Source: Formosa sediminum (lineage in GTDB: Bacteria > Bacteroidota > Bacteroidia > Flavobacteriales > Flavobacteriaceae). From it: 64,000 nt of DNA. The notes under the pieces were generated by a model. That model did not search any database, was not told the origin of the DNA, and saw nothing but the letters and a program-made list of their open reading frames with translations. Position numbers and translations under genes: made by a program. Shown here in pieces: positions 1 to 64,000 of the stretch (position 1 is its first letter; every line of letters starts with the position of its first letter). The DNA lies in NCBI RefSeq assembly GCF_007197735.1, contig NZ_CP041637.1, positions 2,327,001-2,391,000 on the forward strand, read 5' to 3'.

Positions 1-32
1 TCCTGAACAATATTTTGTTCAGGATTTTTTTT
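1..32 (+). terminator. Rho-independent terminator of a gene left of the window
   Basis: A perfect 10-bp stem (TCCTGAACAA at 1-10, TTGTTCAGGA at 15-24) with a 4-nt loop is followed by an eight-T run. It would end a plus-strand transcript entering from the left. Confidence 0.75.
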
Positions 33-77
33 GTTTATAATCTAACCTTACTACTTCTTACAAATATTATGTAACAT

Positions 78-107
78 AAAAAAGCCCAACATACATATGT
101 TAGGCTT
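78..107 (-). terminator. Minus-strand hairpin with U tract, no obvious gene
   Basis: Arms at 82-93 and 96-107 pair over 12 positions (one G-U on the minus strand), and six A at 78-83 give a T run on the minus strand. It therefore points leftward, yet no minus-strand gene is visible between 108 and 552. It may end a short RNA, or be left from a rearrangement. Confidence 0.45.
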
Positions 108-552
108 AGTCGTATTTTGAGTTAATCGAATAGTTATATAAAACATTTGTTTTTTATTATATACTATATACTATATATTAAATAGTATTCCTTCGTCAAT
201 TATAGTATTATTTACTTATATTAATTTCATCTCATCATACATTATCAGTGTATAAAAAGTTTTAAAAAATAATTAAACTAATAGATTTCTATTTATTTAA
301 TATTGTTTTATGAGCTTTAGTTCGTACGTTTTCAATCATTATCATTATTATTCTTCTTATATATTTACTTTTTATAGTTTTTATTTGATACTTATCGAAA
401 AAGAATTTTTTCAAATCAAAAAAAAATTACATTCATGTTGTATTAGCTAAATACAATTATTTTAAGTTTAAGGAAAGATAAATCTAGTCATACCTTACAT
501 CTTATTATAATTTTATAATCAGACCCTCCCTAGTCAATTAACCTATATTTGA
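108..552. other. AT-rich intergenic leader of the polysaccharide locus
   Basis: About 445 bp with no coding potential. It is extremely AT-rich, with runs such as TACTATATACTATATATTA near 162-180. I see no NusG/UpxY-like regulator gene and no JUMPstart-like element. The promoter of the first polysaccharide gene should lie here, but I cannot assign a -33/-7 pair with confidence. Confidence 0.5.
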
Positions 553-2646
553 ATGAAAAAGACAAGTGGTGCTTTTGCAAAATGTATAGATTCAGAATCT
601 GTCATTTTTTGTGATATGTTTGATACTTTAGTACATAGAGATGTACATCCTAATTACGTCATGAGATTATGGTCTAAAACTATAATAAGGGCATTAGGAA
701 TTAATGTTGATATTGATACGTTATATTTTATTCGTAAAGAAGTTGAACATTTTTTAAGTGATAAATTCAATCTCTTACATGTTGAAATTGAATATTCATT
801 AGTTATAAATGAAATCTACAATAGGCTTGTTTGTTCTGACCTTTTATATAATATTTCTTTAGCTGTATTTCAAGATTATTTTGAAAAAGCAGATATAGTA
901 GTGGAAAAAAAAGTACAGTTTTTAAATTCAAATACAATTACACAATTGCAAGTACTTAAAGAAAAAGGACATAAAATTTATTGTGTTTCTGATTTTTATA
1001 CTTCTAAAAAAGTACTTAAAAGTTTACTTGAATACCATAATATCTTAGAACTTTTTACAGATGTATTTGTATCTTCTGAATGCCAAAAAAGTAAGCATAG
1101 TACAAACTTATATCCTTATCTTATTAATCGGCTTCAATTAGACTCAAAAACGGTTGTAATGATAGGAGATAATTATAATCACGATATTTTAAATGCTCAA
1201 AAAAGTAATTTACAAACGCTATATATTCCAAATAAAAATTACTCTAAAACAAAATTAAAATATTCTAAAGGTTCAGATATTAAAGACTATAAAAAAGTTA
1301 TTAATGGAGTTTATAAACGCTGTAACACAAAAGCAGCTCCTGGCAATAGTGACTATATTTTATTCTATTATAATTATACAGAACGCTTATACTTTAAACT
1401 AAAACAATGTGGTGTAAAAAATATTTTCTTTTTGTCGAGAGAAGGTTTATATCTAAAAAAATTGTTTGACTATTATCAAAATTATGTTGTTTTAAATGAT
1501 CAAGACCTTATAAAAACACATTACTTAAAAACATCAAGACAAGCTAGTATGTTAGTGTCTTTAAAAAGTATAGATACAGAACAATTTTATTTTTTAAGAC
1601 ATAAATATCCAAAATTATCTTTAAAAGGATTTTTAAATAATTTTGATTTTGAATCAGAAATAGTAAATGCTATTATTGATGATTTAGGATTAAATGCCAT
1701 TGCATCTGATAGTATTCCAAACTTTTTAGATTCTGAGGTTTATTTGGCTTTAAAAAATAATGCACTATTTATTAAAAATTATGATTTAAAACGTGCTGAA
1801 CAAAAACGTTATTTTGATAGCTATTTAAAGTCTTTTAATGTCGATTTTTTAACAGAAGGTATGCATCTTGCAGATATTGGTTGGGGTGGTACTATGCAAG
1901 AAAAATTATTTGATTATTTTAAAGGGAAGGTACATGTTTATGGTTATTACTTAGGTATTAGAGAAGTTTATAATATAACTCCTGAAACAAAACGTTATGG
2001 TTTAAATTTTTCAGTCTATCCATTTGCTAGTTATTCAGACCACATTCTTAGAGGAAACATAGAATTAAATGAACAATTATTATCGGCACCACATGGGAGT
2101 ACTGTTTCTTATGATATAAATTTACCAAATTATTCAAAAGAATTTCATCAAGAAGATGAAAAAAGAATTTATAATGATCATATTTTAAACATTCAAACTT
2201 TTATGTTTGAAGAGTTTAAAACACTGCTTTTACAATTAGATAAAATATGTTATTCTAATGATATTGTACAAGAAGAAATGACAAATTATGCTTTACGAGT
2301 TGGTTTATTTACTTCTAAAAAGAACATTTCAGAAATGATTAAAATTTCGGAAGGATTTTACTCTAATGTGGGTGATTTTTCAAAAGGATTGACTATCGAT
2401 ACAGATCGTACTAAAAAAGATATTTTAGTAAGTGTAAAAGCTTTTTTATTAACTCCAGAAAAATTATTCAGGTATTTATTAAGACTAAAACCGTATTTAT
2501 ATACTAAGAAGAAGTTTGTTTTATTAGCGTTATTTCCTTCGCAAATTATTTATTGGTATATAAAATTTAATATTGGAATGCGTAGATTATTTTTATCAAA
2601 CCAGTTTTACTTAAAATATTCTTTTTTTAATTTTAGATTAAAATAG
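553..2646 (+). CDS. HAD-superfamily protein of polysaccharide loci (COG5610-like)
   Basis: A 697-residue cytoplasmic protein with an N-terminal HAD phosphatase domain. Motif I is DMFDTL (residues 21-26), motif II is at S146-D147, and motif IV is GDNYNHD (205-211), so the Asp nucleophile and acid residues are present. The C-terminal half (about 260-697) carries conserved blocks LSREGLYL (about 295) and ADIGWGGTMQEKL (440-452). These mark a family found in surface-polysaccharide loci of many bacteria, with unproven substrate. It is the first gene of the plus-strand half. Dephosphorylation of a sugar or lipid-linked intermediate is inference only. The ATG start sits just before motif I and looks right. 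Confidence 0.75.
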   Translation: MKKTSGAFAKCIDSESVIFCDMFDTLVHRDVHPNYVMRLWSKTIIRALGINVDIDTLYFIRKEVEHFLSDKFNLLHVEIEYSLVINEIYNRLVCSDLLYNISLAVFQDYFEKADIVVEKKVQFLNSNTITQLQVLKEKGHKIYCVSDFYTSKKVLKSLLEYHNILELFTDVFVSSECQKSKHSTNLYPYLINRLQLDSKTVVMIGDNYNHDILNAQKSNLQTLYIPNKNYSKTKLKYSKGSDIKDYKKVINGVYKRCNTKAAPGNSDYILFYYNYTERLYFKLKQCGVKNIFFLSREGLYLKKLFDYYQNYVVLNDQDLIKTHYLKTSRQASMLVSLKSIDTEQFYFLRHKYPKLSLKGFLNNFDFESEIVNAIIDDLGLNAIASDSIPNFLDSEVYLALKNNALFIKNYDLKRAEQKRYFDSYLKSFNVDFLTEGMHLADIGWGGTMQEKLFDYFKGKVHVYGYYLGIREVYNITPETKRYGLNFSVYPFASYSDHILRGNIELNEQLLSAPHGSTVSYDINLPNYSKEFHQEDEKRIYNDHILNIQTFMFEEFKTLLLQLDKICYSNDIVQEEMTNYALRVGLFTSKKNISEMIKISEGFYSNVGDFSKGLTIDTDRTKKDILVSVKAFLLTPEKLFRYLLRLKPYLYTKKKFVLLALFPSQIIYWYIKFNIGMRRLFLSNQFYLKYSFFNFRLK

Positions 2647-2690
2647 AATTGTAACAGTAATAGATTTTAAATATAATAGAGATATTTGTT

Positions 2691-3314
2691 TTAACTTATG
2701 AATTTAGTTTTTTTTACTGTTCTATATTCATCAAAATCTAATTCATCTGGACTTAAATTTATATCAGAACCTTTAACTACTTTTTCTACAGTTTTAAATA
2801 ATATAATAAGGTCTGTTTTAAAACTTAGATTTTTAACATATTCAATATCCTTAGCAAGCTTATCGTCCCAACCAATAGAATTTCTACCAGATATTTGTGC
2901 TAAACCAGTTATACCAGGTCTAACAGTGTGTCTTATTTTTTCTTCTTCTGTATAATATGGTAAGTATTTAACTAATAATGGTCTAGGTCCTATTAAGCTC
3001 ATATCTCCTTTTATGACATTAAGTAATTGAGGTATTTCATCAAGAGAAAACTTTCTAATAAAAATACCTAGCGTAGTTACACGTTCTGCATCGGGTAAAA
3101 GTTTTCCATTTTTATCTTTTTTATCAGACATGGATTTAAACTTCATTATTCTAAAAACTTTTTCATTTTTACCTGGTCTACTTTGGAAAAAGAAGGGTTG
3201 TCCATTTGTAATTAATAAAATTAATGTTACTAGTAAAAAAATAGGTAATAAGATAATAAAACCTATTAACGATGCAGATAGATCGATTACTCTTTTAAAT
3301 ACATTTTTATACAT
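2691..3314 (-). CDS. Undecaprenyl-phosphate sugar-1-phosphate transferase (PglC-like)
   Basis: A 207-residue monotopic phosphoglycosyl transferase (bacterial sugar transferase family). It has one N-terminal hydrophobic segment (about 10-36), then the catalytic domain with RPGKNEKVFRIMKFKSM (46-62), the Asp-Glu catalytic dyad in LDEIPQLLN (D92, E93), and IGPRPLL plus RPGITGLAQISGR. It lacks the four extra TM helices of WcaJ-type enzymes and so resembles PglC in size. It should start repeat-unit assembly by moving a sugar-1-phosphate from UDP-sugar to undecaprenyl phosphate at the inner membrane. It lies on the strand opposite to both neighbours, convergent with the HAD gene across 44 bp without a visible terminator. 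Confidence 0.9.
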   Translation of the reverse strand: MYKNVFKRVIDLSASLIGFIILLPIFLLVTLILLITNGQPFFFQSRPGKNEKVFRIMKFKSMSDKKDKNGKLLPDAERVTTLGIFIRKFSLDEIPQLLNVIKGDMSLIGPRPLLVKYLPYYTEEEKIRHTVRPGITGLAQISGRNSIGWDDKLAKDIEYVKNLSFKTDLIILFKTVEKVVKGSDINLSPDELDFDEYRTVKKTKFIS

Positions 3315-3798
3315 GATGGTATTATACTTAGTTGATAAGAATTTAAGAACTATAAGATTTGTGTTAATTAATTTGTGCTAGAGCCTTGTCTGTTTGTTTT
3401 AATACATTAACAAATTTAATCTATTATTGCTTCTAAGTTTTAAACTACTAATATAATTTATTATTTAGGTTTTACAATATTAAACCTATATCTACATAAG
3501 AATATTTGTTATAATTAAACTGTGATACAGTGTTTATTCTAATTTTCAGAAAAGAATAATAATGACTGATAAAAGTAATTATACTACAATTCAAAGATTA
3601 TTTTTGATTGGAAACTATTTATTTATGAAGTTTACAGCGCTTTAAATAATTAGATAGTTAAGATACTAATTGTTGAATAATGAAATGTTAATAACCGGAT
3701 TTATAATTGATTACATGTAATTTAAAGAAAATAGATAATTGCTTAACATTATAAAATAAATACAATTTCATTAGCTAAATTAATCAATAAGAGTAACA
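3315..3798. other. Divergent promoter region, no gene seen
   Basis: 484 bp between the minus-strand sugar transferase and the plus-strand ATP-grasp gene. It must carry promoters for both directions. Very AT-rich, with no ORF of note and no hairpin with a T tract. No exact TAnnTTTG element could be assigned. Confidence 0.5.
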
Positions 3799-4764
3799 AT
3801 GAATATATTAATTACATGTGCAGGAAGGCGAGTATCTTTAGTGAAAGCTTTTCAGAAAGAGTTAAAAACTTTATTCCCAGAGGGTAAAGTACTAACAACT
3901 GATTTTAGTCCGAATTTGTCTTCTGCTTGTCATGCCTCCGATGGTTTTTTTCATTTGCCATTAATTAGTGATAAAAACTATTTAACAGCTCTAATAGATT
4001 TATGCGTAGCTAATAATATTAAATTAATTATTCCTACTATTGACACTGAATTAAAGGTATTATCTGAAAATAAAGGGTTGTTCTTAAATAAAGGTATTAC
4101 CCCTATAATTTCATCAGATCGTTTAATAAACATTTGTAGAGATAAAAGAAAAACACAAACTTTCTTTACAGATCATAATATTAATGTTGCTAAAGAATAC
4201 TCAAAAACAAATTATAAATTACCTCTTTATATTAAGCCTTTAAACGGAAGTAGAAGTGTTGACAATTTTAAAATTCTTAAAGAGTCAGATTTAACAGACT
4301 ATCATTTTAAAAATGATAATTTAATTTTCTTTGAATATATAGATCACAATGAATATGAAGAATTTACTTGTGATTTATATTATAGTAAACACAACGATTT
4401 AAAATGTATAGTACCTAGAAAGCGAATAACGGTAAGAGATGGTGAAGTAAATAAAGGGATTACAGTAAAGAATAGTTTACTAGAATACATTTCTAAAAAC
4501 TTAACATATATTGAGGGAGCTGTAGGTTGTCTTACAGCTCAATTTTTTAAACATAAAGAAAACGATACAGTATATGGTATAGAAATAAATGCACGATTTG
4601 GTGGAGGCTACCCTTTGTCTTATCTAGCTGGAGCAAACTATCCAAAATGGATTATTCAAGAATATTTATTAGATAAAACTATAGACTCGTTTGTGGATTG
4701 GGAAGATCAACTATTAATGCTAAGATACGATAGCGAAATTTTGGTTCATGGCTATAAAGGATAA
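3799..4764 (+). CDS. ATP-grasp domain protein, polysaccharide precursor synthesis
   Basis: A 321-residue protein of the CarB-like ATP-grasp group seen in polysaccharide loci. The N-terminal pre-ATP-grasp Rossmann part begins ILITCAGRRVSLVKAF. A block PTIDTELKVLSE (about 75-86) and a C-terminal metal/ATP-binding block GIEINARFGGGYPLSYLAG are present. ATP-grasp enzymes join a carboxylate to an amine or thiol through an acyl phosphate; here the substrate may be a carboxylated sugar or its decoration, which is inference. The gene overlaps the next HAD gene by 17 nt, implying translational coupling. Confidence 0.8.
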   Translation: MNILITCAGRRVSLVKAFQKELKTLFPEGKVLTTDFSPNLSSACHASDGFFHLPLISDKNYLTALIDLCVANNIKLIIPTIDTELKVLSENKGLFLNKGITPIISSDRLINICRDKRKTQTFFTDHNINVAKEYSKTNYKLPLYIKPLNGSRSVDNFKILKESDLTDYHFKNDNLIFFEYIDHNEYEEFTCDLYYSKHNDLKCIVPRKRITVRDGEVNKGITVKNSLLEYISKNLTYIEGAVGCLTAQFFKHKENDTVYGIEINARFGGGYPLSYLAGANYPKWIIQEYLLDKTIDSFVDWEDQLLMLRYDSEILVHGYKG

Positions 4765-5425
4765 GATTATAGTAGTACTTGATTTAGACGATACTTTATA
4801 TAATGAAATAGATTTTTTAAAATCGGCTTATCAAGAAATAGCGTATATGATTTCTGTAAAATCACAACAATCATCTCAAAACATATATAATGAGATGATT
4901 AAATTTTATACTAAAGGAGTAAATGTTTTTGAAGCTATAATTAAACTAACACAAGTAAAAGATATTACTGTAGAAACATTATTAACAACTTATAGGCATC
5001 ATAATCCTCAAATCACTTTAGGTTTAACTACCAGTGAAATACTAAAGTATTTAAAATCACATGTGTATAAAATTGGTTTGGTTACAGATGGAAGAAGTAT
5101 TCAACAACGCAATAAGATTACAGCTTTAGGTTTAGATTGCTTTTTAGATGATATAATAATATCTGAAGAATTTGGTTCAGAAAAGCCTAATGTAAATAAT
5201 TTTAAATTCTATAGTGATAAATATGGTGAGGCTAAATATATGTATGTTGGAGATAATGTAAAGAAAGATTTTATAGCGCCTAAAGCTTTAGGTTGGGTTA
5301 CTGTTTGTCTTTTAGATAATGGGGTTAATATACATTCACAGAATATAGCTTTAACAGCAGCACAGACACCAGATTTTAAGATTAAAAACTTAAGTGATTT
5401 AAAACAAATTCTTAAAGCTATGTAG
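4748..5425 (+). CDS. HAD-family hydrolase coupled to the ATP-grasp protein
   Basis: A 225-residue HAD phosphatase. The nucleophile motif I is DLDDT (residues 12-16), motif II is the Thr in LVTDGRS, the Lys is in EEFGSEKPN, and motif IV is VGDNVKKDF. The order and cap size fit the haloacid-dehalogenase/phosphoglycolate-phosphatase type. It overlaps the ATP-grasp gene by 17 nt and precedes the aminotransferase by 280 bp. The ATP-grasp/HAD pair followed by DegT-type aminotransferase and CapD-type dehydratase recurs in Bacteroidota polysaccharide loci; the product it makes has not, to my knowledge, been settled. Confidence 0.8.
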   Translation: MAIKDKIIVVLDLDDTLYNEIDFLKSAYQEIAYMISVKSQQSSQNIYNEMIKFYTKGVNVFEAIIKLTQVKDITVETLLTTYRHHNPQITLGLTTSEILKYLKSHVYKIGLVTDGRSIQQRNKITALGLDCFLDDIIISEEFGSEKPNVNNFKFYSDKYGEAKYMYVGDNVKKDFIAPKALGWVTVCLLDNGVNIHSQNIALTAAQTPDFKIKNLSDLKQILKAM

Positions 5426-5705
5426 TTATAAAGCTAAAATTTTAGTATGTAATTACACATATTTAAATGCAATTTTTTAATGTATATACTATTAAAATTA
5501 TTGATTTTCTCTTTAAATATGAATTAACGTAAATATCTGCTATTCATCGTTTTTATTTGATTTGCACTCGTATTATTATGGATATTTATAAACATTTTGT
5601 AGGAATAGCAATTCAATCTGAGATTGATTTTTGTATTATTTTTATGTTACAACTCCCTAAATAGACATAAAAATTGTTTTAAATTTTGATATAACAATTT
5701 TACTT

Positions 5706-6827
5706 ATGAATTCAAAAATATGGTTATCATCACCGCATATGGGCGGACATGAATTAGACTTTATACACGAAGCTTTTTCAACTAATTGGATTGCTCCATT
5801 AGGGCCTAATGTTTCTGGTTTTGAAGATGATTTAAAACATTTTCTAAAAGACAATAAAGAAATTGCAGCTTTAAGTTCTGGTACTGCAGCTTTACACTTA
5901 GCTTTAATACTCTTAGATGTTGGTCCAGGCGATGAAGTTATTTGTCAGTCTAAAACTTTTTCAGCATCTGCAAATCCAATTGTTTATCAAGGTGCAACTC
6001 CAGTTTTTGTAGATAGTGAACGAGATACTTGGAATATGTGCCCCATAGAATTAGAACGTGCCATAAAAGATAGAATTTCTAAAGGTAAAACACCAAAAGC
6101 TATAATCGCAGTACACTTATATGGAATGCCATATAAAAAAGAAGAAATTCATGCTGTCTCTAAACAATATAATATACCAATTGTAGAAGATAGTGCAGAG
6201 GCTTTGGGAAGTCATTACAAAAATCAGAAGTGCGGTACGTTTGGAGAATTGTCCATATTATCTTTTAACGGAAATAAAATTATAACAACGTCTGGAGGAG
6301 GAGCTTTAGTGACATCTAATAAAACACAGAAAGAAAAAGCTGTTTTTTTAGCGACACAAGCAAAAGATAAGGATGTAGCATATGTACATTCTCACATTGG
6401 GTATAATTATAGAATGTCTAATATTGTAGCAGGAATTGGAAGAGGACAGATGATGGTTTTAGAAGATCATGTTAATAAAAGACGTGCCAATTACGATTAT
6501 TATGTATCTAAATTAAGTCACATAAAACATATTACGTTTTTAGCAGAACCAAAAGATTATTATTCCAACAGATGGTTAACCTGTATTTTGTTAGATAGTA
6601 ATAAAAATCAAGAAGGACTTAGAGTCTTTTTAGAAGAAGATAATATAGAAACACGACCGCTATGGAAACCCATGCACCAACAACCCGTTTTTAAAGATGC
6701 ACCGTCTTATTTAAATGGTGTTTCAGACGATTTGTTTCAACGTGGTTTATGTTTACCAAGTGGATCTAATCTAACTACAGAAGATCTAGAAAGAATAGTT
6801 TCATTAATTATAAATTATTTTGAATAG
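5706..6827 (+). CDS. DegT/DnrJ/EryC1/StrS sugar aminotransferase (PglE-like)
   Basis: A 373-residue PLP-dependent nucleotide-sugar aminotransferase. The Schiff-base lysine is K191 in SFNGNKIITTSGGG, the PLP-ring Asp is D162 in VEDSAEALGS, and the phosphate-binding region is SSGTAALHLAL (58-68). Length is typical of the family. It should aminate a UDP-4-keto-6-deoxy sugar made by the 4,6-dehydratase encoded next, giving a UDP-4-amino sugar of the bacillosamine/FucNAc4N type. The next gene starts within its last codons (8-nt overlap). The specific sugar is inferred, not shown. Confidence 0.88.
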   Translation: MNSKIWLSSPHMGGHELDFIHEAFSTNWIAPLGPNVSGFEDDLKHFLKDNKEIAALSSGTAALHLALILLDVGPGDEVICQSKTFSASANPIVYQGATPVFVDSERDTWNMCPIELERAIKDRISKGKTPKAIIAVHLYGMPYKKEEIHAVSKQYNIPIVEDSAEALGSHYKNQKCGTFGELSILSFNGNKIITTSGGGALVTSNKTQKEKAVFLATQAKDKDVAYVHSHIGYNYRMSNIVAGIGRGQMMVLEDHVNKRRANYDYYVSKLSHIKHITFLAEPKDYYSNRWLTCILLDSNKNQEGLRVFLEEDNIETRPLWKPMHQQPVFKDAPSYLNGVSDDLFQRGLCLPSGSNLTTEDLERIVSLIINYFE

Positions 6828-8730
6828 ACTAAACAACATACTTGTTAAATTATCTAAAAGGTATGCCTCTAAATGGCTGGTTTTATTGGTAGATTTATGT
6901 TTAGTGGCGTCTACGTTTTTTTTAGCTTATTTAATAAGATATAATTTTGAAATCGCTTTTGACTTTAGCAAATTTTTAAAGCAAATACCGTTTGTTCTTA
7001 TTGCTGCTGCAATAAGTTTTATGGTTGTGGGGTCTCATAAAGGTGTAGTACGTTACACAGGAGTCAAAGATGTTGTAAATATAATTGTTGGCATTAATTT
7101 ATTGGCCACCCTTTTAATAATTAGTACTTATATAAGTAGAAAATATAATTACGATTCTATTTTCGATATTGCAGGATCTGTTATTTACATACATTTACTA
7201 CTTAATATATTTTTTCTTATTGGTGCTAAATTTTTTATTAGATCAATATACCATAGTATTATATCCGATAAAAGTTTTTATAATTTAGAACATCATCGTA
7301 TTTTAATATATGGAGCAGGTAATGCAGGAATGGTAACTTACGATGCTATTACTAATGATGCTAAAAGTAATATTGAAATTTTTGGTTTTATAGATGATAA
7401 TAGTAAGAAGGTTGGAAAAAAAATAAACCTGTTAGAGGTTTATGATTCTAAGCATATAACTACAGATTTTATTGAAAAACATAAAATAGATGAAGTTATT
7501 ATTTCTATTCAAAATATTAGCTCCGAACGCTTATTAGACATTACAAAAGAATTTCTAGATAAATCTATAAAAGTTAAAATAACGCCTCCAGTTCAACAAT
7601 GGATTGATGGCGAATTACAAATCAGTCAGATTAAAGATGTTAGGATTGAAGATTTACTTGGGCGCGAACCTATTAGTATAGACAATCCAATTTTAATTGA
7701 TGAATACGAAGATAAAGTTATAATAGTAACAGGAGCTGCTGGATCTATAGGTAGTGAAATAGCAAGAAAACTAACCAAATTTAATTATAAAAAATTAATA
7801 CTTATAGACGTAGCAGAATCGCCTTTATATGAACTTCAGCAAGAGTTTATACAAGACGAAATTAAACGGTTTGAAGTAATAATTGTAGATGTAAGAAATA
7901 CTGTAAGGATGGATCAAATTTTTACAAATTTTAATCCAGAGATTATTTTTCATGCTGCGGCCTATAAACATGTTCCTTTAATGGAAAATAATCCTTACGA
8001 AGCTGTAAGTGTAAATATTAGTGGTACCATTAACATGTCTAATTTAGCCATTAAATACGGTGTAAATAAATTTGTTATGATATCTACAGATAAGGCGGTG
8101 AATCCCACAAATGTTATGGGAGCAACCAAACGTATTGCCGAGCTGTATATTAGTTGCTTAAATCATAAAGGAAAAACTAAATTTATTACCACTCGTTTTG
8201 GTAATGTATTAGGATCTAATGGATCTGTCATACCCTTATTTAAAAAACAAATCGAAAATGGAGGGCCTTTAACAGTCACACATAAAGATATTACTCGTTT
8301 TTTTATGACAATTCCTGAAGCTTGCTCTTTAGTATTAGAAGCAGCTGCAATGGGTAATGGAGGAGAAATTTTTGTGTTCGATATGGGTAAATCTGTTAAG
8401 ATATTTGATTTAGCAGTAAACATGATTACTTTATCAGGATTAAAATATCCTACAGATATAGATATAAAAATTACGGGCTTAAGACCGGGTGAAAAAATTT
8501 ATGAAGAATTGCTGGCTAATGGCGAAAATACAAGGCCTACATATCATGAGAAAATAATGATTGCAAAATCTAAAGAGATTGATACTCAAGTAGTACTTAA
8601 TCAAATTATTGATTTACACGAAACTAATCCCAAATGTTTAACACTGGAAACAGTAACTAAAATAAAAGAGATTGTACCAGAATACATCTCTAATAATTCT
8701 AAATTCGAAGCTTTAGATAGTAAAAATTAA
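6820..8730 (+). CDS. Membrane UDP-sugar 4,6-dehydratase (PglF/WbpM/CapD-like)
   Basis: A 636-residue polytopic dehydratase. The N-terminus has about four TM helices (roughly 18-140), then a CoA-binding-like Rossmann region with YGAGNAGM, then the SDR catalytic domain: nucleotide motif TGAAGSIGSE (304-313), ISTDKAVNP (421-429) and MGATKR with K437. Like PglF and WbpM it lacks a typical YxxxK tyrosine (Met at 433). It converts UDP-GlcNAc-type sugars to 4-keto-6-deoxy forms for the upstream aminotransferase. The start is TTG at 6820, overlapping the upstream stop by 8 nt; the next in-frame Met is near residue 68, inside the membrane part, so TTG is preferred. Confidence 0.88.
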   Translation: MNRLNNILVKLSKRYASKWLVLLVDLCLVASTFFLAYLIRYNFEIAFDFSKFLKQIPFVLIAAAISFMVVGSHKGVVRYTGVKDVVNIIVGINLLATLLIISTYISRKYNYDSIFDIAGSVIYIHLLLNIFFLIGAKFFIRSIYHSIISDKSFYNLEHHRILIYGAGNAGMVTYDAITNDAKSNIEIFGFIDDNSKKVGKKINLLEVYDSKHITTDFIEKHKIDEVIISIQNISSERLLDITKEFLDKSIKVKITPPVQQWIDGELQISQIKDVRIEDLLGREPISIDNPILIDEYEDKVIIVTGAAGSIGSEIARKLTKFNYKKLILIDVAESPLYELQQEFIQDEIKRFEVIIVDVRNTVRMDQIFTNFNPEIIFHAAAYKHVPLMENNPYEAVSVNISGTINMSNLAIKYGVNKFVMISTDKAVNPTNVMGATKRIAELYISCLNHKGKTKFITTRFGNVLGSNGSVIPLFKKQIENGGPLTVTHKDITRFFMTIPEACSLVLEAAAMGNGGEIFVFDMGKSVKIFDLAVNMITLSGLKYPTDIDIKITGLRPGEKIYEELLANGENTRPTYHEKIMIAKSKEIDTQVVLNQIIDLHETNPKCLTLETVTKIKEIVPEYISNNSKFEALDSKN

Positions 8731-8737
8731 AAAACCT

Positions 8738-9529
8738 ATGACACCAACATTTAATCAAATTCAATTTAAATTTTTATTAATACCAATCATTTCTTTAATG
8801 TTAGCCTCTTGTGGAGTTAAACGTGAAAGTATTGTTTATTTTCAAGACGAAACAGCTAGCACTACCAGTGAATTAGCTGATTTTGAAATAAGATTTAAAC
8901 CAGATGATTTATTAACCATAGATGTTTCAGCAATAGATCCAGAAGCAGCCAGACCATTTAATTTACCAGCAGTATCTTATAATGCAAGCTCTGTAGACTT
9001 GGCTCAAGGAACTTTAAAAATGCAAACCTATTTAATAGATAATGAAGGGAATATAGAGTTTCCTGTTATAGGATCTATTAAATTAGGTGGCTTGTCTAGA
9101 AGTGAAGCTAACCTATACATGAAGAATTTATTAAAAGAATACATTAAGGATCCTATAGTTAATATAAGATTAGCTAATTTTAATATAACTATTTTAGGAG
9201 AGGTTAACAGTCCTGGAACTTATAGCTTACAGAATGAAAAAGTATCGTTAACAGAAGCTTTAGGGTATGCCGGAGATTTAACAATTTATGGTAGACGTGA
9301 CAATGTGTTTTTAATAAGAGAAATAGATGGAGAAAATAGATATTATAAATTTGATTTAACGTCGATAAATGTGATGAATTCACCTCATTTTTTCTTAACC
9401 CAAAATGATGTGATTTATGTGGAGCCAAATAAAGCTAAAATAAGATCTTCTAATTATAACCAAAATAACGTAGTATTAATTTCTGCTATTGCTACATTAG
9501 CTACAATAACTGCTTTAATTTTTAAATAA
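8738..9529 (+). CDS. Polysaccharide export lipoprotein (Wza-like, SLBB)
   Basis: A 263-residue outer-membrane polysaccharide exporter. The signal peptide ends at a lipobox with C25 (SLMLASCG). It is followed by the poly-export domain (about 45-140, block FRPDDLLTIDVSA-like) and one SLBB domain with ITILGEVNSPGTYSL and LTEALGYAGDLT. A C-terminal hydrophobic segment (NVVLISAIATLATITALIF, about 243-261) would be the outer-membrane helix. It starts 7 bp after the dehydratase and 1 bp before the tyrosine kinase, so the three are one unit. It forms the export channel with the Wzc-like partner. Confidence 0.9.
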   Translation: MTPTFNQIQFKFLLIPIISLMLASCGVKRESIVYFQDETASTTSELADFEIRFKPDDLLTIDVSAIDPEAARPFNLPAVSYNASSVDLAQGTLKMQTYLIDNEGNIEFPVIGSIKLGGLSRSEANLYMKNLLKEYIKDPIVNIRLANFNITILGEVNSPGTYSLQNEKVSLTEALGYAGDLTIYGRRDNVFLIREIDGENRYYKFDLTSINVMNSPHFFLTQNDVIYVEPNKAKIRSSNYNQNNVVLISAIATLATITALIFK

Positions 9530-9530
9530 T

Positions 9531-11906
9531 ATGAAAAACGAAATTCAAGATAATTATACTCATATCAGTGACATTGTTCATTTGTACTTATCCAAATGGA
9601 AGTATTATCTATTATCATTGTTTGCATGTTTAGTTATAGCTTTTATCTTTTTAAGATATTCAACTAACGAATATCAAAGTAAAGCGACAATAAAAATTAC
9701 AGATGAGAAACAACTAAATAAATTTCCAGAATTAGCAGGTTTACAGTCTTCAGGATTGTTATCTAACGAAGGCGATGTTATTTCTGATGAAATAGAAATA
9801 TTAAAATCTAAAACTATTATTGAACAAGTAATAAAAGATTTGAAATTAAACATCAGATTTTTTGTTCAAGGTAGAATTAAGGAAAAAGAAAACTATATAG
9901 ATCCACCTATAAGTTTAACATTCTTTAAAAGTGATTCAGTTATAAACGCAGTCGATACAACTTTTTTTGTAACTATAATTAGTGAAGATAAGTTTAATAT
10001 ATCTCACGACGATCCCAAAACATTAACATCCATAAGTGATAATAGTGTACAAAGCGATAGTTATAATTTTGGAGATAAAATAAACACGTCTTTTGGCGGA
10101 ATGATTTTAACTCCTAATAAAGGTGCTTATGGTTCAGAAATAGGTTCGGTAATTAAAATTGCATTTACACCAGTATCTAAGCTGGTAGAAAGCTATCAAT
10201 CAACCTTACTTTTAGAAAATGAAAAAGGATCTAGTATAATTAAACTATCTATAAATGGTACAATTAGCTCAAAATCCGAAAACTTTTTAAACACCTTAAT
10301 AGATAAGTATAACGAAGATGTTATTAATGATAAAGAAGCTGTTATAAAAGTAACTTCAGATTTTATTACAAACAGATTAGATATTGTTTCCCAAGAGTTA
10401 GAAAAAGTTGATTTAACTGCAGAGACTTTAAAGAAGGATAATCGATTAACAGACTTAAGTTCACAATCCAATATTTTCTTACAGTCTGAACGTGAAAATG
10501 AAAATAAATTAATTACCACTACCAATCAGATTCAATTGATCGATTATATGGAAGATCACTTAGAATCTAATAGTGATGCAGGAGATTTATTACCTGCGAA
10601 CGTTGGGATAGAAGATAATGGAATTGCTCAAGTTACCAAAAGCCATAACGATTTAGTTATGCAACGTAACCGTTTATTAAAAAATTCAAGCGAAAAAAAC
10701 CCAACTGTAATTAATCTGGATAATCAGATAAAAGCATTAAAACAAAACCTAGAGCAGAGTTTAACAAATTTAAAGTCTTCTAGTGAAATTACATTAAATT
10801 CCTTACAGCGTACAGATTCAAGAATTAATGCTCAGATTTACTCTACACCAGGTAAAGAACGTAAATTTAGAGACATTACAAGACAGCAAAATATTAAAGA
10901 ATCTCTATATCTATATTTATTAGAAAAAAGGGAAGAAACTGCAATTACTTTAGGGATGTCTTCTCCGAATGCTAAAATTATTGATAGAGCAACAAGTTCT
11001 AGTATTCCTGTTAGTCCTAAAATTCCATTAGTATATTTAGCTGCATTAATTTTTGGTTTAGCAATACCAACATCAATAATTTATGCTAAAGATCTTTTAG
11101 ATAATAAGGTACACACTAAAAAGGACTTAACTAATTATTTAAGCATTCCTTTTATTGCTGAAATACCTAAATCACGTACCAAAAATGTTACAGTAAAAAA
11201 GGTAGATTATAGTCCAAAAGCAGAAGCATTTAGAATTTTAAGAACAAATATTGATTTTATGCTGCAAAATATAAAGCATAGATCAAAAACTATTTTTGTT
11301 ACGTCTACAACCAGTAAAGAAGGTAAATCGCATACATCTGTAAACCTATCACTATCTATTTCACATTCCGAAAAAAGAGTGTTATTTATTGAAACAGATA
11401 TTAGAGTACCAAAAGGATCTAGATATTTAGAGATTGAAAACGGCAATGGGTTAACAGATTATATCAGTAATGAAAAAATTAAGATTGAAGATATTATTGT
11501 TAAAACTAAAGATAATCCGTTTTTAGATATTATTCCATCAGGAACAATACCTCCTAATCCAGCCGAGTTATTGTTAAGCGATAGAGTTAAAGATCTCTTT
11601 GAAACTGTAAAAGATAAATATGATTATATAGTTGTTGATACAGCTGCAGTAGGTTTAGTTACAGATACATTACTGTTTAGCCATTTTGCAGATTTATTTA
11701 TTTATGTGGTTAAAGCAGATTATTTAGATAAGAGAAATTTAAGTATAGCTCAAACTATGTATGATGAAAAACGCTTACCAAATATGACCGTCCTACTTAA
11801 TAATTCTGATCAGAATAAAAATAATGGTTACGGGTATGGCTATGGTTATGGAAAGAACCCGAATACGACTAAAAAATGGTGGCAAAAGTTATTTAGTAAA
11901 AACTAA
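9531..11906 (+). CDS. Polysaccharide co-polymerase / BY-tyrosine autokinase (Wzc-like)
   Basis: A 791-residue inner-membrane protein. It has a Wzz-type N-terminal domain with TM1 (about 26-45), a long periplasmic coiled-coil region (about 270-440), TM2 (about 493-515), then a cytoplasmic BY-kinase. Walker A is TTSKEGKSHTS with K599, Walker A' is FIETDIR, and Walker B is VVDTAAVG. Both latter motifs deviate from the usual DxDxR and DxPP. The C-terminal tail carries a YGYGYGYG cluster, the expected autophosphorylation tyrosines. It controls chain length and export with the Wza-like lipoprotein. It is the last gene of the plus half, ending at the terminator at 11947. Confidence 0.9.
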   Translation: MKNEIQDNYTHISDIVHLYLSKWKYYLLSLFACLVIAFIFLRYSTNEYQSKATIKITDEKQLNKFPELAGLQSSGLLSNEGDVISDEIEILKSKTIIEQVIKDLKLNIRFFVQGRIKEKENYIDPPISLTFFKSDSVINAVDTTFFVTIISEDKFNISHDDPKTLTSISDNSVQSDSYNFGDKINTSFGGMILTPNKGAYGSEIGSVIKIAFTPVSKLVESYQSTLLLENEKGSSIIKLSINGTISSKSENFLNTLIDKYNEDVINDKEAVIKVTSDFITNRLDIVSQELEKVDLTAETLKKDNRLTDLSSQSNIFLQSERENENKLITTTNQIQLIDYMEDHLESNSDAGDLLPANVGIEDNGIAQVTKSHNDLVMQRNRLLKNSSEKNPTVINLDNQIKALKQNLEQSLTNLKSSSEITLNSLQRTDSRINAQIYSTPGKERKFRDITRQQNIKESLYLYLLEKREETAITLGMSSPNAKIIDRATSSSIPVSPKIPLVYLAALIFGLAIPTSIIYAKDLLDNKVHTKKDLTNYLSIPFIAEIPKSRTKNVTVKKVDYSPKAEAFRILRTNIDFMLQNIKHRSKTIFVTSTTSKEGKSHTSVNLSLSISHSEKRVLFIETDIRVPKGSRYLEIENGNGLTDYISNEKIKIEDIIVKTKDNPFLDIIPSGTIPPNPAELLLSDRVKDLFETVKDKYDYIVVDTAAVGLVTDTLLFSHFADLFIYVVKADYLDKRNLSIAQTMYDEKRLPNMTVLLNNSDQNKNNGYGYGYGYGKNPNTTKKWWQKLFSKN

Positions 11907-11946
11907 TCAATACATCACTACTTAAGTGTATTAAATTATAATCTTA

Positions 11947-11983
11947 AAACCCTCTCAAATAGAATTATTTGAGAGGGTTTTTT
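11947..11983. terminator. Bidirectional terminator between the two halves of the locus
   Basis: Arms AACCCTCTCAAAT and ATTTGAGAGGGTT pair perfectly around a short loop, with T run at 11978-11983 and A run at 11946-11949. It separates the convergent plus-strand kinase gene and minus-strand EEP gene. Confidence 0.85.
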
Positions 11984-11996
11984 ATGAATACATATA

Positions 11997-12995
11997 TTAT
12001 AATTTAATGTTTACAAGTACAGGTTCATGATCGGACAGATGTAAATCAAAATTTTGGTGACTTAATATTTTAATAGATGGATTGGTTAAAATATAGTCTA
12101 GCCGCAAAGGAACTGACTTTAAATTGTATGTTGTACCTAAACCACGACCTTCTTCTAGATAAGAATCGTTTAAATTCTCTTTTAAAATTCGATAGGGTAA
12201 TGCATACCGCGTCGAGTTAAAGTCTCCACATATTATTATTTTTCTAGAAGTAGATGCTATGTTTTTTCTTACCTGTTTTGATTGTTCAATTTGTTTTTTA
12301 AATGTCTCACTTACTTTATTAAAAAGGGTATGATATATATTACTATTAAATTGTATTAAATTTTGATTTAAACCATGCGATTGTAAATGCACATTATACA
12401 ATCTAATAGTGTCTGTTTGTATTACAATATCTGCATAAATAGTATTGTTTCTTGTATTCGGAAAATCAATATAGCCTTTATCCACAATTGGATATTTGGA
12501 ATAAATAGAGAGTAGCGATTTTCCTTTAGTTAATCTTAAATCATTAAAATTATAAGGATAGCCTTGCAGTTTTCGTGTTATATGAAAGTTAGACTCTTGC
12601 AATACTAGAATATCTGGTTGTAAGGAATCTAAAAATGTTATAAGTCTTGTAGTCGTTTTTTCGCCTTTATACTTGTAACTAAACCCTTTTGTATTAAATG
12701 ATAAAATACTAATAGCATTATCTAGCTCACTAGGTTTTAATTGCGACACACTATTGAAGCTGTAAGACCAATTAAAAACTAACAAAAAGCTACACGCACC
12801 AATACAATAAAAATACTTTTTTTTATAAATAGAATAGATGCTTAGTATAACGTTTAAAATGAATAGAACAGGTAATATAATACTAAAACCAACAGAAATC
12901 CAGCCCCAATTACAGTAACTACTAAGTATGCCTATAAATAAAATAAGTACTATTAATAGTGCAAATACATCAATTTTATCTAAAGTATTTTTCAA
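11997..12995 (-). CDS. Endonuclease/exonuclease/phosphatase (EEP) family membrane protein
   Basis: A 332-residue protein with three N-terminal TM helices (about 10-85) and a C-terminal EEP (DNase I/sphingomyelinase-like) domain. Catalytic-type blocks are LSFNTKGF, LVLQES, the HLQSHG motif, IICGDFNST and LSDHEPV with the catalytic His. The family cleaves phosphodiesters or phosphomonoesters of nucleic acids, phosphoinositides or lipids. With a membrane anchor here it likely faces the periplasm, but its substrate is unknown. It is the last gene of the minus-strand polysaccharide operon, 26 bp after a glycosyltransferase. Confidence 0.8.
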   Translation of the reverse strand: MKNTLDKIDVFALLIVLILFIGILSSYCNWGWISVGFSIILPVLFILNVILSIYSIYKKKYFYCIGACSFLLVFNWSYSFNSVSQLKPSELDNAISILSFNTKGFSYKYKGEKTTTRLITFLDSLQPDILVLQESNFHITRKLQGYPYNFNDLRLTKGKSLLSIYSKYPIVDKGYIDFPNTRNNTIYADIVIQTDTIRLYNVHLQSHGLNQNLIQFNSNIYHTLFNKVSETFKKQIEQSKQVRKNIASTSRKIIICGDFNSTRYALPYRILKENLNDSYLEEGRGLGTTYNLKSVPLRLDYILTNPSIKILSHQNFDLHLSDHEPVLVNIKL

Positions 12996-13021
12996 ATTAA
13001 TGGCGATTGTATGATGTTTAA

Positions 13022-14161
13022 TTAGTGTTTTATTTCTTCGTTAATTATAGCTATTAATTCTTTATTTATAATATTTACATCAAATCTTTGTTCAGCATAA
13101 AGTCTACTATTACGTCCCATTTCTTTGATTTTAGAAGGTGTTTTAAGAAAAACTGCCATTGCTTCTACCAATTCTTCTAAATTATTAGGAGCTATTAATA
13201 TTCCATTATAATCTTTCTTAACTGTTTCTTTACAACCAGGTGTATTGGTTGTAATTATAGGTAATCCTACAGATAAAGCTTCTAATATAGATCTAGGAAC
13301 TCCTTCTCGATAGTATGTAGGTAACACAAACACATCGGTATGGTATAAATGTTCTGGAACATTATTTTGCTTACCGTGATAAACCACAATTCCTTTACTA
13401 TTTAGCTTGTTTAATTTTTCTAATTTTATTGAAGATGGCGAATTATCGGGCTCTCCAATAATATGAAATTCTGCTTCTGGATACGTTTTTTTTAATTTTT
13501 TAGCAGCTGCGATATATAACTCTATTCCTTTCTCTTTAATTAATCTTGCTACCAGTAAGAATTTAATTTTGTTAGAAGTATTATCGTTAACTCTAGTTTT
13601 ATATTTATTTAAATTAACCCCAGAGCCTCCAACAAATGCAACTTTATTTGTTTTTGGTATTATTTTTCTATCTAAGAATAATTTATAGTCGTCTTTATTT
13701 TGAAAAACAATAACTTTATTTTTACGTATAGATATTTTATATAAAAACTCGTTTAGTCTTTGTAAAGTTCTAGCTTTAAATGTTAAGCCAGTGAATGCAA
13801 ACCCAAGTCCTGTAATTAAAGATATTACGGGAACATTACAGGAGTTTGCTGCAATAGAGCTATAAATTACAGGCTTAACTGTATAAGGAAAAACCAAATC
13901 AATGTCATGTGTTTTTATTATTGCTTTTAGTTCAGAAATAGACTTTAAATCATTTAAAGGGTTTAAGCCTGTACGTTCTAATTTATATACAACTGGATGT
14001 GCACCTAAAGTTAATAGTTGTTGTTTAACTTCTTCTGTATAATCTGGTGACGCAGTATAAACTTCAAAATTATTTTGTATTAAACTTTCAATAAAATCTC
14101 CCCTAAAGTTAATTAGAGATGGAGAAAATGATGCTACTAATAAAATTCTTTTTTTTGACAT
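13022..14161 (-). CDS. GT4-family glycosyltransferase (PglA-like)
   Basis: A 379-residue GT-B fold retaining glycosyltransferase. The N-terminal acceptor domain begins ILLVASFSPSLINFRGDFI. The block GLGFAFTG and the C-terminal donor-binding EX7E region EGVPRSILEALSVGLP are typical of the group acting on undecaprenyl-PP-bacillosamine and related acceptors. It sits directly against the AsnB gene (the start abuts the asnB stop). It probably adds one of the first sugars after the PglC-like step. Acceptor and donor are inferred. Confidence 0.88.
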   Translation of the reverse strand: MSKKRILLVASFSPSLINFRGDFIESLIQNNFEVYTASPDYTEEVKQQLLTLGAHPVVYKLERTGLNPLNDLKSISELKAIIKTHDIDLVFPYTVKPVIYSSIAANSCNVPVISLITGLGFAFTGLTFKARTLQRLNEFLYKISIRKNKVIVFQNKDDYKLFLDRKIIPKTNKVAFVGGSGVNLNKYKTRVNDNTSNKIKFLLVARLIKEKGIELYIAAAKKLKKTYPEAEFHIIGEPDNSPSSIKLEKLNKLNSKGIVVYHGKQNNVPEHLYHTDVFVLPTYYREGVPRSILEALSVGLPIITTNTPGCKETVKKDYNGILIAPNNLEELVEAMAVFLKTPSKIKEMGRNSRLYAEQRFDVNIINKELIAIINEEIKH

Positions 14162-16072
14162 TTAGACTTTAGACTGTTTTAAATAATTGTAAGTATACCA
14201 TTTTTGAAAACAATAGAAAGACCATACTCTAAACGTACTATCTTTTTTACTATCTAAATGATCTTTTACTAATTTGATTATAATATTTTTATTAAATATA
14301 CCTTGCATTTCTAGGTATTTAGGCTCTATATAGCGCTCTAATTCTTTACGTAAACTTTGTCTTAACCAATCTCCTGTTGGAGAACCAAAGCCACTTTTAC
14401 TTTTTTCAAGAAACTCTTCTGGGAATTGGTCTTTAAAGGCTTCTTTTAAAATGTATTTTTTATTCCAACCTTTCATTAAATAATCTTCAGGCAGTGTATT
14501 TGTAAATTCCCAAAGGTCTTTATTTAAAAAGGGAGCTCTACATTCTAAAGAGTTCATCATACTAGTTCGGTCTACTTTAGCAAGCATACCACCTTCTAGA
14601 CTTAAAACTTTATCAACCTGTCTGAAATCGGTTAAGGTTTCGGCTTTATTTAAGTTTAAAATATCTTTATACTCTTGAAACAAATCATGCTCTAAATAAT
14701 CTGAATTTAAAATTTCAGAAATTTCATTATTTGTATTTGCTAGAGAAATAATATCCCAGTAAAAGTCACCTTTATAATTTATTGCATGTAATAGTTTTTT
14801 TATTCTAAACTTTCTACCTCTAGCATCGTCTTTTTCTATTAAGAAATTTTTGCTATGTTTTAAAATAGATTTGTGTAAAAATTCAGGTACAATACTGGTA
14901 TAGCGTTTATTCATTTTACCAATATAGTATTTGTTGTACCCTCCAAAAACTTCATCTCCACCATCACCAGTTAATGCAACTGTAACGTGCTCTCGGGTTT
15001 TATTTGAGAGTAGGTGAGTAGGTAAGGCCGCCGTATCAGAAAATGGCTCATCAAAATTCACAAGAATATCATGAATGTTATCTTTTAAATCGTCTTCATC
15101 AATAATAAATTCATGGTGCTTACTGTTTAACATTTTAGCCACAACTCTAGATTTATCAGACTCGTCGTAAGTCGCTTTTTTAAAGCCTATTGAAAAAGTA
15201 TCTATTTTTCTATCTGTAGCTTGCGATAAACATAAAGAGATAATTGAAGAATCTACACCTCCAGATAAAAAAGTTCCTAGTGCAACGTCAGAAATAGACC
15301 TGCTATTTACACTATTGTAAACCAATTCTTTTGTTTTTGCTTTTGCATCATCAAAAGAGATTTGTTGTTTTACCGGAACAGGTTCTGGATTAATTTTTGT
15401 GATTGTAGTTGTATGAGAGGCTAAATCATATTCAATATAATGGTTAGCTTCTAACTTAAAAATATTTTTATATATAGTATGTGGTGCCGGAATGTAAGTT
15501 AAACGAAAATATAGATTTAAACCTTTTTTAGAGATTTCTGGTGTAAAATCGAGTATGTTAATGATAGATTTTAATTCTGATGCCCATAAAAACTGCGTGT
15601 TAGATTGTGTATAATATAATGGCTTTTCTCCAAAAAAGTCACGCGTAATAAAGAGTTTGTTTTGTATTTTATCATAAATGCTAAAGGCAAACATACCGTC
15701 TAACCATTGGAATGATTCTACGCCATATTTTTCGTAAAGTTTTATAATAACTTCAGTATCACTTGTGGTATTAAAAGTAACACCTTCTGCTTCTAATTTG
15801 GCTTTTAATATTTTATAATTATAGATTTCACCATTAAAAACAATTACAATCTTTTTATCATCTGTATATATAGGTTGTTTACCAGATTTTAAATCTATAA
15901 TAGATAATCGTCTCATAGCCATACCTACAGACCCGTTACTATTCTCTTCAGAGAATACCCCGTCTTGATCTGGTCCTCTATGAATAATGAGATTATTCAT
16001 TTTGGTTAATATCCCATTTATCTTGTTGTCTTTAAGACCATTTCTTGTAATAATTCCGTTAATTCCGCACAT
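14162..16072 (-). CDS. asnB: Asparagine synthase-type glutamine amidotransferase
   Basis: A 636-residue two-domain enzyme. The class II glutaminase has the nucleophile Cys2 (MCGINGI) and the blocks HRGPDQDG and NGEIYNY. The synthetase domain has the PP-loop SGGVDSS (270-276) and ALTGDGGDEVFGGY. All key residues are intact. Although the family makes asparagine, copies inside polysaccharide loci are thought to amidate uronic acids or related sugars; position between glycosyltransferases favours that here, by inference. Spacing is 0 bp to the downstream GT4 gene and 5 bp to the upstream one, so it is firmly part of the operon. Confidence 0.9.
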   Translation of the reverse strand: MCGINGIITRNGLKDNKINGILTKMNNLIIHRGPDQDGVFSEENSNGSVGMAMRRLSIIDLKSGKQPIYTDDKKIVIVFNGEIYNYKILKAKLEAEGVTFNTTSDTEVIIKLYEKYGVESFQWLDGMFAFSIYDKIQNKLFITRDFFGEKPLYYTQSNTQFLWASELKSIINILDFTPEISKKGLNLYFRLTYIPAPHTIYKNIFKLEANHYIEYDLASHTTTITKINPEPVPVKQQISFDDAKAKTKELVYNSVNSRSISDVALGTFLSGGVDSSIISLCLSQATDRKIDTFSIGFKKATYDESDKSRVVAKMLNSKHHEFIIDEDDLKDNIHDILVNFDEPFSDTAALPTHLLSNKTREHVTVALTGDGGDEVFGGYNKYYIGKMNKRYTSIVPEFLHKSILKHSKNFLIEKDDARGRKFRIKKLLHAINYKGDFYWDIISLANTNNEISEILNSDYLEHDLFQEYKDILNLNKAETLTDFRQVDKVLSLEGGMLAKVDRTSMMNSLECRAPFLNKDLWEFTNTLPEDYLMKGWNKKYILKEAFKDQFPEEFLEKSKSGFGSPTGDWLRQSLRKELERYIEPKYLEMQGIFNKNIIIKLVKDHLDSKKDSTFRVWSFYCFQKWYTYNYLKQSKV

Positions 16073-16077
16073 ACACT

Positions 16078-17226
16078 TTAATTATTTAAAAAGTTATAGA
16101 ATTTTGAGTATATACTCTTAAGTTCGTATTCTTTAGCTCTTTGTAAGCTTAATTGGCTATATTTTTCACGTTCTTTAGGATTGTTGTTAAAAAAAGCTAA
16201 CGCGTGTTTAAGTCCTTCATGATCATCGTTGTTAATGAGTATTCCGTATTTACCAAGATGGAACGTGCCAGGTGTAATGGTTATAGTTTCATTATCGTTT
16301 AGTAATTCTAACGGACCAGATAAACAATTGGTAGAGATACAAGGTAACCCCATGGCCATAGCTTCAATAAGCGCATTAGGAAAGCCTTCAGTAAACGAAG
16401 ACAATACAAAGCAATGCTGTTTTAGAAGGTATTCGTTAACATGTTTTACTTTGCCTGCTAAGGTTACTTTATTTTGTAACTTTAAATTAGAAATTTCTTG
16501 GGTTAAATAGTTGTGTAATTCTCCTCCGCCTAAAATAGTTAGTTTATAAGGTTGTGTATTATCTTGTAATGCACGCAGGATCATGATATGGTTTTTACGT
16601 TTATTTAAAGTTCCTGCTGTTATAATTTTAAAGTTTTTAAAAGTTGTATTTAAAGTTTCAGGAGTAATGGTTTTTTCGGGTAATTCTATAGGGTTATATA
16701 TAACATCCATAGGGATTTTTACTCCAAAATTATCTTTTAAATCTGTATTGATATATACAGAGTTAGAAAATAGTTTGGTACACTTATTATAATATATGGG
16801 ATAGAATAATTTAGAGATATAGAGTGAAAGCTTACTTGATGTATTATCTGACGGAAACCCACGTTCACTAATAATGGTTTTTAAGTTAGGATTGGTTGAA
16901 GCAATCATACCATTTAATAAGTTTGGAAATGCTAAAAAAGAGATTGAAATGCTTATGTTTTCTTGTTTTATAAAAGCATTGTATTTCTTTTTAAAGCTAA
17001 CCAAATCAGCAAACTTTGCATAAAATGGTCTGTTAGGAGTTTCGGTAGATAAATATACCACATTGATATCTTCAGGGATTTGAAAATGAATGTGATTGTA
17101 AAATAACACAAGTGTTACATTATAGTCTGTTCTTAACATTTTAAGTAACAGGCTAATCACTTTCTCTGCACCTCCACTTCCTAAAGTGATGCTTAAAATA
17201 CTAATATTTGGTTTTGTTGAGTTCAA
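16078..17226 (-). CDS. GT4-family glycosyltransferase
   Basis: A 382-residue GT-B glycosyltransferase. The N-terminus has the glycine block GSGGAEKVI (about 17-25), followed by the C-terminal donor domain with TAGTLNKRKNH, ILGGGEL and the EX7E segment EGFPNALIEAMAMGLP. It belongs to the group with a GGAE motif near the start, like two neighbours in this operon. It should add one sugar to the lipid-linked repeat unit on the cytoplasmic face. The specific linkage cannot be read from sequence. Spacing of 5 and 8 bp to its neighbours indicates co-transcription. Confidence 0.88.
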   Translation of the reverse strand: MNSTKPNISILSITLGSGGAEKVISLLLKMLRTDYNVTLVLFYNHIHFQIPEDINVVYLSTETPNRPFYAKFADLVSFKKKYNAFIKQENISISISFLAFPNLLNGMIASTNPNLKTIISERGFPSDNTSSKLSLYISKLFYPIYYNKCTKLFSNSVYINTDLKDNFGVKIPMDVIYNPIELPEKTITPETLNTTFKNFKIITAGTLNKRKNHIMILRALQDNTQPYKLTILGGGELHNYLTQEISNLKLQNKVTLAGKVKHVNEYLLKQHCFVLSSFTEGFPNALIEAMAMGLPCISTNCLSGPLELLNDNETITITPGTFHLGKYGILINNDDHEGLKHALAFFNNNPKEREKYSQLSLQRAKEYELKSIYSKFYNFLNN

Positions 17227-17234
17227 ACTGTAGT

Positions 17235-18317
17235 TTAGGTATTAGATAATTCTGTAAATAAATCTTCATATTGTTTTAAAATATGTGTTTTATTAAATTT
17301 TCTATAGACAGATTCACTTACTATTTTTGGGTCCCATGTAATGGCTGTCGTTGCTTTTATAATATTATTTAAGTAATCTTCATCACTATCTGCAACCAAA
17401 CCATTTACATCATCTTCAATAATTTCATTTAAACCGCCAGGTGCTTTATAAGCTAAAACAGGAGTACCTACTGCACAGCTTTCAATTAAGCAATTAGGAA
17501 ATCCTTCTACATAAGATCCTTGTAAGAAAAAATCACTAGCAGCAAGGTGTTTCTCGACGTCTTTGGTAAACGCGATATGTGTAATTTTATCTTTTAGGTT
17601 ATAAGTTTCTATTAATTTTAAAATGTGCTCTTGTTCAGGACCTTTGCCAATTAAAGTATAGTGAAACTCAAAATCTAATTGTGATAATATTTTTAGAAGT
17701 CTTTCGTGGCCTTTTTGTTTTTTAAATTGTGCTACTGTAATAAATTGTATACAAGGTTTAGTCTTGTCTGTTGTGCTTTTTATTTTAAAGCTATCTGTAA
17801 TTGGATTATTTATAATTCTTAGTTTAGATTCTGGTATGTTAAAAGTTGATTTCATGTCTTCACGCATATCAATTGATTGACAAAGAATGATGTCAAGCAT
17901 TTTATAACTTACATTTATCGGAATTAAATTTCCAAATCTGTTTTTACTGTGACTAAAATCCTTAACCACGCTCATAACATTAGCTTCTCTACCAATAAAC
18001 TTTATTTTGGGAAAAAATACTGAAATCAATGCTATAGCTGTATTTACATGAGCAATTGAACTAACGACTACATCTGGTTTGGTTTTAGCAAAGCCTTTTA
18101 TAAAATCGGGTATTGCATTTAATACTCGAGTTTTATTAAAATATTTAACCTTAATTGAGTCTGTATTATAAGGTGTTTTTTGTTTGGATCCGGCAAGCCA
18201 AAGTTGAGTGTCAAATTTTTCTTTAGAAATATTATTGGCTATAAATGAGACAACTCTTTCTGCCCCACCAGAGGTAAGATCAGGAAGTATAAAGATTAGT
18301 TTTATTTTAGTTTTCAT
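17235..18317 (-). CDS. GT4-family glycosyltransferase
   Basis: A 360-residue GT-B enzyme with N-terminal block LTSGGAERVVSFI, the inter-domain region TVAQFKKQKGHERLL, LIGKGPE, and the EX7E motif EGFPNCLIESCAVGTP. A GGAER-type start shared with the genes at 16078 and 20782 suggests they arose by duplication. It acts in repeat-unit assembly; donor and acceptor are unknown. A 575-bp gap separates it from the acetyltransferase gene upstream in the operon, so it may have its own promoter. Confidence 0.87.
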   Translation of the reverse strand: MKTKIKLIFILPDLTSGGAERVVSFIANNISKEKFDTQLWLAGSKQKTPYNTDSIKVKYFNKTRVLNAIPDFIKGFAKTKPDVVVSSIAHVNTAIALISVFFPKIKFIGREANVMSVVKDFSHSKNRFGNLIPINVSYKMLDIILCQSIDMREDMKSTFNIPESKLRIINNPITDSFKIKSTTDKTKPCIQFITVAQFKKQKGHERLLKILSQLDFEFHYTLIGKGPEQEHILKLIETYNLKDKITHIAFTKDVEKHLAASDFFLQGSYVEGFPNCLIESCAVGTPVLAYKAPGGLNEIIEDDVNGLVADSDEDYLNNIIKATTAITWDPKIVSESVYRKFNKTHILKQYEDLFTELSNT

Positions 18318-18892
18318 AATTTATAGACGTTGTCTCTTTGCTATTAAACGTTTTTCTTTTTAATTACTACTTGTTAGACTATTTATAACAAAAAATACTT
18401 GAAAGTATACGTTTTTATTTAGACAATTTTCTTGAGGAATAATTTATATTGATTTAGCTTAAGTTTAAGACCGTAATTATTTTAAGGTATTTGTTTATAA
18501 TTAATTACAAAACTGTTTAGGTGTTGATTATTAGTGGTATACTAGTTGTGTTTTACTTGTTTTTATGATAAATTCATATAAAAAATGCAAAGGTTATTTT
18601 TTGGTTTTATATCCCTAAAGGTTGTTACAATATTTATAAATAAGGACTTATTATCTAATAAATATTTAAAGATGTTTTATAAAAATTTAAAAATCAAAAA
18701 AACTCTTTAAAAGGTTAGATTAAGCCTATAATCCGTTTAAAACTTTAATTTTATGAGGTTAGTTATAAAATATTTGCACTCATAATTTTCATGCTTAAGT
18801 TCCTAAAAAAAATATATAAAGTTGTAGAAATAAATCTGAGTTTAAATAGTTGGATATTAATAAAAAATGTAATTACATAGCTTAATACACCA
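18318..18892. other. 575-bp non-coding gap inside the polysaccharide operon
   Basis: Unusually long for this tightly packed minus-strand operon. It is AT-rich with frequent stops in all frames, and no gene, tRNA or T-tracted hairpin was recognised. It could carry an internal promoter for the three glycosyltransferase/AsnB genes downstream, or be the remains of a lost gene; nothing recognisable survives. Confidence 0.5.
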
Positions 18893-19474
18893 CTATATAT
18901 GTTTAATGATTTTAGTGATGTCAATTTTTTTAATCGCTTTTGCAGGGTTGCCAGCAATCATCATACTGTCTTCTGTAAAGGATTTATTTACAACAGCATT
19001 AGCACCTATGGCTATATTATTTGCAATTTCTATATCACCATATATTTTAGCTCCAGGAGCTATATAAACGTTATCTCCTAATTTAGGTGCTTTTTTTGAG
19101 CCTCCCGAAGCTCCTATATTGGTACATGCATGAATTCTACAATTTTTACCAACTTTTGTATTACTGTTTATAACAATTGTACCATAATGTACAATTGCTA
19201 AACCTGGTCCAAAAACATTAATAGGAATAGAGAACCCTAATTTTAAAGATATATTTTTAAATTTAAATCTTAAATATGTATATACTAGTTTGTTAAAACC
19301 ATGACGTTTACAGTTGTGATAATACTCTAGTTTTCTTAAGGTTTTTTGAAATTTCCAAATTTGATTTGGTGAAATACATTCAATGAAATAAGAAATTAAA
19401 TTTAGATTTTGTATACCTAAAGCCTTTTGGTCTGCTTTTAAATAGTCTATATAGTTTTGTTTGTTCTGTATCAT
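18893..19474 (-). CDS. Serine-acetyltransferase-like hexapeptide O-acetyltransferase
   Basis: A 193-residue acyltransferase with an alpha-helical N-terminus (about 1-85) and a left-handed beta-helix of hexapeptide repeats (about 90-175), including VHYGTIVINSNTKVG, CRIHACTNIGASGG, VYIAPGAKIYG and AIGANAVVNKSF, ending AGNPAKAI. This is the serine acetyltransferase (CysE/EpsC) layout. It lies in a polysaccharide operon rather than beside cysK, so O-acetylation of a sugar is more likely than cysteine synthesis, by context. It is transcribed after the Wzy-like gene (111-bp gap). Confidence 0.82.
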   Translation of the reverse strand: MIQNKQNYIDYLKADQKALGIQNLNLISYFIECISPNQIWKFQKTLRKLEYYHNCKRHGFNKLVYTYLRFKFKNISLKLGFSIPINVFGPGLAIVHYGTIVINSNTKVGKNCRIHACTNIGASGGSKKAPKLGDNVYIAPGAKIYGDIEIANNIAIGANAVVNKSFTEDSMMIAGNPAKAIKKIDITKIIKHI

Positions 19475-19585
19475 TGTGTCATTTTATAATTATATGTGAT
19501 AAGCAATTGACTTTGTTGGATCTAATTTATAATTCTCAAAACATGTAATTTAAATAGTATACCCAATTTTAAATATTAAATAGAA

Positions 19586-20785
19586 TTAATATTGAATCAA
19601 TCTTTTCCTATCAATTACATAGCCTATAAAAACAAATAAAACAATTATATGTGTCTGATTTATAACAGTTTGTAAAGTAAGCATAAAAATATACATAGTG
19701 ACTAACATAGATAAACAGAAAATCATTAATGTTAGATTAAGTTTTAAAGATTTAACTAAATAAATAACTAATAAAAATAAGAAAAATAAAAATGTAATTA
19801 TACCTGCATCTGCCCATACACCTATATAAGTATTGTGTCCACGAATAAACGTGGAAAAACCAACACCATTACCCATAATAGGTTTTTTATAGACATATTC
19901 AAGCAAGAGTTGTAGTAATTCAGAACGGCCTGAGCTATCAATCTTTTCGGTGTTAAAGGTTAATACATTATAAATATTATCAATCTTACTTATTTGTCTA
20001 ACGGAGAGGTTTAAATGACTATAAAACTGTTCTCTAACAAATAAAGCAGCGTAAAATAATACTAATAATACTCCTAATAGCAATACTTTAAACCCTCTGA
20101 AAAACTTGTAATTTGTAATGACAGAAACGATTACAAAAATAAATAAGCCAGTAGTAGATAAGGTTAGTAAAATACTATATACAATAACTAAAGTTAAAAA
20201 GATTTTAAATGCCTTTTGTAGTTTAGTTTTTGCGATATAAAACTTTTGAAACAATATATATGCTAATATATTTACCATTGCAGCATTATTTGCATCTGCG
20301 TACACACCACCAGCTCGGTCTAAAGGATAAGGTCTAATAGCTAAATCATCAAAGCTATAATTAATCTTAAAAAAGAAAATTGTTAAAATTGCAGAAATCA
20401 TATAACATACAGTTATTACTTTAAAAAATAACTTGGTATATTCTTCTTGCCTTAAAAAATAATAAAAGCCAATAAAATAAATTACAGGAACTATTGTGGC
20501 AATCGTTGAGTAACCAGGATCTTCAAACCCGGTGATGCCAGATGCTAATAACCCAAAACTATAATAAAGAGCATAAAAAATAAACCATAAGCTAGCTGTT
20601 TTAGATAGTTCGCCATTAGAGCCTTTAAGTACAACAAAAACACCTATAAGTATTAATACTAAATTTATGTAAGCTATAAATTGAGATAGTGCTATCGAGA
20701 TAAAAGCAGCTGTTAATAACTGTATATTTAGACAACCACAAATTAATGGCCATATAAAACATATAATAATTGCTTTTCCTTTCAT
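19586..20785 (-). CDS. O-antigen polymerase/ligase-type membrane protein (Wzy-like)
   Basis: A 399-residue protein with about eleven TM segments. A large periplasmic loop between late helices contains GNGVGFSTF and GHNTYIGVWADAG, the His-containing block typical of the O-antigen ligase/Wzy family. In a locus with a flippase and a co-polymerase kinase it most likely polymerises the repeat units in the periplasm. Sequence alone cannot separate polymerase from ligase. Its ATG overlaps the upstream glycosyltransferase stop by 4 nt (20782-20785), showing coupling. Confidence 0.83.
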   Translation of the reverse strand: MKGKAIIICFIWPLICGCLNIQLLTAAFISIALSQFIAYINLVLILIGVFVVLKGSNGELSKTASLWFIFYALYYSFGLLASGITGFEDPGYSTIATIVPVIYFIGFYYFLRQEEYTKLFFKVITVCYMISAILTIFFFKINYSFDDLAIRPYPLDRAGGVYADANNAAMVNILAYILFQKFYIAKTKLQKAFKIFLTLVIVYSILLTLSTTGLFIFVIVSVITNYKFFRGFKVLLLGVLLVLFYAALFVREQFYSHLNLSVRQISKIDNIYNVLTFNTEKIDSSGRSELLQLLLEYVYKKPIMGNGVGFSTFIRGHNTYIGVWADAGIITFLFFLFLLVIYLVKSLKLNLTLMIFCLSMLVTMYIFMLTLQTVINQTHIIVLFVFIGYVIDRKRLIQY

Positions 20786-21870
20786 TTTTTTATATGTAAC
20801 TTTTTAAATTCATTCTCATACTTTTCTATAATGGTATCTATATGATATTTATCTAAGGACTTAATTGCTTCTTTTGCTAAAGAAGCTCTTAAATTAGAAT
20901 CGCTAATTAATCGTTGTAGATTAAATTGCATCTCTTTAATGTTTTGATCTTCAATAAGTAAGCCGTTTATGTCCGGGGTGATTATATCTGATGGACCAGT
21001 TTTACAATTATACGCAATACAAGCCATACCTTGAGACATGGCTTCTAACAATACCATGGGTAAACCTTCAAATCTTGAAGATAGAATAAATATAGACGAA
21101 GATTGCATGAGGTCCGAAATATTAGACACAAATCCAGTAAAAATAACTTGTTCTTTAATGTCATGTTGGTCTACAAGTGAAGCTAGTAAATCTAAACCAT
21201 TCTCACCTGTTCCTGCAATTTTTAATTTCCAATCTGGATTTGATTTTAATATAGGCGCTATAAACACAATTAAGTTATCAAAACCTTTATGATGGTACCT
21301 ATCTAGATTCCCAACAGCCAATATTGTTTTTTCTCTTTCCTTTAACTGTGCGGTTAACGGAAGAAAACTACATGGGTTGGGCATAACCTTTACATTTACA
21401 TTAAATTGTTCATAATACACTACATCAAAAGAAGTAAGAACGGTTAAAAGATCTGCACGTTTATACAAGTGTTTTCTTGTGAAATTGGTTAATTTTTCAC
21501 GACTTTTCATTGCTCTTAAATAACTGTTGTGTTCTTCTACAATTATTTTTATACCAAATAATTTAGCAACTATAATAGTAATAAAATTTGTAAGTGTAAT
21601 AAAGGAAATTATAAGGTCAGGTCTGTTTTGTTTTTTACAGTAATAGGAAGTTAAGTTAATCATACTTTTAATGGTATGGTTTGAAATGTGTCCATAATCC
21701 ATTGATATCTTGTTTATTGTGTTGGGTATGTCATAAAAAACTTCATAATCATTAAGTGTAATTATGGTTATATCGTAATTAGGTTTATTTGCAAATGCAG
21801 TTGCTATTAAGGTTAGAACTCGTTCTGCACCACCACCTTTTAATCTAGATATAATAAAGTGAATTTTCAT
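20782..21870 (-). CDS. GT4-family glycosyltransferase
   Basis: A 362-residue GT-B glycosyltransferase: N-terminal SRLKGGGAERVLTLIA (about 8-23), central LAVGNLDRYHHKGFDN, AGTGENG, and the EX7E block EGLPMVLLEAMSQGMA. This layout matches the WaaG/amylovoran-type GT4 group. It is the second gene of the minus-strand operon, 90 bp after the flippase and overlapping the Wzy-like gene by 4 nt. It should add a sugar to the repeat unit. Closest in-window relatives are at 16078 and 17235. Confidence 0.88.
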   Translation of the reverse strand: MKIHFIISRLKGGGAERVLTLIATAFANKPNYDITIITLNDYEVFYDIPNTINKISMDYGHISNHTIKSMINLTSYYCKKQNRPDLIISFITLTNFITIIVAKLFGIKIIVEEHNSYLRAMKSREKLTNFTRKHLYKRADLLTVLTSFDVVYYEQFNVNVKVMPNPCSFLPLTAQLKEREKTILAVGNLDRYHHKGFDNLIVFIAPILKSNPDWKLKIAGTGENGLDLLASLVDQHDIKEQVIFTGFVSNISDLMQSSSIFILSSRFEGLPMVLLEAMSQGMACIAYNCKTGPSDIITPDINGLLIEDQNIKEMQFNLQRLISDSNLRASLAKEAIKSLDKYHIDTIIEKYENEFKKLHIKK

Positions 21871-21960
21871 TGTTTAATTAATTAAAATAGTTTTTTACGC
21901 CGTGAATATATTTATGAAATTAAAATCTTTTAATTCATTCAATGCCGATTGCATAATTTA

Positions 21961-23304
21961 TTATAGTGTTAATTTTTTAAATTGTTTGTAAGTATATCCC
22001 ATGTAAAAACAACTACTTATTATTAAAACAAAACTGGTACTAAAAGCTAATCCATAAACACCATAATATTTTATAAGAATAAAATTTAAAGTAATATTAA
22101 TTAAAAGATTAATAAACGATATCCAAGCCATAAACCTGTTTTTATTAATGCTTGTAAGAAATTTTACTATTATTAGAGTACATAAATAAAATGGAACATT
22201 TATAAATAGTATTTGTTGTATAGCTGAAACTTTTAAGGTGTCTTGATGGGTAAAATTATCAGATTCTAACCATACTTCAACAATCCAATCAGAAAACAGT
22301 ACTGCAATTATTACACCTATAATACCAATGGTAAGTACTAATTTTAGTATTCTAAAGAGATAAAGGTAAGCCGATTTTAAATCTTCGTTAACCAATCTGG
22401 AAAAATGAGGTAATAAAACACTTCCAAGAGCCATAATAACTATTGTTACTCCAAATGCAGGAACCCTATTTCCGTAATTTAAAGCAGCGATAGAACCAAC
22501 AACCAAAGACCCTGCAAAAAATTGATCAATGAAATTATTCATAGCAGAAAGAAAACTAGATGATATTTTAGGTGGTAATTGATTAATCATTATCTTAACA
22601 TTATCATTAAATACCGGTTTACTTAAAGAAAGAATGTTATATTTTAATGCATAAAATAACAGAAAGATAAAACCTATAATACTTCCAACAAGAGTACCAT
22701 ATGCCAATAACATATTACCCAGTTTATCATTTAACACATATAAAAATATGATCATTGTAATTAATGGAAATAATTGATGTATTGTTGAAATTAAAAATTT
22801 GTCTTCAATTTCTAAAAGTCCAGAAATGACAGTGGTTAACCCCCAAATTAATAATGCTGGTAAAATAATGTATAATTGATTCTTTACTAAAGAATAATAT
22901 GCCTGCGTGTGGTTTGGATAAATGGATTCTAAAAATAGATCTATAAATAAATAAGCGACTATTATAGAAATTATAGAGATTATAATTGTCATTAAAAAAA
23001 TTATAGATTGAAAACTTGAAATATTTCCCTCGTTTTTAACTTCTGCTATATAATTTGGTATAAATAAATTTTTTAAAGAATTTAAGAACACACTCTGAAT
23101 AAAAGTTGGAATCAAGATGGCTATTAAAAATGTATCTAACACCTCTGAAAGTCCAAATTGGCCCGCTATAATTGTTTCTTTATAGAATGCAATACCTTTA
23201 ATAAAAAAAGTTACTATTGCTACTATAGCCATATTTCTCACTAAAGAGTTATGGAAAGCAGTCTCAATTTTTTTAATTATTTGTTTTCTACTTAAAGGTA
23301 GCAT
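21961..23304 (-). CDS. MurJ/MviN-type lipid-linked oligosaccharide flippase
   Basis: A 447-residue MOP-superfamily membrane protein with about 12-13 TM helices. The N-terminus has FFIKGIAFYKETIIAGQFGLSE-like sequence (Arg/Gly region of MurJ relatives), with LIPTFIQSVFLNSLKNLFIP after it. It resembles the MurJ/MviN branch more than the classical Wzx (PST) branch, although a Wzx role is expected in this operon: moving undecaprenyl-PP-linked repeat units across the inner membrane. It is the first gene of the minus-strand unit, so the operon promoter lies upstream of 23304. Confidence 0.82.
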   Translation of the reverse strand: MLPLSRKQIIKKIETAFHNSLVRNMAIVAIVTFFIKGIAFYKETIIAGQFGLSEVLDTFLIAILIPTFIQSVFLNSLKNLFIPNYIAEVKNEGNISSFQSIIFLMTIIISIISIIVAYLFIDLFLESIYPNHTQAYYSLVKNQLYIILPALLIWGLTTVISGLLEIEDKFLISTIHQLFPLITMIIFLYVLNDKLGNMLLAYGTLVGSIIGFIFLLFYALKYNILSLSKPVFNDNVKIMINQLPPKISSSFLSAMNNFIDQFFAGSLVVGSIAALNYGNRVPAFGVTIVIMALGSVLLPHFSRLVNEDLKSAYLYLFRILKLVLTIGIIGVIIAVLFSDWIVEVWLESDNFTHQDTLKVSAIQQILFINVPFYLCTLIIVKFLTSINKNRFMAWISFINLLINITLNFILIKYYGVYGLAFSTSFVLIISSCFYMGYTYKQFKKLTL

Positions 23305-23959
23305 TTAAAATTTATATTTTTCATGATAGTGTGTTTATAGAAATATCTTTAATATATGGTCTTTTATCTTTATTATTTTTCATCTGATATGTATCTAAAT
23401 AATATTTGTGATTAAGAATTAAATAAAACACAACAGTTGTTATATAACTTAAAAAGTAACAGGTGTTTTTTCTTTAAAAAAACTATAATATTCTTTTTTA
23501 AAAATTATTAAATATTTTTCAAAGCCATTTATTAAAGCAAATATGATTAAAAGCACTTAATAAATATATTTTTCAAGTCAATTGGGTTAAATTTTCGATG
23601 AATTTACTTTTTTTCATTTCTAGTAAATTATTATAGGTCTCTTAATTTATATGTTAGAAATAATTATATCCTAAAACTATTAGTAGTTTACCCTAAATAT
23701 TGTTGTAAATTATATATATCATACTCTATCTATTATTCTTTATAGTCCTATAACTATATGTACACATTAATATGTAAGACAAGTAGATAAATTATCTTTG
23801 TTAATATTTTTAATACTAAAAGTAAAATTAATTGTAAAGTGTTAAATAGTAATGTTTAGTTGGTCTAAGTTTTATCTATTGATGTTAGTCTTGGGTTTTC
23901 TATAAAAAGAGTGATTCTTAGGGTGAAAGACGTCTAAGTTTAAAATAGATACGTATATA

Positions 23960-23993
23960 GGTAAAATAAATCGTTGTAACGAAATATTTTACC
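23960..23993. promoter_or_regulatory. 34-bp interrupted palindrome, candidate operator
   Basis: Outer arms GGTAAAATA (23960-23968) and TATTTTACC (23985-23993) and inner arms TCGTT/AACGA (23971-23975, 23978-23982) pair exactly, with 2-bp interruptions. No T tract follows on either strand, so it is not a terminator. It overlaps the first TTTTACCGATAAAA element. Confidence 0.45.
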
Positions 23994-24061
23994 GATAAAA
24001 TACGTAAGTAAAATCTCTCATTTATTTGTTTTGTGTAGTTATTTTCTTACCTCATTATTTT

Positions 24062-24075
24062 TTTTATCGATAAAA
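24062..24075. promoter_or_regulatory. Perfect 14-bp palindrome TTTTATCGATAAAA
   Basis: A near copy (one base different) occurs at 23987-24000, exactly 75 bp upstream. Paired palindromes 80-170 bp before a start codon look like binding sites for a dimeric regulator; the regulator is unknown. Confidence 0.4.
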
Positions 24076-24155
24076 GTTGTTTTTTGTACGATTAAGTGTA
24101 TTAATTGGCTATTTTTATTTAAAAATTAAAATAGCCACCCCCAAATTTGTTATAA

Positions 24156-27100
24156 ATGACCTACTTTTTTTCTGCTTGTACCCCGACAGGCATAAACTTT
24201 TCAAGACTTTTGGTTTTCAAAAACCTATGCTTACTAGCTTTATTTGTTTTAATTACGTCATTAACTTTTGCGCAAACCAAAGCATTTCCATCAGCATATG
24301 GTGCAGGAGCTTATACTACTGGCGGCCGTGGAGGAGATGTGTATCATGTTACCAATTTAAATGATAGTGGCTCTGGTAGTTTTAGAGAAGCTCTTAAACA
24401 ATCTAATAGAACAATTGTATTTGATGTAAGTGGAATTATTCAATTAAAATCTTTATTGGCTACTTCTGTTGATAATATTACAATAGCTGGGCAAACTGCA
24501 CCAGAAGGAGGTATTACTATAGATGGTAGTCGAGTGTATTTTAGTGGGGTTGATAATATTATAGTAAGACATATTAGGTTTAAAGGTGGAGTAGATTATG
24601 GAGATGATAGTTTTACAGCGGCTTCTTCAATGACTAATATAATTTTTGATCATTGTACATTTGCTTTTGGGGCAGATGAGAGTGCGAGCTTCTACACTAC
24701 AGAAGCGGGAAGTACAATTAAAAATATTACAGTGCAAAGGTCGTTATTCTCAGAAAGTAAAAATGGCTCTATTTTTGGTGGATATGCAGAACGAGAAATG
24801 ACTGTAGGACAAATTTCTGTGATTAATAATATGTATTACAATGCTTCTCATAGATTTCCCAACATAGCAGGAAACGATGGTGAGTTTGAAGTGATTAATA
24901 ATGTTATATGGACTGTTAAAAACAGGCTAATAAGAGGGGATGGCGAGTTTAAGCTTAATCATATTAATAACTATTATGATTATGGTGTTAGACCTCTTCA
25001 AGATACAAGAATTCAATGCTATACTTACAAAGATGGGACCATTCCTGCCATTTATACTTCCGGGAATAAATACGTTGCAGTAAATAGTCAATCGCCAACA
25101 AATAGTGTGTCAGAATTAAATGCAAATAATAAATTAGCTTGGAAATTCTTTTTAGATGGCGGTGGATATGCTAGAGGTGATCAGATTCCTGATAATTATT
25201 TTGTAAATAATCAATATGGCTTATTCGGTGCTAAAATGAGTATTCAATCTGCAGATGCTGCTTTTAATGATGTAAAGTTTGATGTAGGTTGTAATGCGCG
25301 ATTGAATGCAGATGGATCTTCTTCATCTAATTTAGATCTTCTAGATACAGAATGGTTAACTAATGTACAAAAAGGAATCTATACAGAACGTCTAGAAACA
25401 TCTGCTTATAAAGTGCCCGCTTTTACCTCTAAAACCAGACCTTCAGATTACGATACAGATCAAGATGGAATGGCAGATGAATGGGAGCGTAAAACTTTTG
25501 GCAATTTAAATAAAGATGGACTTGGAGATGCAGATGGTGATGGTTATACCGATCTAGAAGAATTTTTAAATGGAGTAGATGAGGGGAATTCTCAAGATAT
25601 AATACCTTCTTTAGAAGTAATTGCAGGAGAAGATGAAACAATTTGTAACGGGGCTGAAATTACACTTACAGCATCAGGAGCTTCTTCTTATTTATGGAGT
25701 ACTGGTGACACTACAGCAAGTATTACTGTATCTCCAGAAAACACAACGACTTATACTGTAACTGGTGAAGATAGTTATGGAAATTCGGATACAGATGAAG
25801 TTTTAATTACTGTTGTAGATTTGACTTCTGTAGATGCAGGGGAAGATGTCACAGTTTGTGAGGATGGAAGTATAGAATTAAGGGCTACAGGTGCAGGTGA
25901 ATTTGAATGGAGCACAGGAGAAAAAACACAATCAATTACGGTCTCACCAAATAAAACAACCACGTACACGGTTACTGCTACTAACGGAATATGTTCAAAT
26001 TCCGATGAAGTCACAGTAACCGTGTCACCCAGGCAAACGATAAACGCCGGAAGTGATGTTAACATAGAATTAGGAGAAAGCACAACGTTGTCTGTATCTG
26101 GATCAGGATCTGTACTTTGGAGTACAGGAGAAATTACGCGAGATATTACCGTTTCACCTACAGTATCAACTACATATACTGTAACGGTTTCTGAAAACGG
26201 ATGTGAAGCACAAGACGAAGTTACTGTAGTAGTATCAGAAACAGTTGTAGAAGTTATCGCAGATGCCGGAGATAATGAAACTATTTGTGAGGGAGAAACG
26301 GTAACATTAACAGCAAGCGGCGGATCAACTTACAAATGGAGTACAGGAGCAACAACTCAAAGTATCACGGTAAGTCCAAGCACAACGACAACATATTCAG
26401 TAGAAGTGTTTGAAGGTGCTGTTTCAGCAACAGCAACAGTCACAGTACAAGTCTATGCATTACCAGTTGCTAATGCCGGCGCAGACCAAACCATAGAAGA
26501 AGGTGAAAGTATTACACTAACAGCAAGTGGCGGATCAACCTACAGCTGGAGTAACGGATCAACATCTCAGAGTATTACAGTTAGTCCAAATCAAACGACA
26601 ACTTACACCGTAGAAGTTTCAAACGAAAACGGATGTTCAGATAGTGATGCAGTTCAAGTTATTGTAAATGCTAAAAAGGTAGAAGTTATTGCTGATGCCG
26701 GAGAAGATCAAGCTATCTGTGAGGGAGAAACGGTAACATTAACAGCAAGCGGCGGATCAACTTACAAATGGAGTACAGGAGCAACAACTCAAAGCATCAC
26801 GGTAAGTCCAAGCACAACGACAACATATTCAGTAGAAGTTTTTGAAGGTGCTGTTTCAGCAACAGATGAAGTCACAGTACAAGTCTATGCATTACCAGTT
26901 GCTAATGCGGGCGCAGACCAAACCATAGAAGCAGGTGAAAGTATTACACTAACAGCAAGTGGCGGATCAACCTACAACTGGAGTAACGGATCTACGTCTC
27001 AAAGTATTACAGTTAGTCCAAATGAAACGACAACTTACACCGTAGAAGTTTCAAATGAAAACGGATGTTCAGACAGTGATGCAGTTCAAGTTATTGTAAA

Positions 27101-28247
27101 TGCTAAAAAGGTAGAAGTTATTGCAGATGCCGGAGAAGATCAAGCTATCTGTGAGGGAGAAACGGTAACATTAACAGCAAGCGGCGGATCAACTTACAAA
27201 TGGAGTACAGGAGCAACAACTCAAAGCATCACGGTAAGTCCAAGCACAACGACAACATATTCAGTAGAAGTGTTTGAAGGCGATGTTTCAGCAACAGCAA
27301 CAGTCACAGTACAAGTCTATGCATTACCAGTTGCTAATGCCGGCGCAGATCAAACCATAGAAGCAGGTGAAAGTATTACACTAACAGCTAGTGGCGGATC
27401 AACCTACAGCTGGAGTAACGGATCAACATCTCAGAGTATTACAGTTAGTCCAAATCAAACGACAACTTACACCGTAGAAGTTTCAAACGAAAACGGATGT
27501 TCAGATAGTGATGCAGTTCAAGTTATTGTAAAAGCTAAAAAGGTAGAAGTTATTGCAGATGCCGGAGAAGATCAAGCTATCTGTGAGGGAGAAACGGTAA
27601 CATTAACAGCAAGCGGCGGATCAACTTACAAATGGAGTACAGGAGCAACAACTCAAAGCATCACGGTAAGTCCAAGCACAACGACAACATATTCAGTAGA
27701 AGTGTTTGAAGGTGCTGTTTCAGCAACAGCAACAGTCACAGTACGAGTATATGCATTACCAATTGCTAATGCTGGCGCAGATCAAACCATAGAAGAAGGT
27801 GAAAGTATTACATTAACAGCAAGTGGAGGTACTGAATTTTTATGGAGTAACGGATCAACGTCACGAAGTATTACAGTTAGTCCAAATCAAACAACGTTAT
27901 ATTCGGTAGCGGTTTTTAATGAATTAGGTTGTTATACAGAAGATGAAGTTGTAGTTATTGTAGAAGCATTTAAAGGGGAGGAAATTGAAGAAGAAATAGA
28001 ATTTGAGTTCAATATTTATCCTAATCCAACATCAGAATTATTAAATTTAAAAATTTCAGGACTTGATCAAGCCATACCAGTTAGAATATATGATATGTCA
28101 GGAAAAGTGTTGTATAACAATATTATTGAGTCTGATGGAAGTTTAAGGCATGAAGTTTTAAATTTATCTTCTTATCCAAAAGGATTCTATGTATTATCTA
28201 TTATTAAAGCAGGTAATACAATTACTAAAAAAATTGTAGTCAAATAA
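24156..28247 (+). CDS. Secreted pectate-lyase-like protein with Ig-like repeats and T9SS sorting domain
   Basis: A 1363-residue exported protein. The signal peptide ends near FAQ-TKAF (about residue 40). A right-handed beta-helix domain of the polysaccharide lyase 1 type (about 41-420) includes IIFDHCTFAFGADES (D165, H166) and SHRFP with R233, a plausible catalytic Arg. Calcium-binding DxDxDG-type loops follow (DTDQDGMADEW at 433; DADGDGYTDLEEF near 458). Eleven Ig-like domains with WS(T/N)G...ITVSP...TTTY signatures occupy about 485-1273; the last eight form four 144-residue units. A type A sorting domain (FNIYPNPTSELLNL from 1285) sends it through the type IX system to the surface. Substrate is unknown: pectin, alginate-like uronan or own polysaccharide are all possible. 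Confidence 0.82.
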   Translation: MTYFFSACTPTGINFSRLLVFKNLCLLALFVLITSLTFAQTKAFPSAYGAGAYTTGGRGGDVYHVTNLNDSGSGSFREALKQSNRTIVFDVSGIIQLKSLLATSVDNITIAGQTAPEGGITIDGSRVYFSGVDNIIVRHIRFKGGVDYGDDSFTAASSMTNIIFDHCTFAFGADESASFYTTEAGSTIKNITVQRSLFSESKNGSIFGGYAEREMTVGQISVINNMYYNASHRFPNIAGNDGEFEVINNVIWTVKNRLIRGDGEFKLNHINNYYDYGVRPLQDTRIQCYTYKDGTIPAIYTSGNKYVAVNSQSPTNSVSELNANNKLAWKFFLDGGGYARGDQIPDNYFVNNQYGLFGAKMSIQSADAAFNDVKFDVGCNARLNADGSSSSNLDLLDTEWLTNVQKGIYTERLETSAYKVPAFTSKTRPSDYDTDQDGMADEWERKTFGNLNKDGLGDADGDGYTDLEEFLNGVDEGNSQDIIPSLEVIAGEDETICNGAEITLTASGASSYLWSTGDTTASITVSPENTTTYTVTGEDSYGNSDTDEVLITVVDLTSVDAGEDVTVCEDGSIELRATGAGEFEWSTGEKTQSITVSPNKTTTYTVTATNGICSNSDEVTVTVSPRQTINAGSDVNIELGESTTLSVSGSGSVLWSTGEITRDITVSPTVSTTYTVTVSENGCEAQDEVTVVVSETVVEVIADAGDNETICEGETVTLTASGGSTYKWSTGATTQSITVSPSTTTTYSVEVFEGAVSATATVTVQVYALPVANAGADQTIEEGESITLTASGGSTYSWSNGSTSQSITVSPNQTTTYTVEVSNENGCSDSDAVQVIVNAKKVEVIADAGEDQAICEGETVTLTASGGSTYKWSTGATTQSITVSPSTTTTYSVEVFEGAVSATDEVTVQVYALPVANAGADQTIEAGESITLTASGGSTYNWSNGSTSQSITVSPNETTTYTVEVSNENGCSDSDAVQVIVNAKKVEVIADAGEDQAICEGETVTLTASGGSTYKWSTGATTQSITVSPSTTTTYSVEVFEGDVSATATVTVQVYALPVANAGADQTIEAGESITLTASGGSTYSWSNGSTSQSITVSPNQTTTYTVEVSNENGCSDSDAVQVIVKAKKVEVIADAGEDQAICEGETVTLTASGGSTYKWSTGATTQSITVSPSTTTTYSVEVFEGAVSATATVTVRVYALPIANAGADQTIEEGESITLTASGGTEFLWSNGSTSRSITVSPNQTTLYSVAVFNELGCYTEDEVVVIVEAFKGEEIEEEIEFEFNIYPNPTSELLNLKISGLDQAIPVRIYDMSGKVLYNNIIESDGSLRHEVLNLSSYPKGFYVLSIIKAGNTITKKIVVK
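26247..27974 (+). repeat. Four tandem 432-bp coding repeats (two Ig-like domains each)
   Basis: Units start at 26247, 26679, 27111 and 27543, with an exact 432-bp period and no frame change. Each encodes a pair of Ig-like domains of about 75 and 69 residues. Units 2 and 3 are nearly identical at the DNA level; the start of unit 1 and the end of unit 4 are diverged. Near-identity in third codon positions points to recent duplication or gene conversion. Confidence 0.93.
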
Positions 28248-28268
28248 ATTTTTAAAAAAATAAAAATT

Positions 28269-28299
28269 AAAAAACCGTCTAATTATTGACGGTTTTTTT
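28269..28299 (+). terminator. Terminator after the lyase-like gene
   Basis: Stem AAAAAACCGTC / GACGGTTTTTT with an 8-nt loop and a T run, 21 bp after the stop codon. Confidence 0.85.
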
Positions 28300-28518
28300 A
28301 TGCTCAAGATTGAGGGATTGAGAGTGAACTATTTTTAAGTTTTATATTATTCTTTTTGATACAGAATCACTTAAACCGCAGTTTTATCTCATATTAAACT
28401 GATTTAACAAATTTTTATAGACTTTTACTTAAATAAATCTAGCATTCACTGAAAACCTAAAATACATATCTAACTATTTCTAACCTTTGTACATATAAGA
28501 ATCTAAAAAAAATAAATT

Positions 28519-28800
28519 ATGAGTACAATAAATTCTAAAATCGGATTATTAATGGTGTTTTTTTGTCTAGCTTTTGTAAGTTTTGCTAATGCACAACAAC
28601 GAGGTGGCGAACAAAAAGAGCCGCCAACATATGCTAAATTATTAGAGGATATGGATGCTAATGAAGATGGAAAACTCGAAGAATCTGAAGTAAAAGGACC
28701 ATTAAAAGATGAGTTTACTAAAATTGACACTAATGAAGATGGATACATTTCAGAAAAAGAATTTGAAGACGCTCCTAAACCAAGTGGTAAAAGAAAATAG
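28519..28800 (+). CDS. Exported EF-hand protein
   Basis: A 93-residue protein with a signal peptide (cleavage near NA-QQ, about 25) and two EF-hand loops: D46-E57 (DANEDGKLEESE) and D70-E81 (DTNEDGYISEKE). All the acidic 1,3,5,12 positions are compatible with calcium binding. It should be periplasmic. It is paralogous to the lipoprotein at 30030: both share KLLE(D/E)MDAN-DGKL, EVKGPL and PKP. Own terminator follows. Role unknown; calcium sensing or buffering is a guess from the loops. Confidence 0.85.
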   Translation: MSTINSKIGLLMVFFCLAFVSFANAQQRGGEQKEPPTYAKLLEDMDANEDGKLEESEVKGPLKDEFTKIDTNEDGYISEKEFEDAPKPSGKRK

Positions 28801-28825
28801 TTAAATAAATTGTTTGTTGTTGTGT

Positions 28826-28859
28826 AAAAAAGCTTTGTAAGCAATTATGAAGCTTTTTT
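28826..28859 (+). terminator. Terminator after the EF-hand gene
   Basis: Stem AAAAAAGCTT / AAGCTTTTTT around a 14-nt loop, 26 bp after the stop codon. Confidence 0.75.
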
Positions 28860-28898
28860 ATTTAAACAAAATCCTATAATTATACAAATAAGCGAGAA

Positions 28899-29642
28899 GT
28901 GAAAGTATTTAGGGCGTTTAGAAAAAAACAATTGCTTTCGGGTAAATTAAGAAATCATATCGTTTATGCTATAGGGGAAATTTTGTTAATAGTATTAGGG
29001 ATTTTAATAGCTTGGAAAATTAATGATCTTAATGAAATTAGAAAAAATAAAATTGTTCAAGAAAAAATATATCAAAGCTTATATGAAGAGTTACATACTA
29101 ATTTAAGTGTATTAGATTCTTCTATAATGCAATACAATACCAGCAGAGTAGCATTACAAAAAACATTAAACTTTATTGGCGTAGACAGTTTGTCTAAAGC
29201 AGATAAAAGTGTGATTTTACAAGTTAAATTTAAAAATTCAAATCTGAGGAATGAGGCGCTAAGTTCTGTGAATTTCACAGATAAATTTCAGTTTCTTGAA
29301 AATGATACCTTAGCAGATTTAATTGCAGAATATCCTTCAGAATTAAAATCCTTTCAAGAGCAAGAACTCAAAATCAGGAATATAGTAGATAATAAATTAC
29401 AGCCTGTATTAGAGCAGCATTTGTCATTGATAGATATCCTTCCGGAGGTTAATACTAATTATAATCAGATAAGAGAAAAAGGTCAGAAATCTAACTATAA
29501 GGCTTTATTAAATAATAAAGAATATCAAAATAGTATAATCGATCAGTTATTGCAAACAAAAATATTGCTAAACCTCTCTATGAATCTTAGAAAGAAAACT
29601 CAAATTCTTGCAATTAAATTAAAACAAGAATTAGAAGATTAA
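28899..29642 (+). CDS. DUF6090 family membrane protein
   Basis: A 247-residue protein starting with a basic stretch (RAFRKKQLLSGKLRNH), then one TM helix with the signature YAIGEILLIVLGILIAWKIN (about 24-43), then a long helical, probably periplasmic, region. This start matches the DUF6090 family, common and multi-copy in Flavobacteriia and without assigned function. The start codon is GTG at 28899; the usual family N-terminus (basic residues just before the helix) supports it. It lies between two EF-hand paralogues but is separated from the first by a terminator. Confidence 0.8.
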   Translation: MKVFRAFRKKQLLSGKLRNHIVYAIGEILLIVLGILIAWKINDLNEIRKNKIVQEKIYQSLYEELHTNLSVLDSSIMQYNTSRVALQKTLNFIGVDSLSKADKSVILQVKFKNSNLRNEALSSVNFTDKFQFLENDTLADLIAEYPSELKSFQEQELKIRNIVDNKLQPVLEQHLSLIDILPEVNTNYNQIREKGQKSNYKALLNNKEYQNSIIDQLLQTKILLNLSMNLRKKTQILAIKLKQELED

Positions 29643-30029
29643 AAAATTGAACATAGATTATCTTTTTTATTTAAAATAAAATTTTAAAAAGCAGAGTCTC
29701 TTTTAAATATTAACACTCACCAGTTTAGGTGTTGTGTAGTTTTTAGAAAACGAATATTTATTAAGGACAAGAGATGCTTGTTTTACCCGTTTTACTGCAG
29801 GAATATAAGGAGGTGTAACTGAAATGATAAATACTGATGTATACATTACTGAGGTGTATATAAAACGAATGGCTATTGACAGTATTGTTAATTAATATAG
29901 TACAGCTTTAGCATTAGAAAATAGATTCTTTGGAATGCAGTGTTACGTTTAACATTTTAAGGATTAATATGTTGAGTAGCTTAAGTAGTAAAAATTTTAT
30001 ATAAATAATAAAAACTAAATTTAATACAG
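29643..30029. other. Intergenic, nothing recognised
   Basis: 387 bp between the DUF6090 gene and the EF-hand lipoprotein gene. Only a 23-codon ORF (29824-29895) behind an AAGGAGG run stands out; it is too short to call a gene. The promoter for the lipoprotein gene should be here. Confidence 0.4.
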
Positions 30030-30395
30030 ATGAAAAAATTAATTTTTTTAAGCTCAGTCGCTTGTATCATGTTTGCGTGTCAGTCTAAAAAGGATAAAAA
30101 AACAGATATAAAAGAACAAAATGTCACTGAACAACATGAGTCTGAAAGACCACTAGAAGGGAATGGTTCTAAAAGACATGTAGACGGCCCTCCAAGTTTT
30201 AATAAGTTATTAGAAGAAATGGATGCTAATGCAGATGGTAAATTGTCTAAAGACGAAGTTAAGGGGCCTTTAGAGAGTGATTTTGATAAGATTGATACAG
30301 ATAAAGATGGATTTATATCAAAAACAGAATTAGAAAATGGGCCGAAGCCTCAAAGAGGAGATCATGATGGGCAAAGACCACCAAAAGAGCATTAA
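30030..30395 (+). CDS. EF-hand lipoprotein
   Basis: A 121-residue lipoprotein. The signal peptide has lipobox Cys17 (IMFACQS), followed by a charged linker (about 18-55) and two EF-hand loops D65-E76 (DANADGKLSKDE) and D89-E100 (DTDKDGFISKTE). The tail is rich in Gly, Asp and Pro. The EF-hand half is a clear paralogue of the protein at 28519; this copy has gained a lipid anchor and linker. Location is the outer or inner membrane facing the periplasm. Calcium binding is supported by the loops; function beyond that is unknown. Confidence 0.86.
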   Translation: MKKLIFLSSVACIMFACQSKKDKKTDIKEQNVTEQHESERPLEGNGSKRHVDGPPSFNKLLEEMDANADGKLSKDEVKGPLESDFDKIDTDKDGFISKTELENGPKPQRGDHDGQRPPKEH

Positions 30396-30438
30396 TATTA
30401 GTCTGCTTAAAGCCTAATTATCACTATGTAAATTAAGC

Positions 30439-30487
30439 CTAGACACTACTCAAAGTTTAAAACTTAAGTGAGTGTCTAGTTTTTTTT
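30439..30487 (+). terminator. Terminator after the EF-hand lipoprotein gene
   Basis: Arms CTAGACACT (30439-30447) and AGTGTCTAG (30471-30479), followed by eight T. It lies between this gene and the convergent LacI-type gene. Confidence 0.7.
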
Positions 30488-30526
30488 GGTATATAAAGGC
30501 TTAAGTCTATAAGTTATACTAAGTAA

Positions 30527-31558
30527 TTAATTGTGTTTTCTTCTTGAAGAATCTCGAATAATTAACTCCGGTTCTAAAATGGTTTTATGTAAAACAGGTT
30601 TGTAATTTTTATCGTTTACACGCAATAAAAATTGTTTAGCTACTAACCGACCAATTTCTTTATTGTGTTGGTATATACTCGAAATAGAAGGAGAAACTAA
30701 TGAAGTAAAAGGTTCATTACTAAACCCCACTAAGGCAATCTGTTCCGGAACTTTAATATTATGTTCTTGTAAAACCTGTAAGGCGCCTAAAGCAGCATAA
30801 TCTCCAGCGGCATAAACTGCATCTGGCAATTCTGGAAGTTTTAAAAGTTGTTCCATTTTTTCGCGTCCATCTTCAATGGTTAAGCTACTTTCTAAAAGTA
30901 AAGCTTCATCTTCTGGTAACTCATGCTTTTTTAAGGCATCTCTATAGCCTCTAATACGGTTTTTGTAAATTCTGGTGTGGCTATATCCAGCAATATGCGC
31001 AATACGTTTACAGCCTTGTTCTACTAAGTGGCTAACTACAATGTTACTACTTTGGTAATCGTCTATTCCAATATAATCTACACCAATATCATTCTCACCA
31101 CGATCAAATAACACTAAAGGAATTCCTTTTTCTTTAATTTTATTGTAATGGTCAAATGTTACTGTTTCGTTTGCTAAAGAGGCAATAATCCCATCTACTT
31201 GAGTTTGCAATAACGCATCAATATTCCGACATTCTTTATCGAAAGACTCATTAGACTGTGTGATTATAAGATTATAGCCTTTTTTGTTTAATTCGTATTC
31301 AATATTTTCAACAACAGAAGAAAAGAAGTAACTGTTAGTTTTAGCAACAATAATTCCCACTAATTTACTTTTACCGCTCCTTAGGGCAGAAGCCAAGTGG
31401 TTGGGCTGATAATCTAATTCTCTAGCCACTTTTTTTACTGCAGCTTTAGTCTTATCACTGATTCTAGGATGGTTATGTAACGCCCTCGATACAGCAGAAG
31501 GAGTAATATTTAACACATTTGCTATATCTTTTATGGTCGTTTTGCTTTTGTTTTTCAA
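30527..31558 (-). CDS. LacI-family transcriptional regulator of the KDG operon
   Basis: A 343-residue regulator. The N-terminal HTH is TTIKDIANVLNITPSAVSRAL with hinge helix block YQPNHLASALRSGKS (about 52-66), followed by a periplasmic-binding-protein-like sensor domain (about 65-335; KLVGIIVAKTNSYFFSSVV, AVYAAGDYAALGAL). It is divergent from the KDG kinase operon across 227 bp that contains two palindromes of the LacI type. It most likely represses that operon and itself, with KDG or KDPG as a likely effector; both statements are inference from position and family. Confidence 0.9.
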   Translation of the reverse strand: MKNKSKTTIKDIANVLNITPSAVSRALHNHPRISDKTKAAVKKVARELDYQPNHLASALRSGKSKLVGIIVAKTNSYFFSSVVENIEYELNKKGYNLIITQSNESFDKECRNIDALLQTQVDGIIASLANETVTFDHYNKIKEKGIPLVLFDRGENDIGVDYIGIDDYQSSNIVVSHLVEQGCKRIAHIAGYSHTRIYKNRIRGYRDALKKHELPEDEALLLESSLTIEDGREKMEQLLKLPELPDAVYAAGDYAALGALQVLQEHNIKVPEQIALVGFSNEPFTSLVSPSISSIYQHNKEIGRLVAKQFLLRVNDKNYKPVLHKTILEPELIIRDSSRRKHN

Positions 31559-31576
31559 AATTTTATGTAAATTTGG

Positions 31577-31588
31577 TCAATCGTTTGA
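31577..31588. promoter_or_regulatory. Candidate LacI-type operator (proximal to the regulator gene)
   Basis: TCAATCGTTTGA is a 12-bp palindrome with one mismatch, centred on CG at 31582-31583. It lies next to a minus-strand TACATTTG (-7-type) element at 31590-31597, which would let the regulator control its own gene. Confidence 0.55.
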
Positions 31589-31589
31589 A

Positions 31590-31597
31590 CAAATGTA
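31590..31597 (-). promoter_or_regulatory. -7 element TACATTTG for the regulator gene
   Basis: Read on the minus strand it is an exact match to the Bacteroidota TAnnTTTG element. I saw no clear -33 TTG. It lies 32 bp before the start codon at 31558. Confidence 0.4.
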
Positions 31598-31676
31598 TTG
31601 TTTTTGCGCATTAAATTAGTATTGAATAGAAATCAATTCTTTTTTTAATATTGAATTAAAAGTTATAAAAATTTGC

Positions 31677-31688
31677 ACAAACGTTTGT
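31677..31688. promoter_or_regulatory. Candidate LacI-type operator (KDG operon side)
   Basis: ACAAACGTTTGT is a perfect 12-bp palindrome centred on CG at 31682-31683, the hallmark of LacI/GalR-type sites. Its centre is exactly 100 bp from that of the other operator. It directly follows an AAAATTTG sequence (31668-31675) that may be the -7 element of the operon. Confidence 0.65.
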
Positions 31689-31785
31689 TTTAATGATTAT
31701 TGTTCAATGTTAATAGCATTGTAAAAATACAAAGAGGAATGAAATTCCTGTTAAAAATTAAACTTAATTAATATAAATTAAAAAA

Positions 31786-32832
31786 ATGAGTAAAGTAGTA
31801 ACGTTTGGAGAAATCATGTTAAGATTAGCTCCTCAAGGATTTTTAAGATTTTCTCAAGCTAACAATTTTGATGTTGTGTATGGTGGTGGTGAATCTAACG
31901 TAGCAGTATCATTAGCTAACTATGGTATTTCTTGTGATTTTGTAACACGTTTACCAAAGAATGATATTGGAGAATGTGCAATGATGGAAATGCGTAAAAG
32001 AGGTGTTGGTGTAGATAAAATTGTTTGGGGTGGTGATCGTTTAGGAATCTATTTCTTAGAAACTGGAGCGGTATCTAGAGGAAGTAAAGTAGTTTACGAT
32101 AGAGCACATTCTTCTATGTCTACTATTGAATCTGGAATGATTGACTGGGATGCAGTATTTGAAGGTGTAGAGTGGTTTCACTGGACTGGTATTACTCCTG
32201 CAATTTCTCAAAGTTCTGCAGACGTTTGTTTAGAAGCTGTTAAAGCTGCAAGTGAAAAAGGAATTACAATTTCTACAGACTTAAACTACCGTGCTAAATT
32301 ATGGAAATATTGTGACGATGCACATAGAGAAGCTGTAATGACAGAATTAACGTCATATTGTGATGTTGTATTAGGAAACGAAGAAGATGCAGAAATGCAC
32401 TTCGGGATTAAGCCTGATGGTGCTGCAGTACAAACTGCAGGACACAATGTTAAAGCAGAAGCATTCTTATCGGTTTGTAAGCAAATGATGGCTAAATTCC
32501 CTAAAGCTAAAAAGGTAATTACTACATTAAGAGGGTCTATCTCTGCATCTCATAACACATGGGCTGGAGTATTATACGATGGAACTAAAATGTTAGAAAC
32601 ACGCCAATACCAAATTACAGATATCGTAGATAGAGTAGGTGGAGGAGATTCTTTCATGGGAGGATTAATCTACGGATTATTAACTTACCCAGACGATGAT
32701 CAAAATGCATTAGACTTTGCTGTTGCGGCATCTTGTTTAAAACATACTATTAAAGGTGATGCGAACTTAGTAACTGTTGCTGAGGTAGAAAAACTTATGG
32801 GCGGAGACGCTTCAGGTCGTGTGGCTAGATAA
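31786..32832 (+). CDS. kdgK: 2-keto-3-deoxygluconate kinase (PfkB family)
   Basis: A 348-residue ribokinase-fold sugar kinase. The N-terminal block is VTFGEIMLRLAPQG with the substrate-binding glycines YGGGESNVAVSLA. The C-terminal PfkB signature is DRVGGGDSFMGGL, with the catalytic Asp in GGGD instead of the more usual GAGD. It phosphorylates 2-keto-3-deoxygluconate to KDPG in the cytoplasm. KDG specificity is supported by the KDPG aldolase gene two positions downstream. First gene of a three-gene operon under a LacI-type regulator. KDG arises from uronates such as alginate or pectin. Confidence 0.88.
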   Translation: MSKVVTFGEIMLRLAPQGFLRFSQANNFDVVYGGGESNVAVSLANYGISCDFVTRLPKNDIGECAMMEMRKRGVGVDKIVWGGDRLGIYFLETGAVSRGSKVVYDRAHSSMSTIESGMIDWDAVFEGVEWFHWTGITPAISQSSADVCLEAVKAASEKGITISTDLNYRAKLWKYCDDAHREAVMTELTSYCDVVLGNEEDAEMHFGIKPDGAAVQTAGHNVKAEAFLSVCKQMMAKFPKAKKVITTLRGSISASHNTWAGVLYDGTKMLETRQYQITDIVDRVGGGDSFMGGLIYGLLTYPDDDQNALDFAVAASCLKHTIKGDANLVTVAEVEKLMGGDASGRVAR

Positions 32833-32875
32833 TATCTAAACCTATAAAATCATTACAAACAAACACGATTAACAC

Positions 32876-34093
32876 ATGGAAAAATCAATTGCAATTATTT
32901 GTGGCGGTGGGCCCGCACCTGGGATAAATACCGTAATTAGTACTGTAGCCAAAACGTTTATGAAAGATGGTTACAAAGTAATAGGTGTGCATCATGGGTA
33001 CCAAGGATTGCTTTCAGCAGAACCAGAAATAAAAGTTTTTGATTTTCATCATGCCGATCGTATTTTTAGTCGAGGGGGCTCTACTTTAATTATGAGTAGA
33101 TTTAAACCTAAAGACAGTGATTTTAAATCAGATTTTTTTAAAAAAAATAATGTAAAATTATTAGTTACTATTGGCGGAGACGATACAGCATCGACCGCCA
33201 ATAGATTAACTAAATTTCTTCAAACAGAACAGTTAGATGTAAAACATGTACATGTACCAAAAACTATAGACAACGATTTGCCTTTACCTGATAGAAATCC
33301 AACATTTGGTTTTCATACCGCTAAAGACGAAGGCGTTAGAATAGGAAACACAGTATATGAAGATGCAAGAACTAGTGAAAACTGGTTTGTGATGTCTGCT
33401 ATGGGACGTTCTGCAGGACATTTGGCGTTTGGCATAGCTTCAGCATGTCATTTTCAAATGATGATTATCCCAGAAATGTTCAACAAAACAAAAATTACAT
33501 TCGAGAAGCTTACAAACATGATTGTATCTTCAATAGTAAAATGTAAATTAGAAGGTGTTGAATATGGAGTCGCTTTAATTAGTGAAGGTGTTTTTCACTT
33601 TATGGATGAAGAAGAAATTTTAAATTCTGATATTAATTTTACTTACGATGATCATGGACATCCCGAACTAGGTAACGTAAGTAAATCTCATATTTTTAAC
33701 TATTTATTACAAGTTAAACTTAAAGAGATTGGGTTAAAAGTAAAGACAAGACCTGTAGAACTTGGCTACGAATTAAGATGTTGTAATCCTATAGCTTTTG
33801 ATTTAACACTATGCTCATTATTAGGAATTGGTGTTAAAAAACTATTCGATCAAGGGGTTTCAGGTTGTATAGTAAGTGCAAACTCAAAAGGTGATATTAC
33901 GCCTTTATTTTTGAAGGATTTTGAAGATGAAAGCGGTAAAATTCCACCAAGATTAGTCGATATCAATTCAGATATGGCTCAACTGTTTATCGATAATTTA
34001 TTCTACATTAAAGAAAAAGATTACGAAAAAGCAAAACAATATTTACCAAATCCAGAAGCATACGATTTTAAGAAAATCTTAAACTGGAACTAA
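32876..34093 (+). CDS. Phosphofructokinase, predicted pyrophosphate-dependent
   Basis: A 405-residue PFK-A family enzyme. The phosphoryl-donor loop reads GGDDT (100-104), with Asp at the place of E. coli Gly104. The catalytic loop reads PKTIDND (128-134), with Lys129 at the place of E. coli Gly124 and catalytic Asp132. This Asp/Lys pair is the established mark of PPi-dependent enzymes. PPi-PFK works reversibly between fructose-6-phosphate and fructose-1,6-bisphosphate. Placed between KDG kinase and KDPG aldolase, it may run in the gluconeogenic direction during growth on uronates. Gaps of 43 and 18 bp support one transcript. Confidence 0.87.
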   Translation: MEKSIAIICGGGPAPGINTVISTVAKTFMKDGYKVIGVHHGYQGLLSAEPEIKVFDFHHADRIFSRGGSTLIMSRFKPKDSDFKSDFFKKNNVKLLVTIGGDDTASTANRLTKFLQTEQLDVKHVHVPKTIDNDLPLPDRNPTFGFHTAKDEGVRIGNTVYEDARTSENWFVMSAMGRSAGHLAFGIASACHFQMMIIPEMFNKTKITFEKLTNMIVSSIVKCKLEGVEYGVALISEGVFHFMDEEEILNSDINFTYDDHGHPELGNVSKSHIFNYLLQVKLKEIGLKVKTRPVELGYELRCCNPIAFDLTLCSLLGIGVKKLFDQGVSGCIVSANSKGDITPLFLKDFEDESGKIPPRLVDINSDMAQLFIDNLFYIKEKDYEKAKQYLPNPEAYDFKKILNWN

Positions 34094-34111
34094 AAAATTA
34101 AAAATAATACA

Positions 34112-34780
34112 ATGGCACAATTTTCAAGATTAGAAGTGGCTCAAGCAATGAAAGATACAGGAATGATTCCTTTATTTTTCCACAGTGATATTGAGTTAAG
34201 TAAAAAAGTATTAAAAGCTTGTTACGATGGTGGAGCAAGATTAATGGAATTCACAGCTCGTGGAGATTTCGCTCACGAAGTTTTTGGTGAATTAACAAAA
34301 TACGCTATTGCAGAATTACCTGGAATGATTATGGGTGTAGGTTCTGTAACAGATGGTGCAGCTGCATCTTTATATATGGCTTTAGGAGCTAACTTTATTG
34401 TAACTCCTGTGTTAAGAGAAGATATTGCAATTGCATGTAACCGTAAAAAAGTATTATGGTCTCCTGGTTGTGGTACATTATCAGAAATTGCTAGAGCAGA
34501 AGAGTTAGGATGTGAAATCGTAAAACTTTTCCCTGGTGATATTTACGGACCTAAATTTGTTAAAGGAATTAAAGGCCCACAACCTTGGACAAGCGTTATG
34601 CCTACAGGTGGTGTGTCTCCAACAGAAGAAAACTTAAAAGGTTGGTTTGATGCTGGAGTGACTTGTGTTGGTATGGGGTCTCAATTAATATCTAAAGATA
34701 TTATTGCAAATAAAGATTACGCAAAATTAGAGCAAGATGTAAAAAATGCTTTAGCAATCGTAAAAGCGGTTAGAAAATAA
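34112..34780 (+). CDS. kdgA: KDPG aldolase (2-dehydro-3-deoxyphosphogluconate aldolase)
   Basis: A 222-residue class I aldolase with TIM-barrel layout. The general acid/base Glu is in MEFTARG, the phosphate-binding glycine region is MPTGGVSP, and the Schiff-base Lys is in CEIVKLFPG. It splits KDPG into pyruvate and glyceraldehyde-3-phosphate, finishing the pathway opened by the kinase gene in the same operon; it may also act on 4-hydroxy-2-oxoglutarate as other family members do. Last gene of the operon, 18 bp after the PFK gene and 19 bp before a strong terminator. Confidence 0.9.
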   Translation: MAQFSRLEVAQAMKDTGMIPLFFHSDIELSKKVLKACYDGGARLMEFTARGDFAHEVFGELTKYAIAELPGMIMGVGSVTDGAAASLYMALGANFIVTPVLREDIAIACNRKKVLWSPGCGTLSEIARAEELGCEIVKLFPGDIYGPKFVKGIKGPQPWTSVMPTGGVSPTEENLKGWFDAGVTCVGMGSQLISKDIIANKDYAKLEQDVKNALAIVKAVRK

Positions 34781-34799
34781 TCGTTTTAATACATATTTT

Positions 34800-34839
34800 A
34801 AAAAAAGAACTGTTTTTTTAAAAAGACAGTTCTTTTTTT
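34800..34839 (+). terminator. Terminator of the KDG operon
   Basis: Arms AAAAAAAGAACTGT and ACAGTTCTTTTTTT pair perfectly around a 12-nt loop with a T tract. Confidence 0.85.
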
Positions 34840-34951
34840 GTCTTTAAATTAGTAGCTGCTGTTAATTTAATGTTTTTAACACCGAAAATTATTGATTTAC
34901 AAAGTCTAATAAAATACAGTAAATATTTTTTTAAATTTATATAAAATAATG

Positions 34952-34982
34952 TTGTGTAGTTTTATAAAGTCTTATATATTTG
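34952..34982 (+). promoter_or_regulatory. Promoter of tRNA-Arg
   Basis: TTG at 34952-34954, 20-bp spacer, TATATTTG at 34975-34982: a full match to the flavobacterial TTG-N-TAnnTTTG promoter. The transcript would start near 34989, about 58 nt before the tRNA. Confidence 0.75.
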
Positions 34983-35046
34983 CACAGCTTTTCAGAAACA
35001 TGGTTTTCTAAATAAAAGCAATTTCAGAACAGTAATGTTCGTGAAT

Positions 35047-35120
35047 GGTGGCATAGCTCAGTTGGATAGAGCACCTGCCTTCTAAGCAGGCGGTCGAAGG
35101 TTCGAATCCTTCTGCCATCA
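35047..35120 (+). tRNA. tRNA-Arg (anticodon UCU)
   Basis: 74-nt cloverleaf: acceptor stem 35047-35053 with 35113-35119 (one G-U pair), D arm 35056-35072, anticodon stem 35074-35078/35086-35090 with loop CTTCTAA giving anticodon TCT, and T arm 35096-35112 with loop TTCGAAT. The discriminator base is A120 and CCA is not encoded. It reads AGA, a common Arg codon in this AT-rich genome. Confidence 0.95.
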
Positions 35121-35121
35121 C

Positions 35122-35154
35122 AAAAAAGCTTTCGAGAAATCGAAAGCTTTTTTT
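35122..35154 (+). terminator. Terminator after tRNA-Arg
   Basis: Arms AAAAAAGCTTTCGA and TCGAAAGCTTTTTT around GAAA, directly after the tRNA 3' end. Confidence 0.9.
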
Positions 35155-35881
35155 GTTTTAGTATACTTCCATATTATCCATCTTTTTTTTATTAAAAATT
35201 ACAACCTAGTCAATAGTCAACAGTTCATTATTATAATAATCTTATAACTCTCTATGGATTGTTATAAATACACTTTATATTATTATAATACAAATTCACT
35301 CTCTCGATTTATAATCTCTGCAATTATTTAATACCATTGAATCGTCTTTAATAAATATAATTTTAATACTTAAAATGAGGCCAAAAATCGATCTATAAGT
35401 AGGTGGGTTTTAAGGGTTAAATTACCATTAAATTTAGGTTAGATTTTATATTTTATTAACAGCATGTTTTAGTGTGTTTTTTTTAGTAAAAACATGTGAT
35501 TTTTAATTGGATTTTAGAAGGGTGCCGACGAAAACGTTTGAATATTTTTAAGTAGGTTTTTTCTTATTTATAATAATTCTAATTTTCTTCAAGTTCTTTG
35601 TTTTTAGGAGTTTTCAGATAATTTAATCCTTGAAACTATTAGTTTTTTATCTCTATTTTAACTAAATTTACAAGAGTAATAAGGTACATTATTTTATGAT
35701 TTTTAGAGGTTGAATTTAACATGGAATTTAGCGAGTAAATTATAGTAAAAATTGATCTAATAAATTGTAAAAAAAATCAGGTGTTAAGTTTGTTTTTTTA
35801 GCCGCTTTTTTTGACTATAAAATGTATTGTTAACGCGTAATGTATTACTCTAAAATTATCGATTTTAAATTTACATATAAC
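35155..35881. other. Long AT-rich gap upstream of the PPi-PEPCK gene
   Basis: 727 bp without a recognisable gene. It includes a promoter at 35765-35792 and an AAAACGTTTG sequence at 35531-35540 that resembles half of the LacI-type operators at 31577 and 31677. No integrase gene or attachment-site repeat of the tRNA was seen, so there is no sign of an element inserted at the tRNA. Confidence 0.5.
35765..35792 (+). promoter_or_regulatory. Promoter of the PPi-PEPCK gene
   Basis: TTG at 35765-35767, 17-bp spacer, TAAGTTTG at 35785-35792. Transcription would begin near 35799. Confidence 0.6.
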
Positions 35882-38800
35882 ATGAGTAGAGAAAAGAAAA
35901 CGAATACAGAAGCTGTTATTCGAAGCAGAAAAGACACGATTCGGTACATCAACCTTCAGCTTGCTGCTTTGGGACAACCTATTTATCACGACGACGAGAA
36001 TGCAGAAATAGCATTTAGTAATCCTAATTTTCAAAAATTAACTAATGGATTAATTAAAAGTTTTCGTGAAAAATCGAGAATTCTGTCAGATCATTTATCA
36101 CCTGTAGATAATCGTATACAAACTTTTATAGATGATTATTTAAAAGATATAACGTTTGATGCCCCTTTAAAAATACCAAATAACACTTTAGTATTAAATC
36201 AAGCCGGACATGCTCGCGAGGTGAGTTTGCCTCCAAATGGAGATCGTTTTGTAAGTGAAGATGTTACGTCGTATAGAGTAAAACAAGGTGTATTAAATAA
36301 TCCTATTCATGACAAAAGAACCACTAAAGGTACATTCCATATTGTTGAAGGGCCTTTACCGGTGCCTTTAGATAAATTTGAAGTCCCAAAAATTACTTTT
36401 GCGCATTTATTAGATGCAGCGCTTAAACCTTCTTCTGAATTAAAAACGTTACCGTTTACATCTAAACAGAAGGAACAAGCAGAAGTTATGGTGTCTATGT
36501 TAATGAGACCCATGGTATGTCCAGAAGTTAAAGGTGTAATTACCAAAAAGAGTCTAGAAGTGCGTTTCTTTGCTCCAGGGAGTTTAGTGAGTAATTTAGA
36601 TTTTGTGGAAGCTATTTTTGGTAATGCAGGAGATCCTTCGTTAGTGCAAAATGATGCAGCATTAGATACAGAACATTGGACAGGACATACAGGGTGTATT
36701 ATTTTGGCACCTCAATTAAAAACGCTTAAGAAAAAAGATGTAGGCTTACCACATTTTGATGATGCTACGGAACGTCAAAGAAACGACGGTATGTGTTGGA
36801 AAGATGCAGATGAGTTGTATAATGATGGTGGTGCTTTTAAAATTACGTGTAGAGATGATAGAGGTGTTGTGGTAACTTTAATAGCAGATAATTACTACGG
36901 ATATTCTAAAAAGGAAATTAAAACCCAAATTAGCTATTCTGCTAACTTATTTGGTTTGGTAGAGGAAGAACACTCAGGAGGAGCTGTAGCGTACCCAAGA
37001 GGTGTAATGGGAGATATTGTTAATGGTGCTGGTTGGAATAGAAAATATGGAAATAAATATACCTTTGAAGATGTAAAAACTCTTTTAGGAGATAGAATTG
37101 ATGTTAAAGAGGGACATTATGCCATAGATAAGAAATATCCAAACATTGTATATGTGCCTGAAAATGCATACATAAATACGAATACAAACGATGTTACTTG
37201 GACATATAATGGAAAAGATCAACGTATCTTATTGAATCCGCATAAAACATATGTACATCCGTCTGGTAATAAATTTAAACTGGAAAAACATGATGCTATT
37301 TCGTTATGGCGTATAGTAAATACAGCTCCAGAAGGCGTATTCTGCCATAAACCATGTACGGTGTCTGGTGGAGGAAAGTCAGAGATTTCTAAATCTATGA
37401 AAAATGCAATTACTTATAGTAATTTCAATATTATAGATATAGACGAAGACTTTAAAAAAGCCGATGAAATTATAGAGTACGATTACTCTAAAAGATGGAG
37501 AAATTACGATCCAACGTTACCACCATCAGAACCATTTTTAAGTTCTAAAAGAACATTAGGGTCTGCTGTACGATTATTACAACCTTTAGATGTGTTTACA
37601 GACGAATACAACGAGTTTGTATCTAGCATACCTGTACACATTAGATCTTTAGTATTGTTTGTTAAACGTTTATATAGACAAGATCACGACGCCCTAAATT
37701 GGAAAGACTGTGTGTCTGTAGATATTGTAAATGGCCAAAAAGGAACAGGTTTAAAGTATATGAATAATCCTGTAGTGGGGAGTTATGTGCGAATAGGATT
37801 TAATCAGGATGGAAATTGGTTATTAAATAAATTACGATCAGATTTTTCTGCGAGTTTAAAAATTCAAATGGAAGACGATATTACAGCGTCTATTACTTTA
37901 CCAAGACATAACTTTAATAACTTAAATTCACAATACACGAATAAGAGTTTAAAAGTGGCGGCTAATTGCGAATCTCATTTATTCCAAAGACCAGACGAAG
38001 CTATTATTCGTGGGTATGATAAAAATGCAGAACGAGATATTGTAGATGAAAACGTGTTTTTAACAAATTACGAGTTACTAACTAAAAAGGATGCTAAAGA
38101 AATTTATGAAGACACTATTAATTTCGATAAATATACACAGCCTGTAAAAGATTTAATAGAGGAAGTTGTAAATAGTCCTAAAGACGAAGAATACTTTGCT
38201 TTACCTTCACATACAAGAATTGTAAATGGAGAACCTACAAAAAATCCACGTTATTTAGAGCGCAATAAATTTATAAACGAAACAGAAGAAAGCTATTTAG
38301 CTGAAGTTGGTATGCGTTTATTTAGAAAAGTAGCTCCAGAAGATCCAATTGTAGATGTTGTAAATGCAGTATTACCAGGTAGACGTAACAATCCAGCCGA
38401 TACTAAAGCCGGAATCCGTCCGTTGGCTGTTTATAATCCAATTCATTATCAGGAAACTCCAGAAATGTTTATGGACTTTATCTGTAGTCTTACAGGGAAA
38501 TCACCGTCTACTACAGGAGCAGGCTCTGAAGGTGCTTTAACAAAAGGACCTTTTAATATGCTTACGCCTACAACAGATTTAAATAATGCATTATTATCTC
38601 ATATTTTAACAGAATCTAATGCTTTTAGTACGGCTGCAGGTTATGTTGGTGGAGAAAATAAGGTAGATCATGATATTAGTATTCTAATTCCAGAAATATG
38701 GGCGCGTTTAGAGCCTCAAGACAGAGATCCTAATTTCTTAATTAAAGATGGAGCACTTGAAAAAATAGACGATTTCGAATATAATGGTAAAAAAGTACTC

Positions 38801-39361
38801 GCGAGTAGATTAGGGTACCGTATAACAAAACAATTCTCTTTAAGATGTTTAAACCGTATTTTCGATGAACCAAATGCTGTGTTTAACGAAAAAATGCTTA
38901 AACCAGAATTGCAAGGTATGGAAGACTATGTAGATGGAATTAATAATATTGTTGAAGCGCAACAAAAAGTAGCGTTAAGATATTTTGAAGATGGAAGTAT
39001 AGAAGCAGCTATTCCGCCATTAAAAATTCTTTTACATATGATGGCTTACGGAAACTACGAAGGTAAAGAGATGAGCGATCCAGAGCTAAGAAGTTATTTT
39101 GAAAGAGACTATGTACTTAATAGTGATTGGTATAAAGAGCGATTAAAATTAAAACAACAAAAAGACATCGCGTTTTACACTAAACAAATTAATTACTTAG
39201 AAACGTTTATGTCTAATCCAAGTAATAAGCAATTGGTTGCAGAAATGGATTTAGATCATCGTTTACAAAGTGTAAAAGACTTATACAATAAAGCGAATAC
39301 AGCCGAGTATTTAGAAAGCTTAGTAGGTACCATTGGTGCAGACCCATTATATTACAAATAA
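35882..39361 (+). CDS. PPi-type phosphoenolpyruvate carboxykinase
   Basis: A 1159-residue protein recognised as the large pyrophosphate-dependent PEPCK type described from Propionibacterium and Entamoeba (usually about 1100-1200 residues). Conserved blocks include WTGHTGCIILAPQL, HFDDATERQRNDG, ADNYYGYSKKEIKTQISYSA, the P-loop-like VSGGGKSEISKS (494-505) and GKSPSTTGAGSEGALTKGPF (872-891). It interconverts oxaloacetate plus PPi and PEP plus CO2 plus Pi in the cytoplasm. I chose ATG 35882 (MSREKKTN...), whose start aligns with the family; an in-frame ATG at 35840 would add 14 residues. It has its own promoter and terminator. Identification is from memory of family motifs, not a search. Confidence 0.85.
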   Translation: MSREKKTNTEAVIRSRKDTIRYINLQLAALGQPIYHDDENAEIAFSNPNFQKLTNGLIKSFREKSRILSDHLSPVDNRIQTFIDDYLKDITFDAPLKIPNNTLVLNQAGHAREVSLPPNGDRFVSEDVTSYRVKQGVLNNPIHDKRTTKGTFHIVEGPLPVPLDKFEVPKITFAHLLDAALKPSSELKTLPFTSKQKEQAEVMVSMLMRPMVCPEVKGVITKKSLEVRFFAPGSLVSNLDFVEAIFGNAGDPSLVQNDAALDTEHWTGHTGCIILAPQLKTLKKKDVGLPHFDDATERQRNDGMCWKDADELYNDGGAFKITCRDDRGVVVTLIADNYYGYSKKEIKTQISYSANLFGLVEEEHSGGAVAYPRGVMGDIVNGAGWNRKYGNKYTFEDVKTLLGDRIDVKEGHYAIDKKYPNIVYVPENAYINTNTNDVTWTYNGKDQRILLNPHKTYVHPSGNKFKLEKHDAISLWRIVNTAPEGVFCHKPCTVSGGGKSEISKSMKNAITYSNFNIIDIDEDFKKADEIIEYDYSKRWRNYDPTLPPSEPFLSSKRTLGSAVRLLQPLDVFTDEYNEFVSSIPVHIRSLVLFVKRLYRQDHDALNWKDCVSVDIVNGQKGTGLKYMNNPVVGSYVRIGFNQDGNWLLNKLRSDFSASLKIQMEDDITASITLPRHNFNNLNSQYTNKSLKVAANCESHLFQRPDEAIIRGYDKNAERDIVDENVFLTNYELLTKKDAKEIYEDTINFDKYTQPVKDLIEEVVNSPKDEEYFALPSHTRIVNGEPTKNPRYLERNKFINETEESYLAEVGMRLFRKVAPEDPIVDVVNAVLPGRRNNPADTKAGIRPLAVYNPIHYQETPEMFMDFICSLTGKSPSTTGAGSEGALTKGPFNMLTPTTDLNNALLSHILTESNAFSTAAGYVGGENKVDHDISILIPEIWARLEPQDRDPNFLIKDGALEKIDDFEYNGKKVLASRLGYRITKQFSLRCLNRIFDEPNAVFNEKMLKPELQGMEDYVDGINNIVEAQQKVALRYFEDGSIEAAIPPLKILLHMMAYGNYEGKEMSDPELRSYFERDYVLNSDWYKERLKLKQQKDIAFYTKQINYLETFMSNPSNKQLVAEMDLDHRLQSVKDLYNKANTAEYLESLVGTIGADPLYYK

Positions 39362-39403
39362 TGCATTAAAACGCTTAACGTATAGTTTAGTATTTAAATA
39401 TTT

Positions 39404-39433
39404 AAAGGCTTGAGGTTTTCCTCAAGCTTTTTT
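39404..39433 (+). terminator. Terminator after the PPi-PEPCK gene
   Basis: Stem GCTTGAGG / CCTCAAGC with TTTT loop, followed by six T. Confidence 0.88.
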
Positions 39434-39525
39434 GTTTAATAGCACCTTCATTTAAGTATTATTTTTAGGGATTAATCAATATTGACTAAATTTGAAACTA
39501 ATATAAATGGGTAAAATATATCAAC

Positions 39526-40506
39526 ATGAGTATGAATAAGATTGTTTGGGGTATAATTGGCTGTGGAGATGTAGCAGAAGTTAAAAGTGGTCCAGCGTTT
39601 TCGTTAGTAAAACAATCAGAATTAAAAGCGGTAATGCGTAGAGATTTAGCTAAAGCCGAAGATTTTGCAAAACGGCATCAGGTTAAATATTGGTATAATG
39701 ATGCGTCATCCATTTTAGAAGATCCAGAAATTAATGCCGTTTATATTGCCACACCTCCAGCATTTCATTTACAATATACTTTAGACGCTATAAAAGCAGG
39801 TAAACATGTTTATTTAGAAAAACCTATGGCGCTAAATGCATTAGAAGCCCAAAAAATTATAGAAGCCTTAAAAACATCTAATACAAAATTAAGTGTTGCG
39901 CATTACAGGCGTTACTTACCAGCTTTTTTAAAAGTACAAGATTTGTTACAAGCACATATAATAGGCGAGGTGTTGTTTGCAGATATTCAGATTTTACAAT
40001 CAAAAAACTCTGAGATAATCGCTAATTCAGATACGCCGTGGCGTTTTAATCCTGAAATATCGGGTGGCGGATTGTTTCATGATGTTGCACCGCATCAATT
40101 AGATTTAATGTATATGTATTTTGGCGATTACAAAGCTGCAACAGGGTTTTCGATAAATAGAAGTCAAAATTCATCAGACGATATTGTAAACGGCATTATT
40201 AATTTTAATAACGGAATACAGTGTCGTGGTATGTGGTCTTTTAATGGCGCTAAAGCAGATGAGAAAGATGATTGTGTTATTTATGGTACAACAGGTAGAA
40301 TAGAATTTTCATTCTATGGAAAACAAGTCACTTACTACAAAAATGGTACAGCAAAAAGTTTTCTATTTAAAACTCCTAAACATATACAACAACCTATGAT
40401 TTCGGCAGTTGTAGATTATTTTTTAGATCAAGGTGAAAATCCCTGTCCTGCAGAAGATGCCTTACAAGTCACTAAAATTATGGATGCATTTACAAACTAC
40501 CATTAA
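39526..40506 (+). CDS. Gfo/Idh/MocA family oxidoreductase
   Basis: A 326-residue NAD(P)-dependent dehydrogenase. The N-terminal Rossmann fold has WGIIGCGDVAE (dinucleotide motif) and IATPPAFH, followed by the family motif EKPMALNA with the catalytic Lys, then the C-terminal alpha/beta domain with GGGLFHDVAPHQLD, which contributes the active-site His. Substrates of the family are sugars, inositols or related compounds; the specific one is unknown. It is a single-gene unit between two terminators, with TAAATTTG at 39487-39494 as a possible -7 element. Placement near KDG genes is suggestive only. Confidence 0.87.
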   Translation: MSMNKIVWGIIGCGDVAEVKSGPAFSLVKQSELKAVMRRDLAKAEDFAKRHQVKYWYNDASSILEDPEINAVYIATPPAFHLQYTLDAIKAGKHVYLEKPMALNALEAQKIIEALKTSNTKLSVAHYRRYLPAFLKVQDLLQAHIIGEVLFADIQILQSKNSEIIANSDTPWRFNPEISGGGLFHDVAPHQLDLMYMYFGDYKAATGFSINRSQNSSDDIVNGIINFNNGIQCRGMWSFNGAKADEKDDCVIYGTTGRIEFSFYGKQVTYYKNGTAKSFLFKTPKHIQQPMISAVVDYFLDQGENPCPAEDALQVTKIMDAFTNYH

Positions 40507-40560
40507 AATAAGATTTTTCTTAGTAAAAATGTAAGTTAAAACTTATGTGATTTTAAATAA

Positions 40561-40588
40561 AGGCCATCAAAAATAGGTGGTCTTTTTT
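40561..40588 (+). terminator. Terminator after the oxidoreductase gene
   Basis: Arms AGGCCATC and GGTGGTCT pair over 8 bp with G-U pairs, followed by a T run; weaker than others in the window. Confidence 0.55.
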
Positions 40589-40741
40589 ATATGCTAATCA
40601 GTCATTATAATTGTTTTATAGTAAGTTATAGATAAGGAAGTAGTGAGGTAACATGATAAATGTCATGTATTATGGCTAAAAATAATCTCACTTTTGTAAA
40701 TCTTTTTGTTAAGAAAAAAAGAATAACTTAAAATAATTTTA

Positions 40742-42553
40742 ATGAAAAAACTACATTCATTCCACATACCAGTAATGGGAATAGGCTTTACAGCAGACAC
40801 CCCTTTAAAGGTATCTCATTTAGGGATAGATTCGGCGATTTCTTTAGTAGACGATATCTTATTAGAGAAGCTTAGAAAGATGTATTGCAATATGTTCGAG
40901 TTACCTTATAGTGAAATCGATAATGCTCAACCCGACTTTAGAGCTAAGCGTATAACCTCTTATTTAGATATGTTACATGATGTTACTGAAGAAAAATTCA
41001 ATCAACTTAAAGAGGTAAACAAATCTTGTATAGATGAGTTAAAACATTACTTAAGTCTATTGCCAAGCACTTCAGAAATAAAAACTCAGTTTGTAAATGC
41101 TATTTCAGATACCTTTAACTTAGATAAGGCAAAAAAGATTTTTTCTGAACATTTAGAAAAAGGAAGTATTGATGTTAATATTATGACCAAAGTCGATAAA
41201 GATCATTTTGAAAATAAAGAAAAATTGCCTGCAGCATATAACGATGCACATGCTGCTCTTAGAGGTTATGCCCAATCTAATTTAAGTTCGTCTTTAATAT
41301 TATCGGCAGGTATGAATCCACAATTATTCAGTTATCTCGAACACTTTAAGGATTTTTATCCAGATGTTACAGGTTATATTAAAAAGAAAATAATACTTAA
41401 AGTTAGCGATTACAGATCGGCTTTAATTCAAGGTAAAATTTTAGCCAAAAAAGGAATTTGGGTTTCAGAATTTAGAATAGAATCGGGATTAAACTGCGGG
41501 GGACATGCCTTTGCGACTAACGGATTATTATTAGGGCCTATTTTAAATGAATTTACGGTGAATAAAGATCGTTTAAAAATAGAGCTTCACGAACTATTAA
41601 CAGCAGCATTACAAACTAAAGGGTATGTTACACCAGACCATGTTTTACCCATTAAGATTACTGCCCAAGGTGGTGTAGGTACTTCGGAAGAGCATGACTT
41701 TTTATTACACCAATATAATTTAGATTCTATAGGTTGGGGAACACCATTTTTATTAGTTCCAGAAGCCACTGCAGTAGATCAAGAAACATTACAACAGTTG
41801 GTAAACGCTAAAGAAGAAGATTTATATTTAAGCGATATTTCGCCTCTAGGTGTGCCTTTTAATAGTTTAAAAGGGAATACCAAAGACGAAGAGAAATACA
41901 GAAATATTAAAAAAAACAGACCAGGAAGTGCTTGTCCTAAAAAGTTTGTAGCTTTAGATAAAGAGTTTACCGAAGAAGGCCTATGTACAGCTTCTAGACA
42001 GTACCAGCATTTAAAAATTAAGCAATTAGATGCGAAAGGGTTAGATAAGTTAACTTATCAAGAAGAATTGAATAAAATTACCATAAAATCTTGTACCTGT
42101 GTCGGGTTAGGCACATCTGCATTATTAAAATATAATTTAGACACCAAAACAGAAGGTAAAGGAGTATCTGTATGTCCAGGTCCTAATATGGCGTATTTTT
42201 CTAAAATCATGAGCCTTAATGAAATGACTTCACACATTTATGGAGAAATTAAAAATATAGTATCACCACACAGGCCTAATATATTTGTGAAAGAGCTTAG
42301 TATTTATGTAGATTATATTACTAAAAAATTTAATGAATCTTCGGTAATCGCAAATAAGAGGGAAGAAAGGTATTTTACCACTTTTATTAATAATTTAAAA
42401 GCAGGTGTATCTTATTATGATAGTCTTCTGGAAGAAACTAAAGATTATTTTCAAACCTCTAAACATATTATTAAAGCAGGTTTAGAAACTGAGTTAAACC
42501 GATTAAAAACATTAAGTTTAAAAGTAGAGGCAGCTGTACAAGTTGTGACTTAA
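40742..42553 (+). CDS. Conserved cysteine-rich protein of unknown function
   Basis: A 603-residue soluble protein I do not recognise with certainty. The first half is helical. The middle has strand-glycine blocks that recall flavin-dependent TIM barrels: SGLNCGGHAFATNG (C252) and ITAQGGVGTSEEHDF (306-320). Six conserved-looking cysteines cluster in the rest: C252, C398 (SACPKKF), C415 (GLCTASRQYQ), C451 and C453 (KSCTCVGLGTS), C478 (VSVCPGPNMAYF). An Fe-S cluster or redox/metal site is possible. The C-terminal 100 residues are helical. It is a single gene ending at a strong terminator; its neighbours give no functional clue. Confidence 0.65.
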   Translation: MKKLHSFHIPVMGIGFTADTPLKVSHLGIDSAISLVDDILLEKLRKMYCNMFELPYSEIDNAQPDFRAKRITSYLDMLHDVTEEKFNQLKEVNKSCIDELKHYLSLLPSTSEIKTQFVNAISDTFNLDKAKKIFSEHLEKGSIDVNIMTKVDKDHFENKEKLPAAYNDAHAALRGYAQSNLSSSLILSAGMNPQLFSYLEHFKDFYPDVTGYIKKKIILKVSDYRSALIQGKILAKKGIWVSEFRIESGLNCGGHAFATNGLLLGPILNEFTVNKDRLKIELHELLTAALQTKGYVTPDHVLPIKITAQGGVGTSEEHDFLLHQYNLDSIGWGTPFLLVPEATAVDQETLQQLVNAKEEDLYLSDISPLGVPFNSLKGNTKDEEKYRNIKKNRPGSACPKKFVALDKEFTEEGLCTASRQYQHLKIKQLDAKGLDKLTYQEELNKITIKSCTCVGLGTSALLKYNLDTKTEGKGVSVCPGPNMAYFSKIMSLNEMTSHIYGEIKNIVSPHRPNIFVKELSIYVDYITKKFNESSVIANKREERYFTTFINNLKAGVSYYDSLLEETKDYFQTSKHIIKAGLETELNRLKTLSLKVEAAVQVVT

Positions 42554-42580
42554 TAGTAAACGCTAAAATCTTAGCTTAAC

Positions 42581-42613
42581 AAAAAAAGCCTTGCAACTTG
42601 CAAGGTTTTTTTT
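42581..42613. terminator. Terminator after the cysteine-rich protein gene
   Basis: Arms CCTTGCA / TGCAAGG flanked by seven A and eight T, so it could work in both directions. Confidence 0.85.
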
Positions 42614-42752
42614 GTTAAAACCCATTGTATATTTTAAAGGAAATAAATTATTTATAAAATGCTTTTGCGTTAAGAATAGACGTGTTTATGTTAATAAATA
42701 AGTTAAAACAACTTTAAATTGCAGTATGTAATAAAAGGTTTAAATGACTGAT

Positions 42753-42780
42753 TTGTAATGAGTTTTTTGCTTTAAATTTG
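42753..42780 (+). promoter_or_regulatory. Candidate promoter of the YtxH/holin trio
   Basis: TTG at 42753-42755, 17-bp spacer, TAAATTTG at 42773-42780. A second TAAATTTG at 42849-42856 lacks a -33 TTG at proper distance and may be an alternative. Confidence 0.45.
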
Positions 42781-42907
42781 GGATTTATATTTTGTGTTGT
42801 TTAACTTAAAATTGTGCTTTATTATGCATAAAATCTCTTAATATTATGTAAATTTGATAATAGATTTTTAATTAATCTAGAATATTTAACCATAAAACTA
42901 TACAGTT

Positions 42908-43270
42908 ATGAGTAAGAGTAGTAACACCGTTTTAGGACTTTTAGCAGGTACAGCTATAGGAGCGTTAGTTGGCATTCTTTATGCTCCGGATAAAGGTAGT
43001 AAAACAAGAAAGCGCTTGGCTGAAGAGGCTTCAGTTGTTGCAGATAAAATGAATAGTAGTGCTCAAGATATAAAAGAAAAAGTAAGTAGCACTGCGCACG
43101 ATCTAAAAGAAAAGGTTAATAGCCAAATGGCAAGTCAGAAGAAAACTTTAGACGAACAATTAGAAGTCATTGTTACAGATGCTAGTCATAAAGCAGACGA
43201 TGTAATTTCTACCTTAGAAAAAAAACTCGCTTACTTAAAAGAACAAAATAAGAAATTTCAAAAATCATAA
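42908..43270 (+). CDS. YtxH domain-containing protein
   Basis: A 120-residue protein with an N-terminal Gly-rich hydrophobic segment (VLGLLAGTAIGALVGILYAP, about 8-27) followed by the DKGSKTRKRL motif of the YtxH family. A long amphipathic helix (about 40-118) with DIKEKVSSTAHDLKEKVNS-type repeats is likely a coiled coil. The family is linked to envelope or general stress in Gram-positive bacteria; in Flavobacteriia it usually sits with a holin-like gene as here. First of three genes spaced by 3 bp each. Confidence 0.85.
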   Translation: MSKSSNTVLGLLAGTAIGALVGILYAPDKGSKTRKRLAEEASVVADKMNSSAQDIKEKVSSTAHDLKEKVNSQMASQKKTLDEQLEVIVTDASHKADDVISTLEKKLAYLKEQNKKFQKS

Positions 43271-43273
43271 TAT

Positions 43274-43621
43274 ATGAATGTTTTTGAATCTTTAAATGAG
43301 ACTTCAAATAAAGCCGTAGATATTGGTGAGAAGTATGTAGAAGCTTCTCATCAATATTTAAAGCTAAAAATATTTCAACAGCTAACGGGTGCAATGAGCC
43401 TTTTTGGTAAAATGTTACTTATAGGTTCGTTTTTATTTATTGCGTTTTTGTTTTTAGCAATCTCGGCAGCAGTAGCTATAGGATATGTATTAGGTAATTT
43501 CGCTCTAGGTGCTTTGGTTGTTGGGGGTACATTCTTATTATTAGCTTTAATTATTTACTTATTAAGACATCGTATAGATAAGAAGTTTATAGAAGTGATG
43601 TCTGAAAATTTTTTTGATTAG
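43274..43621 (+). CDS. Phage-holin-like small membrane protein (holin family 3_6 type)
   Basis: A 115-residue protein. An amphipathic N-terminus (1-45) is followed by two TM helices (about 48-73 and 78-96) and a basic tail. This layout and the gene order YtxH / holin-like / small protein recur in Bacteroidota. Despite the family name no phage genes are nearby; an envelope-stress or membrane-remodelling role is a guess. It begins 3 bp after the YtxH gene. Confidence 0.75.
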   Translation: MNVFESLNETSNKAVDIGEKYVEASHQYLKLKIFQQLTGAMSLFGKMLLIGSFLFIAFLFLAISAAVAIGYVLGNFALGALVVGGTFLLLALIIYLLRHRIDKKFIEVMSENFFD

Positions 43622-43624
43622 TAT

Positions 43625-43828
43625 ATGAAAAAGGATTTTACAAATTTCGATGATATAAAGTTAGAGCTTAAACGTTTAGATCTTGAACGTCAAATAGCCT
43701 GGGAAGAAATGAAAGCCTTAAAAGGTGATGTTAAAGAGGACTTAAAACCTTTAAACTGGGTACACACCGTAATTAATTATACGGGAAAAATAGGCTCTCT
43801 TGTATTTCTTAAGAAACTTTTTAAATAA
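43625..43828 (+). CDS. Small conserved hypothetical protein of the YtxH trio
   Basis: A 67-residue, highly charged protein. The first half is predicted helical (LELKRLDLERQIAWEEMKAL) and the C-terminus is hydrophobic/basic (TGKIGSLVFLKKLFK). No TM segment of full length. It starts 3 bp after the holin-like gene and is followed by a terminator, so the three genes form a closed operon. Function unknown; a partner of the two membrane proteins is inferred. Confidence 0.75.
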   Translation: MKKDFTNFDDIKLELKRLDLERQIAWEEMKALKGDVKEDLKPLNWVHTVINYTGKIGSLVFLKKLFK

Positions 43829-43881
43829 AAAAGACGTATTAAAATTTTACAATTTACATAATACCATTTTATATACTAAGC

Positions 43882-43914
43882 CCAATAATTGTATTTAATT
43901 ATTGGTTTTTTTTT
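43882..43914 (+). terminator. Terminator of the YtxH operon
   Basis: Perfect stem CCAATAATT / AATTATTGG with a 6-nt loop and nine T. Confidence 0.88.
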
Positions 43915-43970
43915 AGTGTATACTCCATCAATAATTTTTATCTATTAATAATAACTTTTAATAACTTAAG

Positions 43971-44002
43971 TTGTAAGGTTTGTCTCAAAAATTCTACTTT
44001 TG
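43971..44002 (+). promoter_or_regulatory. Promoter of trxB
   Basis: TTG at 43971-43973, 21-bp spacer, TACTTTTG at 43995-44002 (TAnnTTTG match), 25 bp before the ATG. Confidence 0.65.
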
Positions 44003-44027
44003 TTGTAATAATAAATGATAAGAAGAT

Positions 44028-44990
44028 ATGTCTGATACTATTGAAAAAGTTAAATGCCTAATAATAGGTTCTGGACCTGCAGGATATACAGCAGCTATTT
44101 ATGCTGCAAGAGCTAATATGGCTCCGGTACTATATCAAGGAATGCAACCAGGTGGTCAATTAACAACAACTAACGAAGTAGAAAATTTCCCAGGTTATCC
44201 AGAAGGAATTACAGGGCCAGATATGATGATTCAATTACAAGATCAGGCTAAACGTTTTGGTACAGATATTCGTGATGGTTGGGTTACTAAAGTAGATTTC
44301 TCAGGATCTATACATAAAATATGGGTTAATGAAACTCAAGAAATACATGCAGAGACTGTAATTATCTCTACAGGAGCTTCGGCTAAATATTTAGGATTAC
44401 CATCAGAACAAAAGTATCTTCAATTGGGAGGTGGTGTATCTGCTTGTGCAGTTTGCGACGGGTTTTTCTACAGAAATCAAGAAGTGGTTATTGTAGGAGC
44501 TGGAGATTCTGCTTGTGAAGAAGCACATTACTTATCTAAATTGTGTAAAAAAGTAACCATGTTAGTAAGACGTGATGAATTTAGAGCGTCTAAAATTATG
44601 GCAAATCGCGTTAAAAAAACTGAAAATATCGAAATCTTATTCAATACAGAAACAGAAGAAGTATTGGGAGATGGTCAAGTTGTTACAGGTGTTAAGGTTA
44701 AAAATAATCAAACAAACGAATTTAAAGAAATACCTGCTACTGGATTTTTTGTTGCTATTGGTCATAAACCTAACACAGATATATTTAAAGACTTTTTAGA
44801 ACTAGACGAAACAGGGTATATTATTAATAAACCAGGGTCTTCTAAAACAAATATAGATGGCGTATTTGTATCTGGAGATGCGGCAGATCATGTATACAGA
44901 CAAGCAATTACTGCTGCTGGAACTGGATGTATGGCAGCCTTAGATGCAGAGCGTTATTTAGCGTCTAAAGATGTAGAAGTAGAGGCTTAA
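44028..44990 (+). CDS. trxB: Thioredoxin-disulfide reductase
   Basis: A 320-residue flavoprotein of standard TrxB length. It has the FAD-binding GSGPAGYTAAIYAA (14-27), redox-active CAVCDG (C140, C143), NADPH-binding VGAGDSACEEA, and the C-terminal FAD block FVSGDAADH. It reduces oxidised thioredoxin with NADPH in the cytoplasm. Single-gene unit between its own promoter and a terminator. All key residues are intact. Confidence 0.96.
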   Translation: MSDTIEKVKCLIIGSGPAGYTAAIYAARANMAPVLYQGMQPGGQLTTTNEVENFPGYPEGITGPDMMIQLQDQAKRFGTDIRDGWVTKVDFSGSIHKIWVNETQEIHAETVIISTGASAKYLGLPSEQKYLQLGGGVSACAVCDGFFYRNQEVVIVGAGDSACEEAHYLSKLCKKVTMLVRRDEFRASKIMANRVKKTENIEILFNTETEEVLGDGQVVTGVKVKNNQTNEFKEIPATGFFVAIGHKPNTDIFKDFLELDETGYIINKPGSSKTNIDGVFVSGDAADHVYRQAITAAGTGCMAALDAERYLASKDVEVEA

Positions 44991-45015
44991 TTCTATTTTT
45001 AAATCTAAGTAATTG

Positions 45016-45044
45016 AAACCGAAGCATTTGTTTCGGTTTTTTTT
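45016..45044 (+). terminator. Terminator after trxB
   Basis: Arms AAACCGAA / TTCGGTTT around an 8-nt loop, then a T tract. Confidence 0.82.
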
Positions 45045-45110
45045 GTATCTTTCAGTTTTCGTAAGAAGGTTGTATTAATAGCATATTACTAACTCATAAA
45101 TTCTAATATT

Positions 45111-47273
45111 ATGAAAAGAATAGTCTATGCTTTATTATTAATGGTAACATCACATGTTACAGCACAACTCACCGTCAAGCCAGAAGTTTTACCTCAAAAA
45201 CCAGTGTCGAACACATATTTTGAAACCACACTAAATGATCCTTATCAATATTTAGAAGATTTAAATGATCCTACTGTTATTACTTGGATGAAGGATAATA
45301 CTAACTATTCAACTTCTGTTCTAAATAATATTTCTGGAAAACAAGAACTTTTTAATAGAATGAAATCGCTAATAGAGCGGCAATCTGCTTCAATTTCATT
45401 TTTAAATATTGCAGATGATGGTACATATTATTACGTAAAAAGAGTGCCCGGAGAAGAAATTGGAAAGCTCTATAAGCGTAAAGGCTATAAAGGCAAAGAA
45501 ACATTATTTTTTGATCCAACTCAATATAAAAAAGAAGAAGGCAAAATTTATACTATTTCCGATATATCTCCTAATATAAAAGGCGATAAAATTGCCGTTA
45601 GCATATCTGCTAATGGTTCTGAAAACCCAGATATTCTTATTTTTAAAAACACAGGAGAACAATATAAAGAGACATTAGAATTAGCAAGTGATGTGTCTTG
45701 GGATCTATCTGGAGAACGTTTTTTTTATATTAAATTGAACTCTGCCGATATTAAAGATGTAAATAGACAAATTTATATCTCAAACTATATTCATAATGTA
45801 GGTACTAGTCAATCTGAAGATCAAACGTATTTCTCTAAAGCAGATTATGCTACATTAAATGTAGATAAAGCTGAATACCCTTTAGTTATTTATATAGAAG
45901 AGACTGATAAAAATATTCTTCTCCCTTTATCTGTAGATAAAGACCTTAAAGCTTTTGTATCCGAACCGAACGTAAAAGCAAAATGGAAGCCATTATTAAA
46001 GAAAGAAGATAATGTAATCATGGTAGATGCAAACGAAACAGATCTGTATTTATTAACGTATAATAATGCGCCAAATTATAAAATTGTAAGATTATCTAAT
46101 TCTAATCCTGTATTTTCAGAAGCAAAAACGGTAGTCAAAGAATCGAAAGATGAAATTATTACCAACTTTGAATTAACGAAAGAAGGAATGTATTATGCTA
46201 CAGTAAAAAATGGTGTTGAGGCTCATGTGTATTTCTTAAGGCATAACTCAACTTCTTCTGAAGAATTAAAACTTCCTTTTACAGCAGGTCGAGCAGATCT
46301 TTCCGCTAGAGGTTCAAAATTCAGTGAAATCTGGGTGAATTTATCGGGTTGGACATCTCCAGATAAACGTTATTTATACAATCCTGAAACCAAAACATTT
46401 GTATTTCAACCTTTATCAACTCCTGTAGAGTATCCCGAATTGGAAAACTTAATAGCAAAAGAAGTTATGGTAAAGTCACACGATGGTGTTATGGTCCCAG
46501 TTTCAATAATTTATAATAAAAACATGAAAATGAACGGTGAAAATTCTGCAGTAATCTATAGTTATGGGGCTTACGGGATTTCTACAGAACCCTTTTTTAG
46601 TCCAATTACTTTAGCATATGCTACATATGGAGGTGTTTTAGTAGTACCACATGTTAGAGGTGGAGGGGAATTAGGTGATGCTTGGCATAAAGCTGGACAA
46701 AAATTGAATAAACCCAATACTTGGAAAGACGGCATTGCAGCAGCAGAATATGTTATAGATCAGGGGTATACCAATCCTAATAAACTGTCAATATTTGGAG
46801 GTAGTGCGGGTGGTATTTTTGTTGGACGAGCAATAACAGAACGGCCAGATTTATTTGTGGCAGCATCACCTATGGTAGGCGCTATGAATACAGTTAGAAT
46901 GGAAGAGTCTCCCAACGGACCTGTAAATACACCCGAATTTGGTACGGTTTCAGATCCAGAAGAATTTAAAGGTTTGCTAGAGATGGATTCTTATCATCAC
47001 CTAAAAGCGGGAACGGATTACCCTGCCATGTTAATCACTGCCGGGATGAATGATCCCCGAGTTATTGCGTGGGAGCCTTCTAAATTTGCAGCGAAAATGC
47101 AACACGATAATTCTGGAGAAGCACCTATTTTGCTTCAAGTGAATTTTGAAGGCGGTCACGGTGGCCGTACCACGCTTACACAAAGACTTAATGATTTTTC
47201 TAACCTTTTTTCATTTTTCTATTGGCAATCAGGTCATCCAGACTTTCAAGCTAAAGAACCTTTAAAAAACTAA
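45111..47273 (+). CDS. Exported prolyl oligopeptidase family serine peptidase (S9A)
   Basis: A 720-residue peptidase with a signal peptide (cleavage near TAQ, about 19). It has the N-terminal part NDPYQYLEDLNDP typical of S9A, a seven-bladed propeller (about 90-430), and an alpha/beta-hydrolase domain with VPHVRGGGELGDAWH, nucleophile S565 in GGSAGG, D648 (MNDPRV) and H683 in EGGHGG. The catalytic triad is complete. It cleaves peptides after proline or similar residues and is expected to act in the periplasm. Monocistronic, with terminator downstream. Confidence 0.9.
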   Translation: MKRIVYALLLMVTSHVTAQLTVKPEVLPQKPVSNTYFETTLNDPYQYLEDLNDPTVITWMKDNTNYSTSVLNNISGKQELFNRMKSLIERQSASISFLNIADDGTYYYVKRVPGEEIGKLYKRKGYKGKETLFFDPTQYKKEEGKIYTISDISPNIKGDKIAVSISANGSENPDILIFKNTGEQYKETLELASDVSWDLSGERFFYIKLNSADIKDVNRQIYISNYIHNVGTSQSEDQTYFSKADYATLNVDKAEYPLVIYIEETDKNILLPLSVDKDLKAFVSEPNVKAKWKPLLKKEDNVIMVDANETDLYLLTYNNAPNYKIVRLSNSNPVFSEAKTVVKESKDEIITNFELTKEGMYYATVKNGVEAHVYFLRHNSTSSEELKLPFTAGRADLSARGSKFSEIWVNLSGWTSPDKRYLYNPETKTFVFQPLSTPVEYPELENLIAKEVMVKSHDGVMVPVSIIYNKNMKMNGENSAVIYSYGAYGISTEPFFSPITLAYATYGGVLVVPHVRGGGELGDAWHKAGQKLNKPNTWKDGIAAAEYVIDQGYTNPNKLSIFGGSAGGIFVGRAITERPDLFVAASPMVGAMNTVRMEESPNGPVNTPEFGTVSDPEEFKGLLEMDSYHHLKAGTDYPAMLITAGMNDPRVIAWEPSKFAAKMQHDNSGEAPILLQVNFEGGHGGRTTLTQRLNDFSNLFSFFYWQSGHPDFQAKEPLKN

Positions 47274-47275
47274 TT

Positions 47276-47319
47276 AAAAACATAACCTCGTATAAATATT
47301 ATTCGGGGTTATGTTTTTT
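47276..47319. terminator. Terminator after the S9 peptidase gene
   Basis: Arms ACATAACCTCG / CGGGGTTATGT (one G-T) flanked by A and T runs; it lies between convergent genes. Confidence 0.78.
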
Positions 47320-47426
47320 AATGATTGTAAATGCTAACACAATATATCGAGTATTAGCGTGGTTAATAACGTGATTAAGGCTATCATACTGTTGGTTTTT
47401 TGATTGATGATTATTGATGAATTGGT

Positions 47427-49208
47427 TTAATTGTCTTCGTCTGAGGTAATGTTGATTCCGTTTTCTCCAATATCCACTTTAACTTCACTACTATTAGCTT
47501 TTACTCCCGTATGGCCTATTTGTATATCTACATTATCATTTTTTATACTTACACCTTCACTATTAATTTTTAAAGATCCGTTTTCATCATTAATATTAAC
47601 ATCTATAATATTATTGTTGTTAAAATCTTCATCGTCTTCAGCTTCGGTACAATCAACACAAGTCGCATCATCATTTAAAATTTTCATGATATGATTTGAG
47701 TTTTTGTAAGTAATTATATTGTCTACCGAGTTATATGCTGGTAAAAACGAACGCAAATTTCTGTTCAGATCTACATATGTTCCTTCGGGCAGATAAAGTA
47801 TTATATCTACCTTTTGCTCTCTGTATTTGTTTTTATAGTCGGTTAGTAAATAACTGTCTAATAATAGCTGGTTATTTTTAAGGGTATAGTTGTATACAAT
47901 TTTTTCAGCACGATCTTTAGCCTCTAGGTAGTTTTTTCCTTTAGATTCTTTTTCAATCTGAATCATAGCCACACTATCTTTTGTAGATCTTATATAAAGC
48001 GCAACGTCTCTAGAGAAAATAACCTTTTGGTCGTTATCGTTATACACAATTTTAAAATCAGAACTTCTACGTAAGTTTCTATTGAATTTATTGTTTTTTA
48101 CCATACTAATTTGCAAGGTATCTTTAGTATTGTATAAAAGTGTGTCTTTTTGTGTGACTACAGAATCTAAAGCATGATCAGAGGCTTGTTTAATACCTAT
48201 AGTAATTAGGCCTATAAGCGAAATTAGCCAAATACCAAGTAATGTAAATTTTGCAGGCTTCCCAATAGATTTTAAATTGTTAATTAGAATTTTAAGCCCT
48301 AAATATAACACGAAAAAACAAGGTATTCCTACAGTAAAAAATACTAATAAAGACCCTAACCAAATTGGAAGTCCAGTGGTATTAACAGCATCTGGATAGT
48401 CCATCCACCATGGGTGAAAGAAAGAAGAACTTCCTAAAGATAGTACACTAATTAGTAAGGCGAATATAGATAAGGCGCTAAACAATACTAAAAGTACACC
48501 AATAAATTTAGCAAATAGCTTTAAAAAAAACATGATGATATCTCCAATAGTATCAAAAAATGATTTTGAAGTAGACTTTACTTTGCTGCCATATTTTTCG
48601 TAATCTACATTTTTTACAGTATCCGAAACGCCTTCAAACCCTTTTTTAATTTTTTTTTCAATGTTACTAATATTAACAGGTTCGCCTGTCATGGTTAGTT
48701 TTTCAGCGGTTGTTAAGGCTTCTGGCACTAGAATCCAGAATAAGATATATATTAAAACAAATGTCCCCATAGATCCAAGTGCTAATAATACCCATATTAA
48801 TCGAATCCAAATTGCATCTAATCCCAAATAGTGCCCTAAACCAGAGGCAACACCACCTATATAAGAATTGCTAGTATCTCGGTATAATTTTTTTATAGAC
48901 TTAGAACGTGGTGAAGTTGTAGGCTCATCTTCAAAAATTTCATCATCTACTAAATAATCTTCAGGTTGCCCCATAATAGCGATTACTTCTTCAACTTCTT
49001 TAGTACTTATAACCTGTTTGTCATGCTTAACACGTTCAGTGAACAATTCGGCAATACGAGCTTCAATATCGGCAAGAATTTCAGAGCGGCCTTGCGAGTC
49101 TGTAAACGAACGTTTTATTGCATCTAGATAACGTTGTAACTTTTGGTAAGCATCTTCATCTATATGAAAAAATGTGCCTGCTAAATTTATATTAACTGTT
49201 TTATTCAT
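47427..49208 (-). CDS. PspC domain-containing membrane protein
   Basis: A 593-residue protein. The cytoplasmic N-terminal domain (1-105) has INLAGTFFHIDEDAYQKL and DIEARIAELF, common in Bacteroidota PspC proteins. The PspC domain (about 106-165) has YIGGVASGLGHYLGLD and one TM. About three further TM helices follow (230-345), then a soluble C-terminal region (about 350-593) with adhesin-like beta repeats and a VDIN/VKVDIG-type end. It probably takes part in envelope-stress response with the PadR-type regulator encoded upstream, which overlaps its start by 8 nt. Confidence 0.85.
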   Translation of the reverse strand: MNKTVNINLAGTFFHIDEDAYQKLQRYLDAIKRSFTDSQGRSEILADIEARIAELFTERVKHDKQVISTKEVEEVIAIMGQPEDYLVDDEIFEDEPTTSPRSKSIKKLYRDTSNSYIGGVASGLGHYLGLDAIWIRLIWVLLALGSMGTFVLIYILFWILVPEALTTAEKLTMTGEPVNISNIEKKIKKGFEGVSDTVKNVDYEKYGSKVKSTSKSFFDTIGDIIMFFLKLFAKFIGVLLVLFSALSIFALLISVLSLGSSSFFHPWWMDYPDAVNTTGLPIWLGSLLVFFTVGIPCFFVLYLGLKILINNLKSIGKPAKFTLLGIWLISLIGLITIGIKQASDHALDSVVTQKDTLLYNTKDTLQISMVKNNKFNRNLRRSSDFKIVYNDNDQKVIFSRDVALYIRSTKDSVAMIQIEKESKGKNYLEAKDRAEKIVYNYTLKNNQLLLDSYLLTDYKNKYREQKVDIILYLPEGTYVDLNRNLRSFLPAYNSVDNIITYKNSNHIMKILNDDATCVDCTEAEDDEDFNNNNIIDVNINDENGSLKINSEGVSIKNDNVDIQIGHTGVKANSSEVKVDIGENGINITSDEDN

Positions 49209-49545
49209 TGCGGTGTTTTTTTTGGCTTGTTACTAAGTTTACGGCGTGTTGTAATTCACTCCAAGTGGTGTTTAATTCACTTAAAAATAATTGTCCGGTT
49301 TCTGTTAATCCGTAATATTTTCTTGGCGGTCCAGAAGTAGATTCTTCCCATCTGTAATTAAGAAGTCCTGCGTTTTTTAGTCGAGTTAAAAGCGGATAAA
49401 TTGTACCTTCTACTACGAGCATTTTTGCATCTTTTAAGGTATTTAAAATTTCTGCAACATAAGCGTCATCGTCTTTTAGAATAGATAAGATGCAGTATTC
49501 TAAAACACCTTTTCGCATTTGTGCTTTTGTGTTTTCTATTTTCAT
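49201..49545 (-). CDS. PadR-family transcriptional regulator
   Basis: A 114-residue winged-helix regulator: MRKGVLEYCILSIL start helix, recognition region VVEGTIYPLLTRLKNAGLL, wing with SGPPRKYYGLTETG, and a C-terminal dimer helix. It matches the PadR family in length. The gene overlaps the PspC gene by 8 nt, and this PadR/PspC pair is common in Flavobacteriia; it likely represses the pair itself. The inducing signal is unknown. Confidence 0.9.
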   Translation of the reverse strand: MKIENTKAQMRKGVLEYCILSILKDDDAYVAEILNTLKDAKMLVVEGTIYPLLTRLKNAGLLNYRWEESTSGPPRKYYGLTETGQLFLSELNTTWSELQHAVNLVTSQKKHRNE

Positions 49546-49665
49546 CTGTGTTCTATTTTATTTCTGGTTTTTCAAGACTTTTAGGCTGATGGTTTTGCTG
49601 TATTAAAGTTCGAGTCATTGTGTTCTGTGATTTAAATTTAAACTGTTCATGTTTTGATTGATGAT

Positions 49666-50112
49666 TTATTTGATGAAATGTATTGTAAAGGGATATTGAT
49701 AATCTTCGCCTTCTTTAGCTTTTAAGCTTGCTCTAATAATTAAAGCTAACTCTATTAAAAAACCAATTATGGCTAGTCCGCCTAAAGCACCGCCTAAATA
49801 CAATAAAGGTGAAGGTTTTCCAATATTAATATGTATGCTTTCAAAAAGATTAAGATTGATAACGTTTATATCATTTATGAAATTGAAAATAAAAAAAGGT
49901 ATGCTTATCATTCCAAGAACGATGGTATATAATAAAATACTTAATTGAAAATTAATGGCTTGTTTTCCGTGTCTATCTATAAAATCAGATTTATCTCTGT
50001 TAGTAATCCATAATACAATAGGGGCGATAAAGTTTCCAAAAGGGAAAAAGAACCTCGAGAAGGTGGACAGGTGAATACACGTGGCAATATTATTTTGGTG
50101 GTTACTTGGCAT
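49666..50112 (-). CDS. DUF4870 domain membrane protein
   Basis: A 148-residue protein from ATG 50112 (MPSNHQNN...); an in-frame ATG at 50142 would add 10 residues that do not fit the family start. It has the DUF4870 pattern: ATCIHLSTFSRFFFPFGNFIAPIVLW (TM1 region with loop), DRHGKQAINFQLS, and two or three more TM helices. Small membrane proteins of unknown function, often near PspC-type genes. It lies 120 bp upstream of the padR gene on the same strand. Confidence 0.82.
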   Translation of the reverse strand: MPSNHQNNIATCIHLSTFSRFFFPFGNFIAPIVLWITNRDKSDFIDRHGKQAINFQLSILLYTIVLGMISIPFFIFNFINDINVINLNLFESIHINIGKPSPLLYLGGALGGLAIIGFLIELALIIRASLKAKEGEDYQYPFTIHFIK

Positions 50113-50253
50113 TTTAAAAGTATATAATAGTTTCTTATGCAAATATATATCTTTAAAAAGGTATTATGCAAAACATAGTAGTGTAAATTAACATAATATT
50201 AACAAATTGAGGTGTGAATTAATTTCTATATTTTTACTAAAAACAAACTACAC

Positions 50254-50709
50254 ATGATACTTACAGCTTCTAAATTAAATCGATTTTTATTGTTTAAACT
50301 CCCTGCAGCTTTTTTTTGTGGAGTACGTACAAAACGTTTAAGTATGCAGCAATGCGTAGTTACCGTAAGGCACCGATGGATTAATCAAAATCCTTTTAAA
50401 TCAATGTTTTGGGCAGTGCAAGGGATGGCAGCAGAACTCTCTACAGGGGCTCTTGTAATGTTGCAAATTGCCGAAAGTAAAAAGAAAATATCAATGTTAG
50501 TTTTAAGTAACGAAGCAAGTTTTACAAAAAAAGCAACAGGTAAAATAACATTTACATGCAATGATGGTCATGTAATCAAAGATGCCTTATCTAAAACTAT
50601 TGCTACAGGAACTGGACAAACATTTTGGATGAAAGCTGTTGGTGTAAATGAAGAAGGGATAGAAGTTTCTACGTTTAATTTTCAGTGGACCATCCGTCTT
50701 AAAGTATAA
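50254..50709 (+). CDS. DUF4442 hotdog-fold protein
   Basis: A 151-residue protein of the thioesterase-like hotdog fold. Blocks VRHRWINQNPFKSMFWAVQGMAAE-like (about 39-62) correspond to the family's acceptor of the central helix, and the C-terminal strands (GTGQTFWMKAVGVNEEG) close the sheet. A thioesterase role on an acyl-CoA is possible but the catalytic residues are not clear. Single gene; transcribed divergently from the DUF4870 gene. Confidence 0.8.
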   Translation: MILTASKLNRFLLFKLPAAFFCGVRTKRLSMQQCVVTVRHRWINQNPFKSMFWAVQGMAAELSTGALVMLQIAESKKKISMLVLSNEASFTKKATGKITFTCNDGHVIKDALSKTIATGTGQTFWMKAVGVNEEGIEVSTFNFQWTIRLKV

Positions 50710-50946
50710 TTTCATAAGTTTTTTATTGTGTTTTTTAGTGTAATGTTTTGTTAAATTACTCCAGTGTTTATACGCAATTACCACATTTAATGACCTGTAT
50801 TTTTTTGATAGACAAAATTTGCCTTTAACTCTATAAACAACCCCTGTCTATCTATAAAAATTGATAATATTATTTGTTTATAACACTTTTACAGTCTTTA
50901 AGAAGTATTATAATGCTTGTTTAAATTAATTAATGAAAATTTTTAT

Positions 50947-51837
50947 ATGAAAAAAGTATTGATTCTTTTGTTATTTATAGGGACTAAGGTCTCTTTTGCT
51001 CAACAAGAAGATGGTGTTTATGTGAACACAGAGTTATTACCAAGTACAGGAGTTGGTACCACAGTAAAATTAGAAGCAGGAATAGATATTCCTGTTATTA
51101 ATACAGCCAAGGAAAAATTAACCGTTGGCGGAACAGTGCAAAACACTAGTTTTAATTATGTAGATGATGATGTACCTTTTGAAACAGAGGAAATTGAAAA
51201 TTTTAATGCTTTTAGTTTCAGATTTACCTATCAACGTAGTTTAAGCGATAATTGGGCTTTAAATATCATGGGAGAATCTCAGGTGTCATCTAATTTTGGT
51301 GAAAATGAAATAAAAGGAGACGATCTGTTTTTTAATGCTTTAGTTACCTTAGAAAAATATAATGCAGATAAAAACTCATTATGGGTATTTGGTGCAGCTT
51401 ACGATATTAAATATGGTTTATACTATCCAATACCTGTTATTTCATATACAAAACGTGTAGATGAGGAATGGGCCTATAAAATTGGTGTGCCAGATTCTCG
51501 CGTTAAATGGTCTTTTGCTAAAAATCACGAGTTAGAAGGTTTTGCAACACTTAATGGGTTTACAGGAAATGTTAACGACGGCATAGATGTATATAAAGTA
51601 GAATATAGCGGAACATTAAGACAAACTAGTGTGCTATTAGGTCTTGGATATAACTTTAGCTTCTGGGATCATTTTAAAGCTACATTAAATGGCGGTTATT
51701 CTGTTTATAATAGCTTACAACTTCAAGATTATGATAATGAAGAAATATATGATTTTGAAATACCTAATAGTTTCTATTTAAATGTGGGCTTAAAATATGT
51801 CTTTAAAAACAATACAAATGTAAAGCGTTTGTATTAG
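50947..51837 (+). CDS. DUF6268-type outer-membrane beta-barrel protein
   Basis: A 296-residue protein from ATG 50947, which places the signal peptide MKKVLILLLFIGTKVSFAQ correctly; an in-frame ATG at 50917 would add ten polar residues. After cleavage the protein is rich in alternating aromatic strands (FRFTYQRSLSDNWALNI, LGLGYNFSFWDHFKATLNGG) and ends in an aromatic C-terminal strand, as in outer-membrane barrels. No function is known for the family. Monocistronic. Confidence 0.78.
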   Translation: MKKVLILLLFIGTKVSFAQQEDGVYVNTELLPSTGVGTTVKLEAGIDIPVINTAKEKLTVGGTVQNTSFNYVDDDVPFETEEIENFNAFSFRFTYQRSLSDNWALNIMGESQVSSNFGENEIKGDDLFFNALVTLEKYNADKNSLWVFGAAYDIKYGLYYPIPVISYTKRVDEEWAYKIGVPDSRVKWSFAKNHELEGFATLNGFTGNVNDGIDVYKVEYSGTLRQTSVLLGLGYNFSFWDHFKATLNGGYSVYNSLQLQDYDNEEIYDFEIPNSFYLNVGLKYVFKNNTNVKRLY

Positions 51838-51980
51838 ATCAATTATACATTATAAGAGTGCTATTAATTATATTGTTTTATTGATAATATCTCAACTCTA
51901 ATTTTAATTTTTTAGGATTAAGTGTAACAAAAAAATAATTTAATCAACATATATGGTGTAACCTTAAATATTTATGTTTT

Positions 51981-52778
51981 ATGAGAGCACACGAAATAGA
52001 TTATCATATATATGGTGAAGAAATGCAATATGTTGAAATTGAATTAGACCAAAATGAAGGTGTAATTGCAGAAGCTGGTAGTTTTATGATGATGCATGAA
52101 GGCATTAAAATGGAAACTATATTTGGAGATGGTTCTAAGCAAAATGAAGGTTTTTTGGGATCTATTTTAGGAGCTGGAAAACGGTTGTTAACTGGAGAAA
52201 GTTTATTTATGACAGCTTTTTATAATACACTTAATATAAAACGTTCGGTATCTTTTGCATCTCCTTATCCTGGAAAAATATTAGCTGTAGATCTTACTAA
52301 ATTTGGAGGAAAGGTAATCTGTCAAAAAGATGCATTTTTATGTGCAGCTAAAGGTGTTAGTGTTGGAATTGAGTTTTCTAAACGCTTAGGTAGAGGATTG
52401 TTTGGAGGAGAAGGTTTTATCATGCAAAAATTAGAAGGAGATGGTATGGCGTTTGTGCATGCTGGCGGTACTTTGGCTACAAAAGAATTAAAAGCAGGTG
52501 AAAAATTAAGAGTAGATACAGGTTGTATTGTTGGATTTACTCAAAATATTGACTATGACATTGAGTTTGTTGGAGGTATAAAAAATTCTGTTTTTGGTGG
52601 TGAAGGGTTGTTTTTTGCAACTCTAACAGGTCCCGGAACAGTGTATATACAATCGTTACCTTTTAGTAGGTTAGCAGGACGCGTATTAGCGGCATTACCA
52701 AAAGGAAATAATAATAAAGGAGAGGGCAGTGTGCTAGGTGGACTAGGCGATTTATTGGGTGGTGACAATAGATTTTAA
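51981..52778 (+). CDS. AIM24/TIGR00266 family protein
   Basis: A 265-residue protein of the AIM24 family: [20 protein letters not shown] start, [11 protein letters not shown], repeated FGGEGF blocks, and a Gly-rich C-terminus ([18 protein letters not shown]). The fold is a double beta-sandwich. Some relatives in other kingdoms are mitochondrial inner-membrane factors; the bacterial role is unknown. Single gene; 143 bp after the barrel protein gene. Confidence 0.88.
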
Positions 52779-52900
52779 TATTTTTTTAAAATTTTAAGTT
52801 TTTTTTAAGATATAAATATCTATTTTTAAGGGAATTTAAAACGTTATAGTGGCCTATTAAGCATTTCTACTTAAAAAATCTAAACCTAAATTAAATAACT

Positions 52901-53098
52901 ATGGCTAGAGCAATGTTTGAGTATACTAAAACTATACTTAATAAAGTTAGTTTTGATACTACGTTGTTTTGTAAAGAAGTACAAAAAGCCCTTCAGAGGT
53001 TATTACCTTATGAAATTGAAGAGCTAAAGATTTTTATAGAATCTATGGTACAACAAAACCCGGAATTAAATACATGCTTAGTGTATTTAGAAGTATAA
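52901..53098 (+). CDS. Small conserved hypothetical protein
   Basis: A 65-residue, mostly helical protein (EYTKTILNKVSFDTTLFCKE, then a helix with LLPYEIEELKIFIESM). No signal peptide and no TM segment. It looks like a real gene because of its clean start, the AT-rich leader and a terminator immediately after the stop. Function unknown. Confidence 0.72.
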   Translation: MARAMFEYTKTILNKVSFDTTLFCKEVQKALQRLLPYEIEELKIFIESMVQQNPELNTCLVYLEV

Positions 53099-53130
53099 AA
53101 AAAAAGCAACTAGAAATAGTTGCTTTTTTT
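53099..53130. terminator. Bidirectional terminator between the small gene and oxyR
   Basis: Stem AAAAAGCAACTA / TAGTTGCTTTTT around GAAA, with A and T runs at either side; serves both convergent genes. Confidence 0.88.
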
Positions 53131-53154
53131 CGTTTTATATTATGTAATCTAATC

Positions 53155-54099
53155 CTATTTTCGTTTTGGTAGCGGACTCACAATTTTAACATTCTGGAAT
53201 GCAATTGCACCTCTTACCAATCCAGATATAACAGATTGTATGGCTTCAATAATTTGCATTTTTAATTCACTTTTGTGGTATATTAAACTCACTTCTCTTG
53301 CTGGAGAAGGATCTTTAAAAGGTTTTAAATGATGCTGCGAGTTTGGATTTAAGTCTAAAGTATGTAAATAGGGTAATAAAGTCATCCCTAAGCCTTCGTT
53401 AGAAAGTTTTATTAATGTTTCTATACTTCCACTTTCAAGTTGAAAATTTGTGTCTATATGATTTTTAAACGACTTACAAATATTTAAAACACCTTCTCTA
53501 AAGCAATGCCCATCTTCAAGTAAAAGCATATCACCTATATCTAAATCCTCTGGGCTTATTTTGTTTGTCTCATATAATCTGTGATTTGTAGGGACATAAC
53601 CTACAAAAGGCTCATAGTAAAGTACACGCTCTTTAATTAATTCAGACTCTAAAGGTGTTACGGCTATGGCTGCATCTAAATGCCCTTCATTTAATCTGGA
53701 TATAATTTCTTCAGTTGTAATTTCTTCTATGATTAGTTTTACCTTCGGATGTTTTTTAATAAAAGTATTTAAAAACATTGGTAATAGAGTAGGCATAACG
53801 GTTGGTATAATTCCTAACCTAAATTCACCTCCAATAAATCCTTTTTGCTGATCTACTATATCCTGAATTCTATAAGATTCATTAACAATATTCTTAGCTT
53901 GATTTACAATTTTTTTACCAATCTCTGTGAGCTCAATAGGTTTTTTGCCACGATCAAAAATAAGTATATCCAATTCGTCTTCAAGCTTTTGTATTTGCAT
54001 ACTTAACGTGGGCTGGGTCACAAAACACTTTTCTGCAGCTTTAGTGAAATTCTGATTTTCGGCAACTGCCAAAACATAATATAGTTGAGTAATTGTCAT
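53155..54099 (-). CDS. oxyR: LysR-family hydrogen-peroxide regulator OxyR
   Basis: A 314-residue LysR regulator. It has an N-terminal HTH (FTKAAEKCFVTQPTLSMQIQ), then a regulatory domain with LEDGHCFREGVLNIC: peroxidatic C199 and resolving C208, matching E. coli OxyR spacing. It should sense H2O2 by disulfide formation and activate defence genes. Divergent from dps with a 101-bp gap containing symmetric AT-rich elements, so dps is the likely first target. Confidence 0.93.
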   Translation of the reverse strand: MTITQLYYVLAVAENQNFTKAAEKCFVTQPTLSMQIQKLEDELDILIFDRGKKPIELTEIGKKIVNQAKNIVNESYRIQDIVDQQKGFIGGEFRLGIIPTVMPTLLPMFLNTFIKKHPKVKLIIEEITTEEIISRLNEGHLDAAIAVTPLESELIKERVLYYEPFVGYVPTNHRLYETNKISPEDLDIGDMLLLEDGHCFREGVLNICKSFKNHIDTNFQLESGSIETLIKLSNEGLGMTLLPYLHTLDLNPNSQHHLKPFKDPSPAREVSLIYHKSELKMQIIEAIQSVISGLVRGAIAFQNVKIVSPLPKRK

Positions 54100-54112
54100 G
54101 GTATAAATTTAG

Positions 54113-54177
54113 ACTATAAAACTATAAAATCAATCAATAAAACTAATTAATAGTTGTATTAATTATCACTAAATTTG
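54113..54177. promoter_or_regulatory. oxyR-dps control region with repeats and -7 element
   Basis: A tandem ACTATAAA (54113-54128), an AACTA-N5-TAGTT inverted repeat (54141-54155), and TAAATTTG (54170-54177) as a likely -7 of dps. No -33 TTG stands at proper distance from TAAATTTG, as expected for an activator-dependent promoter. Binding by OxyR is inferred. Confidence 0.5.
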
Positions 54178-54200
54178 TATAAACTAAAAAAGCATTAATT

Positions 54201-54683
54201 ATGACACTTAATATATTAGGGCTAGACGCCAAAAAAACTAAAGATTTAGCAAAAGATTTAAATGTTTTGTTAGCTAATTTTCAGACGTATTATCAAAATC
54301 TAAGAGGGATTCATTGGAATATTAAAGGAAAACAGTTTTTTGAATTACATATGAAATTTGAAGAATTGTATACAGACGCTAATGTGAAGGTTGATGAAAT
54401 TGCAGAACGTGTTTTAACTTTAGGAGAAACACCTTTACATACTTTTAATGATTATACTAATCATTCAAAAGTTCCAGTTGGGAAAGATATTTCAGACGAT
54501 GAAAAAGCTGTTGCTCTTATTGTAGATTCATTATCGGTATTATTACAAATAGAAAGAGATATATTGGATAAATCTGATGATGCTAACGATGAAGGTACAA
54601 ACTCTATGATGAGTGATTTTATTACTGAGCAGGAAAAAACAATTTGGATGATGAAAGCATGGTTAGGAGAAACTACCGTATAA
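54201..54683 (+). CDS. dps: Dps-family DNA-protection ferritin
   Basis: A 160-residue Dps/ferritin. Ferroxidase residues H38, H50, E54, D65 and E69 keep the E. coli Dps spacing (H51, H63, D67, D78, E82). It forms 12-mers that oxidise iron with H2O2 and protect DNA. Divergent from oxyR, it is most likely induced by peroxide. Terminator follows 19 bp after the stop. Confidence 0.95.
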   Translation: MTLNILGLDAKKTKDLAKDLNVLLANFQTYYQNLRGIHWNIKGKQFFELHMKFEELYTDANVKVDEIAERVLTLGETPLHTFNDYTNHSKVPVGKDISDDEKAVALIVDSLSVLLQIERDILDKSDDANDEGTNSMMSDFITEQEKTIWMMKAWLGETTV

Positions 54684-54701
54684 TTTAACAATATATAATC
54701 T

Positions 54702-54740
54702 TAAAAACCCTTTAAATAGTATTGTTTAAAGGGTTTTTTT
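54702..54740 (+). terminator. Terminator after dps
   Basis: Arms AAAAACCCTTTAAA / TTTAAAGGGTTTTT with a 10-nt loop and T tract. Confidence 0.9.
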
Positions 54741-54821
54741 ATGCTTCAAATTCTTAAAATCATTATTAAAGTCTACTTTTGGCACGTCTTTAGTAAAAAA
54801 TTGTAAATTAAACCAAAGCCT

Positions 54822-55436
54822 ATGTTTTATATCATAGATATTTTAGGAACCATATCTTTTGCTATTTCGGGGGTATTAGTCGCATTAAATAAGCGTATGG
54901 ATCCGTTCGGGATTTTTATTATAGCCTTCGTAACGGCTACAGGTGGTGGAACGCTTAGGGATATTCTTATAGGTAGTACTCCAGTGTTTTGGATGGAGAA
55001 TATGATTTATGTGTATGTGATTGCAATTACTACAATTTTAGCTGTAATTATAAAGCAAAGAATAGATTATTTAAGAACCCCTATGTTTTTGTTTGATACT
55101 ATTGGTATAGGCTTATATACTCTTGTAGGTATACAAAAGGGTATAAACCTAAATTTTCACCCTTTAATATGTATATCTTTAGGAACTATTTCGGCATGTT
55201 TTGGTGGTGTTATTAGAGATATATTATGTAATGATATCCCTGTAATTTTTAGAAATGAAATTTATGCTACAGCATGTATTGTTGGAGGTATTTCTTTTTT
55301 CTTATTACGAGAATTACAGGTAGAAAGTAATCTTATTTATTTAATATCTGGTTTTATAATTATTGCAATACGGCTTTTGGCTGTACGTTTTAAAATTAGT
55401 TTACCAAGCGTATATAGTGATGATGAGGTTGTTTAA
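54822..55436 (+). CDS. TRIC-like trimeric cation channel family protein (UPF0126)
   Basis: A 204-residue protein with six to seven TM helices in two homologous halves, each with a glycine loop: TATGGGTLRDILIG (about 39-52) and CFGGVIRDILCND (about 126-138). These GGxxRD loops are typical of bacterial TRIC channels, which conduct potassium ions. It converges with the cyclophilin gene; the stops overlap by 4 nt, with no terminator between. Confidence 0.87.
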   Translation: MFYIIDILGTISFAISGVLVALNKRMDPFGIFIIAFVTATGGGTLRDILIGSTPVFWMENMIYVYVIAITTILAVIIKQRIDYLRTPMFLFDTIGIGLYTLVGIQKGINLNFHPLICISLGTISACFGGVIRDILCNDIPVIFRNEIYATACIVGGISFFLLRELQVESNLIYLISGFIIIAIRLLAVRFKISLPSVYSDDEVV

Positions 55437-56161
55437 TTAATAATTTCAATGCTTTGTATGTAAACATTATGTAAAGGCCATTCTGCATTATCTGTTTCTA
55501 CATTCGAAATTTTATCTACAACATCCATTCCGTTAATAACTTTTCCAAATATGGTGTAATCTCCATCTAAATGGTGTGCACCACCAGGAGCTTGTACAAT
55601 AAAAAACTCGTAAGGCGAAGCTAATTTATAAGGGTTTTCAATATCGCTACTTGGCATGGAAATAACACCTCTATCATGTGTAAAGCCTCGTTTTGCATCT
55701 GTAGGTAAAAGGTATTTTCCAATATCAACTCGTCGTTTGCCAATCTCAGGATCATCACTACTACCACCTTGAATAATAAAGTTTTTTACAACTCTATAAA
55801 ATTGTGTATTTGTAAAATACCCCTGTTTGGTTAAAAATATAAAGTTGGCACGATGAAATTTTGTTTCGTTGAAGAGTAAAATATCTATAGTTCCAAATTC
55901 TGTAGTTATTCTAACTTTGTTCTCTTTATGGTGCTTTTCATACTGAAGAAAAAATTCCATAGCATTATCATCCGTTAATACAGGGAATTCACGTGTGTTT
56001 TCGGCAGTGTTAATTAAACTGTCTTGTTTTACACTAGCTTTTTCAGTAGTCTTAGTTGTTGAAGTTTCTGGTATAGGATTTAAAGTATTATTTTTTTTAG
56101 ATTTCGTATCTTCACAATTAAATAACAAAAGAAACAAACAACTGTAAACTAAGACTCTCAT
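55433..56161 (-). CDS. Cyclophilin-type peptidyl-prolyl isomerase lipoprotein
   Basis: A 242-residue protein with signal peptide and lipobox Cys16 (FLLLFNCED), a Ser/Thr/Lys-rich linker (about 20-80) and a cyclophilin domain (about 95-240): FGTIDILLF, FYRVVKNFIIQGG, EFFIVQAPGGAHHLDGDYTIFGKV. It should speed proline isomerisation in proteins in the periplasm. It is divergent from the NUDIX gene across only 2 bp (56162-56163), so promoters must lie inside the neighbouring genes. Confidence 0.9.
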   Translation of the reverse strand: MRVLVYSCLFLLLFNCEDTKSKKNNTLNPIPETSTTKTTEKASVKQDSLINTAENTREFPVLTDDNAMEFFLQYEKHHKENKVRITTEFGTIDILLFNETKFHRANFIFLTKQGYFTNTQFYRVVKNFIIQGGSSDDPEIGKRRVDIGKYLLPTDAKRGFTHDRGVISMPSSDIENPYKLASPYEFFIVQAPGGAHHLDGDYTIFGKVINGMDVVDKISNVETDNAEWPLHNVYIQSIEIIN

Positions 56162-56163
56162 AG

Positions 56164-56811
56164 ATGAATTTTAATGATTTTATAAAGTTAAGATCAAAAA
56201 TAGAAAATATACCGCTTCCAGCCGAAGCATCTCAGTTTAAAATGTCGCCTCCTTTTAGAACTCAACTTTTGGAAATGGATAAAATTAAGATGAAAACCGC
56301 TAGAAAAGCAGCGGTTATGGCTTTATTTTATCCCGATACATTACAGCAAACAAGTCTGGTTTTAATTTTAAGAAATACGTATAAGGGCGTGCATTCTGCT
56401 CAAATCGGATTTCCAGGAGGTAAGGTAGAGCCTGAAGACGATTCTTTAAAAGCCGCAGCCATAAGAGAGACCTTTGAAGAAGTTGGAGTGCCGGAAGAAA
56501 ATATAGAAGTATGGCGTAAAATTACTGATATTTATATCCCACCAAGTCATTTTATAGTACAACCATTTATTGGAATAGCCGAGAAAACACCTGTTTTTTT
56601 AAAGCAAGACACGGAAGTAGATGCCATAATTGAGGTGCCTTTGGTAGAATTTTTAAGCGATACTAATGTAGTGACTAAAAGAGTAACAACATCTTACGCT
56701 CAAGAAATAGATGTGCCAGCGTTTATTTTTCAAGGTCATGTAGTTTGGGGTGCAACGGCTATGATGCTTAGCGAAGTAAAAGACATTTTAAAAGGGGTGC
56801 GATATCTTTGA
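56164..56811 (+). CDS. NUDIX hydrolase, CoA pyrophosphatase type
   Basis: A 215-residue NUDIX protein with the CoA-pyrophosphatase extension SAQIGFPGGKVE upstream of the Nudix box (REtfEEVGV region, RETFEEVGV). It should cleave CoA or related nucleotide diphosphates in the cytoplasm. The Nudix box is stretched by two residues between the Glu and the REUXEE part, as in the CoA-pyrophosphatase branch. It shares 2-bp spacing with the divergent cyclophilin gene; the acyltransferase gene follows. Confidence 0.85.
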   Translation: MNFNDFIKLRSKIENIPLPAEASQFKMSPPFRTQLLEMDKIKMKTARKAAVMALFYPDTLQQTSLVLILRNTYKGVHSAQIGFPGGKVEPEDDSLKAAAIRETFEEVGVPEENIEVWRKITDIYIPPSHFIVQPFIGIAEKTPVFLKQDTEVDAIIEVPLVEFLSDTNVVTKRVTTSYAQEIDVPAFIFQGHVVWGATAMMLSEVKDILKGVRYL

Positions 56812-56852
56812 GTTTTCCCTACATTTGTAAATTCAAAAAACAGACAAAAATC

Positions 56853-57650
56853 ATGGGATTGTTGAAACGAAATCCTTTCGGACATATACTTTTATTAAAA
56901 AAATGGATTATTAGATTCTTAGGAATCTTAACACATAGACGTTTTAGAGGGTTTAATGAACTACAAATTGAAGGTTCTGAAATTTTAAAAGATTTACCAG
57001 ATCAAAACGTGCTTTTTATTTCTAATCATCAAACATACTTTGCAGATGTGGTAGCAATGTTTCATGTATTTAATGCTAGTTTGAGTGGTCGGGAAGACTC
57101 TATAAAAAATATAGGTTATATCTGGCATCCTAAACTTAATTTGTATTACGTAGCGGCTAAAGAGACTATGAAAGCTGGATTGTTACCTAAAATTTTTGCT
57201 TATGCGGGGTCTATAAGTATTGAGCGTACTTGGAGATCTGAAGGGAAGGATGTTAACAGACAAGTAAAGATGAGTGATATTTCTAGTATTGCTACAGCTT
57301 TAAAAGACGGGTGGGTAATTACTTTTCCGCAAGGTACTACGACACCGTTTAAACCTATTAGAAAAGGTACTGCACATATTATTAAACGTTATCAGCCTAT
57401 AGTAATTCCTGTAGTTATAGATGGTTTTAGACGTTCTTTTGATAAAAAGGGGTTACGTATCAAGAAAAAGAATATTCTTCAAACAATGGAGATTAAAGCG
57501 CCTTTAGATATCGATTATGAAAATGATACAATTGATAATATTGTTGAGAAAATTGAATATTCTATAGAGCAACATCCTTCATTCTTAAAAGTACTGACTA
57601 AACAACAAATTCAAGATATGGAAGAATTAAATAAGAAAAGGGAATATTAA
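56853..57650 (+). CDS. Lysophospholipid acyltransferase family protein (PlsC-like)
   Basis: A 265-residue acyltransferase. ATG 56853 (MGLLKRNPFGH...) is preferred over an upstream in-frame TTG at 56808, because the latter overlaps the NUDIX gene and adds non-family residues. It has the catalytic His block SNHQTYFADVVAM, where the motif is HX5D instead of HX4D, and block III FPQGTTTPFKPIRKG, then VVIDGFRRSF. It likely esterifies a lyso-lipid or related acceptor at the inner membrane. Substrate is unassigned. Confidence 0.83.
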   Translation: MGLLKRNPFGHILLLKKWIIRFLGILTHRRFRGFNELQIEGSEILKDLPDQNVLFISNHQTYFADVVAMFHVFNASLSGREDSIKNIGYIWHPKLNLYYVAAKETMKAGLLPKIFAYAGSISIERTWRSEGKDVNRQVKMSDISSIATALKDGWVITFPQGTTTPFKPIRKGTAHIIKRYQPIVIPVVIDGFRRSFDKKGLRIKKKNILQTMEIKAPLDIDYENDTIDNIVEKIEYSIEQHPSFLKVLTKQQIQDMEELNKKREY

Positions 57651-58295
57651 TTATAAATCCATTTTCTTTAATTCTCTATAATTGCGATTTAACCTTTTTA
57701 GTAAAATACCATAAATTAGCCAATAAAATCCGAGTAATATAGTAATGGTAATGGTTAAAATTCCAGCGGTAATTAATATGATATTTGAATAAAACATAAA
57801 TATTTGGCCGCTAGCAGCAGCTTCATTTAGTTTTGAGCTTAAATGAGGATCTTGTTTAATATCTAATAACAAAACGGCTATTGTAGAAATTACTATAAAA
57901 ACAAGGTTAAAAATGACATACAGTTTTACAGTATGACGAGTTTTTAAAATATTTTCCATTAACTTCTTTGCACTATCAGTAGTAGATATCTTTTTGTAGT
58001 TCTTGTAAAACAAGTAAAAGAAGTAAAATAAAACGATATAGGCTACAACGGATAAAACTTCTAAAACAGTTTCTATAACAGTTCCTTTAAAACGAGTTAT
58101 ACTTTCATTATCCTTAAAACTAAAGGATATTATAGTCCAAAATACAAATTCTAATAAGCTAATTATAAAAATCCATTTCACGGTAGAAGAGGATTTTTTT
58201 AAATGCATTTTATAAATATCATTATAGGATAACTTCGGAAAGTTTTGATTTTCCGGTTTATTCCAGTCTTTCTTTAAAAGATCTAATTCATCCAT
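57651..58295 (-). CDS. Four-TM membrane protein linked to the ECF sigma factor
   Basis: A 214-residue protein. The cytoplasmic N-terminus (1-40) has LLKKDWNKPENQNFPKLSYNDIY, followed by about four TM helices (42-60, 80-105, 123-142, 165-190) and a short basic tail. No similarity to FecR or RseA domains is visible. It starts 7 bp after the sigma gene on the same strand and is probably a membrane-bound regulator or anti-sigma-like partner, by position only. Databases often mislabel such proteins. Confidence 0.75.
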   Translation of the reverse strand: MDELDLLKKDWNKPENQNFPKLSYNDIYKMHLKKSSSTVKWIFIISLLEFVFWTIISFSFKDNESITRFKGTVIETVLEVLSVVAYIVLFYFFYLFYKNYKKISTTDSAKKLMENILKTRHTVKLYVIFNLVFIVISTIAVLLLDIKQDPHLSSKLNEAAASGQIFMFYSNIILITAGILTITITILLGFYWLIYGILLKRLNRNYRELKKMDL

Positions 58296-58302
58296 AGATT
58301 TT

Positions 58303-58797
58303 TTACGGATTTAAAATGGTTTTTAATTTCGTTTTTACCCGATTCATCTTCACTCTGGCATTCACTTCACTTATTCCCATTGTTTCACTAATTTCTTTAT
58401 AGTTTTTGTCCTCTAAATACAAAAACACAAGTGCTTTTTCAATGTCGTTTAATTGTTTTACGGCACTGTAAAGCAGTTTTAATTGTTGTTCCTCAGTATC
58501 GTCATACTCTTCCGCTTTTATTCTAAATTGAACAGCATCAAAATTCTGAGTTGTAATTGTTCGTTTCGATTTTCTATATAACGTAATAGCAGTGTTTAAT
58601 CCAATACGATACATCCAAGTACTAAACTTTGCATCACCACGAAACTTTGGATACGCTTTCCAAAGTTGAATAGTAATTTCTTGAAACAAATCGTTGTGAG
58701 CGTCATAATCATTCGTGTACAAACGGCACACTTTATGAATGATGTTTTGATGCTCTTCAAGCAATTGTATAAAGTTATGTTCTTGGTCTTTATTCAA
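58303..58797 (-). CDS. ECF-type RNA polymerase sigma factor
   Basis: A 164-residue sigma-70-family ECF factor: region 2 with VCRLYTNDYDAHNDLFQEITIQLWK-like sequence and FSTWMYRIGLNTAI, region 4 with LNDIEKALVFLYLEDKNYKEISETMGISEVNARVKMNR. It is first in a two-gene minus-strand unit with a 4-TM partner. The gap on its 5' side leads to the TonB-receptor gene, but nothing shows it controls that gene. Signal unknown. Confidence 0.9.
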   Translation of the reverse strand: MNKDQEHNFIQLLEEHQNIIHKVCRLYTNDYDAHNDLFQEITIQLWKAYPKFRGDAKFSTWMYRIGLNTAITLYRKSKRTITTQNFDAVQFRIKAEEYDDTEEQQLKLLYSAVKQLNDIEKALVFLYLEDKNYKEISETMGISEVNARVKMNRVKTKLKTILNP

Positions 58798-59261
58798 GTC
58801 GAGAGGTTAGTTAAGATATTAGTGTCTTTTATTTAGCAATTGTTACAAAACTTCTCAAATTTTGTTTTTGCTTTTTTTAATTTTATAGGTCTTAAATAGG
58901 TGTTTTTGTATGATTTATATGTATAAAATGGTTGTTATTTTGTTGGTTAAAATATTTATATTTTTTTAAAATTATTATTTAGGTAATAATGTTTAATATT
59001 TTGACTATGTGTTTATTAGTTGTTGTATATAGATAAAGTCTATGGTTGCTTTTTGTAGTTAGTTATTCATGACAAGTTAGTGTTTTTTAAATATGCGAAA
59101 TTTTGCTGAGTTTTATATGATTTTGATATAAAAAATTAATAAGTATGCTATTACAATTATAGAATATAAACTCAATTATAGTTAAAAATAAGCGTGGAAC
59201 GCGGGGCAAAAATCAAAGATCTAGAATGGAGTTTTTGTGGTTTCTGAATGTGTAGTCGATG
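58798..59261. other. Intergenic region between sigma gene and TonB receptor gene
   Basis: Non-coding and AT-rich, with a small GC-rich palindrome GCGTGGAACGC at 59192-59202. It should carry the sigma-gene promoter (minus) in its left part. Nothing else was recognised. Confidence 0.45.
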
Positions 59262-59297
59262 CATTTACAATTCATCCTAAAAATATAACAGTTGGGT
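59262..59297 (+). promoter_or_regulatory. LytTR-type twin direct repeat upstream of the TonB receptor gene
   Basis: Direct repeats ACAATTCAT (59267-59275) and ACAGTTGGG (59288-59296), 12 bp apart. They fit the LytTR pattern [TA][AC][CA]GTTN[AG][TG] (one mismatch in the first, none in the second). The block CATTTACAATTCATC-N12-CAGTTNGGT recurs at 61801. Confidence 0.7.
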
Positions 59298-59329
59298 CTT
59301 ATAAAGTTCTGTAGCTCTCTATTCCGTTT

Positions 59330-59337
59330 CATTTTTG
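59330..59337 (+). promoter_or_regulatory. Degenerate -7 element CATTTTTG of the receptor gene
   Basis: One mismatch from TAnnTTTG. It stands 48 bp (last base) from the C of CAGTT in the repeat, the same distance as in the matching element at 61869-61876. No -33 TTG is present, which fits activator dependence. Confidence 0.5.
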
Positions 59338-59361
59338 TGTTGTTAACTAAAACAATCAACC

Positions 59362-61524
59362 ATGAAACTTTTGCATTCACTCTTATTTATTATTTGTTTT
59401 TTCAATCTAGGTACATCTGTTTCCCAAACCTTAATTTCGGGTCAGGTTAAAGATGTTAAAAATAATCCTATTGTAGGCGCTAATGTCTATATAGAAGGCT
59501 CTTATGATGGAGCAACCACAGACGAGGCTGGCGCATTTAGTTTTAAAACCACAAAAACTGCTTCGCAAACGCTAATTGTTTCATTTTTAAGTTACGAGAC
59601 GTATCGTAAATACGCAGATGTGTCCGCATTCCAAGATATTATTGTTAAGCTTAAAGAAGACGTTAATACATTAGACGCCGTGGTACTTTCTGCAGGAACT
59701 TTTTCAGCTGGAGATAATAGTAAGGTAAATGCATTATCTGCGCTAGATGTAGTTACTACGGCAAGTGCGGTAGGCGATTTTGTAGGAGCGTTACAAACGT
59801 TGCCAGGAACCACAACAGTTGCCGAAGACGGAAGGTTGTTTGTGAGAGGTGGTGAAGCCGACGAAACTCAGATTTTTATTGATGGTGTTCGGGTATTTAC
59901 GCCTTACACACCTACTACCAATAATGTGCCTTCTAGAGGGCGATATTCGCCATTTTTATTTGATGGTATTACGTTTTCTACCGGAGGGTATTCTGCCGAA
60001 TATGGTCAGGCCTTATCCAGTGTACTTTTATTAAATACCATTGATGAGCCTGAACAAAACAAAACAGATATTGGTATAATGACCGTTGGAGGCGCATTAG
60101 GACATACTAAAAAATGGGATAAAAGTGCTTTAAGTGTAAATGGGTCGTATATAAATTTGGCGCCCTATAACAAGCTGTTTCCAGATAGAAATGATTGGGA
60201 AAAGCCATACGAAGGTTTTTCTGGTGAAGCCGTTTATCGTAGAACATTTGATAATGGCTTGTTTAAGTTGTATTCGGCATTAGAGTATAGTGTGTTTGAG
60301 TTAACTCAAGAAGATATTAATTATGCTAATGGCATTCACTATCGGTTAAAAAATAGAAACTTGTATGTAAACACGTCGTATCAAGGGAAGTTAAATTCAA
60401 ACTGGTCTGTATTTGCGGGTGGGAGTTATACTAATAATAAATTAGATACAGAGGTTATAGATGATACGGTTGATAATTTAGAACATTCTATACATGCTAA
60501 ATTTAGATTGAAATACCGTTTTAATAACAGGTTTAAATTGAATTTTGGAATCGAGTATTTTCTAACCATTTTTGATGAAACTCACACCTCCCCAACAGTA
60601 GATGCAGAACCTTATGGTTTTAATGCTAATATTGCAGCAGCCTTTACTGAAGCCGATATGGTGTTTACAAAAAAGCTAGCATTAAAAGCTGGAATAAGAG
60701 CAGAATATAGTGAGTTTTTTAAAGCTTTTGAGGTGGCTCCGCGGGTATCTTTAGCATATAAAACGTCGTCTAAGAGTCAAGTATCTTTGGCTTATGGTTT
60801 GTTTTATCAAAATCCAAACAACGATGTTTTAAAGTTTAATCAAAATATTGATTCAGAGAAAACTAGTCATTACATATTAAACTATCAGTTAAATACAGAC
60901 GGACGTTTGTTTAGAGCAGAAGCCTATTATAAAAACTATTCAAATTTAATAAAATATAATACAGAATATATTAGTTATAATAGTGTGTTTAATAATACTG
61001 GTTATGGCTATGCCAAAGGGATAGATTTGTTTTTTAGAGACAATAAATCTCTTAAAAATTTTGATTATTGGGTGAGTTATTCCTTCCTGGATACCGAACG
61101 CGATTATAAAAATTACCCTACCGCTGCACAACCAAATTTTGCAAATACACATAACTTGTCTGTCGTTGGAAAATATTGGATAGACCATTGGAAAAGTCAG
61201 GTGGGATTTAGTTACAGTTTAGCATCTGGACGTACGTATACCAATCCCAATGAAACAGGCTTTTTAAACCAAAAAACAAAAGCTTACAATAGTTTAAGTT
61301 TAAATTGGGCGTATTTATTAAGTCCACAAAAGATTTTATATCTGTCTGTTAGTAATGCATTAGATTTTAAAAATGTTAATGGGTATCAATATGCAAATAC
61401 GCCAAATAGTAATGGGGTGTATGATAGACGTGCATTAAGACCTGCAGCCGATCAGTTTTTCTTTATCGGGTTCTTCTGGACCATTAGCGATAATGGTACC
61501 GATAATCAATTAGATAATTTATAA
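59362..61524 (+). CDS. TonB-dependent outer-membrane receptor
   Basis: A 720-residue protein: signal peptide (about 1-21, ending SVSQ), carboxypeptidase-regulatory-like domain (about 22-110, SGQVKDVKNNPIVGANVYI), plug domain (about 115-225, with GALQTLPGTTTVAEDGRLFVRG and IFIDGV) and a beta-barrel to the C-terminus. The barrel is short for a SusC-type protein and no SusD follows, so an iron-chelate, cofactor or peptide importer is more likely than a glycan importer; the ligand is unknown. A LytTR-type site lies upstream. Confidence 0.87.
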   Translation: MKLLHSLLFIICFFNLGTSVSQTLISGQVKDVKNNPIVGANVYIEGSYDGATTDEAGAFSFKTTKTASQTLIVSFLSYETYRKYADVSAFQDIIVKLKEDVNTLDAVVLSAGTFSAGDNSKVNALSALDVVTTASAVGDFVGALQTLPGTTTVAEDGRLFVRGGEADETQIFIDGVRVFTPYTPTTNNVPSRGRYSPFLFDGITFSTGGYSAEYGQALSSVLLLNTIDEPEQNKTDIGIMTVGGALGHTKKWDKSALSVNGSYINLAPYNKLFPDRNDWEKPYEGFSGEAVYRRTFDNGLFKLYSALEYSVFELTQEDINYANGIHYRLKNRNLYVNTSYQGKLNSNWSVFAGGSYTNNKLDTEVIDDTVDNLEHSIHAKFRLKYRFNNRFKLNFGIEYFLTIFDETHTSPTVDAEPYGFNANIAAAFTEADMVFTKKLALKAGIRAEYSEFFKAFEVAPRVSLAYKTSSKSQVSLAYGLFYQNPNNDVLKFNQNIDSEKTSHYILNYQLNTDGRLFRAEAYYKNYSNLIKYNTEYISYNSVFNNTGYGYAKGIDLFFRDNKSLKNFDYWVSYSFLDTERDYKNYPTAAQPNFANTHNLSVVGKYWIDHWKSQVGFSYSLASGRTYTNPNETGFLNQKTKAYNSLSLNWAYLLSPQKILYLSVSNALDFKNVNGYQYANTPNSNGVYDRRALRPAADQFFFIGFFWTISDNGTDNQLDNL

Positions 61525-61608
61525 GTTAGTAAGTGTGTATCTTAATTTTTGGGTAGAAGTTACCGTATGTGTTGCTTAGGGCTTTAAAAGTAAAACACTA
61601 AAGATGTT

Positions 61609-61731
61609 GGGCTTATCGAAAATTTATCCAAAAATTTCAAGTTGCTTGTTTATTTCCGGTTCTTTCTTTTTACTGCAAGTTGTGGCGAGTTCTTGAAATT
61701 TAGGTAAAGGTTGGTAAGCCTAGATTTTTTT
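61609..61731 (+). terminator. Long imperfect hairpin with T tract after the receptor gene
   Basis: Arms pair in three blocks: GGCTTATC (61610-61617) with GGTAAGCC (61713-61720), TTTATCC with GGTAAA (bulged), and AAATTTCAAG (61632-61641) with CTTGAAATTT (61692-61701). A 50-nt loop is inside, and seven T follow at 61725-61731. It likely ends the receptor transcript; it might also be a structured RNA. Confidence 0.55.
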
Positions 61732-61800
61732 GGTTCATTTTTTTAACAACGAAAGAAATAAACGTAGAGTCTTTAGGGTGTAAGCTATGCAATAATTATC

Positions 61801-61836
61801 CATTTACAATTCATCACATAAAAACTACAGTTCGGT
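61801..61836 (+). promoter_or_regulatory. LytTR-type twin direct repeat upstream of the small periplasmic gene
   Basis: Direct repeats ACAATTCAT (61806-61814) and ACAGTTCGG (61827-61835), 12 bp apart, within CATTTACAATTCATC-N12-CAGTTNGGT, identical in form to the element at 59262. A GATATTTG (-7-like) lies at 61869-61876, at the same offset, and the ATG at 61905. Confidence 0.7.
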
Positions 61837-61904
61837 ATATCGTTTTTTTAAAACCTCCGCTTTCCATAGATATTTGCTGTATAATCATTTAATAACCAAT
61901 CAAT

Positions 61905-62528
61905 ATGAAACATTTAATTCTTTTAGTCGTGATTTTAGTCAATGTAATTGCTAATGCACAATCAGATTTCGAAAACGGTATGCAAAAAGCCTTTGCGTTA
62001 TGGCAAGACAATAAGCTTACAGAGTCAGAGCAGCTTTTTGAGCGCATTGCAGCAGCCGAACCAGACCAATGGTTGCCTAACTACTATGTTGCGCAATTAA
62101 ACAGTTTAAAGAGCTGGAGAGAAAAGGATGCCACCGTAATTAAAGCTAATTTAGATAAGGCACAGGAGTATATAAATACTGCGCAAGGCATAAGCCCAAA
62201 TAATGAATATATTTTAGTGTTACAAGCTCAAGTATACACCAATTGGGTGGCTTTTGATGGAATGGCCTACGGGATAAAATATTCTGGTAAGATTACAGAA
62301 CTCTATGAAAAAGCCTATGCTATTGCTCCAGAAAACCCAATGGTGGTGTTAGGTAAAGCAGAATGGGGTATGGGTACCGCTAAGTATTTTGGGCAGGATA
62401 CAGCACCGTTTTGTAAAGATATAGAACGCGCTTTACAACTTTTTGCTAACTTTAAACCTGAAACACCATTGCATCCGCTTTGGGGAGAAGAACGTGCTAA
62501 GAGTGTACTGGCATCGTGTAAACAATAA
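61905..62528 (+). CDS. Exported TPR-like protein of unknown function
   Basis: A 207-residue protein with a signal peptide (cleavage near NAQ, about 19) and helical repeats resembling TPR: MQKAFALWQDNKLTESEQLFERIA (about 25-48), DKAQEYINTAQGISPNNEYIL, LYEKAYAIAPENPMVVLGKAE. It should be periplasmic. It carries the same upstream site as the TonB receptor gene and is followed after 17 bp by the LytS-type kinase gene. It may be part of the same signalling module; function otherwise unknown. Confidence 0.8.
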   Translation: MKHLILLVVILVNVIANAQSDFENGMQKAFALWQDNKLTESEQLFERIAAAEPDQWLPNYYVAQLNSLKSWREKDATVIKANLDKAQEYINTAQGISPNNEYILVLQAQVYTNWVAFDGMAYGIKYSGKITELYEKAYAIAPENPMVVLGKAEWGMGTAKYFGQDTAPFCKDIERALQLFANFKPETPLHPLWGEERAKSVLASCKQ

Positions 62529-62545
62529 GTATTAGAACTCTAAGA

Positions 62546-63883
62546 ATGATTAAATCTAAAAAAAATATAATAGTCACATTCGCCATAGGTTGCATTGTCT
62601 ACCTTATAGGTAACCTTTGGTTTGGTAATTTTAATTACCAATCGGTAAACGATTTTTTAATAGACTTTATATTTTATCAGCTCTATGCTTTCATACTAGG
62701 CTATTCTAACATGGCGTATTTTCAGTTTTTATCTACTAGAAACTGGAAAAATAATCAACAAATTTTAAGACTAGTAATTGGTTTTGTAGGGGCTTCGTTA
62801 ATTACATTATTAGGTTTATTCGTTATTCATGCAGTAACAAGACTAGTTTATCAAGGGCTTTCATTTAGTGAGTTTTTAGCAAGCGAGCGTTTATCCGATT
62901 ATATTTTCGGATTCTGGATAACCATGAGTATTGTTGTTGTGTTTCATATCGTGTATTACTACAATGCATACCAGCAAAAGAAGCTTAAGGAACAAAAAGT
63001 TATTGCAGGAACGGCAAGTGCGCAATTCGAGAGTTTAAAAAATCAAATCGATCCGCATTTTTTATTTAACAGCCTCAATGTATTAACCTCTTTAATCGAA
63101 GAGAATCCAGACAGCGCACAACGATTTACGGTGTCTTTATCTAAAATTTATCGCTATGTTTTAGATCAAAAAGATAAAGAGTTAGTCACAGTCGCCGAAG
63201 AACTTAGATTTGCTAAAACGTATATGAATCTGCTTAAAATGCGATTCGAAAACAGTATCGTATTTCAATTGCCAGAAGACTACGATCAGCCAGAAGCTAA
63301 AGTGGTGCCATTGTCCTTACAGTTGTTGTTAGAAAACACCATTAAACACAACACGGTAAGCGAGCAAAAACCATTAGAAATTACTATTACAATAGAAGAC
63401 AACGTATTAGTTGTTAAAAATAATTTACAAAAGAAAGAGGTTTTACAAACCCGTAAAGGTGTAGGATTACAAAACATAGTAAATCGCTATGCCATATTAA
63501 CTAACAGAAAAGTGTTGGTAGACGAAACTCCAGAGTATTTTGCAGTTAAAATACCAATACTTACAAAACGCATTTCAATTATGGAACCAACAAAACATCA
63601 ATACAACGAACAAGACGCTTACTACCGCGCTAAAAAACGCGTAGAAGAAATAAAAGGCTTTTACGGTAATTTAATCTCATACTGCGTGGTTATCCCAGTA
63701 CTTATATTTATCAATTATAAAACCTTTTGGGGTTACCAATGGTTTTGGTACCCTATGTTAGGATGGGGAATGGGACTCGTGTTTCACGCTATATCGGTCT
63801 TCGGATACGGTAAATCGTGGGAAGAACGCAAAATACAAGAGATATTAAAAAAAAACGAAAAACAACAAAAAAATTGGGACTAA
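62546..63883 (+). CDS. LytS/YehU-type sensor histidine kinase fused to a 2TM domain
   Basis: A 445-residue membrane kinase. The N-terminal membrane part has about four TM helices (10-145). The His-kinase domain has the phospho-acceptor H171 in QIDPHFLFNSLN, N-box LLLENTIKHN and G-box GVGLQNIVNRYA. From about 351 a 2TM domain follows (YYRAKKRVEEIKGFYGN, two TM helices near 367-384 and 390-410). Such kinases pair with LytTR response regulators, not visible in the window but expected just downstream. Start 17 bp after the TPR-like gene; the next gene overlaps by one nucleotide (TAATG). Confidence 0.88.
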   Translation: MIKSKKNIIVTFAIGCIVYLIGNLWFGNFNYQSVNDFLIDFIFYQLYAFILGYSNMAYFQFLSTRNWKNNQQILRLVIGFVGASLITLLGLFVIHAVTRLVYQGLSFSEFLASERLSDYIFGFWITMSIVVVFHIVYYYNAYQQKKLKEQKVIAGTASAQFESLKNQIDPHFLFNSLNVLTSLIEENPDSAQRFTVSLSKIYRYVLDQKDKELVTVAEELRFAKTYMNLLKMRFENSIVFQLPEDYDQPEAKVVPLSLQLLLENTIKHNTVSEQKPLEITITIEDNVLVVKNNLQKKEVLQTRKGVGLQNIVNRYAILTNRKVLVDETPEYFAVKIPILTKRISIMEPTKHQYNEQDAYYRAKKRVEEIKGFYGNLISYCVVIPVLIFINYKTFWGYQWFWYPMLGWGMGLVFHAISVFGYGKSWEERKIQEILKKNEKQQKNWD

Positions 63884-64000
63884 TGGAAAATTCATACTTC
63901 GAACAAGAACGCTACGAACGCGCAAAAAAACAAGTAAGACGTGTAAGCGGCTTTTACAGACATGCTTTAGTATATGCTGTTATTAACATAATAATTGCCA
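63883..64000 (+). CDS. 2TM domain protein (partial, cut by window end)
   Basis: 39 codons are visible: the start MENSYFEQERYERAKKQVRR is followed by VSGFYRHALVYAVINIIIA, the beginning of the first TM helix. It matches the C-terminal 2TM domain of the upstream kinase (YYRAKKRVEEIKGFYGN). The start codon overlaps the kinase stop by one nucleotide, so the two are translationally coupled. Whether it continues into a LytTR or other domain cannot be seen. Confidence 0.85.
   Translation, partial: MENSYFEQERYERAKKQVRRVSGFYRHALVYAVINIIIA

Follow-up and report, generated by a model that had tools for sequence, protein, structure and literature searches.

Two neighbouring genes of the marine bacterium Formosa sediminum, one for a TonB-dependent receptor and the other for a TPR-like protein, are preceded by the same long sequence element and followed by a histidine kinase gene, which raises the question of whether a two-component system controls them both. 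The window analysed here is a stretch of 64,000 nucleotides (contig NZ_CP041637.1, positions 2,327,001 to 2,391,000). Our analysis makes it quite likely that the locus is the control region of a LytS/LytTR two-component regulon, conserved in Flavobacteriaceae and present in a weaker form beyond the family; this estimate includes the uptake-pair step discussed below. The features of the locus are as follows.

59262-59297, plus strand: putative LytTR-type direct-repeat operator before the TonB receptor gene (30-base core at 59267-59296; from the sequence, the genome pattern, the profile and the matrix)
59330-59337, plus strand: non-consensus -7 octamer CATTTTTG, predicted transcription start about 59342 (-7 box position from the cited part of PMC9723704)
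59362-61524, plus strand: TonB-dependent receptor, 720 aa, with CarbopepD_reg_2 and Plug domains (domain search)
61801-61836, plus strand: putative LytTR-type direct-repeat operator before the TPR-like gene (30-base core at 61806-61835; same four sources)
61869-61876, plus strand: non-consensus -7 octamer GATATTTG, predicted transcription start about 61881 (-7 box position from the same source)
61905-62528, plus strand: TPR-like protein, 207 aa, with a signal-peptide-like start and a HusA-like fold (Pfam TPR matches under the curated cut-off)
62546-63883, plus strand: LytS-type histidine kinase, 445 aa, with a C-terminal 2TM domain (domain search)
63883-64000, continuing to window-equivalent 64197 (L014:6883-7197), plus strand: separate 2TM protein, 104 aa (domain search)
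Window-equivalent 64318-65073 (L014:7318-8073), outside the window, in line with the kinase gene: LytTR response regulator, 251 aa, with receiver and LytTR domains (domain search)

A preliminary description of this DNA had assigned the kinase gene at 62546 to the LytS class and expected a LytTR regulator gene just to the right of position 64000. Both expectations were borne out. The kinase has a PF06580 domain (E = 2.7e-25), in which D-P-H-F-L-F-N-S-L-N-V-L is invariant across 24 aligned kinases, and a gene encoding PF00072 (E = 8.3e-13) and PF04397 (E = 3e-22) domains begins 318 bases past the window end, the order being kinase gene, 2TM gene and regulator gene. A gap of 120 bases separates the last two genes, so that co-transcription of the regulator gene is uncertain in this genome. 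The structure model of the kinase was of low quality (pLDDT 71, pTM 0.37). Sequence searches of the PDB matched only receiver domains with the whole regulator, and one weak entry (3d6w, E = 0.0012) with its LytTR domain; for the TonB receptor they gave one short SusC-homolog chain (E = 0.00045) and no close solved relative.

Several other features of the neighbourhood were observed. The bases that separate the 2TM gene from the regulator gene (L014:7198-7317, window-equivalent 64198-64317) are GC-rich and look like a repeat, but a dispersed repeat was rejected because they occur just once in the genome. Relatives differ in how many small 2TM genes they have from the kinase gene to the regulator gene (L074-L153), and in some an amidohydrolase gene lies among these. 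After the regulator gene, as in many relatives, lies a gene for a LETM1-related biofilm-associated protein (NF040639; L014:8090-9274, minus strand). On the other side, divergent beside the TonB receptor gene, an ECF sigma gene and the gene after it, probably for a membrane protein (perhaps an anti-sigma factor), occupy 57651-58797 on the minus strand, and this gene pair recurs in several relatives, even where the TonB gene is absent there (L155, L163, L251). Far from this locus, a stretch of 30 bases is repeated with hardly any change at 26577, 27009, 27441 and 27873 (432-base spacing; window 26577-27902), perhaps reflecting repeated domains of one long gene.

The 36-bp elements lie where the preliminary description had placed them, each with two 9-mers that start 21 bp from one another, and begin 100 and 104 bp before the ATG codons at 59362 and 61905, respectively. 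Their operator core can be written as ACAATTCAT-N12-ACAGTT[GC]GG. With a matrix built from 112 sites of relatives (own genome excluded, duplicates kept), the two sites scored 44.6 and 42.4 bits, whereas the runner-up in the window scored 5.9 bits and the top score in 20 simulated windows was 3.2 bits, so that the match is above chance, as had been claimed. Nor is the motif randomly spread: when three mismatches were allowed, the pattern gave three matches in the 3.93-Mb genome, the two perfect ones being those of the window and the third having three mismatches (reversed control, one match). A promoter profile from 60 promoters (the window's own left out; at least nine rows from the genomes sampled below) recovered the two sites at E = 5.6e-14 and 1.1e-11, and the next-best match was partial with E = 0.0022 (150 of 9635 first-look candidates scored). 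The two sites are the sole strong matches found in the genome. A loose generic LytTR pattern, by comparison, was uninformative as a detector in the window (121 matches with up to three mismatches versus 119 expected); without mismatches it matched the two sites only.

A long element common to neighbouring genes might also be the product of chance, or of the copying of a promoter segment without function. The two promoters agree at 23 of the 30 site positions and 6 of the 8 octamer positions, but elsewhere at 12 of 33 positions between site and octamer, 8 of 24 after the octamer and 31 of 96 upstream. Because the likeness is confined to the site and the octamer, the promoters are not a recent copy. 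With the matrix scores far above simulation and the site found in every one of the 80 relatives described below, we give practically no weight to chance or functionless copying.

Judged from sequence, the site and the putative core promoter are one unit, in which ACAATTCATC-N11-ACARTTSRG is followed at fixed spacing by the non-consensus -7 octamer. The -7 elements in the preliminary description are real and equally placed, but the "48 bp" given for them was wrong as a plain distance, since 32 bases intervene between the end of the element and the octamer in both window promoters; moreover, positions 59362 and 61905, named there for RNA start mapping, are the start codons. In the promoters upstream of the TPR-like gene (from the best 80 of 487 named relatives, the closest being Formosa, together with the window's two), a T-run lies at site positions 39-42, and the octamer at positions 63-70 is GATATTTG in nearly all. 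The TonB promoters have the T-run exactly at 39-41 in 2 of 22 cases, and a few bases further on in most. Across 101 loci (score at least 15, duplicates kept), TTTG was found at the fixed distance in 21/22 sites labelled TonB, 45/45 TPR, 45/47 DUF2141 and 5/5 kinase, and in 6 of 29 matches before genes with other labels, many of which are single chance matches.

The first base of the octamer is the consensus T (TAnnTTTG) in 1 of 112 site promoters (score at least 16), while T came first in 105 of 225 XAnnTTTG matches from 351 ordinary upstream regions (reversed control, 41 of 126). An octamer without this T suggests a promoter that would be weak alone. The transcription map of F. psychrophilum places the -7 box at -12 to -5 (PMC9723704, in the part cited), from which we predict transcription to start at about 59342 and 61881 and the site to be centred on about -60.5. 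Such a position, taken alone, is compatible with the regulator acting as a repressor of these promoters, and a LytTR-type repressor, PlnD, is known (PMC2714321, in the part cited). A centre near -60, however, lies upstream of the core promoter without overlapping it, and a first octamer base off consensus in 111 of the 112 copies suits activator dependence. Repression therefore seems unlikely to us, and activation is the reading that we retain.

Among the 80 relatives, a site scoring at least 15 of 18 was present within 800 bp upstream of the TPR-like gene in all, and one scoring at least 16 in 79; of 1,517 random 800-bp windows from the same loci, 14 reached 16, and some of these may belong to other genes as genuine sites. 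Every half-site pair no more than 45 apart was at offset 21 (72/72). Downstream, a kinase label was counted in 79 and a regulator label in 75 of the 80 loci.

The association of site and regulator was also seen in a sample of 199 Flavobacteriaceae genomes, in which the pattern, when two mismatches were allowed, was present in 75 (reversed control, two: G147 and G190). Among the limited number of candidates scored per genome in both family scans, a promoter match at E = 1e-5 or better was found in 136 of 153 regulator-positive genomes (regulator E = 1e-50 or better) and in 2 of 46 regulator-negative genomes (G006, G051); at E = 0.01 the counts were 147/153 and 17/46. Note that the sampled genomes share ancestry and the profile was partly trained on them, so that the Fisher value is only indicative and not a true probability. 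Of the 17 regulator-positive genomes without a strong match (G007, G011, G022, G061, G080, G094, G103, G116, G120, G135, G150, G158, G160, G164, G182, G190, G191), 11 have a weaker one (E = 1e-5 to 0.01), and in G007, G022 and G061 the regulator matches are merely weak. A class-wide sample of 295 genomes gave strong matches in 10, eight of which, our own included, belong to Flavobacteriaceae. Outside the family, regulator-bearing operons tend to carry a candidate site, as judged from a small set whose 9/9 split was drawn after the data were seen. The regulator-free locus L290 scored 14, a regulator operon being present there on the opposite strand, and 18 of 540 random 370-nt windows from the outside-family loci reached 14.

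The genome encodes ten LytTR domains, and another of these regulators might bind the sites, or several might share them. Sites in relatives can be many kilobases away from the regulator gene, two regulator-negative genomes have the strong match noted above, and a weak partial profile match (E = 1.1, among 49), which we take as chance, is located some 0.7 kb ahead of the LytTR domain at 3555907. However, both strong sites are in the present locus and none is near the other nine LytTR genes, the site co-occurs with this regulator across the family, and where a genome has no TPR match, the kinase-2TM-regulator genes can be the ones that the site precedes (also in L251). Binding by a different regulator is consequently quite improbable, and we continue with the regulator encoded beside the kinase.

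Those TPR-match-free genomes also bear on the extent of the regulon. We inspected 13 stretches around sites from 11 genomes, a subset of such genomes. In six, the site precedes kinase-regulator genes, either immediately (L155, L157, L163) or with a DUF2141 gene (L154, L160) or a 61-aa ORF (L158) in between; in two it precedes a lone DUF2141 gene (L159, L164) and in five other genes. Similarly, many of the 80 TPR loci have a DUF2141 gene between the site and the TPR gene. G014, from the same genus, has no TPR match and no TonB gene between the sigma and kinase genes, and a weaker site (score 15) precedes its kinase operon. Distal sites in relatives lie before genes for TonB receptors, DUF2141, DUF2807 and DUF4440 proteins, a serine hydrolase and unlabelled products. 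These positions suggest as targets the TonB receptor, the DUF2141 protein (in relatives), the TPR-like protein and the kinase/regulator genes, and thus positive autoregulation. The self-contained signalling circuit of the preliminary description is supported by the regulator found, by the LytS-type domain of the kinase, by the co-occurrence of regulator and site and by the non-random placing of the motif in this genome, but in relatives the circuit is wider, also taking in DUF2141 genes and the kinase/regulator operon. DUF2807 has been united with the Toastrack domain (PMC11237479, in the part cited), and an envelope-stress role through it is kept merely as a lead, because none of the DUF2807 genes in the Formosa sediminum genome has a strong site.

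The ECF sigma factor of the neighbouring gene (58303-58797, minus strand) offers another way to drive these promoters without the LytTR regulator, and genes for a sigma factor and a probable anti-sigma factor flank the TonB receptor gene or the kinase operon in several relatives. Such a sigma gene was present in 11 of the 80 TPR loci versus the site in all 80, the octamer retains the A..TTTG of the housekeeping -7 box, and sigma factors do not make their contacts at direct repeats around -60. The predicted flavobacterial ECF motif carries a CGT box (PMC9723704, in the part cited). Control by this sigma factor is very unlikely in our judgement, leaving the LytTR regulator as the preferred activator.

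The sequence thus provides a kinase gene with a LytTR regulator gene in line, two operators laid out as LytTR sites are, and a constant distance from operator to core promoter. In the mechanism that we propose, the membrane kinase would sense a signal and phosphorylate the regulator (Asp53 by count), two regulator molecules would occupy the direct repeat with its 21-bp phasing, whose centre lies about 60 bp ahead of the start, and the bound regulator would recruit RNA polymerase to the weak core promoter. Activation would extend to the genes for the TonB receptor, the TPR-like protein, the kinase and the 2TM protein, and perhaps to the regulator gene, closing a positive feedback. Because the site is conserved in many relatives beside the sensor-and-switch genes, the circuit is very probably real; the LytTR-type operator-promoter unit is real and conserved, and the regulon is very probably self-controlling and of a known general type.

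What the regulon serves is suggested by the TPR-like protein, whose best match in both fold and sequence is the haem carrier HusA. In the distant loci that were inspected, a related TonB receptor gene adjoins the TPR-like gene every time (18/18). By analogy, the TonB receptor and the TPR-like protein are most likely an outer-membrane uptake pair like HusB-HusA of Porphyromonas gingivalis, with haem, another porphyrin or another hydrophobic compound as the possible ligand; this is the least certain step of our interpretation. The likeness consists of the TPR-like fold, the sequence profile match and the partnership with an outer-membrane receptor (PMC6173696, in the part cited). On the other hand, a HusA-like hydrophobic porphyrin groove was mostly not found when its nine residues were mapped onto 12 sequences via a profile alignment, whose local register may be off: the counterparts of F80 (aromatic) and L122 (V or I) are kept in 12/12, W130, Y164 and P126 are replaced by glycine in 12/12, and the remaining residues differ. 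LytTR control is not mentioned for the P. gingivalis pair in the cited part of PMC6173696. As a tentative proposal, somewhat less probable than its opposite, the uptake pair (TonB receptor and HusA-like TPR partner) would be phylum-wide, and its ancestral operon would have included its own LytS-LytTR switch and been split in Flavobacteriaceae, each piece keeping or gaining a copy of the activator-dependent promoter; the outcome would be a small regulon with positive feedback, serving the uptake of haem, porphyrin or a different hydrophobic nutrient.

The kind of system is already known, and among the matches listed from the open-licence literature we found neither this regulon nor a LytTR binding site in Bacteroidota described. 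Our results offer a family-wide operator and promoter for a LytTR regulator of this phylum that is open to testing, and tie a LytTR switch to a widespread uptake pair. In Flavobacterium johnsoniae, the LytTR gene FJOH_RS09515 and the kinase gene FJOH_RS09520 were, between them, mutated in 5 of 5 coevolved lines (PMC10197871, in the part cited); their consecutive tags leave no room for a 2TM gene, which is mildly against a link to the present system. The BtsS/BtsR and YpdA/YpdB systems of Escherichia coli likewise consist of a LytS-type kinase and a LytTR regulator, and BtsS/BtsR has a transporter gene, btsT, as its target (PMC10653868, in the part cited). The LytTR sites of the E. coli systems have two repeats of 9-11 bases separated by 11-13 bases, a layout shared by the 9-base repeats and 12-base spacer found here before the target genes, whereas the YpdB half-site GGCATTTCAT is unlike ours (PMC4847170, in the part cited). 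In contrast to both E. coli systems, the genes of the system itself also lie downstream of the site here.

The agr operon of Staphylococcus aureus is under the control of its own regulator, AgrA. AgrA resembles the present regulator in its LytTR domain, in the direct repeats of P2 and P3 centred about -60 before the start and in the off-optimal spacing of the core promoter (PMC4227749, in the part cited); it differs in that the system described here has a LytS-type kinase with a C-terminal 2TM domain and targets outer-membrane proteins in Bacteroidota, and in that no gene for a signal peptide was noticed here. If the predicted starts are right, the same geometry in Bacteroidota and Staphylococcus, a centre near -60 and a weak core promoter, suggests a shared manner of polymerase activation by LytTR regulators.
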